Below are positions 1 to 36,860 of a stretch of 36,860 nt of DNA, piece by piece (within the stretch, counting starts at the first letter, position 1; each line of letters opens with the position of its first letter). The DNA is taken from IMG/VR virus record IMGVR_UViG_3300032562_000092, positions 1-36,860 of that record; one strand, 5' to 3'. This DNA comes from a virus. Below the pieces are notes generated by a model. It saw only the letters and a program-made list of their open reading frames with translations. It searched no databases and had not been told where the DNA came from. Both the position numbers and the translations under genes were made by a program.

Positions 1-250
1 GCGTTGTTCGTCGGTGATGCCGGGATTAAATTGCTGGGCACCCCCCACCATGCTGGAAAGAGCCGGATGATTGATCACCGCATCGAGATTGTCCTTTTGT
101 GTCTGAAGTCCGGCCATTTGGTCAGCCACGGTTTGCTGAGCCTGTTGTTTGGCAAGTTCACCGGCAACGACCTTCGTATTGGATTCGGCAATCTGTGCTT
201 GCTTTAGTTGATCGTCGGTTGCTTGTGTGGCAACCGAATGCTGCATTTGT
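1..250. repeat. Terminal direct repeat, left copy
   Basis: Bases 1-250 match 36611-36860 except at one position: c at 123 against a at 36733. On the coding (minus) strand this changes GAC (Asp) to TAC (Tyr). The repeat lies inside a single reading frame. It is therefore most simply the overlap left when a circular or circularly permuted genome was assembled, or a true terminal redundancy. The mismatch points to two variants in the population or to a sequencing error. Confidence 0.95.
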
Positions 251-768
251 TGAATTTTAAGGATCTTTTCCGGATCTTGCTTGTCCATGAAAGATTGCTG
301 GGCCGTCAGATACTTGTCCAAAATCTTTTCCCGTTCCGCCAACGTCACGTTTTGAGGAAGGCCGGTTGCCTTTGCCCAATCCGAGAACTGCGGAAATCCA
401 AGTGATTGGGCAATGTTTTTGTTGGGTAAAGATGCAGCATCAACGGATGCTGTTGCATTTTGGGGCTGATCGGTTGAAGTTGCCGCAGCCTGAACCGGAG
501 CTGGCACTGAAGCCGGGGCAGACGACCCCGGATTGGCTAATTGTGTGGAAACCGGATTTGAAGCATTCGCATTGGGATCGCTCATGGCCGCTAGGGCGGC
601 CGGGTCGATGCTTTGCGAAGCAACCTGCTGCGGCATTGCCTGGGCAATCATTGGGGAAATACCCGCAGCCTGAAGGTCGGCCGGACTGATCGTTGCCTGA
701 TCGGGCATCGTAATTGATCCGGGCGCTTGCGCCGGAACGCCCAACGTCATCAGTTCTTCCGCGGTCAT
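1..768 (-). CDS. Ejection-type virion protein, N-terminal part of a gene split by the contig ends
   Basis: A minus-strand frame opens with ATG at 768-766 (MTAEELMTLGVP) and has no stop down to base 1. It continues in the same frame into 36610-36191 through the 250-base terminal repeat. The joined gene is 1188 nt and encodes 395 residues. The product is rich in Ala, Gln, Pro and Asn, with a low-complexity stretch at roughly residues 40-120 and a Gln-rich helical region after it. It lacks a signal peptide and membrane segments. The start lies two bases after the TAA of the gene at 771-1136. It sits between two other Ala/Gln-rich proteins and the giant 1328-residue protein, the usual place for internal virion (DNA ejection) proteins of short-tailed phages. 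No enzymatic domain is recognised, so the role is inferred from composition and position. Confidence 0.85.
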   Translation of the reverse strand, partial: MTAEELMTLGVPAQAPGSITMPDQATISPADLQAAGISPMIAQAMPQQVASQSIDPAALAAMSDPNANASNPVSTQLANPGSSAPASVPAPVQAAATSTDQPQNATASVDAASLPNKNIAQSLGFPQFSDWAKATGLPQNVTLAEREKILDKYLTAQQSFMDKQDPEKILKIQQMQHSVATQATDDQLKQAQIAESNTKVVAGELAKQQAQQTVADQMAGLQTQKDNLDAVINHPALSSMVGGAQQFNPGITDEQR

Positions 769-770
769 GA

Positions 771-1136
771 TTAGTAAAGCGGAACCGTTTGGGTCTTGTT
801 GTCAGCGGTTTGCTGTTTAACCCCCAGAAGAGCCTGTTTGTAGAAATTGTTACCTTGCGCCGTAATGAGGGGAAGGATTTGGGCGCTGAACCCGATCTGC
901 TGTTCCCGCGGCATATTGTCGAATTGCGCCAGGGTTTTGTCATCGATGACACCGAGTCCATGCGCGGCACCGATTGCTCCCTGAGCCTGTTGCTGGGCAA
1001 TGTTGAGCTGATGCATTTGCCGGATTGCATCGGAAATCCCGGTGCCTGCCTGATCGATTCCCGCGGCAAGATTCTGGCCTGCCTGGGCAATGAAATTGGC
1101 TCCGTTGTTGTATTGTGGGGGATTGAAAGCAAACAT
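771..1136 (-). CDS. Small Ala/Gln-rich virion protein (putative ejection protein)
   Basis: The product has 121 residues. It has an Asn/Ala/Gly-rich start (MFAFNPPQYNNGANF), then a long region likely to be helical, rich in Gln and Ala, containing the run NIAQQQAQGAIGAAHG. There is no signal peptide, cysteine or membrane segment. It lies 24 bases after the 338-residue protein and two bases before the next start, so the three form one translation unit. Composition and position resemble small internal virion proteins of podoviruses. No family is recognised with certainty. Confidence 0.75.
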   Translation of the reverse strand: MFAFNPPQYNNGANFIAQAGQNLAAGIDQAGTGISDAIRQMHQLNIAQQQAQGAIGAAHGLGVIDDKTLAQFDNMPREQQIGFSAQILPLITAQGNNFYKQALLGVKQQTADNKTQTVPLY

Positions 1137-1160
1137 TGAAGTGTTGTTGTTGGTTGATTA

Positions 1161-2177
1161 TCAGGCCATCGCAGCGGACGATGCCATTTTCGAACCGGCT
1201 CCCAGCGCAGATCCCAGCAACGCCATTTGATTTGCATAGGCAGCGGCATTGAGCTGATTTTGGGAATTCCAATTGGCGGTCGACATATTGGCGTTGAAGC
1301 TCGGTACGTTCGATGCCAGTTCCATGCCAATGTTGTAGCCATTGTTGGCGATGCCCGAATTGACCGAAAGGTTCTGCCCGGCAAGGCTTGTCCCGTAACC
1401 AAGGGCCTGCGTGTAGGGATTAAGCGATCCAAAGGTATTGGCTCCCCCGTAAGCATTGGTGGCGGCTTGTCCGTAAGCGTTGGCCGATTGACCAAGCGCA
1501 CCGAGCGCCTGTCCCGACCGTGCCAGGGTGGCGTTGTTGACTTGGTTGTCGATGGCCGATGCCGCCCCTTGGCGTTGGATCAAGCGTTGTTGCCCCATGT
1601 TATATCGGGAAAGAATTCCGGCAGCCGCGGCTCCGGCACTATTGCCCAAACCATTGGCGGCATATTGGGATTGTGCCTGCTGGGTGGCGGTTCGCTGATC
1701 TTCATTGGAAAGGGCACTTCCCATGGAAAGATTGCTATTCGCCTGCCCCATCAAATTATTTTCCAAGGCATTCGGCCCCGAATTTGACAATGCCTGAGAA
1801 CCGTAGGCACCGAAAATGTTGCCAAGATTGTTTAGGTTTCCGTATTGGGCGAGACCTTGCGCTGCCGCCGCGCCAGCCAGGTTCTGGTAGGGACTTGAGG
1901 CAATGTTATCCGCCAATGCGCCGATTGTTCCAAGTTGCAGCGATTGTGTTATGGGATATTGGGCATTGACCGCGTTGTATTCGTTCTGCGTGATCTGACC
2001 ACCGGCTGCAATCCCCGTATTGACGATATCTTGAAGGTTCAGCGGTTGGGTCGGATTACTTCCTGCTTGAGGGCCTTGCAACCAACTTACGACCGAACTG
2101 CCACCGGGGACAATTGCATTGGCCCATCCATTTTTGCCTACAAAAGGTATAATTGACGTTCCGTTGGAAGATCCCAT
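1161..2177 (-). CDS. Ala/Gly/Asn/Gln-rich virion protein (putative DNA-ejection/pilot protein)
   Basis: The product has 338 residues with many Ala, Gly, Asn, Gln and Ser and very few charged residues. Runs such as NLAGAAAAQGLAQYG and NSAGAAAAGILSRYN are typical of phage internal virion or pilot proteins that insert into or cross the envelope during DNA entry. The middle (about 150-215) is the most charged and could form an amphipathic helix. A Gly/Ala/Ser-rich helix closes the protein. It starts eight bases after the stop of the 127-residue protein and has no SD sequence. It could also be a head-tail or fibre accessory protein. The assignment rests on composition and synteny only. Confidence 0.75.
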   Translation of the reverse strand: MGSSNGTSIIPFVGKNGWANAIVPGGSSVVSWLQGPQAGSNPTQPLNLQDIVNTGIAAGGQITQNEYNAVNAQYPITQSLQLGTIGALADNIASSPYQNLAGAAAAQGLAQYGNLNNLGNIFGAYGSQALSNSGPNALENNLMGQANSNLSMGSALSNEDQRTATQQAQSQYAANGLGNSAGAAAAGILSRYNMGQQRLIQRQGAASAIDNQVNNATLARSGQALGALGQSANAYGQAATNAYGGANTFGSLNPYTQALGYGTSLAGQNLSVNSGIANNGYNIGMELASNVPSFNANMSTANWNSQNQLNAAAYANQMALLGSALGAGSKMASSAAMA

Positions 2178-2184
2178 GATTAGT

Positions 2185-2568
2185 TCAGGTTGAAGCTAAA
2201 GAGATGGACCCACTGAGACCGACCCGTGCGGCCAGTTTCTCCCACGAATGAACGTGAAGGTGATCGGTTGGCCGCCCCAAAGACCGGTGCCAGAGCAGGA
2301 ACCTCAACGGGTGCGGTAAAATCCGCATGAATTCCCGTATGGGATTCGGAAACCCCGGGACAGATGCTGCCAGTGGAATGAACCAAGCGTTCGCAGCCGA
2401 ATCGGTCACCGATTGAGTCTCCATATCCCAATGACAGGGATGTGCCAGAAGGAATGTGGTTGGCGTGGAATGCAATAGGCTTCCGGAAAGATACCGCCCG
2501 AGAAGTTCCTCGAAGGCCTCGCCCGAGTGCGTCTGATGGAGTTGTCGCGCGATTTCCCATGCGAACAT
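2185..2568 (-). CDS. Small phage protein downstream of the tail-collar gene
   Basis: The product has 127 residues. The ATG (2568-2566) directly follows the TAA of the tail-collar gene. An amphipathic, acidic start (EAFEELLGRYLSG) is followed by aromatic and hydrophobic segments (FLLAHPCHW, AWFIPLAA, RFLLWHR) and ends in HVHSWEKLAARVG. This pattern, a helical start followed by hydrophobic strands and a closing basic/aromatic segment, resembles small cytosolic proteins next to fibre or collar genes in other phages, whose function is not established. An overlapping frame (2180-2584) is also open but has a less protein-like composition, and its start would lie inside the preceding gene. This frame is preferred because of the exact stop-start junction. 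Confidence 0.65.
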   Translation of the reverse strand: MFAWEIARQLHQTHSGEAFEELLGRYLSGSLLHSTPTTFLLAHPCHWDMETQSVTDSAANAWFIPLAASVPGFPNPIREFMRILPHPLRFLLWHRSLGRPTDHLHVHSWEKLAARVGLSGSISLAST

Positions 2569-3258
2569 TTAAGTTTTGATGCAATAAAGCATTGCGATGT
2601 TTTTTGGACGCGTTTCAGAAGCAGTTCTTGGCGTCCCATTTGTTCCATCAGTTGTAGGATCGCCAACGGTGACGCTGGCTCCTCCAAAATTCCCACCTGG
2701 ATTTCCCACCGCGCCGCCAGGTCCAGCTCCTTGAACCGCTGTAGTGCTTGCGCTATGATGATGGCCTTGAAATGCATCAGCTTGCTTTGTTCCAAAAGCT
2801 CCCGATGCAGTTCCGTCAGAATTGGTTCCCGATCCACGAACAAAATATCCGCGCAAATCTGGCAATGCAAACGTGGTAGATCCATCTCCAGCTCCATAAA
2901 GAGTTCCAAGCGCCGCAAAAAGGGACGAATAAGTGGTTCTCGATATTATGGAACCATCCGCGGCAAGCCATCCCGATGGTGCGGAATTCATGGCAAATGG
3001 CATGATTGCGCCGGTGGGAATTGTTGTTATTCCCGTAAGCGCAGCGCCAGATCCAGCAAATGATGTTGCCGTAACAGTTCCTGTGGTTGTAAGATTTCCA
3101 CTGACGGCAAGATTTCCACCGCTTGTCCAGGATGGTGCTCCGGTGCTTAAATCGGCCGGAACAATGGTTCCTTGGGTCAACGTGGGCGCCGCATTCAGGA
3201 TCGCCGGAGTGACGATCGTGCCGTTGCTGACATTGATTCCTGAAACAAGGGTGGCCAT
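2569..3258 (-). CDS. Tail fibre/collar protein with Tail_Collar domain
   Basis: The product has 229 residues. The first 90 or so are a Thr/Gly/Ser-rich beta region. A phage tail-collar (Microcystin-dependent/MdpB-like) domain follows. Its hallmarks are PTGAIMPFAMNSAPSGWLAADG at about 91-112, the YSSLFAALGTLYGAGDGSTTFALPDLRG stretch that follows it, a metal-binding-type HHHS near residue 168, and the closing RPKNIAMLYCIK. It is probably a receptor-facing fibre tip or collar protein in the virion. It is expressed after the hub gene, with the conserved GACTTTAAGAAG motif 29 bases upstream of its start. The family assignment is confident. The exact place in the tail is not known. Confidence 0.9.
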   Translation of the reverse strand: MATLVSGINVSNGTIVTPAILNAAPTLTQGTIVPADLSTGAPSWTSGGNLAVSGNLTTTGTVTATSFAGSGAALTGITTIPTGAIMPFAMNSAPSGWLAADGSIISRTTYSSLFAALGTLYGAGDGSTTFALPDLRGYFVRGSGTNSDGTASGAFGTKQADAFQGHHHSASTTAVQGAGPGGAVGNPGGNFGGASVTVGDPTTDGTNGTPRTASETRPKNIAMLYCIKT

Positions 3259-3287
3259 TGCGTGAAAGAGTGAGCGCCTTGAGCGGC

Positions 3288-3299
3288 GACTTTAAGAAG
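3288..3299 (-). promoter_or_regulatory. Conserved late-region motif, copy 1
   Basis: GACTTTAAGAAG on the plus strand (CTTCTTAAAGTC on the transcribed strand) lies in the 53-base gap between the hub and collar genes, 29 bases before the collar start. It is one of five copies in the window. The function is inferred from its placement. Confidence 0.55.
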
Positions 3300-3311
3300 G
3301 TTCTGTGATTA

Positions 3312-6300
3312 TTAGCTTTCTGTCCTGCTAAGTCGGGACGGATCGATCGGCACGGCTGCATCGGCCTGCACCGAACGAATCGTCGGGCGCCCCCCCGAAG
3401 TGGAAATCGTCAGTTGCAGATAATCGGCGCTGCGCCGGATCGGCGCCTTGACGGTGAAATCATTGTCGGCTCCGCTTGTGTTTGTGTAGGAGACAAGTTG
3501 GGTAACATTGTCGGGGTTGATGGTTTGTGCGGTGATGGAAAGAGATGTTCCAGCAGGGAGATAGGAAGCCACCGCCACGGAATTGAATCTTTTCTTATTG
3601 AGTTGATTCCAAAAGAACCTTCGCGTGGTGATGGTTCCGCTGACGGGAACCTGTGTCGACCCGTTTGCGGCATCGTCCTGACCGTTGGTGTATTGTTCGA
3701 GCAGGAAAATCGCCCCTCCGGAATAAGATACCGCAAGCAGGCGGCGTTGGTTGTTGTAAGTGGTGACCAAGAGGCGGTCGATGGAGAACGGGTAACTGTC
3801 CAGAGATTCCCAGGCCGCATTGAGCAGATTGTAAATCAGCAGGGTGTTGCAGGTGCTTGATCCATTGGTCGGAACCGAAAGGTAGAGACGGTTGTTAAAA
3901 TATGTGGAATTGGCCGAACCGACTGCAGATGAGTTGATGGTCTGGATCAAATCGTCGATCGGTTCGGATAATGTCAGGGTGTTGCCTCGAAGGGCAGCAT
4001 CGATCTGCTGGTTGTCGAGCTTGTAGACACCGTTGTCCGAAAGGAAATAGATGAACTGACCGGCCGTCGCCACGGTGTTCATGGCATTGCCGCCGATTTC
4101 ATTGGTCAGCAGTTGGATATTGGATGTTGCAGGGTCGAGCGCCGTGCCGTCGGCGCTGATTCCTAAAGTTGCCAAATAAATGGTTTTGCGTCCCAGGACG
4201 ACGAGTTGCCGATTAGCGTATGGGTGCACGGCCACGATGTGGTCATTGTCGCCGACATTTGTCCGGAAACTCTTGAGCTGCACGTCATAGGTGAACGGGT
4301 CGTTGATGTCGGAAACAATCAGACTGTCCTGCTGATTTGCCAGAATGAGTTGGTTGTTGAAATACGTCGCCACCGCATTGACCGGGGCGATCATTTGCGA
4401 ATAGGTGGGGCCGTAGGGACTGGTTCCGGTCGGCACCCGCATCATCGATCCTGCCACGCCATCCCAATAGAGGGGGCAACAAACTCGTTGCGCGGTCAGG
4501 TTGGGTGGATTGATCACCACGGAACTGGTGCCGGTGGTGGGAAATACGGTTCCCGCCGGGACGGTGTAGGTGATCGTTCCCGATGTCGAGCTGGTGACCG
4601 TGAACGTGCCGAGCGCCGCATTGGATGAAATGGCGGTGTTGGAAACCGTGATGGTCGAGCCGACCACGGCCGCAATTCCGGTTCCGGTCAACGTGCAGGT
4701 TGTTCCGCTGACGCTGCCGCTGATCGTGTATTGGGAACTGGACCCGTTTGGCAAGGTCGAGGAGGGCACCGTCAGGGTGAACGTGTTGGTGGTCGTTCCG
4801 GTGATTACCGAGTCAAGGTTGTATCCGGCCTGATCGCTTCCCGAAATCCTGACCACGTTTCCGGTTGTGTATCCATGGTTGGGACACGTAATCGTTGCGG
4901 TCTGGGTTCCGAGGGTCAGCGTGCCGCTGGGGATTGAGGGTGAAACCAGCGATGCGGTGACCGCAATGGGTGCCGGTGTCATGGAAATCATTCCTGATGG
5001 AACGGTCGTCCCGCTGGGAACCGTATAGGTAACTGATGTTGAGGAAGCGCTGACCACGGTGAAATTGCCAAGCGCGGCGGAAGATTGCGCCAGGGAAGAA
5101 TTGACCGAAATTAGAGAACCGGCCGTGGCATTGAGATTGACGCCGGTCAGCGTGGCCGTGGTGCCGCTGATACCCATGGTGACAACCCGTGAAGGAAGTT
5201 GAAGCGATAGCGTTCCGGTCGGAACCGTTGTCCCAGCCGGTACGGAATAGGTCAAGGCACTGCCGGAAGTTACCGAGGCAATGGTCGTGGTTCCCAAGGC
5301 ACTGTTTGTCTGTGACGTTGTTGAGCTGACCAGGATCGGGTCATTGACCAAAACTCCGCTCGGAAGCGATCCTGCAAGCTGCATGACCACTTGAAGAATC
5401 GTGTAAGTGATTGAAGTGGACGACGCGGTGAGCGCGGTGAAGTTTCCGGTAACGGGAGAAAGATCGGTGATCGTCAGGGTTAGGTTTCCAATCGGTGGTG
5501 TGGACCCAAGCGGGACGGCATAAGTAATCGAGGTCGTGGAGCAGTTGGTGACCACAAAAGTGCCCAAGCAGGCATTGGTTTGCTGGGTGTTGTCGCTGGA
5601 AAGGGTCACCGTATCGCCGACCGTGGCATTGAATCCCGAACCGGTAACCGTGCAAGAAGTGCCCGTCACAAATGCACTCACGGGAAACGAGGTCGGAAAC
5701 GACACCGTGATCTGTTGCCCGGCCGATGCATTGAATCCGGTGCCGTTGATCGTCACCGTGGTGCCGGAAATCGTGGCCGAACTGATCGGGAATTGATTGG
5801 TGATGGAACTGACGGCCTGCGGGAGGTCGGAAGATCTCCAGCGAAACAGGAACAAATTGTCAAATGCCTGGACTACATTGACCTGATCACCGGCTTGCAC
5901 GATTTCGCTCATGGGCGAAATCGGGTAATTCAAGGTCGTGACCCCGCTGGTCGGATTCCAGAGCTGCAATGACTGCGGACCCACCAGTGCCAGGTACTCG
6001 TTGTTGTTCTGATAGCCCGGAGAAGAAAAGATGCCCCCACCGAATAAGCCACCCGAATAGACCGATTGCACGACGGGTCCGGTGAAGCTGCCGCCCGATG
6101 TCGTGAATGAAAACGGCACCGTGACAGGAGTTTGTCCGGCAGAAATGCCCGAGGAAAGGCGTTGAGCACCGCCACGCGTGGTCGGGATGCCGAGCTCCAA
6201 CCGGATATTTTGAGCCTGTTGAAGATATCCGGGCGGGATCGTCAAAGGATTGCGTCGGGATTGCAACCCGAGGAAATTGGTGTCCCCGTCGCGGGAAATC

Positions 6301-6323
6301 GGTGAGGCAATCGGTGTGAGCAT
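3312..6323 (-). CDS. Tail hub / P22 gp10-like protein with inserted beta-sandwich repeats
   Basis: The product has 1003 residues. The N-terminus (SRDGDTNFLGLQSRRNPLTI at 9-28, then PPGYLQQAQNIRLELG) matches the conserved opening of podovirus tail-hub proteins. The C-terminal part (about 608-1003) resembles a beta-propeller: motifs such as YFNNQLILANQ, FIYFLSDNGVYKLD and STYFNNRLYLSVP look like successive blades. Between them, residues about 180-607, lies a Thr/Ser/Gly-rich array of immunoglobulin-like repeats that P22 gp10 (472 residues) does not have. Without the array the protein is about 575 residues. It follows the lysin gene after three bases. The role inferred is the tail hub that closes the head-tail channel and carries fibres. 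Membership in the gp10-type group is judged by eye. Confidence 0.8.
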   Translation of the reverse strand: MLTPIASPISRDGDTNFLGLQSRRNPLTIPPGYLQQAQNIRLELGIPTTRGGAQRLSSGISAGQTPVTVPFSFTTSGGSFTGPVVQSVYSGGLFGGGIFSSPGYQNNNEYLALVGPQSLQLWNPTSGVTTLNYPISPMSEIVQAGDQVNVVQAFDNLFLFRWRSSDLPQAVSSITNQFPISSATISGTTVTINGTGFNASAGQQITVSFPTSFPVSAFVTGTSCTVTGSGFNATVGDTVTLSSDNTQQTNACLGTFVVTNCSTTSITYAVPLGSTPPIGNLTLTITDLSPVTGNFTALTASSTSITYTILQVVMQLAGSLPSGVLVNDPILVSSTTSQTNSALGTTTIASVTSGSALTYSVPAGTTVPTGTLSLQLPSRVVTMGISGTTATLTGVNLNATAGSLISVNSSLAQSSAALGNFTVVSASSTSVTYTVPSGTTVPSGMISMTPAPIAVTASLVSPSIPSGTLTLGTQTATITCPNHGYTTGNVVRISGSDQAGYNLDSVITGTTTNTFTLTVPSSTLPNGSSSQYTISGSVSGTTCTLTGTGIAAVVGSTITVSNTAISSNAALGTFTVTSSTSGTITYTVPAGTVFPTTGTSSVVINPPNLTAQRVCCPLYWDGVAGSMMRVPTGTSPYGPTYSQMIAPVNAVATYFNNQLILANQQDSLIVSDINDPFTYDVQLKSFRTNVGDNDHIVAVHPYANRQLVVLGRKTIYLATLGISADGTALDPATSNIQLLTNEIGGNAMNTVATAGQFIYFLSDNGVYKLDNQQIDAALRGNTLTLSEPIDDLIQTINSSAVGSANSTYFNNRLYLSVPTNGSSTCNTLLIYNLLNAAWESLDSYPFSIDRLLVTTYNNQRRLLAVSYSGGAIFLLEQYTNGQDDAANGSTQVPVSGTITTRRFFWNQLNKKRFNSVAVASYLPAGTSLSITAQTINPDNVTQLVSYTNTSGADNDFTVKAPIRRSADYLQLTISTSGGRPTIRSVQADAAVPIDPSRLSRTES
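4503..5786 (-). repeat. Repeated Ig-like modules inside the tail hub gene
   Basis: Hub residues about 180-607 contain recurring units of roughly 60-80 residues with the plan GTTxTLTGxGxNATxG, then xITVSx, then NAALGTFTVTS, then SSTSxTYTVPxGTTVP. The clearest copies start near residues 216, 380 and 533. Degenerate ones start near 180 and 310. A different module at about 470-522 (ITCPNHGYTTGNVVRISG...) looks like the FCCH-type beta module seen in other phage tail proteins. The repeats are diverged, so they are probably old duplications and not an assembly artefact. Confidence 0.8.
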
Positions 6324-6326
6324 GGG

Positions 6327-6920
6327 TTATATCCGTTGAAGGTCGAATCCGGCCGCAGCCTTGCCCGGCCAAAAGGTGTACCGGAATTCCTTGATCGAAC
6401 TTCCGCCTGTCTTGGGGTCGGCATTGATGCACAATCCTTTGGCAGCGGCAATCGATGCCTCACCCAGGTGGGTGGCAGGCCCTATATCGGCCACAACTGC
6501 CGAGACTCGGGCACCCGTGGATTGGCAAAGGATTTCGGCACGGCAGCCCAACACGATGCCCCGAGCCAGTCGTGCCACCGGCCCCGGGACAACGATGAAG
6601 GGAACCTGTTCGCTGTCGATGTATCGGTGCGGGTTGGTCGTTTCAAATTCCTTGTGCTGCAATGAAGTTGTGGAAATGTAAAAGCCCGGGCATGGGTCAT
6701 TGGCACCCTGCAGGACAGGATACCCTTCCTTGTCAGTGACAATTCCCCACCAGTTGCCGGGGTATCCAGCGTTCTCCAAATGATCGAGCCCTTGACCGTT
6801 GGGGCCATAGGCGCGTGGAGAACCGTCGGCATCGATGCAAAGTTCGGAAACGAATTGGACCGACCCATCCTCTGCCTGCATGATTGGCTTCCCGGCAATG
6901 GTGCAGACAAGGGTGCTCAT
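6327..6920 (-). CDS. GH75 (chitosanase)-like glycosidase, candidate endolysin
   Basis: The product has 197 residues when started at the ATG (6920-6918) that overlaps the stop of the upstream membrane-protein gene as ATGA. A longer frame exists but would lie inside that gene. The sequence follows the glycoside hydrolase family 75 plan: DADGSPRAYGP near residues 30-40, GLDHLENAG at 44-52, WWGIVTD, FYISTTSL, YIDSEQVPFIVVP, then VVADIGPATHLGEASIA at about 142-158. D30/D32, D145 and E154 are candidate catalytic or structural acids. GH75 enzymes cleave chitosan. In phages a related fold could cut partly de-acetylated murein. The place behind a holin-like gene favours a lysis role. No signal peptide is visible. 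Confidence 0.7.
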   Translation of the reverse strand: MSTLVCTIAGKPIMQAEDGSVQFVSELCIDADGSPRAYGPNGQGLDHLENAGYPGNWWGIVTDKEGYPVLQGANDPCPGFYISTTSLQHKEFETTNPHRYIDSEQVPFIVVPGPVARLARGIVLGCRAEILCQSTGARVSAVVADIGPATHLGEASIAAAKGLCINADPKTGGSSIKEFRYTFWPGKAAAGFDLQRI

Positions 6921-7183
6921 GACTGGGCAGGAGGCGGCGGGTTGTTTCCTTCTGCAAATCTGCCGCTGACCCGGACAGCGGAAAGACTTCCGACGGTTAC
7001 AGAAAGCAGGTTGGCAATGTTGGCCGGGCAATCGACCGCCTCATGGGTCAGCGTGTGCCTGACAATAAAATAAACAACCACGCCGACGATTGCGGCAATC
7101 ACGACCCAGAGCGCGATCCTTGTCGAGCTGACGGCTCCGCTTCCTTCGCTAAGGGCGGATTTGATGAATCCGGCGGCATCCAT
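6917..7183 (-). CDS. Holin-like small membrane protein
   Basis: The product has 88 residues with a single strong membrane helix at about 23-43 (IALWVVIAAIVGVVVYFIV). A short acidic start precedes it, and a soluble tail ends in a Pro-rich PPPPAQS. Its start overlaps the upstream stop as TGATG, and its stop overlaps the lysin start as ATGA, so it is translationally coupled to both. Size, one hydrophobic helix and the lysin neighbour fit a holin or pinholin. Several other small membrane proteins lie just upstream, so which one times lysis cannot be decided here. Confidence 0.7.
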   Translation of the reverse strand: MDAAGFIKSALSEGSGAVSSTRIALWVVIAAIVGVVVYFIVRHTLTHEAVDCPANIANLLSVTVGSLSAVRVSGRFAEGNNPPPPAQS

Positions 7184-7677
7184 CAGATTTTCGGGGCGTG
7201 GATTTGCGACGCCCAGGCATGGACGTCATGCCAGACCGGCACGGTCGGAATGTGGGCGGAAACCGCATAAATGCACGTCATCAGCCCGTAATAAGAGGCA
7301 AGGAAGATTCCCGCATAGCAGATGGCCACCGCAAAAGGACCTTCGATGGATGGAAAGTTTCTAAGGATGATGCCGCCAAAAACGCTTCCAAGGTAAAGGG
7401 AGAAACAAAGTGCAGCAATCTCGGCCAAGGCCTTGACGGCTTGCTCGCACTTGTTTCCCCAGATTGTGAGATTGGTAATTTGGTTTGCTTGCCAATTGAT
7501 CAACGATTGCTTTGAGAACAGCTCCGATTCCGTTGATTTAAGCTGGCATTCCTGATCCTGGCTAAGGGCCTGAATATGCTGAAGTGTTTTGATGATATCT
7601 GCCTTGCTGATTTCTTGTGTATAGCAAAACGGCATTCCGCTTATTACAATGGCAAGAATGGCAAATAACTTTTTCAT
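7183..7677 (-). CDS. Membrane protein with signal peptide, lysis block
   Basis: The product has 164 residues if started at MKKLFAILAIVISG (7677-7675), which overlaps the previous stop as TAATG. A start six codons earlier is possible but would overlap more. A cleavable-type signal peptide (about 1-20) is followed by a polar, possibly coiled-coil domain (20-75) with two cysteines, then two hydrophobic segments at about 82-103 and 112-133. The end (VWHDVHAWASQIHAPKI) is soluble. It sits in a chain of overlapping small membrane genes before the lysin. It could be a spanin-like, holin-regulating or envelope protein. No family is recognised. Confidence 0.7.
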   Translation of the reverse strand: MKKLFAILAIVISGMPFCYTQEISKADIIKTLQHIQALSQDQECQLKSTESELFSKQSLINWQANQITNLTIWGNKCEQAVKALAEIAALCFSLYLGSVFGGIILRNFPSIEGPFAVAICYAGIFLASYYGLMTCIYAVSAHIPTVPVWHDVHAWASQIHAPKI

Positions 7678-7892
7678 TAGTGAGATTGAAGCCATTGCTG
7701 AATGATTACGGATTTTCCATCAATTTGCGCGGCATCGCTCATGGCTCGATCGAGATTTGTCAAATCAACCGAGGTATGACGGATTGGCTTATGCTGACAT
7801 CCGCATACGCTCAAGACCGCGAACGAGGCAAGGGTCCAGAAAAGTGCCAGGCCTACAAGTATTGCAATCACTTCTTTCTGAATTGGTTTCAT
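7677..7892 (-). CDS. Small membrane or lipoprotein-like protein, lysis block
   Basis: The product has 71 residues. A basic start (MKPIQKEV) is followed by a hydrophobic helix (about 9-30) and the pair CGCQ at about 30-33. The second cysteine could be a lipidation site, although the residues before it do not make a clean lipobox. The rest (HKPIRHTSVDLTNLDRAMSDAA) is a short soluble domain. It overlaps the coiled-coil membrane gene upstream (ATGA) and the signal-peptide gene downstream (TAATG). A short lipoprotein beside a coiled-coil membrane protein is the usual plan of an o-spanin/i-spanin pair, so an o-spanin role is possible but unproven. Confidence 0.65.
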   Translation of the reverse strand: MKPIQKEVIAILVGLALFWTLASFAVLSVCGCQHKPIRHTSVDLTNLDRAMSDAAQIDGKSVIIQQWLQSH

Positions 7893-8176
7893 GGTTCAGG
7901 TATTTTGTGAAAATGCTCCAACTCTCGAATGCGATGCTCATGGTCGCTGATTTCGACATCCTGCCTGTCGTTGACTTTGTTTTGTTCAACCAGCTGAACC
8001 AGGGCGATCTCGATTTTCTGAACGCGGGAATCGAGCTTTTCGCTGGTATCGGAAAATTCCTTCCTGCTGACAAATTGCGTTTGCAACAACAACAACAGAC
8101 AGATTCCCACCGGGGTGATAATCGTTCCGAACTTGCTAATATGTTCGGCAAAATTGTGACGCGTTTCCTCGGTCAT
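7889..8176 (-). CDS. Membrane-anchored coiled-coil protein (i-spanin-like)
   Basis: The product has 95 residues. A short cytoplasmic start with several His is followed by one membrane helix at about 17-33 (IITPVGICLLLLLQTQF), then a long charged segment with heptad-like spacing (about 37-92) ending in a His/Glu-rich DHEHRIRELEHFHKI. A type II membrane anchor with an outer coiled coil is the architecture of Rz-type i-spanins, which join the two membranes at lysis. Its stop overlaps the start of the cysteine-containing small protein. The assignment is by architecture only. Confidence 0.65.
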   Translation of the reverse strand: MTEETRHNFAEHISKFGTIITPVGICLLLLLQTQFVSRKEFSDTSEKLDSRVQKIEIALVQLVEQNKVNDRQDVEISDHEHRIRELEHFHKIPEP

Positions 8177-8179
8177 AGA

Positions 8180-8536
8180 TCAGACGTATTTGAGCGAGAT
8201 CAATACATCTCCGGCCGAGATTGCTGTGGCGTCGGCTAGGCCTTTTGCCCCTGAGACCGCCAGCGTAATGGCCGTTGAAAAGTTAATTCCATTATTACCG
8301 CAAGCAACATTGAGCGTCTGATTTGCCTGGAGTCCAATGACATCACTCTGCAACCTGTCAAGCATTTGGGTTTTCTGCCCAGCGATGTAAAAGCTCATGA
8401 CAATCTGAAGTGCCACCGCTACACCTATTGTTTTAAGCAGGGTCGAGTTATTAGAGGCCGATTTGGCCCTTTCTTCGACAATTGCGCTAAGAACTGCGAT
8501 ATCCTCTCGTAAAGCTGATACTTCGTCAGAACTCAT
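8180..8536 (-). CDS. Small membrane protein
   Basis: The product has 118 residues. An acidic coiled-coil-like start (about 1-30, SALREDIAVLSAIVEERAKS) is followed by a membrane helix at about 34-53 (LLKTIGVAVALQIVMSFYIAG) and a soluble C-terminal domain of about 65 residues with weak hydrophobic patches (STAITLAVSGAKGLADATAI). It starts within the end of the previous gene (ATGA), with a weak GGAG nine bases before the start. It lies between fibre-like and lysis genes. It may be a holin-type or fibre-accessory protein. No family is recognised. Confidence 0.65.
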   Translation of the reverse strand: MSSDEVSALREDIAVLSAIVEERAKSASNNSTLLKTIGVAVALQIVMSFYIAGQKTQMLDRLQSDVIGLQANQTLNVACGNNGINFSTAITLAVSGAKGLADATAISAGDVLISLKYV

Positions 8537-8766
8537 GATATTTGCTCCGAATCAGAAACAGGCCACACAGGAATTCCGCTAAATGGCTGAAGCGTGGAAA
8601 GAATGCTTTGGAAAGCAGACCAATACGGATCGGTTGTTTTTCCATTGTCAGAAATCAATAGCGTACCATCAGAGGTTGCTCGGTAGTTACAGCAACGATC
8701 AGTAAAAGTTGCATTGATTGCATCTAATTCTGCTTGCTGTGAGGCTGGAAGAATCAAAAAGTTCAT
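8533..8766 (-). CDS. Small fibre-associated protein, unknown function
   Basis: The product has 77 residues and is soluble. The pattern is MNFLILPASQQAELDAINATF, then a Cys pair (RCCNY), then DGTLLISDNGKTTDPYWSAFQSIL and a Pro-rich end. Short proteins with a closing DPYW-type segment often follow fibre genes in phages. That resemblance is by memory of pattern and not by search. Its start overlaps the fibre gene stop as TAATG, and its stop overlaps the next gene as ATGA. Confidence 0.65.
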   Translation of the reverse strand: MNFLILPASQQAELDAINATFTDRCCNYRATSDGTLLISDNGKTTDPYWSAFQSILSTLQPFSGIPVWPVSDSEQIS

Positions 8767-9761
8767 TATCCGTTTGCTTTAATTGTTGAAATCAGAGTTG
8801 AAATGATCCCATTAAACACACAAAGAGCGTCTGTATTGTTTGGATAATTTATTCCATAAGTGTTTGTAGTTGGAAAAGCAGTTCCCAAAGAATAAAAACC
8901 TATTGTGTAATTTGCATAAGTTGCATTATCTGGTAAACTTCCTCCTCCCATAAGACGAAGATTTCCAGAACCATATCCTCCAGTCGCAGGACTATAACTT
9001 ATACTTTGACTTTGATTTGGAACAGTTTGAGAACCCGAAGGCCCAATAGCATTACTATTTGCAAAAACAATACCTAAGTTATTCATTCCGAACCCACCAT
9101 CGTTCAAAATAAAAGCCTGCGTTCCTTGAATGCTAGTTCCGTTGTTTGGGTCCCCAAAATACATAACAGGATATCCTGAAATCGGAGGAGGAATTGCACC
9201 TCCAACAAAAGACATTCCTGTTACACCTGTACTCCTTGGCCTAGGTGGTGGTGATCCACCTAAAACTTGACCTCCGTTATTAACACCTTGAGTTGTATAG
9301 GCGAAGAAATGCCTTCCATTTGGTGTATTTCCAAGTTGTGCATTTGAAGCGTTGTCAATTCCTGTATCAACATAAGTAGTTGCACCATCTCCCCCCAAGC
9401 CTACTAACCTATTATAGCTTCCAGATCCAGCAATTCCTGTACCATCGCTAAATCCATTATTCATTAATGTAGAGGAAGCTGTGTTACGGAAAGGAACCAA
9501 AGCTCCTGCAAGGTTACTCACACCAATAGTAAACCCGCCCAAGACAATGTGATTCCAAATGCTGTCTGAAGTCGCATACGAAAGCGGGGCTTTCATTGCT
9601 ACTATTGCGGTGTTAAAAGCGGTTTTATTTGCTGAAGTAATTGTTCCCCCTGCGGAAGCTACGGCAGTAAACCATGCGGCGGCATCTGAGTCATAAGCAG
9701 GTGCAGAAGACCCATTAAAAGATCCTCTTCCCAAACTTAATCCTAGTCCCAGGCTAGGCAT
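8766..9761 (-). CDS. Tail fibre / receptor-binding-like protein, AT-rich
   Basis: The product has 331 residues. A short Gly/Ser-rich start (MPSLGLGLSLGRGSF) is followed by a helical segment at about 24-57 (DSDAAAWFTAVASAGGTITS, then NKTAFNTAIVAMKA). This is common near the front of phage and prophage surface proteins that carry a concanavalin/LamG-like beta domain. The rest is Gly/Asn/Thr-rich beta sequence with a Pro-rich loop near 172 (GSPPPRPRS). The gene is visibly more AT-rich, with more A/T-ending codons, than the head genes on one side and the hub on the other, as expected for a recently exchanged host-range gene. Probable role: outer fibre or spike. No enzymatic motif is seen. Confidence 0.7.
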   Translation of the reverse strand: MPSLGLGLSLGRGSFNGSSAPAYDSDAAAWFTAVASAGGTITSANKTAFNTAIVAMKAPLSYATSDSIWNHIVLGGFTIGVSNLAGALVPFRNTASSTLMNNGFSDGTGIAGSGSYNRLVGLGGDGATTYVDTGIDNASNAQLGNTPNGRHFFAYTTQGVNNGGQVLGGSPPPRPRSTGVTGMSFVGGAIPPPISGYPVMYFGDPNNGTSIQGTQAFILNDGGFGMNNLGIVFANSNAIGPSGSQTVPNQSQSISYSPATGGYGSGNLRLMGGGSLPDNATYANYTIGFYSLGTAFPTTNTYGINYPNNTDALCVFNGIISTLISTIKANG

Positions 9762-9764
9762 TGT

Positions 9765-10079
9765 TTAAAGCGTGTAAGCGATGACTGAAGTTCCGGAACC
9801 GGTCGTAAATGACGTCGTAGTTCCGTACAGCACAAAATTGGCCGGAAAGGTAACGCCTGTAACCGTGCCGGTAAGATTTCCTGAATAGGCGGTAAGAGTT
9901 CCAGATGTCACAAATTGAAGGGCATACCAAGATCCCGATCCCGAAGCCGTCGATGCCGCCACCACAACGCCACCATTGGTACCGGAAGAGTGATCTGCAA
10001 CGACCATGGCGCCGTTAGTGAGTGTGAGTAAGGGGTGGCGCTTCCCAGAGGAATCTTTGCCGATTGCGACTTCTGCCAT
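9765..10079 (-). CDS. Small beta-rich virion protein
   Basis: The product has 104 residues. It starts MAEVAIGKDSSGKRHPLLTL, then has Thr/Gly/Ser/Val-rich strands (TASGSGSWYALQFVTSGTL, TVTGVTFPANFVLYG) and ends VIAYTL. There is no cysteine or membrane segment. It is preceded by a 134-base gap carrying a late-region motif and followed after three bases by the fibre gene. A small baseplate or fibre-attachment protein, or a head decoration protein, would fit. No family is recognised. Confidence 0.65.
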   Translation of the reverse strand: MAEVAIGKDSSGKRHPLLTLTNGAMVVADHSSGTNGGVVVAASTASGSGSWYALQFVTSGTLTAYSGNLTGTVTGVTFPANFVLYGTTTSFTTGSGTSVIAYTL

Positions 10080-10213
10080 AAGGTGTGTGAGTTGTGGGTT
10101 GTTGATCCCGCCCGCATCCCTGGCTGGGTTTTGCGGGTGAGGCTCTTATCCTCAAAATGGTCACGGCGCCTAGTTGACTTTAAGAAGAATCTATTTTCGG
10201 AAAATTAAGTTTT
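10080..10213. other. Intergenic region with hairpin and late motif
   Basis: The 134 bases between the adaptor gene and the small virion gene hold no start-stop pair. They contain an imperfect hairpin (CCCGCA at 10111-10116 pairing with TGCGGG at 10132-10137, with a short inner CCC/GGG pairing). No T-tract follows it on the transcribed strand, so it is not a standard terminator. They also hold the GACTTTAAGAAG motif at 10176-10187. Confidence 0.5.
10176..10187 (-). promoter_or_regulatory. Conserved late-region motif, copy 2
   Basis: GACTTTAAGAAG on the plus strand lies in the gap after the adaptor gene, 96 bases before the next start. It extends to GACTTTAAGAAGAATC, identical to the extended copy at 22030. 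Confidence 0.55.
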
Positions 10214-11164
10214 TTATCGTTGCAACGACTGGAATCTGCCGACCTGTTGTTGTTTCATCTCAAGCTTATCCCATTCGATATCGAGATACCCGCGACCAAG
10301 CTGATCCATGATATTGGCTTTGTCGAACTGACCATCTTCTCTGTGCATCATTGCAAGAGCATAATTTTTTACCGCTTCTGAAATAACGTATGGAACAGTG
10401 GTAACTCCGTCATTATATTGAGTAGATGTATAAGTAGCTGGTTGAGTGGTATATTGAACCCAAACCAGGGATGGAACCGTGGGAGAGCTTACCTGATTTT
10501 GCAATGCCACAATTCCATCTTCGGTAAGCCACCATGAAATTGGCTGGGCATAACGTGACGTGCGGGGGTCAGATGAAAAGACATTGATCACTTCACTAAT
10601 TGGAGTCATGGCGACGCCATTGATGGTTTGATTTAGCGGTATGGCGTAAAGTATTCCACCTGTATTGAAATGCACGTTTGAGGATAAAACCTGGACCCAA
10701 TAAGTATCGGTTGCATCCGTCGTAGGATTTTGTCCCTGAGAAGGCTTGACGCTGACGTAGTAATTGCCATCACCAGCATAGACAAAAACATTGTCTGGAT
10801 AGGAAGCCGAGGCGGACCAAAGCGAGCATTTAAATCCCGAGGCATTCAGCCACCACAAATTATTTGCATCGGTTGTCGGATCATTTCCGGTCGTATTGGC
10901 GACAGCAACGTAGTATTGCAGATCGCTTCCTAGAACAACAGCGCCGACACCATAATTTGCTAAAGAGGACCAGGTAGGATAGAATTGACGTTGCTCGATC
11001 ATTTCAAAATCTGGCCATGGGTAGCACTCTTGGCACGAGCGCACCGCGCTGGTTACATATTCGCAAATGGCAGACAAAGTATTGGATGCGGGAGTTATCG
11101 TTGGATCGAGACCCATACGAGCTGTAATGCCATTAACGACCGAAGTGAAGGAAACCGTTCTCAT
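10214..11164 (-). CDS. Head-tail adaptor (gp4-like) with two inserted carbohydrate-binding-like modules
   Basis: The product has 316 residues. The N-terminus (about 1-60, ending CQECYPWPDFEMIEQRQFYP) and the C-terminus (VPYVISEAVKNYALAMMHRE, then GQFDKANIMDQLGRGYLDIE) follow the plan of podovirus adaptor proteins that bind below the portal. Two similar modules of about 45 residues lie in between, at 62-108 and 114-158. Each has W-S-x4-Y, a V-x6-Y-Y-V core, a P-TTDA segment and a closing W, as in CBM5/12 chitin-binding-type folds. P22 gp4 is 166 residues, and the two modules account for much of the excess. The gene lies six bases after its upstream neighbour. The adaptor call rests on motif and position. 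Confidence 0.75.
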   Translation of the reverse strand: MRTVSFTSVVNGITARMGLDPTITPASNTLSAICEYVTSAVRSCQECYPWPDFEMIEQRQFYPTWSSLANYGVGAVVLGSDLQYYVAVANTTGNDPTTDANNLWWLNASGFKCSLWSASASYPDNVFVYAGDGNYYVSVKPSQGQNPTTDATDTYWVQVLSSNVHFNTGGILYAIPLNQTINGVAMTPISEVINVFSSDPRTSRYAQPISWWLTEDGIVALQNQVSSPTVPSLVWVQYTTQPATYTSTQYNDGVTTVPYVISEAVKNYALAMMHREDGQFDKANIMDQLGRGYLDIEWDKLEMKQQQVGRFQSLQR

Positions 11165-11170
11165 GTAGTG

Positions 11171-11656
11171 TTACGCCTCGGTTCCGTCAATCACTCCGGA
11201 GGTTGATGGCGCTCCCAATTCAGAATCGCTAAAAGTGTATGTTTTACTGAAGCGCTTGTTGTTTTCCCAGGTTTCGATGGCTTTTCGGGCGGCGGATTGG
11301 GTTTTGCCATTCGCATCAAAATTTCCAAGCGATACCACGCGATCGCTCATGTAACGGACGCGCTGAATGACACCAAGGTTTTCCAGGTAATCGGTAAATG
11401 AACTATCTTTCCAGCAATCAGGGCCGAACAGATTTCTCATGTGCCAATAAAGATCCGGATCGATGCGGTATTTTAATTGGCCAACACCTTCCACGCCTTT
11501 GGTGGCGTTTTGAATTTCCTGGCTGGCCAGGTTAATGTCTTCTTGGCGTTCGATGGCGGCCGCCGCATGAGCTTTGAATTTTTCACGATGCTCCGCTAGC
11601 TCGGACGATGTTGTCTCGATCTCTCCGATCTCCAGGGCATTTTCTTTATTTAGCAT
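11171..11656 (-). CDS. Conserved phage protein downstream of the capsid gene
   Basis: The product has 161 residues. It has an acidic helical start (about 1-50, TSSELAEHREKFKAHAAAAI), then KYRIDPDLYWHMRNLFGPDC followed by WKDSSFTDYLENLG and RVRYMSDRVVSLGNFDANGK. The segment with WxxMxxxFGxxCWKDxxF recalls a family often found directly after DUF5309-type capsid genes, of unknown function. It could be a head-completion or minor virion protein. It lies between a strong hairpin after the capsid gene and the adaptor gene. Confidence 0.7.
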   Translation of the reverse strand: MLNKENALEIGEIETTSSELAEHREKFKAHAAAAIERQEDINLASQEIQNATKGVEGVGQLKYRIDPDLYWHMRNLFGPDCWKDSSFTDYLENLGVIQRVRYMSDRVVSLGNFDANGKTQSAARKAIETWENNKRFSKTYTFSDSELGAPSTSGVIDGTEA

Positions 11657-11672
11657 AATTTGAACGTGAGGA

Positions 11673-11700
11673 GAGCGCCCAGGGTTTCCCCTGGACGCTC
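11673..11700 (-). terminator. Strong stem-loop after the capsid gene
   Basis: GAGCG-C-CCAGGG, loop TTTC, CCCTGG-A-CGCTC forms an 11-pair stem with one mismatch in the 60-base gap after the capsid gene. No T-tract follows on the transcribed strand. It is therefore either a partial terminator/attenuator or an mRNA end-protecting stem that would raise capsid message relative to downstream genes. Confidence 0.55.
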
Positions 11701-11716
11701 GGTTTCACGACCAGGA

Positions 11717-12829
11717 TTAGGCGGTTGCCGCGATCTGGATGTGTGCGAGAGGATTCGTGGGGACCAATGTGCAAATGGTCTCAACGATTCCACGGCGGCC
11801 AGCACCGAGATCAGGGAGCTCGGTGAAGTAGGGGGCCGTATGGGTCCTCATCTCCAGGTATTCTGGATCGAGGATGTATCCGCGGTTAGCGTTAGCCGTT
11901 CCGCTGGAAACACCGGTGAACGCGCTCAGGAAGAGCTCGACGTTTCCGTAATCTCCGGAATAGATGTCAACCGCGGTCTCGATCTTCTTGTCACCAATCT
12001 CGTCGTTGTAGAAACGAACCGAGGTGGAGGAGCCGCCAGCAATCGACTTCGCGGGCAAATAGCGCGAGAAATCGGTTACGGCGTTCTTGATGTTGGATCC
12101 GACTACGGCAACCAGGTCACCGCCGCGGCCGGTCTGATTCCAGCGGGACTGGAGCAGGGAGCGGAGAACGTCTTCGGAGAATGCGCTTGAAAGCGATCCG
12201 CTGAAAATGCTGTTGGTGGGAAGGAGGCCGGTTGCTCCGCCTGTGGAAGCGTCGCCGGTGATGGCAACTTTTCCATAGTTACCGGAAACGGCGGCGCTGG
12301 TTAGCCAGGCTCCGAGTCCGCGAGTCTGATAAGCCTGAGTTGCAACCGCGGCGGCTCCTGTTCCGGTTGGAGAAGAGGAACCGTTCTGAGCAATGTTGTC
12401 GGAGAGGAACGTAGCCTCAACGTCACGCTTTATCTGAACGGTGGCCTTGGCCTTGGAGCGAGCGAACTCGGTTGCGCCAGCGGCTCCGTTTGGGTCCGGG
12501 TCATTGAGACCTGCGACGACCGCGACGTTCTCTTCCAGGCGCGATACGCTAGGAACGCGGCGGAACTGCTGGATATAGTTGCCAATGCGCTGGCGTGTAT
12601 AACCGTAGTTCTCGAAGCTGGTAACATCGGAGCCATCAATCGTTCCGCTGGTGGAAACGGTGGGATAGCTGTCGATCTGCCATTCGGTATAAACACCGGC
12701 TGGCTTTTTCCCCTTGCGAAGCATGGAGGTAAGGACGGTTTCGCGTGCATCGACCACTGCAATGATGTCGGAGAGATCCTCGCGCTGGCCAACGGAGTTG
12801 ACCAAGGAGGCTTGATTGGTAAGTGCCAT
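11717..12829 (-). CDS. Major capsid protein, SU10/DUF5309 type
   Basis: The product has 370 residues. The sequence follows the DUF5309 (SU10-like major capsid) plan: REDLSDIIAVVDARETVLTS at about 16-35, KPAGVYTEWQIDSYP, dG-S-DVTSFENYGYTRQRIGNY at about 66-84, IQQFRRVPSVSRLEENVAVVAG, then KAKATVQIKRDVEATFLSDN and a late VGSNIKNAV segment. The fold is an HK97-like shell protein. The Ala/Gly/Ser-rich stretch at about 150-215 is the likely surface loop region. It lies between the scaffold gene and a strong stem-loop, as expected for the most expressed late gene. The start has no SD sequence (CATCCCAATATT precedes the ATG). Confidence 0.92.
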   Translation of the reverse strand: MALTNQASLVNSVGQREDLSDIIAVVDARETVLTSMLRKGKKPAGVYTEWQIDSYPTVSTSGTIDGSDVTSFENYGYTRQRIGNYIQQFRRVPSVSRLEENVAVVAGLNDPDPNGAAGATEFARSKAKATVQIKRDVEATFLSDNIAQNGSSSPTGTGAAAVATQAYQTRGLGAWLTSAAVSGNYGKVAITGDASTGGATGLLPTNSIFSGSLSSAFSEDVLRSLLQSRWNQTGRGGDLVAVVGSNIKNAVTDFSRYLPAKSIAGGSSTSVRFYNDEIGDKKIETAVDIYSGDYGNVELFLSAFTGVSSGTANANRGYILDPEYLEMRTHTAPYFTELPDLGAGRRGIVETICTLVPTNPLAHIQIAATA

Positions 12830-12865
12830 AATATTGGGATGGGTGTTTCGCCTGGCGGGGATTGG

Positions 12866-13894
12866 TTACCTTGAGGCGAAAAGTTTTGTTAGGTTGTCGA
12901 TTGAGGCGTTTCCACCGAGGACTTGCGCCCGCAGGTCTGAAGCCGCCTTGCCCGACGTGGAAGGTGGCCGCGATCCGACCGGTTTCGGTACGGAGGGTGC
13001 GATCACCTTGGATTTGGTTGAAGGTTTGCTTGCGGCCGCCTTGGCAGTGGCATCGGAGGATTTTGCTTGGGCTGCGAGCCGGGCATTCATCCCGGTGATC
13101 GCATCACCGATCACCAATTCGTAACCGGGCAATCGCTTGAGCGCTGGCACGGCCCTGAGGGTGTCGGTAAGCACCTTGTGCTCGGGGGTTCCGGCCTTGA
13201 AGAGCTGCGGGTAGGTCTTCTTGGCCTCGGGCAGGATGTTTGCCCGTTCGGCAAGATAGGCGCGACGGTTCGGTGCGTGATCGGTGAGGAGGGCGTCTGT
13301 CTGGGCAATGTATTTCTGCATCTCGGCGCGGTCGACATAGCGCTCGGTACCGTCCGAGTTCTGCACGGTGGCCCCGTCCGGGTTGGACAATGCCCAGGCA
13401 CGGACTTTCTTGGCGGCGCTGACTTTTGCCTCGAGTTCGTCCAACGACTCAAGATCCGCGAGCGGATCGTCGGCCGTGGGTTCGAGCTTGATGACGGAAC
13501 GTTTTTCCAATTCGGCTTCCAGTGCTGCCTTTTCCTCCTTGAGGGATTCGGCCAGTTCTTCCGCCTCGCGGCGTTTCTTGGTCAGTTTGTCGATGCGTTT
13601 CTGCACCTTGTCATTCTCAACCGGTGCTTCCTCTTCATCCGATTCCTTGTCGTCGGGATTCTCTTCCGGGGTTTCCTTGCTGTCTTCCGACTGGATGGTT
13701 TCCAAGTCGTCACCCGTGGGCTCTTCTGACTCGGTCGCTTCCTCCTCGGTTGTTGGCTCGGCCTTCGGAGCGGGCTGCGTTACCTTGGATCTGCCAAGTG
13801 ACGCTGCCACCTCGGGCGGGAGATGATCGAGGATGTCGGAAAAGGGGGTGGTTCCCTCGCTTCCTTTTGATGCTGCTGCTGTGCTTTCGCTCAT
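12866..13894 (-). CDS. Capsid scaffolding protein
   Basis: The product has 342 residues. The first 95 or so are very acidic and of low complexity (Glu, Asp, Ser, Thr, Pro). A highly charged coiled coil follows at about 95-150 (KRIDKLTKKRREAEELAESL), then a mixed helical domain to about 270 and a basic, Ser/Ala/Lys-rich C-terminal tail (about 275-342) of the kind that binds the inner capsid surface. Length, charge pattern and position directly upstream of the capsid gene are those of podovirus scaffolds. It directs procapsid assembly and leaves before DNA packaging. No protease motif is seen. Confidence 0.85.
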   Translation of the reverse strand: MSESTAAASKGSEGTTPFSDILDHLPPEVAASLGRSKVTQPAPKAEPTTEEEATESEEPTGDDLETIQSEDSKETPEENPDDKESDEEEAPVENDKVQKRIDKLTKKRREAEELAESLKEEKAALEAELEKRSVIKLEPTADDPLADLESLDELEAKVSAAKKVRAWALSNPDGATVQNSDGTERYVDRAEMQKYIAQTDALLTDHAPNRRAYLAERANILPEAKKTYPQLFKAGTPEHKVLTDTLRAVPALKRLPGYELVIGDAITGMNARLAAQAKSSDATAKAAASKPSTKSKVIAPSVPKPVGSRPPSTSGKAASDLRAQVLGGNASIDNLTKLFASR

Positions 13895-14354
13895 GATGTT
13901 TGGGTTAGGCCATCAGGGGGCCGTGGACAGCACTTGCTTGCGCCGCCAAAAGACGGCAGATAGAAATGCAGGAAGATCCCATAGCGTGGAAATGTGTGCC
14001 TGCAGCGGTGCGGACTTTAAGGAGATTTTCTCGCGCAGTGACGCAGAGGCGCAGAGGCAAGGAACGGGTGAGAGGCTTCGATGGATTGGTTGTTCCCTCC
14101 TCATCGTGTTTGAGCATCACCCTTTTCAGTTTGGTCTTATGTTACTCAATACAGCGTGCACACTGCTTCTCACTGCCAACCTGCCTAATTGCTGGAACCG
14201 ACGAATCGATTCCGTATCCGCGTCCACGCATGGTGGATCGAAAGTTTTTCCCGCTTCAGATCGTCATCTGATTATGGCACGCGGGGAATGCTTTGCCTTG
14301 GCCATCACGCAACCTATCGATTACGGAAAGGGAGTGGGGCGAAGCTGTAAAAGA
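13895..14354. other. 460-base non-coding region upstream of the scaffold gene
   Basis: This is the longest gap in the late region. It has no convincing gene on either strand. It holds the GACTTTAAGGAG motif at 14013-14024 and, next to it at about 14025-14065, a CTCGCGCAGTGACGCAGAGG-type unit with short repeated GCAGAGGC. Such units recur between genes of some free-living bacteria and are often mis-annotated as short proteins reading RLCV(S/T)ARE. The part from about 14100 to 14340 shows no tRNA, repeat or clear promoter. The region may be captured host DNA carrying a late control element. Confidence 0.6.
14013..14024 (-). promoter_or_regulatory. Conserved late-region motif, copy 3
   Basis: GACTTTAAGGAG lies 118 bases upstream of the scaffold start. 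On the transcribed strand it reads CTCCTTAAAGTC, which shares TCCTTAAAG with the palindromic operators at 28557 and 28634. Confidence 0.55.
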
Positions 14355-14660
14355 TCAATTTCCTCCACGCTTGGCCATGGCATTGGCGCGGAGGTTGAGC
14401 AGGTAGTCCTGAAATTTGTCCAGGCCGTATTCACCTCCGAGGGCAAAGAGTGTTTCGCGATCGTTCTTGATCGTCGCCTTGGCACTTTCTCTGGCCTCCC
14501 AGCGTGCGCGGTCGATCAGTTCCAGGATCGCCTGCATGAGCGGGTGATCCGGGTCCATGGCAAATGCTTCGAGGAGCTGGTCGTCGGACATCGGTCGGGA
14601 TCGCACCACCTCGACCCGCGTGAACTTTTTGGCAATTGCTTTGCGGATGCGTTCGAACAT
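14355..14660 (-). CDS. Small protein between portal and scaffold
   Basis: The product has 101 residues, helical and highly charged. It begins MFERIRKAIAKKFTRVEVV, has an acidic middle (LLEAFAMDPDHPLMQAILEL) and then IDRARWEARESAKATIKNDR, and ends basic (NAMAKRGGN). The pattern (DPDHP-x3-A, long helix with WxARxxA) recalls small proteins next to portal genes in other phages, whose role is unknown. It starts seven bases after the stop of a 36-codon gene and is followed by the 460-base gap. Confidence 0.75.
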   Translation of the reverse strand: MFERIRKAIAKKFTRVEVVRSRPMSDDQLLEAFAMDPDHPLMQAILELIDRARWEARESAKATIKNDRETLFALGGEYGLDKFQDYLLNLRANAMAKRGGN

Positions 14661-14667
14661 GGAACGA

Positions 14668-14778
14668 TTAGGCCGATTTCTTGGCTGGGATTTTGGCGGC
14701 GATCAGGTTGGCCTCAAGCATGGCGAGGAGCTTTTGCGCCGGATTGAGTTTCTTGAAACGGATTTTCTTGGCTTTCAT
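14668..14778 (-). CDS. 36-residue Lys-rich protein directly after the portal gene
   Basis: The ATG is at 14778-14776, six bases after the portal stop, and the TAA ends seven bases before the next start. The product begins MKAKKIRFKKLNPAQKLLAM, contains one short helix and ends AKIPAKKSA. It is strongly basic. Its fit between two real genes and its even, protein-like composition support it. There is no SD sequence. It may bind nucleic acid or the acidic scaffold. The function is unknown. Confidence 0.6.
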   Translation of the reverse strand: MKAKKIRFKKLNPAQKLLAMLEANLIAAKIPAKKSA

Positions 14779-14784
14779 TCGGAA

Positions 14785-17001
14785 TTATTGATTCGGACCC
14801 AGTCCGGTCTGGCCGCCTGGAAGCTGTTCACCGGGCTGATTGAGAATCGGCTGAGTTCCCACGCGGCCGATCACCGCGTTATTTTGCTGCTGAAGCTGGA
14901 AATCGAAAAATTTCATTCTGTTTTGAACCATCTTTTGAAGGACGGGACGCGCCTGAACCATTTGTGCCAATTCGGGATTGGTCTGGATCGATTGCCCGAG
15001 CACCTGCTTGCGAAGTTGGTAATTCTGACCAGGCATCGGCTGCATATCGGGTTCGATACCGGCAACCATCTTGGCAAGCTGCGCTTTCTCGTCCTCGACC
15101 TGCGCGGTCGTGGCCTGACCCACCGGCTGAAGCACGGCACCGGCCATGTTCGGGTCGATGGCCGAAAAGATCATCGGGAAGAGCTTGCTGAAATCGGTCT
15201 GACCGAAACGGTCAAGAGACAGGGCTCCCTGCAGCAATTGCATTTTCTCCTGCAGAAGTTCGTGATTCAAATCACGGGAATCAAAGTCGAGCATGATGTC
15301 GAACATTCCTTGGATCGACTTCTGGTCGTTTTGCCAATCATCCGGAAGCTCTCCGACGATTTTCTGAACCGTGGCGCTGTCCATGTATTGCATCATGAGT
15401 TGCAGGGTCTGCTGGACGACCATGCGCATCTCAATAAGCCAACCATCGATCAAATCCTGCTGGTGGAGCTGGGCGATTTGCGGAGGGCAAAGCTCGGTCA
15501 TGCGTCCGACATAGGTGTCGAAGGTTGCCTGAGCTGCCTTCTCAACTTCGATCGACGAATTGTCCGCCGGGGGAATCGGCAACCAGGAGATTTCCTCACC
15601 CCTCCGCTGCGGCCATTTTGTACCGGGCCCGAATGTGAGGGTGGTTGCGCCCCTTGAAGGCGGCACCAGAAGGGGAGGAAGGACGCTGATGGAAGTGCGA
15701 TCGGTCCGGGCGTCACGCTGGACTTTGATCTCGTTTTCCATCGTGTAAGTGACCGTGGGGATGCCGCGGGACTCAAGGATTACGCGGGCGATCGATTCCC
15801 GCTGGTGGACCACATACGGATACTGGCCGTGCTCGTACGGCAGAGGTTCGTCGAGCCCGACCATGTCTTTGACGGCAAGGCAGAGGACGGTGTTCCAGAC
15901 CTGAGGAAGACCATCGTCGTCGATGCTCTTGCGGCGGAAATGGAAAATTTCGATCAGGTCACGGCGCTCCCAATCGAGGATGCCCCAGAAATTGCGGCGG
16001 GACTCGGAAAGCAGGAGCAAATTGGAGGTCAGGGTGTCGACGATGTAACCTTTCTTTTTAACGGCAGCTTCGACCCAGTCGGGATCGTATCCCTGCGTGT
16101 TGATCCTGTCCCTCAGCTCGCTTTCGGTCACCCGTTCGCGATGCGCCACCCAGGGAGCCCTCTGGATGTCGTCGGTGATGGCGGGGAAGAAAATGTCGAC
16201 CATCGGAAGGAGCGCCTGCCAGCGTGGCATGGCCGCAAACACTTCCGGCACCGGAACCGATGTCTGTCCGGTTTCCCGAAGTTCCTTGAGACACTTCCGA
16301 GCAGCCGATTTCTTCAGGATCGGGGAAAGCTGCATCAGTTCGCGCAAGCATTCCTCTTCCCGAAGCGGGTCCATGATTGCCTCAAGCACTTTCTGCAACG
16401 CCTGATCGACGGCCTGGGGGTCTTCGCTTTGGGCCATCATCTGGGCAAGACCAGGGATGGTGATTTCCTGTTGGGTTCTGCGAAGCTGCTGATCCCACAT
16501 GATCGAAGTCACCGAGGCTCCGTAAGTCTGGCGCCAGTTGGCTGCCAGTTGGAGCTCGCGACGGATCTGGGGACGCATTTGGTTCCAGATGACGTATTTC
16601 AACAAATTGCTGACCTTGTCCGAATACACCATGTCGTCGCTGTCGACGGCGACGGCCTGAGGTTTGGCACGGGTGAAGCTCTGCATCATGAGCATCACCT
16701 GCTCGTTGATGGCGGCATCAATGATCCGCGTCCTGGTATCGCTTGCCCCCTCCCAGGGAAACGGGTTGGCATTGAGATCCGACCCGTGTTTGCGACCGTC
16801 GTCCGACTGGCCGTTCCAGAGATTCAGGCGGGCGGCGTAGGCGGCTTCAGACCGGGTATAGTACCAGTAAGCGTCGCGCGTGGCCTGGATGAGCTCTGTG
16901 GAAAGGACTCCCAGGTTGTCGACCAACGATCCATCGGCGTCGAGTGCTCCAAGTCGTTCGATCTTTGATCCGATCTCGTCGTCGGGTGTGCGCGTGTCCA
17001 T
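14785..17001 (-). CDS. Portal protein
   Basis: The product has 738 residues, close to P22 gp1 (725). It opens with an acidic helical segment. A conserved podovirus-type region follows: WNGQSDDGRKHG near 62-73 and NANPFPWEGASDTRTRIIDA near 77-96. Then comes a long helix-rich body, ANWRQTYGASVTSIMWDQQ near 148-166, and a Gln/Met-rich C-terminal barrel-like region (PMPGQNYQLRKQVLGQSIQT) ending in a Pro/Gly/Gln-rich tail. It forms the dodecameric ring at the capsid vertex through which TerL pumps DNA. The start follows a late-region motif by 30 bases and lacks a good SD sequence. Confidence 0.85.
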   Translation of the reverse strand: MDTRTPDDEIGSKIERLGALDADGSLVDNLGVLSTELIQATRDAYWYYTRSEAAYAARLNLWNGQSDDGRKHGSDLNANPFPWEGASDTRTRIIDAAINEQVMLMMQSFTRAKPQAVAVDSDDMVYSDKVSNLLKYVIWNQMRPQIRRELQLAANWRQTYGASVTSIMWDQQLRRTQQEITIPGLAQMMAQSEDPQAVDQALQKVLEAIMDPLREEECLRELMQLSPILKKSAARKCLKELRETGQTSVPVPEVFAAMPRWQALLPMVDIFFPAITDDIQRAPWVAHRERVTESELRDRINTQGYDPDWVEAAVKKKGYIVDTLTSNLLLLSESRRNFWGILDWERRDLIEIFHFRRKSIDDDGLPQVWNTVLCLAVKDMVGLDEPLPYEHGQYPYVVHQRESIARVILESRGIPTVTYTMENEIKVQRDARTDRTSISVLPPLLVPPSRGATTLTFGPGTKWPQRRGEEISWLPIPPADNSSIEVEKAAQATFDTYVGRMTELCPPQIAQLHQQDLIDGWLIEMRMVVQQTLQLMMQYMDSATVQKIVGELPDDWQNDQKSIQGMFDIMLDFDSRDLNHELLQEKMQLLQGALSLDRFGQTDFSKLFPMIFSAIDPNMAGAVLQPVGQATTAQVEDEKAQLAKMVAGIEPDMQPMPGQNYQLRKQVLGQSIQTNPELAQMVQARPVLQKMVQNRMKFFDFQLQQQNNAVIGRVGTQPILNQPGEQLPGGQTGLGPNQ

Positions 17002-17031
17002 GTCGGCCGAGGGTGCCTCTCAGGACTCGGG

Positions 17032-17043
17032 GACTTTAAGGAG
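17032..17043 (-). promoter_or_regulatory. Conserved late-region motif, copy 4
   Basis: GACTTTAAGGAG lies 30 bases upstream of the portal start, in the 107-base gap after the zinc-knuckle gene. The transcribed strand reads TTCTCCTTAAAGTCCCC. Confidence 0.55.
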
Positions 17044-17095
17044 AAGTTGTTGAAAAATCTGAAAAACAGGAAGACAGGAACCGAATGGATAATGT

Positions 17096-17116
17096 GGAAC
17101 TCAGGAAATCAGGAAG
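17096..17116. repeat. Inverted repeat, left copy, flanking the 17109-17423 gene
   Basis: This sequence (GGAACTCAGGAAATCAGGAA and one more base) is the reverse complement, at 18 of 21 positions, of 17424-17444. Each copy is itself a short tandem of TCAGGAA. The stop codon of the enclosed gene lies inside this copy. More AGGAA-type repeats continue just to the left (about 17077-17091). Confidence 0.7.
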
Positions 17117-17423
17117 GAAAATGTTTGATTTTATCTGCGTCCCTCAAAATTCCTTTTGAAAAACGGTATGCACATTCTCGGTGTAGGCTGATTCTTTTTG
17201 ATTGATTTTTGTCAGAGGTTCCGTGCCAATAAATGTAAGGAATTTTCAATTTTTGGCCGCAATAGAAACAATCATCCTGAAGTTCCATGGCGTCGGCCGC
17301 AGTATATGACCCGCCCATTCCTAATTCTTCAATCAGAAGGCGCTTGTCTTCATCGGAAATACTTGGATCGTTGACCCATGAAGGGCGCTCAAGTTTAAAA
17401 GTGCGATTTGTAATAATACTCAT
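17109..17423 (-). CDS. Zinc-knuckle protein between terminase and portal genes, inverted-repeat flanked
   Basis: The product has 104 residues. The key pattern is CFYCGQKLKIPYIYWHGTSD near 52-71, followed by ISLHRECAYRFSKGI near 77-91. This gives CxxC plus LHxxC, a four-ligand zinc site, with an IYWxG core between. The same plan appears in the 90-residue protein at 24392-24664, so the two are paralogues. The gene is AT-rich compared with TerL and portal and is bounded by near-perfect 21-base inverted repeats. That suggests a separately inserted gene, such as a small mobile element or HNH-like moron. The full HNH catalytic set is not evident. Confidence 0.75.
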   Translation of the reverse strand: MSIITNRTFKLERPSWVNDPSISDEDKRLLIEELGMGGSYTAADAMELQDDCFYCGQKLKIPYIYWHGTSDKNQSKRISLHRECAYRFSKGILRDADKIKHFPS

Positions 17424-17444
17424 TTTCCTGAGTTCCTGAGTTTC
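17424..17444. repeat. Inverted repeat, right copy
   Basis: This copy contains TTTCCTGAGTTCCTGAGTTT, the partner of 17096-17116. It lies directly upstream of the start codon of the enclosed zinc-knuckle gene. Together the copies enclose about 300 bases. As RNA they could also pair and mask the start. Confidence 0.7.
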
Positions 17445-17463
17445 ATATTTTTAGATTTCAAAC

Positions 17464-19146
17464 TTAATAATAGCCGATAGGATGAGCCTGTGGCCTTAAA
17501 ATATCACCCTCAAGGTACTGAAGGTCGGCAAGGGCGGCATACCTGAGCACGTCGACCACATCCTTGAGAGCTCCCTTTCGGCCATCTGCCCCGGTCCATT
17601 CCTTGAGGGCATAAATGACATTGGTGCAATCCCTGCTCACAAAGAGACGCGGTTCGTTTCCCATGGCGACCTCTTTGTCAGGGTCATAGCTTAGTAGGTT
17701 GTTGATCAGGTCGATGCCTTCGTCGATGTTTTCACCGCTTGCGGGAATGAAATGCAGTCCGATCTCGGAACATTCTTCCAGAAGTGTCGTGACACCGGTG
17801 CGTTGCAAAGTGGCGCTGGCGGCATAGCGGGAATCCATGAATCGCTCGGCGATCACCTCTCCCGCTTCGACCCGGTCGATCTCTTCCTTGTATTCAAGCA
17901 GGCCCCAACCAAAGGATTTCTGGGCTTCGCCGGGATCTCCGTCCTGCTTGTTGGCGCTCGGCAGCGCCCAGGGACCGACCACACCAATGCCGGTGATGTA
18001 TTTCTCGCTGGCCGGCCATTCCCGGTAGACAAACATCCGGCCGCGGACATCGACCCTGACCCAGATCATGAACCAATTTCGACCCGAACAGGGATCGACG
18101 ATTTGAAAATTGCTTCCCTTCTCGGGAATCTTGTCGGGGTCGATGACATGGACATCGTCCCGGAATCTCGGGAACCTGCTGACCCGGCTCTTGGTCGCCA
18201 CCCCGTAGGCTCGGCAAAGAATGGTTTCCTTGTTCTTGTTTTCCAACACGACCTTAAGCGAGGGATAATTGCCAAAAGGATTGTCCTGGGTGTGGAAATA
18301 GATGATGGAACTGTTTCGGTTCACCGGTTGCTGAATCAGGGGAACCTTTTCAAATCCCGTTCCGTTTGCTTTGGGCAACAACTCGGCATCAGCCTCGGAG
18401 ATTGTGGTGGCTCCGTTAAGAACACTGGCCACCGTCGGGGTGTATCCTGCGACCGGGGTGAAGGTGACGTGGAGCACCCCGTTCCGGGTCAGGAGTCGGT
18501 AACGCAATGCCTCAAGCCAGTCCGGGGTGATCAATTCATCCCCCCAGGCACAATCCAATTCGGCACCTTCCACGCTTCTCACATCCATGCTGTAGAATTT
18601 GAAAACGCACATTGAGCCATTCGGTAGCACCAGTTTGTTTTCGGTGAAACCCCCGCTGATCGAATAGTTGATCTTGGTCGTCGTCCCCTGGCGCAGTTTT
18701 CCGGTCTCGGTCTTGTACTCGGGCGGCAGATATTTGTAGATCAGGCCTTGTTGGTTCTCGATCGATGAGGCCTCGGTGCTTTGCAGGCACCAGACTTTGG
18801 CAAAGTCCTTGGCAATCATCAGTTCAACGATCCGCTTGGCCGCCCGCTCGCTCTTAGCGGCACGGTTGCCGCCCAGATTCCATTCCTCAATGACGCCGAC
18901 GGGATATTTCTCCCGCAGCCGGGCACGCTCGGCATCCGCCCGAACCCAGCTTACCGGTTCAAATCCATAGCGGAGGGGATCGGATTTCTCGAGCCTGATC
19001 CCTTCCTCGCGCTTGGTAATGTACTCGGCAAGCTGATCCTGGGTGAACAACCGCTCCCGATCACCCACACGGGCCGCGATCCGGCCATCGGAACGTCGGC
19101 CGATCAGCTCGACAACAGGATGTACCGGATGCGGGGTTTGGAGCAT
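17464..19146 (-). CDS. Terminase large subunit (TerL)
   Basis: The product has 560 residues. The ATPase domain has an Arg-containing Walker A at 92-99 (GGNRAAKS) and a Walker B at about 197-204 (LDCAWGDE), followed by a coupling-type VTFTP near 227-231. The RNase H-like nuclease domain has candidate metal-binding acids D351 (IVDPCSGRNW) and D438 (RFMDSR), with a late D near VVDVLRYA. It packages DNA into the procapsid through the portal and cuts the concatemer. The Walker A has Ala where most terminases have Gly before the Lys. The gene ends shortly before the inverted-repeat-flanked zinc gene. No SD sequence precedes the start. Confidence 0.9.
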   Translation of the reverse strand: MLQTPHPVHPVVELIGRRSDGRIAARVGDRERLFTQDQLAEYITKREEGIRLEKSDPLRYGFEPVSWVRADAERARLREKYPVGVIEEWNLGGNRAAKSERAAKRIVELMIAKDFAKVWCLQSTEASSIENQQGLIYKYLPPEYKTETGKLRQGTTTKINYSISGGFTENKLVLPNGSMCVFKFYSMDVRSVEGAELDCAWGDELITPDWLEALRYRLLTRNGVLHVTFTPVAGYTPTVASVLNGATTISEADAELLPKANGTGFEKVPLIQQPVNRNSSIIYFHTQDNPFGNYPSLKVVLENKNKETILCRAYGVATKSRVSRFPRFRDDVHVIDPDKIPEKGSNFQIVDPCSGRNWFMIWVRVDVRGRMFVYREWPASEKYITGIGVVGPWALPSANKQDGDPGEAQKSFGWGLLEYKEEIDRVEAGEVIAERFMDSRYAASATLQRTGVTTLLEECSEIGLHFIPASGENIDEGIDLINNLLSYDPDKEVAMGNEPRLFVSRDCTNVIYALKEWTGADGRKGALKDVVDVLRYAALADLQYLEGDILRPQAHPIGYY

Positions 19147-19180
19147 TTGGTTAGGTGGTTAGGCTGAAGACTGTAGGTTG

Positions 19181-20104
19181 TTAGTCTTGATGCTGAACCT
19201 TCAGCTTTTGCACTTCGTCTCGTAGGTAGCAAATAGCCCTTGCCGTGTGAACGCATGACCATTCAATTGATGCGATGTCGGCATCCAGCGGCATCTCATC
19301 TTTCTTTGGCTCATCTACTAATTTACTACTAATTTGTTTACAATTAGTAGTTGGCAACGGGCGGCGGGTGCGGAATAGGTAAAACCTAAATCGTTTTGAC
19401 TTTCCTCCAATCATGGAATCCATCAAGGGTTCGTATTGAGCTTCTCCCTTCCATCGACACTCATCTCCCTCGCAAATCACCTCGTCAAGGCCAACCTCTC
19501 GCCATTCGGATTGTTTTAACTTCGCATCGTTATTCCCCTCATGGGTGAATTTCGTTACATTTCCTATGCACTTGTCAAGATGTGCATAGGTTTTGGGTTC
19601 CTCTGGCGCGGGGGCGAGTCGGGCTTCTAATTCAATCTCGGCAACTTCTTTCTTCAGCCAAGTGACTTTCCCAAACTTGTCATTTTCGTAATCAATGTCG
19701 GCAAGTCTTATGGCTTCTTCGGCCATCTCAATCGCTCTGTTCAGAAGCTCCCTGAGCTGTGCGACCTCTTCCTCGCATTGCATATCTCGGTCGATCATGG
19801 ACATTGCCTTTTCAAGCTCCTCCCTTAGCATTACGACCTCGTTGTGGTCTCTGTCTGATAATTGTCCCTTTTTGGGGTAGTGATCAGACTCGTGGAATAT
19901 CCACCACCATTCTTCTTTGGTGATCCAGCGGACGGTTCCTTTGTCCACCATGCAGACATTTCCATCCTTTTTAGTTAGAAAATATCCCGTAACTTTCCTA
20001 TCTGGATCACAAAGTAGAGAATCAACTTTTGATTTGCATACGCCGTTTTCTAGTTCGTAGCGAAGTGCATCCGTCCTCGGCGTTGGTGTGGTGTCGGGGT
20101 TCAT
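19181..20104 (-). CDS. Coiled-coil phage protein with TPRTD-type N-terminus (paralogue A)
   Basis: The product has 307 residues. It begins MNPDTTPTPRTDALRYELEN, followed by a Trp-rich segment (KEEWWWIFHESDHYP near 63-77), a charged coiled coil with VAQLRELLNRAIEMAEEAI near 110-128, then RLAPAPEEPKT and a C-terminal domain with several Cys and Trp (CEGDECRWKGEAQYEPLMDS). The start overlaps the upstream stop as ATGA. The upstream gene shares three blocks with it: TTPTPRTD, VA(Q/R)LRELLNRAIE and RLAPAPEEP. The function is not known. Confidence 0.75.
   Translation of the reverse strand: MNPDTTPTPRTDALRYELENGVCKSKVDSLLCDPDRKVTGYFLTKKDGNVCMVDKGTVRWITKEEWWWIFHESDHYPKKGQLSDRDHNEVVMLREELEKAMSMIDRDMQCEEEVAQLRELLNRAIEMAEEAIRLADIDYENDKFGKVTWLKKEVAEIELEARLAPAPEEPKTYAHLDKCIGNVTKFTHEGNNDAKLKQSEWREVGLDEVICEGDECRWKGEAQYEPLMDSMIGGKSKRFRFYLFRTRRPLPTTNCKQISSKLVDEPKKDEMPLDADIASIEWSCVHTARAICYLRDEVQKLKVQHQD
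19315..19350. repeat. Repeat and perfect hairpin inside the 307-residue gene
   Basis: CTACTAATTT occurs at 19315-19324 and again at 19326-19335. The second copy pairs with AATTAGTAG at 19342-19350 in a nine-pair perfect stem with a seven-base loop. It lies in coding sequence and is AT-rich compared with its surroundings. It could be a protein-binding site or an RNA structure upstream of the terminase gene. The function is unknown. Confidence 0.6.
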
Positions 20105-20640
20105 TTGTTTGGTTCCTCTGGCGCGGGGGCGAGTCGGGCTATGTCATCCCGCAACCTTTCAAGCTGCCGATAAAGCATATCCCCATCCATGCTGTATTCT
20201 GATCGCTGAAGCGGCGTGATTGCATCATCAGCAATCTCAATCGCTCGGTTAAGAAGCTCCCTGAGCCTTGCGACCTCTGATTGTGATGATTTAAGCTCCC
20301 CTTGCAGTTTGTCAGCGTGCTCCCAAATAGTCCCAGCAGGATCTTGTCCTTCTGCAATATGAGCGTTTTTTAGGTCGATGTATTTCTGTTTCCAGTCACG
20401 CCAATGAGATGCCTTTGAAGCTAACTCAAGAATTTCTTTGTTGGTTCTGCGTCCATCGTCTCCAAGAGCATTACGGATTTGAGAGATTTCCTCCCTGAGC
20501 CTTGCGACCTCGTTGGTTTTCTCGGTGAATTCGCGTTCTAGTTGGCGTCCGGTTTCTACTGGCACTACAAAGGCTTTTAAGCCCATGGCCTCGCAAGCCT
20601 CATCCGTCCTCGGCGTTGGCGTGGTGTCGGGGGCGGCCAT
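20101..20640 (-). CDS. Coiled-coil phage protein with TPRTD-type N-terminus (paralogue B)
   Basis: The product has 179 residues when started at MAAPDTTPTPRTDEACEAMG. This ATG overlaps the previous stop as TAATG, and a longer frame would run into the previous gene. A TPRTD start and a VPVETGRQLEREFTEK segment, common to phage proteins of unknown function, are followed by a nearly continuous coiled coil (TNEVARLREEISQIRNAL, SEVARLRELLNRAIEIADD) and the tail RLAPAPEEPNK. It shares its N-terminal, mid-helix and tail blocks with the next gene, which suggests a tandem duplication with divergence. Confidence 0.75.
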   Translation of the reverse strand: MAAPDTTPTPRTDEACEAMGLKAFVVPVETGRQLEREFTEKTNEVARLREEISQIRNALGDDGRRTNKEILELASKASHWRDWKQKYIDLKNAHIAEGQDPAGTIWEHADKLQGELKSSQSEVARLRELLNRAIEIADDAITPLQRSEYSMDGDMLYRQLERLRDDIARLAPAPEEPNK

Positions 20641-20939
20641 TACCAGGGAATGTCGTCGGTGCCGTGTTCGGATTCCTGTGATTTGACCGAAGGCGCCTCG
20701 ACCCTTTGCTGGGGAACCCAAGGCTCTTTGACCTCGCCCTTGATGTATTTCTGGCCTTCGATTTTAGAGCCCGTCTTTCCTTCGTTGACCCAACCGGCAA
20801 GTTCAAATTTGGTGCCGTCGGGCAACTCGACCGTTCCGGAATACTGGGGTTTGCGGGGGTGATCCCCTTCGCGCCTGATGGTTTTGAAAAGGACAAAAGA
20901 ACCTTTTGCCGGGATGTGGGGTTGTTCGCTTGGCGTCAT
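20640..20939 (-). CDS. Small beta protein with SSB-like acidic tail
   Basis: The product has 99 residues. A beta-rich core (KGSFVLFKTIRREGDHPRKP near 12-31, then SGTVELPDGTKFELAGWVNE, SKIEGQKYIKGEV) resembles the DUF736-type or other small single-domain beta proteins. A flexible Ser/Glu stretch ends in GTDDIPW. The last residues imitate the DDIPF tip with which bacterial single-strand DNA-binding proteins recruit partners. A role as the phage SSB or a decoy for SSB partners is inferred. Its stop and start overlap neighbours as TAATG and ATGA. Confidence 0.7.
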   Translation of the reverse strand: MTPSEQPHIPAKGSFVLFKTIRREGDHPRKPQYSGTVELPDGTKFELAGWVNEGKTGSKIEGQKYIKGEVKEPWVPQQRVEAPSVKSQESEHGTDDIPW

Positions 20940-21262
20940 GACTGGGTTGTTGGTTTGGTTGGTTTGATTGTTTTTTTGACAGGAATCTCTTCGATATCAG
21001 CCTCGATGCGCCTCCACCGGTCGTTCCAAAGCACCGAGGCAATTTGCTGTTCGCACAAGATGGTTTGCTCCTCATCCAGATCGGGGAACACGATGTGCAA
21101 AAGTTCGTGAAGCAGCGTCCCGAGTCTTTCTTTTTGACCTTGCCGGGGATCGAGCTCGATCAACGGGACCACCCCGTAATGGGCCATTCCAACCGCGGCC
21201 TCCCTTCCCATTTTGCGATCCCGGAGGCGAATGGTTTTCCGGATGTTGATGCGAACTTTCAT
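20936..21262 (-). CDS. SprT/ImmA-like zinc metallopeptidase
   Basis: The product has 108 residues. The active-site motif is LLHELLHIVFPDLDEEQT. H52, E53 and H56 form a classic HExxH, and E61-E62 are close by. The preceding IELDPRQGQKERLGTLLHEL gives the usual strand-helix lead-in. The end is Lys/Thr-rich. It is shorter than full SprT, as are many phage single-domain versions. The substrate is unknown. Such proteases may cut host or DNA-bound proteins. ATGA overlaps link it to both neighbours. Confidence 0.8.
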   Translation of the reverse strand: MKVRINIRKTIRLRDRKMGREAAVGMAHYGVVPLIELDPRQGQKERLGTLLHELLHIVFPDLDEEQTILCEQQIASVLWNDRWRRIEADIEEIPVKKTIKPTKPTTQS

Positions 21263-21411
21263 GAAATGGGATGCGGTGGAACAGTTCGCTTGTTCGCCGC
21301 ACTTGGCTTGGTGGATGTTTGTTTGATCTTTGGTTTCTTAAAAATGGCATCCCAGTTTTCCCTGAACTTGGGTCCGAGATTGCGGGGGGATGATCCTTTG
21401 CCAGCGCTCAT
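21259..21411 (-). CDS. 50-residue protein with FRENWDxIF motif
   Basis: The ATG (21411-21409) overlaps the previous stop as ATGA, and the TGA (21261-21259) overlaps the next start as ATGA, so the gene fits exactly between its neighbours. The product has SPRNLGPKFRENWDAIFKKP near 8-27 and a Lys/Thr/Pro-rich tail. The FRENWDxIF block is a short sequence seen in many phages in small proteins of unknown function (recognised by eye). It is below the usual gene-calling length. Confidence 0.75.
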   Translation of the reverse strand: MSAGKGSSPRNLGPKFRENWDAIFKKPKIKQTSTKPSAANKRTVPPHPIS

Positions 21412-21698
21412 GCGTTTTTCTCAATTTTGCGGCAGGCCATGTATCCGAGTTCAAAGGCTTGCCTGAACCTTTCCATGGCATCGGTGATTATGGTGCCGTT
21501 GGGGTTCACCGAGCGGATGCCCTCGGTTTTCCAATATCGTTTCCAGATCGGGTCTTCGGCATAGGTTCCCGGGTTGTCAATCGGGTCAAAGGGTCGGTCA
21601 AAATCAAACGGCAAAGTGTCCCGATCCCTGGTAATGGCGGCACGGCGGCGCTTTTCCTCGGCGGCCGCATAGGCGGCCTGCAGTTTGGCATCACTCAT
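21408..21698 (-). CDS. Small charged phage protein
   Basis: The product has 96 residues when started at MSDAKLQAAYAAAEEKRRRA. It has an Ala/Arg/Glu-rich helix, then PFDFDRPFDPIDNPGTY, DPIWKRYWKTEGI and a closing helix with MERFRQAFELGYMACRK. It is acidic and aromatic-rich in the middle. The start lies within the last few codons of the upstream gene. A longer version (from 21788) is unlikely because it would run through most of that gene. No family is recognised. Confidence 0.7.
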   Translation of the reverse strand: MSDAKLQAAYAAAEEKRRRAAITRDRDTLPFDFDRPFDPIDNPGTYAEDPIWKRYWKTEGIRSVNPNGTIITDAMERFRQAFELGYMACRKIEKNA

Positions 21699-21900
21699 GG
21701 GTTGATTCCGTTTCTTTTTCGGATGCCTCGGCCTGATCGATCCTGATGTCCTCGACGATGTTCCGAAGCAATGCGCAGCGGTCGTCATTGCGGCCGTGGT
21801 ATTTCTTCAGGGTTTCGTAGTAATGATGAATGAGGGCGATGAGGCGTTCGCGCATCATCTCTCCCCCGAGCTGGTACTGGCGTGTCTCTTCGGGTGTCAT
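21691..21900 (-). CDS. Small helical protein
   Basis: The product has 69 residues and is helical. It begins MTPEETRQYQLGGEMMRERL, then has His/Tyr-rich IHHYYETLKKYHGRNDDRCA and LLRNIVEDIRIDQ, and ends acidic (EKETESTHE). There is no signal peptide or known motif. It follows the DUF6378-like gene by 36 bases and overlaps the next gene by eight bases. Two similarly sized helical genes follow, so it belongs to a run of small early accessory proteins. Confidence 0.65.
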   Translation of the reverse strand: MTPEETRQYQLGGEMMRERLIALIHHYYETLKKYHGRNDDRCALLRNIVEDIRIDQAEASEKETESTHE

Positions 21901-21936
21901 GGGTATGGGTGTGGGGTGTGTTGCTGACTGGGAAGA

Positions 21937-22308
21937 TTACGGTTCCATCTCTTCGATCTGACTCACGCAGCGGGCATAGCCCGCTATGTCGACCAGGTTG
22001 TCCCGTTTAGGTGTCCTTGATTGGCGGGCGACTTTAAGAAGAATCATCATCAGGGCGACGTCCGCGGGGCTTAAAACGCCTTCGATGCCGATCGATTTCA
22101 GATGGGCGTTCCAATATCCGGCGATCCGCTGGTGATTGGGCAAGGCGTGGTCGTAATCCCTCCGGCGGTCACCCGATGTGCAATTGAGCGCTTCCGATAA
22201 AATCGACTGGATGGAGGCATCCGGCTTTTCGGGCAGGATCTGGTCGACGCATTCCCCGCGATATTCCTCGCGGATGAGTTCTTTAAGCGGCAAGGGTTTC
22301 AATGTCAT
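21937..22308 (-). CDS. DUF6378-like phage protein
   Basis: The product has 123 residues when started at MTLKPLPLKELIREEYRGEC. The hallmark block is SEALNCTSGDRRRDYDHALP, then NHQRIAGYWNAHL, LSPADVALMMILLKVARQ and SRTPKRDNLVDIAGYARCV. This matches a widespread phage domain (DUF6378), distantly like nucleotide-handling MazG-type helical proteins, with unproven function. The start overlaps the upstream gene by 26 bases. A copy of the late motif lies inside the coding sequence at 22030. Confidence 0.85.
   Translation of the reverse strand: MTLKPLPLKELIREEYRGECVDQILPEKPDASIQSILSEALNCTSGDRRRDYDHALPNHQRIAGYWNAHLKSIGIEGVLSPADVALMMILLKVARQSRTPKRDNLVDIAGYARCVSQIEEMEP
22030..22041 (-). promoter_or_regulatory. 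Conserved late-type motif, copy 5 (inside a gene)
   Basis: GACTTTAAGAAG in the extended form GACTTTAAGAAGAATC lies inside the DUF6378-like gene, 130 bases before the next start. It could serve as an internal promoter for the downstream early accessory genes, or be a coincidence of coding sequence (Met-Ile-Leu-Leu-Lys-Val). Confidence 0.35.
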
Positions 22309-22756
22309 CGTTTTCAGGGGTGGAATTGATTTCTGTTTCTTTGTAAATTGGAGCCTTGGGCAGGGTGCTTCCATCCCGGCGGTTCTTCCCGGCATGGGAA
22401 TGCCCGTGAGACCACCAGAGCTCTTTGGAGGTCAAGAGGGGCTTGTTGGATGGTGACAGCCCGATCCGTTGGCGAAACACCTCGGGCCTCCAGACACTCT
22501 TGGAAGTCGACATCCGGTCACAGAGGCGGTCGAAATCTTCCCCGCATAAGAATTCAATGAGTTCTTTGACCTCGTAAGCATTGCGATACCCGATCGGCAT
22601 GAATCGCCAATTTTTGTTCACTTCGTAATTCCAGAGTTCATAACGAATCTCGGTGCCGCTCACGCAACCCATCTCTCGGAGGATGACGTAATCTTCGATG
22701 GCTCGTTCGACAACGGAAATTGCCAAACGGGTCCAGGGTTTATCGATGGGGATCAT
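22283..22756 (-). CDS. Early phage protein, unknown function
   Basis: The product has 157 residues. The first 90 are helical with WTRLAISVVERAIEDYVILR, YRNAYEVKELIEFLCG and EDFDRLCDRM. This resembles small phage proteins built on an A-x2-DY helix and a later W/F-D-L-C helix. A middle segment (VWRPEVFRQRIGLSPSNKP) follows. The tail is basic, with a His-rich HGHSHAGKNRRDG stretch, then acidic. The start overlaps its upstream neighbour as ATGA. The function is not known. Confidence 0.7.
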   Translation of the reverse strand: MIPIDKPWTRLAISVVERAIEDYVILREMGCVSGTEIRYELWNYEVNKNWRFMPIGYRNAYEVKELIEFLCGEDFDRLCDRMSTSKSVWRPEVFRQRIGLSPSNKPLLTSKELWWSHGHSHAGKNRRDGSTLPKAPIYKETEINSTPENDDIETLAA

Positions 22757-22998
22757 GCAGTTGCTTGGTTGGGGTTGATTTTGCTGAATTTTTCATGCTC
22801 CTGATCCCAGGCATTCCTGACCACTTGGTCATTTAAGCCAAAGGACAAGAATGTGCGTTGATACATCCCCCCGTTCTCAACGATGACCCTGACATCGGTG
22901 GCCGGGATCATGATGGAATCGGGCTGATGGATGACGTAGGGGTGACCCATGAGGATCTTGCTGATGTGGAATTTTCGGTTCTCGGTTTCCATGATCAT
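22753..22998 (-). CDS. Small protein downstream of DnaB
   Basis: The product has 81 residues. A beta-type segment (RKFHISKILMGHPYVIHQPD, then SIMIPATDVRVIVENGGMYQ) is followed by a helical end (NAWDQEHEKFSKINPNQ). The ATG (22998-22996) overlaps the DnaB stop as ATGA and is preceded by AAGAAGGC, a weak SD sequence. It is coupled to the helicase and could be an accessory or loader-like protein, but no motif supports a specific role. Confidence 0.65.
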   Translation of the reverse strand: MIMETENRKFHISKILMGHPYVIHQPDSIMIPATDVRVIVENGGMYQRTFLSFGLNDQVVRNAWDQEHEKFSKINPNQATA

Positions 22999-23009
22999 GC
23001 GGCCTTCTT
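22995..23009 (-). promoter_or_regulatory. SD/stop/start joint, weaker copy 5
   Basis: The transcribed strand reads AAGAAGGCCGCATGA, at the DnaB end. It is a degraded form of the same joint. Confidence 0.6.
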
Positions 23010-24395
23010 CCCACCCGAGTACCCGGACTGGTATTTCTCGGAATTGTTGGTGTACATCTCCTCGGTCTTGTCGCTGAACTTGGTGTTCTCTCCGGAGAAC
23101 ATGAGCTCAAGCGGGCCAGTGGCTCCGTCACGTTGTTTTTCGATGAGAATGGTGCAAGGCTCAACCGGAGCCTCTTTATCTCGATGCATGAGGATGATGA
23201 CATCGGCATCCTGCTCGATGGTTCCGCTCTCCCTAAGGTCACTGGCCTTGGGCAAAGAACGCTTGTCGGCATCACGGTTCAATTGGGCGAGCGCCATGAT
23301 CGGTATGTGTAATTCCATGGCCAGTTGTTTGAGCCCTCCGGTAATGTCTCCGATCTCAAGCGCTCGGTTGCCATCGGCACGACGGCTGGGGCAGCGCATG
23401 AGCTGAAGGTAATCAATTACGATGAAATCGAGCTTGCCCTGGTACTTCATGCGGCGGGCGACCGAACGGAGCTGGTGCAGTGTGATGGCGGGAGTGGTCT
23501 CAAGCCAAAGGTTCCCCTCGGCGATCCTCGCTCCGGCCATGCCGATCCGCTGGAGATCCTGCCTGCTCATGAGTCCATCCTTGATCCGCTGCAGGGTGAC
23601 ACCAGACTCACTGCAGATCATGCGGTTGGTCTGCTGGGTTCGACTCATCTCCATGCTAAAGAACAGGCAATTGAACCCCTCCTTGACCGCGTGGGTCAGG
23701 ATGTTAAGCGCCAAAGAGCTCTTTCCAATGGCAGGACGTGCACCCAGGACGATGAACTGGTCGGGCTTGAACCCTGTCAGCATTCGATCCATGTCCTTGA
23801 ATCCGGTGGGGATGCAGCCGGGCTGGACGGCTTTGCCTCGGTTCTTGTACATGGTCTCAATCTGGTCGAGCGATTCCTCGACGCACTTGCTGATGTGGGC
23901 AAGGTTGTCACCCTGCTTCTTGTACACGTCACGGATGCCAAGGAATTCGCTTTCGGCCATGCCGATCAGTTCCTGAGGATTGCCACGGTCGTCATAGCTC
24001 AGGCACTGGGCACGGATGGTGTCGCAGGACTTAACCAGTCGCATGAGGACGGCCTTCCGCTGCACCTCGTTCATATGCTCGGTGAAGAGATGGGTCGTTG
24101 AGGCAAACATGGCGATCTCGGCCACGGCCGCGGCGCCACCGGCGGCATCGAGGAGCTGTTTGTCGATGAGGTGCTGGGTCACCGAAATCATGTCGCACCC
24201 TTGGCGGTTGGCATGACGATCCAGGATCGCCTCGCAAATGGTCAAATGACCACCACCCCGAAATGCCTCTGCCAAGGCCATGCCGACCCCCTCGAGGACA
24301 GGCCCGACGTAATTCGCCGGATCCTGCATCATGCAAGAGAGGACGATCTTCTCCGACTCAGGGGAAGGATTGGGAAGCGAGAACAGGTTGCTCAT
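22995..24395 (-). CDS. dnaB: Replicative DNA helicase (DnaB family)
   Basis: The product has 466 residues when started at MSNLFSLPNPSPESEKIVLS. This ATG overlaps the upstream stop (ATGA) behind a strong AAGGAGG. The DnaB N-terminal helical domain spans about 10-110. The RecA-like domain has Walker A GARPAIGKSS at 218-227, catalytic Glu in FFSMEMS near 245-251 and Walker B FIVIDYLQLM at 324-333. Later motifs are MALAQLNRDADKR near 367-379 and SDLRESGTIEQDADVI near 385-400. It unwinds DNA at the phage fork, probably after loading by host or phage proteins such as the YdaU-like protein upstream. The length is normal for the family. Confidence 0.95.
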   Translation of the reverse strand: MSNLFSLPNPSPESEKIVLSCMMQDPANYVGPVLEGVGMALAEAFRGGGHLTICEAILDRHANRQGCDMISVTQHLIDKQLLDAAGGAAAVAEIAMFASTTHLFTEHMNEVQRKAVLMRLVKSCDTIRAQCLSYDDRGNPQELIGMAESEFLGIRDVYKKQGDNLAHISKCVEESLDQIETMYKNRGKAVQPGCIPTGFKDMDRMLTGFKPDQFIVLGARPAIGKSSLALNILTHAVKEGFNCLFFSMEMSRTQQTNRMICSESGVTLQRIKDGLMSRQDLQRIGMAGARIAEGNLWLETTPAITLHQLRSVARRMKYQGKLDFIVIDYLQLMRCPSRRADGNRALEIGDITGGLKQLAMELHIPIMALAQLNRDADKRSLPKASDLRESGTIEQDADVIILMHRDKEAPVEPCTILIEKQRDGATGPLELMFSGENTKFSDKTEEMYTNNSEKYQSGYSGGKKAA

Positions 24396-24406
24396 GCAGC
24401 CTCCTT
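24392..24406 (-). promoter_or_regulatory. SD/stop/start joint, copy 4
   Basis: The transcribed strand reads AAGGAGGCTGCATGA, at the border of the zinc-knuckle protein and DnaB. It decides the DnaB start. Confidence 0.75.
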
Positions 24407-24664
24407 CATGGATTGATGCCAAGCACTTGCCACATCTTTCATTAAATGAATTTCAATAAGATCCCGACCAAGCCCAGCGGTCAGCTTTTTGACGCATTGG
24501 GGGTGCAGCCATAATTCCGAACCTTTGGAAACAGGGGCCGTGGGACTACCTCCCACCCAATAAATACAAGGAAACGTCATTGGTTCATGGCACAAAAAAC
24601 AAAAATCTGCACCCTTTGAACCATGCTGAAACCATTCGCAATTTTCGTTATACAATACGCTCAT
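24392..24664 (-). CDS. Zinc-knuckle protein (paralogue of the 17109-17423 product)
   Basis: The product has 90 residues when started at MSVLYNENCEWFQHGSKGAD, whose ATG overlaps the upstream stop (ATGA) behind AAGGAGG. The core CFLCHEPMTFPCIYWVGG, then ELWLHPQCVKKLTAGLGRDL, repeats the plan CxxC - P-x-IYW-x-G - LHxxC seen in the protein beside TerL. It lies directly before DnaB. A zinc-bound nucleic-acid-binding protein is likely. There is no clear nuclease triad. It is AT-richer than DnaB. Confidence 0.75.
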   Translation of the reverse strand: MSVLYNENCEWFQHGSKGADFCFLCHEPMTFPCIYWVGGSPTAPVSKGSELWLHPQCVKKLTAGLGRDLIEIHLMKDVASAWHQSMKEAA

Positions 24665-24675
24665 GCGGCCTCCTT
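24661..24675 (-). promoter_or_regulatory. SD/stop/start joint, copy 3
   Basis: The transcribed strand reads AAGGAGGCCGCATGA, at the border of the Cys/His protein and the zinc-knuckle protein. Confidence 0.75.
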
Positions 24676-24939
24676 CCATGACGCACCGCAATCCTTGCAA
24701 GTAATTAGAAAGTAATCAGAAATAATTCCATTAGGAATCGTGCTGCTCCAAACAATTTTATTTCCATCTTTTATAACCTCATTTCTGTATGTGCCATCTG
24801 GATAAAAATCCCTACTCCAAGAGCATCGCCCTTCATGATTACAATTTGTTTGCCTATAATTAATTTCCAAATCGTCACTTGAAATAAAGCATTCAAGACT
24901 AGACATGGCTGGCTTAAGTATAAATTTACTTGGAATCAT
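24661..24939 (-). CDS. Small Cys/His protein, AT-rich
   Basis: The product has 92 residues. Likely zinc ligands are CNHEGRC near 33-39 and CKDCG near 80-84, framing a beta-rich middle (WSRDFYPDGTYRNEVIKDGN, then VWSSTIPNG). The ATG follows AGGGAGG and overlaps the previous stop. The end, WKEAA, is produced by the recurring SD-stop-start joint. A and T are common at third positions, unlike DnaB. It may be a zinc-ribbon protein of recent origin. The function is unknown. Confidence 0.7.
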   Translation of the reverse strand: MIPSKFILKPAMSSLECFISSDDLEINYRQTNCNHEGRCSWSRDFYPDGTYRNEVIKDGNKIVWSSTIPNGIISDYFLITCKDCGASWKEAA

Positions 24940-24950
24940 GCTGCCTCCCT
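24936..24950 (-). promoter_or_regulatory. SD/stop/start joint, copy 2
   Basis: The transcribed strand reads AGGGAGGCAGCATGA. It ends the YdaU-like gene and starts the Cys/His protein. Confidence 0.75.
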
Positions 24951-25871
24951 TTCATTGCAACGAATGTCGGCACTGATCTTGGCGGCCAAGGCCGCGCACT
25001 CACGGATCTCTGACTGAACGGACTGCGGCAATAAGGCAAAGGTGCTGGGAAAGTTTGCACTGGCAAGGCCGTCCGGATAGCTCTCGGGAAACTGGTCGAC
25101 CAGGAGCTCTCGCCAGTTGGCAGGGTGTGACTCAACAATGGTGAACTTTTCTTTCTTCCCAAATGACGACCCTTTCTTTTTTGCAATTTCGGTCGCTCTC
25201 TGGATCTCTCCGTTCCAATTGTTGAGAAGGGTTGCAAGGTCACGGCGGCGGTACTCTGCAACCTCTCCTCCCTGGGCAAAATACCACTCGAGAAGCAACC
25301 AATCTCCCTCGGAGGTGGATTCGACGGCCCCTTTATTTTTTTTCCATGCTCGCTCTTGGGAAGAATCGAGTGCTGTCGATGGCTTCATCCGAAACAGCAT
25401 CTTTGCCCGGTGCAGGGCGAGATTCTGATCGATCAGGTCGATGGATGTGTCCCCCGTGGGGACTACAGGGGTATCTGATACCTGATTACTGATTACTGAT
25501 AGGGTTCGACTCGCTTTGTTATGGGATGCCAGTGGGTTTCCTTTGGGTTTCCTTTGGGAAGCGGATGGGCGTCCACCTCTTTTGCCGTTGGCTTTGTTTT
25601 TCTCGCAAACGGCATGATATTCGGCGATCTCGGCGTCTGCTCGACCATTGATCCATCCTTTTTCGGTCTCTGTGAAGAAGTCGGTAAGCACGGTAAGCAC
25701 CACCTCGCTTGCCATCTGGATACGTCTGGCAACCCATTCGGTTTCGAGTGGGATAGGACTCTCTTCGGTGTAGTAAAGATCAAGGAGTCTCCGGAAACAT
25801 AGATACTCGTCATTGGTCAGGTGCCGGGTCTGTACGGAATAGTCGTTGATGTGAAATTTGAAGAAATGCAT
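24936..25871 (-). CDS. DUF1376 / YdaU-like replication protein
   Basis: The product has 311 residues. The N-terminus MHFFKFHINDYSVQTRHLTN followed by DEYLCFRRLLDLYYTEESPI is the DUF1376 (YdaU) signature, a winged-helix-like domain of phage replication-initiation proteins. Next are a Lys/Arg/Gly-rich linker (NGKRGGRPSASQRKPKGNPL near 95-114), a central helical part and a C-terminal domain with DWLLLEWYFAQGGEVAEYRR and NNWNGEIQRA. It lies two short genes upstream of DnaB and probably binds origin DNA or loads the helicase. No origin iterons are recognised nearby. Confidence 0.85.
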   Translation of the reverse strand: MHFFKFHINDYSVQTRHLTNDEYLCFRRLLDLYYTEESPIPLETEWVARRIQMASEVVLTVLTDFFTETEKGWINGRADAEIAEYHAVCEKNKANGKRGGRPSASQRKPKGNPLASHNKASRTLSVISNQVSDTPVVPTGDTSIDLIDQNLALHRAKMLFRMKPSTALDSSQERAWKKNKGAVESTSEGDWLLLEWYFAQGGEVAEYRRRDLATLLNNWNGEIQRATEIAKKKGSSFGKKEKFTIVESHPANWRELLVDQFPESYPDGLASANFPSTFALLPQSVQSEIRECAALAAKISADIRCNEREAA

Positions 25872-25891
25872 GGATGAATTGTCCTGATTTT

Positions 25892-26368
25892 TTAAGCGCG
25901 GCCCTTGAACTGGGGACGGATGGTGGTGCTCCAGATCTTGGCATTTTCACTCGGCTCGGCCTGATCGATGACCATGCCGCGGCACCACTGGTCACGATCT
26001 GCTACCCTGACCCTCAGGACATCCTGTCCACCGGGAATCTTTGCCAGGACAAGTTGAGGATTTGGAATCTGGGTTCCGGTGACGATAAGGGTGCGACCTT
26101 TTTTTAAGATCTCCTCGAGGTGAGTAATTCCCGCCTGCTTGATGCGGACAAATCCGGACTCCCTAGTGAAATCGACTCCATGATCCAGAAGTGCCTTCCG
26201 GAGCCATTGAAAATCGTCCAGGGGGATTCCAAGGCGTTCGGCAGCGCCTTCCTCGGAATAGGTGATTCCATCCTTGGGCGTGGCCGTTGGGATGGATGCC
26301 TGGACGGGTTCTTTTTCGATCAGGGCGGCCAGTTTTCCGCCCCCTTCTTTTTTGGTTTTTTGTGTCAT
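25892..26368 (-). CDS. Early phage protein, possible DNA-binding
   Basis: The product has 158 residues. The basic start (MTQKTKKEGGGKLAALIEKE) is followed by a likely helix-turn-helix segment (YSEEGAAERLGIPLDDFQWL, RKALLDHGVDFTRESGFVRI), then a beta domain (RTLIVTGTQIPNPQLVLAKI, VLRVRVADRDQW) with a Cys-Arg-Gly turn and a basic end. The fold looks like a winged helix plus a small beta domain. It precedes the YdaU gene by 20 bases and lies after an 84-base gap. No family is recognised. Confidence 0.7.
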   Translation of the reverse strand: MTQKTKKEGGGKLAALIEKEPVQASIPTATPKDGITYSEEGAAERLGIPLDDFQWLRKALLDHGVDFTRESGFVRIKQAGITHLEEILKKGRTLIVTGTQIPNPQLVLAKIPGGQDVLRVRVADRDQWCRGMVIDQAEPSENAKIWSTTIRPQFKGRA

Positions 26369-26452
26369 GGTCGTGTGTGTGAAAGTGGTGCCGGTCTTTC
26401 CCGGCTTGTCAGCGTGTTGGTTAAGCGGTAACGCCCGCTGAATGGTCAGACC
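26369..26452. other. 84-base gap with small hairpin
   Basis: No start codon of note lies on the transcribed strand. It contains GCCGG (26390-26394) pairing with CCGGC (26401-26405) around a six-base loop, about 20 bases before the next gene's start. No T-tract follows. It could be a weak attenuator. Confidence 0.35.
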
Positions 26453-26704
26453 TTAGGCTGCAGGCAATGCAGAGCCGGGCGTCTCGGTGGCCGGAGTCGT
26501 GGCAGCTGCCAATGTGTCCTCGGTGGCCTGAACGCCTTCCTGAACAACCTCAGGAGTAACGACAGGTGCCTCTGATGCTGCTGGGGCATTCTGTGCCTCG
26601 TGATGACGGACAAATGCCTCGATGTGCTTCACAGCGTCATCGATGTCCTTTTTAACGGTTCCAAGGAATGCCTTGGCCTCGGCGGTGATGGTTTCTATGC
26701 TCAT
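26453..26704 (-). CDS. Small helical protein with Ala/Thr/Pro-rich tail
   Basis: The product has 83 residues. An amphipathic helix (about 1-38, ITAEAKAFLGTVKKDIDDAV) is followed by a low-complexity Ala/Thr/Pro/Glu tail. The ATG overlaps the previous stop as ATGA. It can also be reached by a -1 frameshift from the upstream gene at the A-runs ending at 26710, which would give a fused product. On its own it has no SD sequence at the usual distance (only AAGGGGA about 28 bases upstream). The function is unknown. Confidence 0.65.
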   Translation of the reverse strand: MSIETITAEAKAFLGTVKKDIDDAVKHIEAFVRHHEAQNAPAASEAPVVTPEVVQEGVQATEDTLAAATTPATETPGSALPAA

Positions 26705-27558
26705 GCGGTCTTTTTTTTGTTTTTTGCGTCCCCTTCTTTTTTCTCTGGATGGTGGGACAGGCCTTCCTGAGAAGATGCGTTTGCAATAAAATTTCCGGAG
26801 GACTGATCAGTCGCGGTTTTTGCCAATGCCGCCGGATCGACCCCCCTCCCCCCCTCCTTCGAGGTGTCGGCTGCCGTGTCCTGGTCGAATCCGGAGGGGT
26901 GGTTTGTATCCAGAGTTGTAGCCGGATGAACGTCATCTCTTTCGGATGCTGGAAAGATCACTGATAAATGATCAGAGGATGACAAATCGGCCGCCGGATC
27001 TGGCAGGGACGGCCGCGCTATTGAATCCAAATTCCCCGCCGCTGAATTGATTCCAGAACCATCCTGAACAAGTTCCACATCGATTACTGGAAGGTCATCC
27101 AGCATCCGCTCCAAACCTGCCGCAACTTGAGACTGCTCAATCTTCTCAACCCTTGCAGTGACGCCTCCGGTAAGCACTTGACCTTTATCAATCAGGATAC
27201 CGACGGCCATCGACAACTCACCTGCCTTAATGTCTCCGGCAGCAATCTTCTCCTCGAGGAGCTCGACACCCAAAGCAGCCACCTTCAAAGCACGGGCACC
27301 AAGATCTTTTCTATGTGTGTCAATAGTCGCACCTTCCCGCAGTTGCACCGCTTCGATCGTCCTGTGATGCAACCCGGTCAATCGCTTGATCTCACGAATG
27401 CCAGTTCCCTGACCCAGAAGTTGAACCGTGATCCGATAAAGATCTGGCCTTTGAGATAACAATCGTTCGCCAGTAGAAACACCCGTGAATGCCGGAGTGC
27501 CGACCTTATCGATCGACAAATCCTCCGCAGGAAATAGTTCCGAGTTCTCGGTACTCAT
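26701..27558 (-). CDS. Helix-turn-helix phage protein (possible terminase small subunit)
   Basis: The product has 285 residues when started at MSTENSELFPAEDLSIDKVG. This ATG is preceded by AGGG and overlaps the stop of a 26-codon gene (TGATG). A helix-turn-helix is seen at about 49-75 (GQGTGIREIKRLTGLHHRTI). A helical block follows with KVAALGVELLEEKIAAGDIK and GELSMAVGILIDKGQVLTGG, a pattern (IL-x-DKxxxLTG) seen in phage proteins with HTH starts. The last 130 residues are disordered and charged. It could be a small terminase subunit placed far from TerL, or a regulator. The coding sequence holds runs of six and seven G and two slippery A-runs near its end. Confidence 0.7.
   Translation of the reverse strand: MSTENSELFPAEDLSIDKVGTPAFTGVSTGERLLSQRPDLYRITVQLLGQGTGIREIKRLTGLHHRTIEAVQLREGATIDTHRKDLGARALKVAALGVELLEEKIAAGDIKAGELSMAVGILIDKGQVLTGGVTARVEKIEQSQVAAGLERMLDDLPVIDVELVQDGSGINSAAGNLDSIARPSLPDPAADLSSSDHLSVIFPASERDDVHPATTLDTNHPSGFDQDTAADTSKEGGRGVDPAALAKTATDQSSGNFIANASSQEGLSHHPEKKEGDAKNKKKTA
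26710..26725 (-). other. Candidate -1 ribosomal frameshift site
   Basis: On the coding strand the last codons read GAC GCA AAA AAC AAA AAA AAG ACC GCA TGA. This gives two in-frame heptamers, A_AAA_AAC and A_AAA_AAG. A purine-rich AAGGGGA sits upstream at roughly the distance of the stimulatory SD sequence in dnaX. A one-base backward slip reads on as GAC CGC ATG AGC and enters the next gene in frame, giving an HTH-protein/83-residue fusion. No downstream RNA structure was checked. Confidence 0.45.
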
Positions 27559-27638
27559 CACATTCTTGCCCTGTAAATACCCACCAAAAAAAAGAAAAGG
27601 GCGCCCAACAAACAAACATCGATGAAATCGTGACTCAT
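27558..27638 (-). CDS. 26-residue single-span membrane peptide
   Basis: The ATG (27638-27636) overlaps the stop of the excisionase-like gene as ATGA, and the TGA (27560-27558) overlaps the next start as TGATG. The frame therefore fits its neighbours on both sides, as real genes in this block do. It begins MSHDFIDV, has a membrane helix of about 14 residues (CLLGALFFFLVGIY) and ends RARM. It is far below standard gene-calling length. It might be a small membrane regulator, or a leader whose translation couples the next gene. No homologue can be named. Confidence 0.55.
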   Translation of the reverse strand: MSHDFIDVCLLGALFFFLVGIYRARM

Positions 27639-27826
27639 GCCATTCGTTCCTCAATGAACTTTTGAAGCGACGACTCCGGAAAACGAATATCCTGCTCGAG
27701 CCTGAGGACCTTTCCGAACTTACCGGCCTTCACATAACGAAGAACCGTGTTCCTATGAACGCCGAGTCGAGCGCATACGTCCTTTGTGCTTAGAAACCGC
27801 TCAGATACAAAATTTCCCCCTTTCAT
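27635..27826 (-). CDS. Excisionase-like MerR/HTH_17 protein
   Basis: The product has 63 residues. The segment ERFLSTKDVCARLGVHRNTV then LRYVKAGKFGKVLRLEQDIR and FPESSLQKFIEERM is the classic small winged helix of phage excisionases and AlpA-type regulators (HTH_17). It probably binds attachment-site DNA with the integrase and may also regulate early genes. The start overlaps the stop of a 39-residue gene (ATGA). It is encoded on the opposite strand from the integrase, about 2 kb away. Confidence 0.85.
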   Translation of the reverse strand: MKGGNFVSERFLSTKDVCARLGVHRNTVLRYVKAGKFGKVLRLEQDIRFPESSLQKFIEERMA

Positions 27827-27942
27827 CGATCGCTCCCTGGATAAACCGTGGATTGGATACGAAGACCTTCTTCACGCTCCATGGCGGCCGTATAACCGGT
27901 CACCTTGCAGTACCAATCCCACAAACGGCAAATGAGATTCAT
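27823..27942 (-). CDS. 39-residue protein, early block
   Basis: The ATG overlaps the previous stop and the TGA overlaps the excisionase-like start, both as ATGA. The product, MNLICRLWDWYCKVTGYTAA then MEREEGLRIQSTVYPGSDR, has a Trp/Cys/Tyr-rich first half and a charged second half, with no signal or membrane helix. Its perfect fit in the chain of overlaps is the main support. The function is unknown. Confidence 0.6.
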   Translation of the reverse strand: MNLICRLWDWYCKVTGYTAAMEREEGLRIQSTVYPGSDR

Positions 27943-28184
27943 GGCAATAATTCCGCAGTGATTGATTGCCCGGTGCGCATCCAACGATGACATCCACGCC
28001 AGATCGCCTGAGCGGCAGCAGGGTCATTGGTAAATGCCCTCATCTCACCGTTCAGAAGCACTTCATAAAAAAAAGAAACGCCCGCGCCATGAATTGCCTT
28101 TAGGAATTCACCAGGGACAACCTTGCGAAGGGTCAAACGATTGCGACCCTGTTTAATTTCCAGCTCAATAATCTCCGTGCTCAT
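27939..28184 (-). CDS. Small early protein
   Basis: The product has 81 residues. It starts MSTEIIELEIKQGRNRLTLR (a beta pair), then KVVPGEFLKAIHGAGVSFFY, EVLLNGEMRAFTNDPAAAQA and IWRGCHRWMRTGQ. It looks like a compact alpha/beta protein with Trp/Cys/His near its end. It begins two bases after the stop of the 56-residue gene and ends in an ATGA overlap with the 39-residue gene. No known family is recognised. Confidence 0.65.
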   Translation of the reverse strand: MSTEIIELEIKQGRNRLTLRKVVPGEFLKAIHGAGVSFFYEVLLNGEMRAFTNDPAAAQAIWRGCHRWMRTGQSITAELLP

Positions 28185-28186
28185 GA

Positions 28187-28357
28187 TTAACGAAGAGCCA
28201 TCCGGTAACCGGGCTGACGACGTGCAGGCAAAGATCGATCGAGCCAGCCATTCTTGCGGCGGCTCACGAACACCGCTACGGCCGCCAGGATCTCCGCGGC
28301 CTCACGCCGCCCAGCAATAAGAATTGCTGCAAAAAGTGAAAGGCAGAGAGTAATCAT
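28187..28357 (-). CDS. 56-residue membrane-active-looking protein
   Basis: The ATG (28357-28355) overlaps the upstream stop as ATGA behind AAGGAGGC. The product has a hydrophobic start (MITLCLSLFAAILIAG) that could be one membrane helix or a signal sequence, a second mildly hydrophobic stretch (ILAAVAVFVS), and a basic Arg-rich end (SRRKNGWLDRSLPARRQPGY). A strong SD sequence supports translation. The function is unknown. Confidence 0.6.
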   Translation of the reverse strand: MITLCLSLFAAILIAGRREAAEILAAVAVFVSRRKNGWLDRSLPARRQPGYRMALR

Positions 28358-28368
28358 GCTGCCTCCTT
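28354..28368 (-). promoter_or_regulatory. SD/stop/start joint, copy 1
   Basis: The transcribed strand reads AAGGAGGCAGCATGA. A strong SD sequence is embedded in the last codons of the upstream gene (Lys-Glu-Ala-Ala-stop), and the stop overlaps the next start. Confidence 0.75.
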
Positions 28369-28533
28369 TTCAGATTCCTCCGAGGATTCTGTAATTTCTT
28401 CAGCGAGACGTTTCGTCAGGATCTGACGAATGATCGTTGAACGGTTTGTGCATTGTTGTTTTGCCTGCTCATCGAGCCACAGAACTAGATCCTGTGGCAC
28501 TCCGGAGGCCGCGATGGTGGTCGTGTTTGCCAT
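28354..28533 (-). CDS. Ribbon-helix-helix regulator, leftward (59 residues)
   Basis: The product begins MANTTTIAASGVPQDLVLWL. Its ribbon-helix-helix core is VPQDLVLWLDEQAKQQCTNR followed by STIIRQILTKRLAE (about 12-45), with an acidic tail ending EKEAA. It is the first gene of the leftward series and lies next to three palindromes. It probably binds them as a CopG/Arc-type dimer and controls both directions. Its length just misses usual cut-offs. The gene ends in the recurring AAGGAGGCAGCATGA joint. Confidence 0.8.
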   Translation of the reverse strand: MANTTTIAASGVPQDLVLWLDEQAKQQCTNRSTIIRQILTKRLAEEITESSEESEKEAA

Positions 28534-28556
28534 AAGTGTTTTGCTTACGGCGAAAA

Positions 28557-28644
28557 TCCTTAAAGGACATTTAAGGAATCTGCAAGAGAAATCCTTTAAG
28601 GAATTGCAAGGATTGTAATAAAGACTTTCAAAATCCTTAAAGGA
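28557..28644. promoter_or_regulatory. Operator array between divergent RHH genes
   Basis: Three perfect inverted repeats of the form TCCTT-N-AAGGA lie at 28557-28567, 28592-28602 and 28634-28644. Degenerate or half copies with AAGGA lie at 28567-28577 and 28608-28612, several at about ten-base steps. The 126-base gap also holds a possible leftward promoter: TTGAAA, 17-base spacer, TGCAAT on the minus strand. The third palindrome is 15 bases before the rightward RHH start. The layout is that of an autoregulated genetic switch. Confidence 0.75.
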
Positions 28645-28659
28645 TGGTATCTTGAAAGC

Positions 28660-28929
28660 ATGACAAAGAAAAACAGCAACATGGGGAAATCGTCCAAATT
28701 GGTTGCCACATCATTGGAATTGGATCTCGTTGCCCGGATCGATCAATTGGCACATCGAGATCACATCACCCGTGCTACATGGATGAGGGAAGCCATCATC
28801 CATGCCTGGAGAGAGTCCAAAGAATTTAAACGCACCCCATTGCATGGATACCTGACCACGCCCATCAGCATCCCAACGGCCCCGCTTTCAGAACCCAAGC
28901 AAACCAAAAAACAAAACGGCAAGGCCTAA
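28660..28929 (+). CDS. Ribbon-helix-helix regulator, rightward
   Basis: The product has 89 residues. After a Lys/Asn/Ser-rich start comes a ribbon-helix-helix core, KLVATSLELDLVARIDQLAH then RDHITRATWMREAIIHAWRE (about 13-52), and a basic, Pro/Thr-rich tail ending KQTKKQNGKA. It faces the leftward RHH gene across the palindrome array. It is the first gene of the plus-strand (lysogeny side) group with the integrase. It is a candidate prophage repressor. Confidence 0.8.
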   Translation: MTKKNSNMGKSSKLVATSLELDLVARIDQLAHRDHITRATWMREAIIHAWRESKEFKRTPLHGYLTTPISIPTAPLSEPKQTKKQNGKA

Positions 28930-28993
28930 TGACACCCTGTTATACCTATAGCAACGACCTGATTGATTCAAAGCTGATCCATTTCGAAATCAC

Positions 28994-29278
28994 ATGAACA
29001 AATACATTCAAATTCTTATCTGCATTTTACTTGGAGCGATTGTTTTAGGACTTTTGAGACTTCCAGGACGTTATCAAATCAGCACCGTGGAATATGCTTC
29101 CCCATTTAGAAAATCCTCTACTATTTCCGTATTATTGGACACTTCGACCGGACGGATCAGAAAACTCACGCAATTTGATGACTATTTAATCTGGTGGTCA
29201 CCAGAACCTACAAAATCAACGTGGGAATCTTGGAACACATCGAATTCCAAACAAACAACAACCAATTCCGTAAAATGA
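28994..29278 (+). CDS. Small membrane protein, lysogeny side
   Basis: The product has 94 residues. An N-terminal membrane helix at about 6-22 (IQILICILLGAIVLGLL) is followed by a soluble domain (YQISTVEYASPFRKSSTISV, DTSTGRIRKL, then FDDYLIWWSPEP) with a Thr/Ser/Asn-rich end. It is AT-richer than the late genes. Its stop overlaps the next start as ATGA. Between repressor-like gene and integrase it is a candidate lysogenic accessory gene (superinfection exclusion or host surface change). The function is unknown. Confidence 0.7.
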   Translation: MNKYIQILICILLGAIVLGLLRLPGRYQISTVEYASPFRKSSTISVLLDTSTGRIRKLTQFDDYLIWWSPEPTKSTWESWNTSNSKQTTTNSVK

Positions 29279-29550
29279 AATTCCTTACCTTTATCACCAT
29301 CCTTTCCGTAGTCGGCACAATTCATGCCCAAGTCGTCAACGGCCCCAACGGCAGCTACATTGTCCAGCCCGCCGGAAACGGCAACACATTGGTGACCGGC
29401 GACAACTCCAGCACCTACATTCAGCATACATGGAACGGGGTCAACATCATCAGTTCTGGATCTCAAGTCGACCAGGGCGCCCTGAATGCCGCGGCCTTAA
29501 TCGTCCCACCACCAAACTCACCGGCACCGATTGTTCCATCAAATCCCTAG
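29275..29550 (+). CDS. Small secreted protein, lysogeny side
   Basis: The product has 91 residues when started at MKFLTFITILSVVGTIHAQV, whose ATG overlaps the previous stop as ATGA. A clear signal peptide ends at about HAQ (19-20). The mature part is Asn/Gly/Ser/Thr-rich (NGPNGSYIVQPAGNGNTLVT) and ends in a Pro-rich tail (IVPPPNSPAPIVPSNP). There is no cysteine. It is exported to the periplasm or outside. It is paired with the preceding membrane protein and probably expressed from the prophage. The role is unknown. Confidence 0.7.
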   Translation: MKFLTFITILSVVGTIHAQVVNGPNGSYIVQPAGNGNTLVTGDNSSTYIQHTWNGVNIISSGSQVDQGALNAAALIVPPPNSPAPIVPSNP

Positions 29551-29811
29551 AGTTGTATCTCAACCTGTATCTTTACAAATCGGACAGAGTAAAAAAGCAA
29601 AATGTCATTCAGCGAATGATTCATTGATGCGGGCATGGGATTTACTCTTTTGAGATACAGTTGACCACTTATTCAAATCTGTTAAACCTACATCCATGCA
29701 AGTCACAACCTTCACCAACCGAAACACACTAAAACTTTGCAGAGTTGTAGCCAAGTTGTAGCCAGATACAAACATTAGAACCATCTCGATCACCTCAAAC
29801 AATCCATCATT
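29551..29811. other. Presumed attachment-site region with integrase-arm-like repeats
   Basis: These 261 bases upstream of the integrase gene hold no gene. They contain AGTTGTAGCCA twice in tandem (29743-29753 and 29754-29764), the related AGTTGTATC at 29551-29559, and an inverted pair TGTATCTCAA (29554-29563) and TTGAGATACA (29650-29659). Repeats of this size next to a tyrosine integrase are typical of arm-type sites in attP. No tRNA-end-like core was recognised, so the crossover point is not located. Confidence 0.55.
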
Positions 29812-30987
29812 ATGAGCGCAAAAGTTGTCGGAAAATTCAAACATCAGGGCAAATCCTATAGTTTCTATCAGAAGACAGGAAACCCGAATCTCTACATCCG
29901 CATTCAGCATCAGGGGAAGCCCCGGTGGAAATGCCTTGACACCTCCGAGAAAAAGCCCGCCGCTATTCGAGCCGGTGCCTGGATTGATTCTTTGTTTGCC
30001 AGCAAGTGGGATGTTTTGGAGACCCTGAAGACCAGGAATGATTTTGCAACCATCGGCGAGATCACCGAAACCTTTCTGGCCAATGTCCGCCACCTTGGCA
30101 TCAAGCACGTCACGGCCCTCGGTTATGTGGTCAGTCTCAAGAACATTTTGTCCGATGCATTGGGCACCAATGATCCCGAATCCTTAAAATCGACCGTCCT
30201 GACAGGAGAGACATTGAATAAATTTGTGGCCGTATCGCGCCAGGCAGGGCGTCCGGATTGGTCGATTTCGGGTCAGATCGGGCAAGCCAGAAGCATTTTG
30301 AAGGAGCGCGAAGGCCGCATGGAGATTTACAGCGCACTCAAATTGCCGAACCTGACCAGTTGGAGAAATGCCAAGTGGGCATTTGCTGTCAATACGAAGC
30401 GGGGATTCGTTCCCTTCGCAACCCAGCAGGTCATTGATCTCGAGACCGCGGCAGCGCAGCTCTATGTCGATAGGAATCCTGTATGGATTGCATATACCCT
30501 GATGAGTTTATTCGGTCTTCGTAACAGCATGGTATTTAACCTCAAGAAGAGCGATTTCATTTTCGATGGCGATCAGATCAGATTCACGGTCAAGGGAGAT
30601 TATGCCGAGGCCAAGGCCGTCGAGCATACCATTTCCAGAGAGACCTATGAGAAAATCAGCACATTCTTTGACCAGGGCGAATATGTGGTGCCAGGGCACC
30701 AGACCGCCCGGAAGAAAATTTGCAATGAACGGATTTGTGCATTTATGAAGAGTTATGTGGATCGCACTGCAGAGGGAGAGCGCAAAAAGGCTTATTTACT
30801 CCGGAGACAGGCAGGAACAGTAAAAGCATATACTGAAAATATTTTTGCCGCTCAGGCCATGCTGGGTCACAAAAGCGTCAAGACCACCGAGAATGATTAC
30901 GGCCCCCGTGTGCTTCGCAGTGCCGGGATCTCACCCGACGACATACTCAAGTTTTACCGCATTGAGGAGAGACAGGCCGCGTCCTGA
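29812..30987 (+). CDS. int: Tyrosine-type integrase
   Basis: The product has 391 residues. An N-terminal arm-binding region (about 1-75) is followed by a SAM-like core-binding domain (75-190) and the catalytic domain. The active site includes R237 (LFGLRNSM), R331 in YLLRRQAGT, H353 in LGHKS and the nucleophile Y363 in NDYGP. In box II the residue before LLR is Tyr328 where most integrases have His. The length is typical. It is the last plus-strand gene, converging on the 30993-31220 gene. It recombines attP with a host site that cannot be identified here. Confidence 0.92.
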   Translation: MSAKVVGKFKHQGKSYSFYQKTGNPNLYIRIQHQGKPRWKCLDTSEKKPAAIRAGAWIDSLFASKWDVLETLKTRNDFATIGEITETFLANVRHLGIKHVTALGYVVSLKNILSDALGTNDPESLKSTVLTGETLNKFVAVSRQAGRPDWSISGQIGQARSILKEREGRMEIYSALKLPNLTSWRNAKWAFAVNTKRGFVPFATQQVIDLETAAAQLYVDRNPVWIAYTLMSLFGLRNSMVFNLKKSDFIFDGDQIRFTVKGDYAEAKAVEHTISRETYEKISTFFDQGEYVVPGHQTARKKICNERICAFMKSYVDRTAEGERKKAYLLRRQAGTVKAYTENIFAAQAMLGHKSVKTTENDYGPRVLRSAGISPDDILKFYRIEERQAAS

Positions 30988-31006
30988 CAGGCTTAGAGAA
31001 ACCTGT
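30987..31006. terminator. Hairpin between convergent genes
   Basis: ACAGGCTT, AGAG loop, AAACCTGT forms an eight-pair stem with one mismatch. It starts at the integrase stop codon and includes the stop codon of the convergent minus-strand gene. There is no T-tract on either side, so a bidirectional terminator is only possible. Confidence 0.3.
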
Positions 31007-31220
31007 AATGCGGGGTTGGGTAAAGTCCGCGGCTAGGTGTGGGCACGCGAAATTTCTTCATTTCTGCTTTTCCTGCAACTATGGCATCTTTGATTAGTCT
31101 TGCCGTATAGCAGCAGGACAAATTCCATTCTTCCTCAAGTTGTTGTCTTGAAAACCAACCTTTTGGTACTTGGTCTTCGGGTAAGAATGCTTTGATTTCC
31201 TTAGGTGACGGCGGCTTCAT
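30993..31220 (-). CDS. Small winged-helix-like protein, end of late series
   Basis: The product has 75 residues. It has a Pro/Lys start (MKPPSPKEIKAFLPEDQVPK), then GWFSRQQLEEEWNLSCCYTA followed by RLIKDAIVAGKAEMKKFRVP (helix-turn-helix and wing) and a YPTPHYRF end. This plan recurs in small phage proteins of unknown function. The start overlaps the phosphoesterase stop (ATGA). It shares the MK-PPSPK opening with that gene's product. Confidence 0.7.
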   Translation of the reverse strand: MKPPSPKEIKAFLPEDQVPKGWFSRQQLEEEWNLSCCYTARLIKDAIVAGKAEMKKFRVPTPSRGLYPTPHYRFL

Positions 31221-32203
31221 TGAAAATTATCAGTGAGCTGACCAAGAAGAGATTTGCCACCGATGATAGGGATATTCAAGTGCAGGAATTCGCCTGATCG
31301 AGCCACCGATTGAACCGCGAATCCGTGGCACCACCCGACCGGATTAGTATGTTGCCACAAGGGCTGGAGCTCACATAGACATCCAGGATTCCAAGCTTTG
31401 ATCTGTCCGGAATGCACCGGTCGCGCCGAGGAAGATTGTTCCCGGTGCGTATGACCGAAAACCACATTTCCGGCAAAACTGTTCAGAGTGACCGTGGTGG
31501 CCTGTTTACTGGTTGAACTTCCATGTGTGAAATAGCACTTGCCCCGTTTAATCGCTCCGGGCAGAGGCAAATCATCATAAAACTCACCCTGCCTGTAATA
31601 GGAGATGCCGCGTTCCGCTAATTGGAGAAGGTATTCCGGTGCAAAGGCCCGGCGCAGGTACTTGGCGTCAGCAGGATTGCGGAGGGTTTGCGTCACCGCC
31701 CAAGTTTCGATCCTCCTTTCATGATTGCCTTCGATATAATCCACCTTGGCACGCGGAGCGACGACTGAAAGGACATCGAGGAACGCATTGGTTTCGGCGA
31801 TGTCTTGTTCATAGGTATAAAGGGTTTCAGCGACATAACCGAGGGTGTGGTGTTGAGCCAGGAATCCACCACAATCCACATGATCTCCCAACAGGATAAT
31901 TTCGTCTGGGTCAAGGGCAGCAATATCACCCAGGCACGCAGCCAAAGCTTCGTGGTCAACCTTGGCACCATGAGTATCAGGGATGATCACCCTGACGATG
32001 TCTTCACGGCCGCGGCGGGCTGGCTTGGCGGGCACCGGAGCTTTGGCCTTGGGTGTCTGGTGTGCTCGGTCAAGGGCGGCGGCCAGTTTTGCTTTGGCAA
32101 CTTCGCTGGTTTTTAATTGTTCCTTGAGTCGAACGATTTCGGCGGCTTGCGAAACGGCATCGATTTCCCGTTTCAGGGATTTGGGGGAAGGAGGGCGTTT
32201 CAT
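31217..32203 (-). CDS. Calcineurin-like metallophosphoesterase with coiled-coil start
   Basis: The product has 328 residues. After a basic start and a coiled coil (about 10-48) the metallophosphoesterase motifs appear in order: IIPDTHG (D76, H78), LGDHVDCGG (D107, D110), EGNHERR (N160, H161), YFTHGSS and VFGHTHREQ. All metal-binding residues seem present. It may cut phosphodiesters in nucleic acid or cyclic nucleotides, perhaps host defence signals. The substrate is not visible. It follows the giant ejection protein by an ATGA overlap. Confidence 0.85.
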   Translation of the reverse strand: MKRPPSPKSLKREIDAVSQAAEIVRLKEQLKTSEVAKAKLAAALDRAHQTPKAKAPVPAKPARRGREDIVRVIIPDTHGAKVDHEALAACLGDIAALDPDEIILLGDHVDCGGFLAQHHTLGYVAETLYTYEQDIAETNAFLDVLSVVAPRAKVDYIEGNHERRIETWAVTQTLRNPADAKYLRRAFAPEYLLQLAERGISYYRQGEFYDDLPLPGAIKRGKCYFTHGSSTSKQATTVTLNSFAGNVVFGHTHREQSSSARPVHSGQIKAWNPGCLCELQPLWQHTNPVGWCHGFAVQSVARSGEFLHLNIPIIGGKSLLGQLTDNFQ

Positions 32204-35200
32204 GGTGTTTTAGCCACATCCGGCATCATGTTGTTGTTCACCTTGAAATAATCGAAATGGAACCCCGCCTTGGGTTGGCCATAGGTTGGAGATCCGGGGT
32301 CGCGATCGGTGACACGGTTCATGTCTTCGATGCGGTCGAGGCGCAGCTGTCGGATCACTCCTTGAGGGCCAAAGTTTTGCGCCAGGGGATTGACATTTCT
32401 ATGGTTCTTAGAAAATGACGTCAGGACAGCATTGATTTCATTCCGTTTGCCGATGCCGATGCCATTTTCTGATGGCATTCCCTGTTTGTGATTGTTCAGG
32501 TATGTCTGGAGGGATTGGTGCATGGCGGCCGCGTCATTGTTGTGAAACGGAAAGAGACCCTGATTGATTCCCTTGAGCACATTGCGCTGCACGGCAGAAT
32601 CATCGACTACGGCGGCAAGCAGATGCCCTTGCTTGCTGAGGGAGTATTGATGTGGCTCCCAATAATTACGGGTGATCGACCTGATATTTCCCAAATTCAG
32701 CACTTTGTAAGCTCCCGATTCCCCGGTGCCGACGCGGTTGTATTTGATCTGATAGACACCGCCCTGCCCCGCATCATTTCGCCAGGTGTTGGCAATCGAT
32801 TGAATCCAGGGTCCGAAATGCTTGAGCGCCCCCATCGTGGCCGGAAGGGCGGCACCCGTGACGACCCGTTTGCCATCCACCATTCTTGGTCCAAGCGTTG
32901 GGTCACTGGCAGGTTTGAGAGCGGTTCCGATGGCAGCGGCAATCTGATCTTTGCGGGCCTGATCGACGGCATTGATTTCTGCCTGTGATTTGAACGTGAC
33001 CGTGCCGTTATCATTTCGCAGGAATTCGTTTTCAAAGACACCCGGCCGACCTTCCACCGGGCGCAAATTGACCAGGTTCGACCGTGCCATGTCATAGGGA
33101 GACCCCGATGGTGCGATCTGGGTTCCTTCGATCCGCCGGGCACCGAGATCGATGCCATTGAGCCAGCTATCGTAATTGCTGACATATTTGGCCAGTTGTT
33201 TGCTCAGGGTCGGGGAAGAACCAATGAGGGGATTGTCACGGAAAATGGAAGAAAGTGACCCCTGCACTTGTCCTGTCTGCGGATCAATTTGGACACCCAG
33301 CCCCTCGAGGCCGCGGGCATTCATGGCCAGGATGTTTCCGGTGGCTGCATCAGGATCGACATTGGCAGGAAGTCCTTGGCGGATCGAATTCACGTCGATT
33401 CCCGCCTGATTCATGTGTTCGGCAAAGACTTCATCCCGCGCCCAGTCCAGAGGATCTGCATCTCCGGCAGAAAGACCATTTTGAGACAGGGTCTGCACAC
33501 GATTGGCCACACGATCTTCCATGGGTGCTGATTGCGGTATGGGTTCACCGGAGGCGGCAGCCCGTTGCTTTAGTGCGGCATCCTGTGCTTCGATCTGCCG
33601 TTGGGCATATTCCTTGGCGCGTGCTTCGATTCCATCCTGACCGTAAAGTTGCTGGATGAAATTGCGGGCATCCGAGCGCTGGGCCCCATCCATGACATGG
33701 GATGCCAGGATCGCATGACCAAGGGCCTCATGAACATCGGAAGGAAATTGAGCATCCAGGTTGATAAAGACCCGTGGACGTTCGCCTGGGGTTGCATCAA
33801 CGAACATTCCGGAAGCGCCACGTCCTCCAAGGGCCGCCGAATTTGCGGCAAAGTCCGACCCATCCAAGGGAATCGTGTCTGCCGGAGCGATGCCCGGTTG
33901 ATTGGCAAGGGCGGTTCCGACTTGTTTGTTAAAGTCCTCAGACCCCACCGGAATCACATCGGTTCCTTTGAGTGATAGCAAACCCTGAATGGCCGCCAGA
34001 TTTTGCAAGCGTTCCGGCGGAAGGTTTGCCGTCTTGACGGCATCCCCGCCTGCTATTTGTGTGTCTGCCAAGAATCGCGCCACATCTTGATTTCTTGCTC
34101 GGGCATTGTTGCCGATGACCCGGGCCGCAAGACCGCCGATCATGCCAAAGGGAACTGCCGATCCAACCGTGGCGCCAGTTTCCTCATCGGATTTTCCAAT
34201 GGTCAAGGGAAGCATGGAGACCCCTGCGGCAACTCCTCCTTCTGCAACCGCACCCGTCAGGCGGGAAGCACCCACAATCAAAGGGTTGTTAAGCGAAGAA
34301 GCTATCCGGCGAATCCATGCCGGGTACGTTGTGGAATTGGCAATCCTAGAAGGGGTTGAATCGATGGCCGCCGAACCGCCGGTGTTGACTGCTTCGGCTG
34401 CAACGGTTCGATAGGCTGCGGGTATTTCTGGGTTGATTGCAATTGCCTGCAAGGCAGGCTGGCGCAGGGCTCCCATTGTGTCGCCTGATTCCCTGAGGAT
34501 CGTTCCCGCGATTTGGGCGCCGTTTCCGATTGTACGCACCACGGCGGCACCCTTGCGCAATGCCACATATCCCAAGACAGGTTTCATGGCACTCCATAGC
34601 GGATTGCCTCCCTCTTCATCATGGGTCGCGCCACTCCATCCGACAAGACCGGCACCACCGGCAAGGGCTCCGCCAGCGATATCGGCGCCGTCATAGACTT
34701 TGTTGCCAATCGTCACCGAAGGAATCACCGAATTGACCCTGTCGATGGCCGATTTGGCAACATTGTCGAGGAAGTCATTGGCCACGATTGTTCCAGCGCC
34801 AAGGCCTTGGAGAAGTCGACCGGATGCATATTTGACCATGTTTCCTATCGGCACGTTGGAAATTACCGCACCGGCCGCACTGGCCAATTCATTTTCAGGA
34901 GCGGAAAGCATGGCAGCCGCATCGGTGAGATCTTTGAGGGGGGCGGTTTCGGGTGCGTTGAACGTGGCGGCCAATGCGCTTTGCGCTTGCTGAGCGGATG
35001 CATCATCCGGAGCCAGTAGGGAAACAATGTGGGGGACCGACGTGATCGTAGGGTGTTCGATCTCCCGTTTGAACATATTGTTCTCAAGATAGTTTGAGTA
35101 ATCGGCATCTGCCCCAGCCTTGAGCTGATCCGGGGTGGCATTGGCAAGTCCAGCATCCGCAGAACCATCGACGAGTCCTTGAATTCCTTGCTTGGCCTGT

Positions 35201-36186
35201 TGAATTCCGAGCATGGTGTTCATTGCGGCATTTCGGACACCTTGAAGCCAGGAATTGGCAACCCCCGTTTCGTGTTGAAGTGTTTTGACCGCGTAATCTT
35301 GAGAATCACCCTGATATTGGGGATAATTCATCAGATCCTTGATGGCACCATAGGTTGTTTGAATGATGCCCCCGATCCCTCCGGTGATGTTACCGGCGGC
35401 AGACCCCCAGAACCCCGGACCGCCCACCCTCTTGCGGGCCGCCTGGGCAGCATCCCATTGGTCGCGGGTCAGATCAACCGACGGATCATTGAGTTGCGCC
35501 GCTTCCAAAGCGTCAAGCTCCCTAGCGGTAAGTTCCGTGCGAATCGGTCCTTGCCCGTTTCCTGAATAAGGATTGGGCGAGGCTGGTCCCGAATAAACAG
35601 GATCTGGCATGGCCGTGGCACCGGCATCATTGATTTTGGAACGTGCCTCCAACGCATCAAGTTGTTCCGTACTCAGCTCTCCTTGATTTCCGCTATATTT
35701 CGACAGCAATTGCTGAATGCCCCCGGCGGTTTTGGGGATTTGATCGGCCGGAATCGACCCGATCACCCGAAGATCTTTGGTTCCGGATGCTTTATTGTAT
35801 TGATCCGGCGCCGTAAAAATATCAACCACATTGGGATTTGAATTTCCGTGCTTGTCGGCGGCGATATAGGCCTGTCCTGTTTTGGCATCCTGAAAGATCG
35901 TTCCGATGGGATGCACCGAAGTGTTGACGGCCACCACGCCATTGGTGAGCGGAATATTCCTGACACCCAATCCCGCAGCGGTTCCTGAATCGCTCATCTC
36001 ATCACCGACCCCGCCATTGGTTCGGGCTGGCAATGAGTAAGTGGTATAAGGTGTCGGTGAAGGTGTTGCAGAAGGCCCCGCGGCAACCGAACCTGATGAC
36101 TGCAAGGATGCTGAAGATCCGGCATCCTGCGCCTCCATGGCGTCCAATTGCTCGGTGCTTAGTTCCGGCGTCGTGGTGGCGCCCAT
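32200..36186 (-). CDS. Giant ejection/virion protein with 3D murein-lytic domain and HEALGH motif
   Basis: The product has 1328 residues. Residues about 48-128 match a 3D (MltA/RlpA-like beta-barrel) domain: TYSLPARTNGG, DSGTAAG, GVVAVNTSVHPIGTIFQ, YIAADKHGN and VVDIF, with acids D66, D111 and D122. Short repeats of ELSTEQLDALEA type sit at about 8, 170, 218 and 238. A long Ala/Gly-rich middle (about 250-700) looks helical and membrane-active. HEALGH at 819-824 and DEVFAEH at 918-924 suggest a zinc site. The C-terminus is rich in Asn and Gln. It follows the 395-residue protein by four bases. It is probably carried in the head and ejected to open the cell wall and channel DNA, like T7 gp16 but unrelated by sequence. 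Confidence 0.85.
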   Translation of the reverse strand: MGATTTPELSTEQLDAMEAQDAGSSASLQSSGSVAAGPSATPSPTPYTTYSLPARTNGGVGDEMSDSGTAAGLGVRNIPLTNGVVAVNTSVHPIGTIFQDAKTGQAYIAADKHGNSNPNVVDIFTAPDQYNKASGTKDLRVIGSIPADQIPKTAGGIQQLLSKYSGNQGELSTEQLDALEARSKINDAGATAMPDPVYSGPASPNPYSGNGQGPIRTELTARELDALEAAQLNDPSVDLTRDQWDAAQAARKRVGGPGFWGSAAGNITGGIGGIIQTTYGAIKDLMNYPQYQGDSQDYAVKTLQHETGVANSWLQGVRNAAMNTMLGIQQAKQGIQGLVDGSADAGLANATPDQLKAGADADYSNYLENNMFKREIEHPTITSVPHIVSLLAPDDASAQQAQSALAATFNAPETAPLKDLTDAAAMLSAPENELASAAGAVISNVPIGNMVKYASGRLLQGLGAGTIVANDFLDNVAKSAIDRVNSVIPSVTIGNKVYDGADIAGGALAGGAGLVGWSGATHDEEGGNPLWSAMKPVLGYVALRKGAAVVRTIGNGAQIAGTILRESGDTMGALRQPALQAIAINPEIPAAYRTVAAEAVNTGGSAAIDSTPSRIANSTTYPAWIRRIASSLNNPLIVGASRLTGAVAEGGVAAGVSMLPLTIGKSDEETGATVGSAVPFGMIGGLAARVIGNNARARNQDVARFLADTQIAGGDAVKTANLPPERLQNLAAIQGLLSLKGTDVIPVGSEDFNKQVGTALANQPGIAPADTIPLDGSDFAANSAALGGRGASGMFVDATPGERPRVFINLDAQFPSDVHEALGHAILASHVMDGAQRSDARNFIQQLYGQDGIEARAKEYAQRQIEAQDAALKQRAAASGEPIPQSAPMEDRVANRVQTLSQNGLSAGDADPLDWARDEVFAEHMNQAGIDVNSIRQGLPANVDPDAATGNILAMNARGLEGLGVQIDPQTGQVQGSLSSIFRDNPLIGSSPTLSKQLAKYVSNYDSWLNGIDLGARRIEGTQIAPSGSPYDMARSNLVNLRPVEGRPGVFENEFLRNDNGTVTFKSQAEINAVDQARKDQIAAAIGTALKPASDPTLGPRMVDGKRVVTGAALPATMGALKHFGPWIQSIANTWRNDAGQGGVYQIKYNRVGTGESGAYKVLNLGNIRSITRNYWEPHQYSLSKQGHLLAAVVDDSAVQRNVLKGINQGLFPFHNNDAAAMHQSLQTYLNNHKQGMPSENGIGIGKRNEINAVLTSFSKNHRNVNPLAQNFGPQGVIRQLRLDRIEDMNRVTDRDPGSPTYGQPKAGFHFDYFKVNNNMMPDVAKTP

Positions 36187-36190
36187 GATG

Positions 36191-36860
36191 TTACTGAACC
36201 GGGCGCCAGCCTCCAGTTGCCGGGTTTTGTTGATACATGACGCCCCGGATCACCCGAGTGACTGGTGCGGCGGGAGCCGCAGAAGAAGCCCCGCTTGAAA
36301 CGGCGGCGGTCGGCGTGTAATTCCCTTGTTGCATCACTTGAGGATTGGGGGCGGGAAGCGATGCAAGTTGCTTTTGCTTCGCTTCAATGGAACGGGCAAG
36401 GAAATCGGAAAGTTGCTGTGCCGATGCTTTGAATGTGTCGGGTGATTGGAAGCGCTGAAGTCGTTGTGCTGCATTTTGAACGGCCAAGGCTTCCTGCTGG
36501 GTGATGCGCATCCCGAGCGTGCCGTTCGGATTGGCCGCCTCCGACTTGATCAGGTTGATGCCATTGATCAACCCTTGTCCCTGCAATTGCTCAAGACGTG
36601 CCTTGAGGTCGCGTTGTTCGTCGGTGATGCCGGGATTAAATTGCTGGGCACCCCCCACCATGCTGGAAAGAGCCGGATGATTGATCACCGCATCGAGATT
36701 GTCCTTTTGTGTCTGAAGTCCGGCCATTTGGTAAGCCACGGTTTGCTGAGCCTGTTGTTTGGCAAGTTCACCGGCAACGACCTTCGTATTGGATTCGGCA
36801 ATCTGTGCTTGCTTTAGTTGATCGTCGGTTGCTTGTGTGGCAACCGAATGCTGCATTTGT
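36191..36860 (-). CDS. Ejection-type virion protein, C-terminal part of the split gene
   Basis: This is the same frame as 768-1, entering through the terminal repeat and ending at TAA (36193-36191). Excluding the repeat, the region adds 139 residues. It is helical and charged (GITDEQRDLKARLEQLQGQG, QQEALAVQNAAQRLQRFQSP, then FKASAQQLSDFLARSIEAKQ) and has an Ala/Ser/Pro-rich linker with GASSAAPAAPVTRVIRGV and a closing YQQNPATGGWRPVQ. An apparent start at 36856 is internal. The real start is at 768. Confidence 0.85.
   Translation of the reverse strand, partial: QMQHSVATQATDDQLKQAQIAESNTKVVAGELAKQQAQQTVAYQMAGLQTQKDNLDAVINHPALSSMVGGAQQFNPGITDEQRDLKARLEQLQGQGLINGINLIKSEAANPNGTLGMRITQQEALAVQNAAQRLQRFQSPDTFKASAQQLSDFLARSIEAKQKQLASLPAPNPQVMQQGNYTPTAAVSSGASSAAPAAPVTRVIRGVMYQQNPATGGWRPVQ
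36611..36860. repeat. Terminal direct repeat, right copy
   Basis: This copy matches bases 1-250 except a at 36733. It encodes Tyr where the left copy encodes Asp. Trimming one copy and joining the ends restores a complete 1188-base gene. Confidence 0.95.

Follow-up and report, generated by a model that had tools for sequence, protein, structure and literature searches.

The window, which is the whole of an IMG/VR virus record of 36,860 bases, carries two small divergent genes with palindromes in the gap between them. This arrangement raises the questions of whether the region controls lysogeny with ribbon-helix-helix (RHH) proteins, and which of the two proteins reads the palindromes. The preliminary description regarded the region as a lysis-lysogeny switch that may rest on two competing RHH proteins.

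The divergent gene pair and its intergenic region

DnaB helicase, a DUF1376/primosomal protein, an SU10-type major capsid protein and tail collar/fibre proteins are recognisable in the window by family matches. The RHH-R gene (28660-28929, plus strand, 89 aa) is transcribed toward a tyrosine integrase gene of the same direction (29812-30987, plus strand; PHROG 1, E 4.6e-13; Pfam Phage_integrase, E 6.6e-05). The RHH-L gene (28354-28533, minus strand, 59 aa) is the first gene of a leftward operon that contains replication genes and the gene of an excisionase-like HTH_17 protein (27635-27826, minus strand; HTH_17, E 9.8e-14), which scores above the cut-off of the NCBI excisionase model (TIGR01764, 29.6 bits versus 28.8). 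The layout is that of a switch, with divergent regulators, operators between them, and an integrase-side transcript facing an excisionase/replication-side transcript. The earlier statement that a CI/Cro-like HTH pair is missing can, within the reach of Pfam, be extended to the entire contig: no CI/Cro-type regulator is found among the 58 translated ORFs. The only DNA-binding regulators that Pfam detects among these ORFs are the two RHH proteins and the HTH_17 excisionase; HTH_3, Cro and S24 peptidase repressor families are not among the Pfam families listed, which include only HTH_17 and related models for the excisionase. An ant-like antirepressor is not found among the first 25 families listed per library, and the genes adjoining either RHH gene have no such match.

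Both proteins match Pfam RHH_1 weakly and below its gathering score, with E-values of 0.0029 for RHH-R (predicted DNA-reading strand KLVATS) and 0.0098 for RHH-L (strand TTTIAASG). The RHH-R homologue of the relative L019 exceeds the gathering score (21.9 versus 20.5), and the RHH-L homologue of L041 reaches 20.4 bits versus the cut-off of 20.5. The monomer models of both proteins consist of an N-terminal stretch followed by two helices, with the strand unformed without a dimer partner, and the RHH-R model is poor (pLDDT 67). The structural neighbours of RHH-L are nearly all RHH proteins, and those of the two models are mostly RHH, with middling scores and Foldseek E-values that are not significant. 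Both proteins are assigned to the RHH group with reservations over the single-sequence scores.

The two genes diverge across a gap of exactly 126 bp (28534-28659), and the gap and the ORFs of 59 and 89 residues are exactly as described before. The contig of 36,860 bp contains exactly three copies of the palindrome TCCTTNAAGGA (TCCTT-N-AAGGA), at 28557-28567, 28592-28602 and 28634-28644, and all three are located in the gap. None of 100,000 shuffles of the 126 bp gives two copies of TCCTTNAAGGA, and 9 of 20,000 gap shuffles contain any 5-1-5 palindrome arm at least twice. The partial copies that had been reported at about ten-base steps are AAGGA half-sites at 28573 and 28608, exactly 10 bp past those of the first two palindromes. 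Operator O1 (28557-28577) consists of the palindrome TCCTTAAAGGA and the AAGGA half-site 10 bp on, and overlaps the putative leftward -10 sequence. O2 (28592-28612) consists of the palindrome TCCTTTAAGGA and the AAGGA half-site 10 bp on, and lies just upstream of the putative leftward -35 sequence. O3 (28634-28644) is the palindrome TCCTTAAAGGA and lies within the putative rightward promoter.

Conservation and exchange of the pair

A search of viral contigs with either RHH protein gives ten other phages, and L041, added later, brings the relatives to eleven in all. Both RHH genes are present and divergent in 10 of the 10 phages found with either protein. The gene order is kept wherever the contigs reach: the genes for DnaB, the primosomal protein, 25892, 26701, the excisionase, 27939 and RHH-L run leftward, and on the other side those for RHH-R and the integrase run rightward and are followed by a leftward metallophosphoesterase gene. 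This arrangement is kept across considerable divergence, because the integrases of the type-A relatives are just 28-44% identical to that of the window over the matched parts. L033-L036, found with the RHH-R profile, were dropped because they match weakly over a short length and their context is unrelated. Scanning genomes with RHH-R detects no prophage, and RHH-R has no match in named phages. A genome scan with the metallophosphoesterase gives only one contig, of 7 kb and binned to a proteobacterial MAG, without the switch region.

The geometry of the operators is kept as well. The first two boxes are located 23-25 and 58-60 bases past the RHH-L start codon in eleven type-A phages despite their differing sequence. 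In the window, half-sites are found at 30, 40, 65 and 75; most other phages have them within 1-2 bases of these places, with common spacings of 10 and 35, and the second half-copies of L021 and L022/L024 are placed differently. Every phage compared has a strong O1 and a strong O2, and O3 is perfect in the window and degenerate in most relatives.

A survey blind to the RHH genes, anchored on the neighbour gene 27939 (alignment A5), gives 15 viral contigs, and a divergent pair of small genes occupies the switch spot in all 15 loci. Eleven of the 15 pairs are of the window's type, three are of a second RHH type with TGTGSCACA and one is of a probable third type with GTGCAC. The proteins of the second type, which is present in L004 (L042 of the survey), L005 (L043 of the survey) and L044, weakly match Arc- and CopG-like repressor families. 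TGTGSCACA occurs exactly three times, at matching places, in the stretches examined of L004 and L044. One of the three sites is located outside the gap, at the 3' end of the leftward RHH gene (6053 in L004; 3379, reverse strand, in L044). The third pair, with GTGCAC repeats, is that of L051; its leftward protein has weak RHH-type matches, and its rightward protein is RHH-like by eye and is confirmed by no library. L004 shares 96% identity with the window in DnaB and 80% in the integrase, but no nucleotide match between them is found over the RHH pair, and matches resume directly downstream. This loss of the match indicates a cassette exchange, as in immunity regions.

The RHH pair could instead form a secondary control region, like immunity I of phage P22, with an unrecognised protein elsewhere in the phage as the master repressor. 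Many of the contig's ORFs lack a family match, and the conserved gene 26701-27654 contains a possible HTH by eye. However, the position of the pair, exactly where the excisionase/replication operon and the integrase side meet, is the one expected of the main switch, and 15 of the 15 loci of the blind survey have either this pair or another pair in its place. A secondary role is therefore unlikely.

Covariation of the operators with the RHH-R strand

The half-site is AAGGA in the window, AATGA in L015 and L017, ACAGA in L016, L018, L019, L020 and L028, and AAAGA in L021, L022 and L024. As RHH-R strand the window has KLVATS, the AATGA phages have RLIATA or KLIATA, every ACAGA phage has TQVGFS, L021 has QHIGLT and L022/L024 have KLIACS. 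Within one gap the half-sites change in concert at fixed positions, and the intervening bases stay alike. The similarity of O1 and O2 correlates in Mantel tests with the identity of the RHH-R strand (r=0.71, p=0.0002), also when the rest of RHH-R is given (r=0.76, p=0.00015). The same tests show no correlation of the operators with the rest of RHH-R, with RHH-L or with three neighbouring proteins, and k-mer versions over the whole gap agree with this result. L017 and L020 provide the clearest pair: their RHH-R proteins are 96% identical in the 48 residues that follow the strand and share 0 of 6 residues in the strand, and their operators differ (AATGA versus ACAGA). The phage L041, which was newly found by the survey, has the strand KLIACS and AAAGA palindromes at offsets 37, 59 and 100, and its addition gives r=0.67 (p=0.0001). 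The 12 phages have common ancestry and fall into only five strand classes. L041 is a consistent, but not an independent, confirmation, because it belongs to the L022/L024 subgroup. The covariation suggests that RHH-R is the repressor that reads the palindromes, and is indirect evidence, for RHH-R only, of sequence-specific reading by the beta-strand.

In the preliminary description the two proteins may be competitors; on such a reading both would bind the same palindromes, each with its own preferences, in the manner of lambda CI and Cro. The operators lie between the two divergent genes, both proteins appear to be RHH, and at least one half of each palindrome retains outer bases that are common to most phages and could be read by RHH-L. 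However, the RHH-L strand TTTIAASG is nearly invariant in the alignment of the relatives while the operators change, the operators track the RHH-R strand only, and another conserved repeat is available to RHH-L. This inverted repeat, CATAAG-N7-CTTATG, spans the RHH-L start codon (28531-28549) and is a candidate RHH-L operator. It has 5 of 6 pairs in the window and a mean of 5.4 of 6 pairs in 12 phages, versus a mean of 1.8 and a maximum of 3.8 at control offsets; by eye, it is absent upstream of the second-type pair of L004. The repeat is probably the target of RHH-L, an RNA hairpin being the alternative. Competition of RHH-L for the palindromes is unsupported, because RHH-L probably reads the repeat over its own start codon, and there is little probability that both proteins share these sites. 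What is retained of the earlier proposal is a temperate-phage regulatory hub, as the layout kept in all relatives suggests; its element of competition is not.

Linked inheritance contributes to the correlation, because the DNA encoding the strand is located within about 200 bp of the operators, and the residues just before the RHH-R strand also segregate with the classes. If linkage were the only cause, a single recombining block would comprise the operators together with the DNA for the RHH-R N-terminus, without any recognition. This is very improbable. Linked inheritance does not by itself explain the concerted change of the half-sites amid alike intervening bases, palindromic operators without a reader would not be expected to persist, and the RHH-L coding start is equally close to the operators, yet uncorrelated with them. 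Least credible is that the pair serves as a toxin-antitoxin, partition or plasmid-type copy control module and not as an immunity switch: the best structural neighbours include CopG and antitoxins of the ParD, MazE and AtaR kind, but NCBIfam and PADLOC detect no toxin or defence partner beside the pair and give toxin-antitoxin and defence readings no family support, and the flanks are excisionase, replication and integrase genes.

Proposed control of lysogeny and related systems

A consensus scan detects no sigma-70 consensus promoter in the window, and the promoter positions given here are inferred from the comparison of the phages. The leftward promoter PL (28557-28585, minus strand), placed by eye in the aligned gaps, would consist of TTGCAG (28580-28585), a 17-bp spacer and TAAGGA (28557-28562). 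The rightward promoter PR (28626-28653, plus strand), placed by comparison, would consist of TTTCAA (28626-28631), a 16-bp spacer and TATCTT (28648-28653). By comparison across the phages, PL reads TTGCAA-17-TAAnnn with O1 on the -10 sequence, and PR has O3 in its spacer. L041 has TTGACA just before its O3, at the place that matches the putative PR of the window.

The window region is quite probably a temperate-phage immunity and early control region made from RHH proteins, in which RHH-R would repress PL and itself. RHH-R dimers would bind the 11-bp palindromes through paired beta-strands, with neighbouring dimers in tandem spaced by about one helical turn (10 bp). Binding to O1 and O2 would cover PL and silence RHH-L, the excisionase, the replication genes and the lytic genes beyond. 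Binding to O3 would limit the promoter of RHH-R itself, which may also drive the integrase gene. Since O3 is mostly degenerate, autoregulation would start only at a high repressor level, and tighter autoregulation is expected in the window, where O3 is perfect. RHH-R is thus proposed as a lysogeny repressor and autoregulator of Arc/Mnt-type fold that would work in the way of CI or P2 C. RHH-L, which heads the lytic operon, would probably control its own gene via CATAAG-N7-CTTATG, in a Cro- or Arc-like role. Differing combinations of strand and operator, together with exchanges of the whole RHH pair, would give separate immunity groups.

Additional features are found downstream of RHH-R. In the AAAGA group, more palindromes of the same type are located there (L041, reverse strand, at offsets 476 and 498 from the RHH-L start; L022 and L024, reverse strand, at 6667, near TTGACA), and they probably mark another promoter under the same repressor. 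A conserved micro-ORF (28929-28997, plus strand, 22 codons in the window) overlaps the RHH-R stop in the -1 frame. This stretch of about 20 codons (YTYSNDLIDSKLIHFEI in the window) directly follows the repressor gene, in the -1 frame in nearly all phages. It is also present in L004, L015, L016, L018-L022, L024, L028, L041 and L044, is kept after the unrelated RHH-R of L004, and has a coding pattern of differences (rates of 0.33, 0.20 and 0.53 at the codon positions). The copies in L004, L019 and L020 have no ATG, GTG or TTG start, which suggests -1 frameshifting or reinitiation at the stop overlap; by eye, no classical slippery heptamer before the RHH-R stop is common to the phages. The micro-ORF may belong to the switch system. 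Glycine/G-rich tracts are found near the RHH-R 3' end in L017, L018 and L020, with a run of about 18 G in L018, and may reflect either phase variation or an error of assembly. Between RHH-R and the integrase lie two small genes (28994-29278 and 29275-29550 in the window) that are found in several relatives and have no family match; by eye, one encodes an N-terminal hydrophobic segment and the other a signal-peptide-like start. They are candidates for surface or exclusion functions expressed in lysogeny.

The P2 C/Cox and lambda CI/Cro switches have divergent promoters, a lytic-side excisionase and several operators between the promoters, and the P2 repressor is encoded on the integrase side. 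The window resembles both in its putative divergent promoters with several operators between them and in its excisionase on the proposed lytic side, and P2 in its proposed repressor on the integrase side. However, the repressors of P2 and lambda are helix-turn-helix proteins, whereas the window has two proteins assigned to the RHH group and 11-bp palindromes in 10-bp steps. The region is classified as working like a CI or C switch, and as a member neither of the helix-turn-helix switches nor of P22 immunity I.

In P22, arc and mnt diverge, N-terminal residues set the specificity of Arc and Mnt, and the main switch is c2/cro. Immunity I contains Arc and Mnt, two small RHH repressors in one temperate-phage regulatory region; this region is a secondary one, in which the pair controls ant, an antirepressor gene (PMC2629481). 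The window likewise has two small proteins assigned to the RHH group in one probable temperate-phage control region, but its pair is located between the excisionase/replication operon and the integrase, and no CI/Cro-type pair is found. F55 of SSV1 is a small RHH protein that keeps lysogeny by binding tandem repeats at early promoters and its own promoter (PMC5569661), and resembles in this respect what is proposed for RHH-R. SSV1 differs in being an archaeal spindle virus with ATAGATAG tandem repeats, and a divergent RHH partner is not described in the text consulted (PMC5569661). YosL of SP-beta is a predicted Arc-type RHH protein in a temperate-phage lysis-lysogeny system; it is needed for induction, and the master repressor is the recombinase-derived MrpR (PMC10516654). 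In the window, in contrast, RHH-R itself is proposed as the repressor. The closest bacterial-phage case is thus P22 Arc/Mnt, and the closest RHH lysogeny repressor is F55.

RHH proteins are common in phages, and the main switch of tailed phages is usually described with helix-turn-helix repressors. No RHH master repressor of a tailed phage is found in the literature searched, outside which most subscription papers lie; the near cases in these papers are F55, from an archaeal virus, and Arc/Mnt, from a secondary region. It appears somewhat probable that the phages compared here represent a family of tailed phages in which a divergent RHH pair is the only master switch, a few strand residues set the immunity specificity and the pair is swapped as a cassette. 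Natural variation supplies matched strands and operators, so that the code by which RHH proteins recognise DNA and the way in which immunity groups arise become testable, and repressors become recognisable in uncultured phages where CI searches fail.
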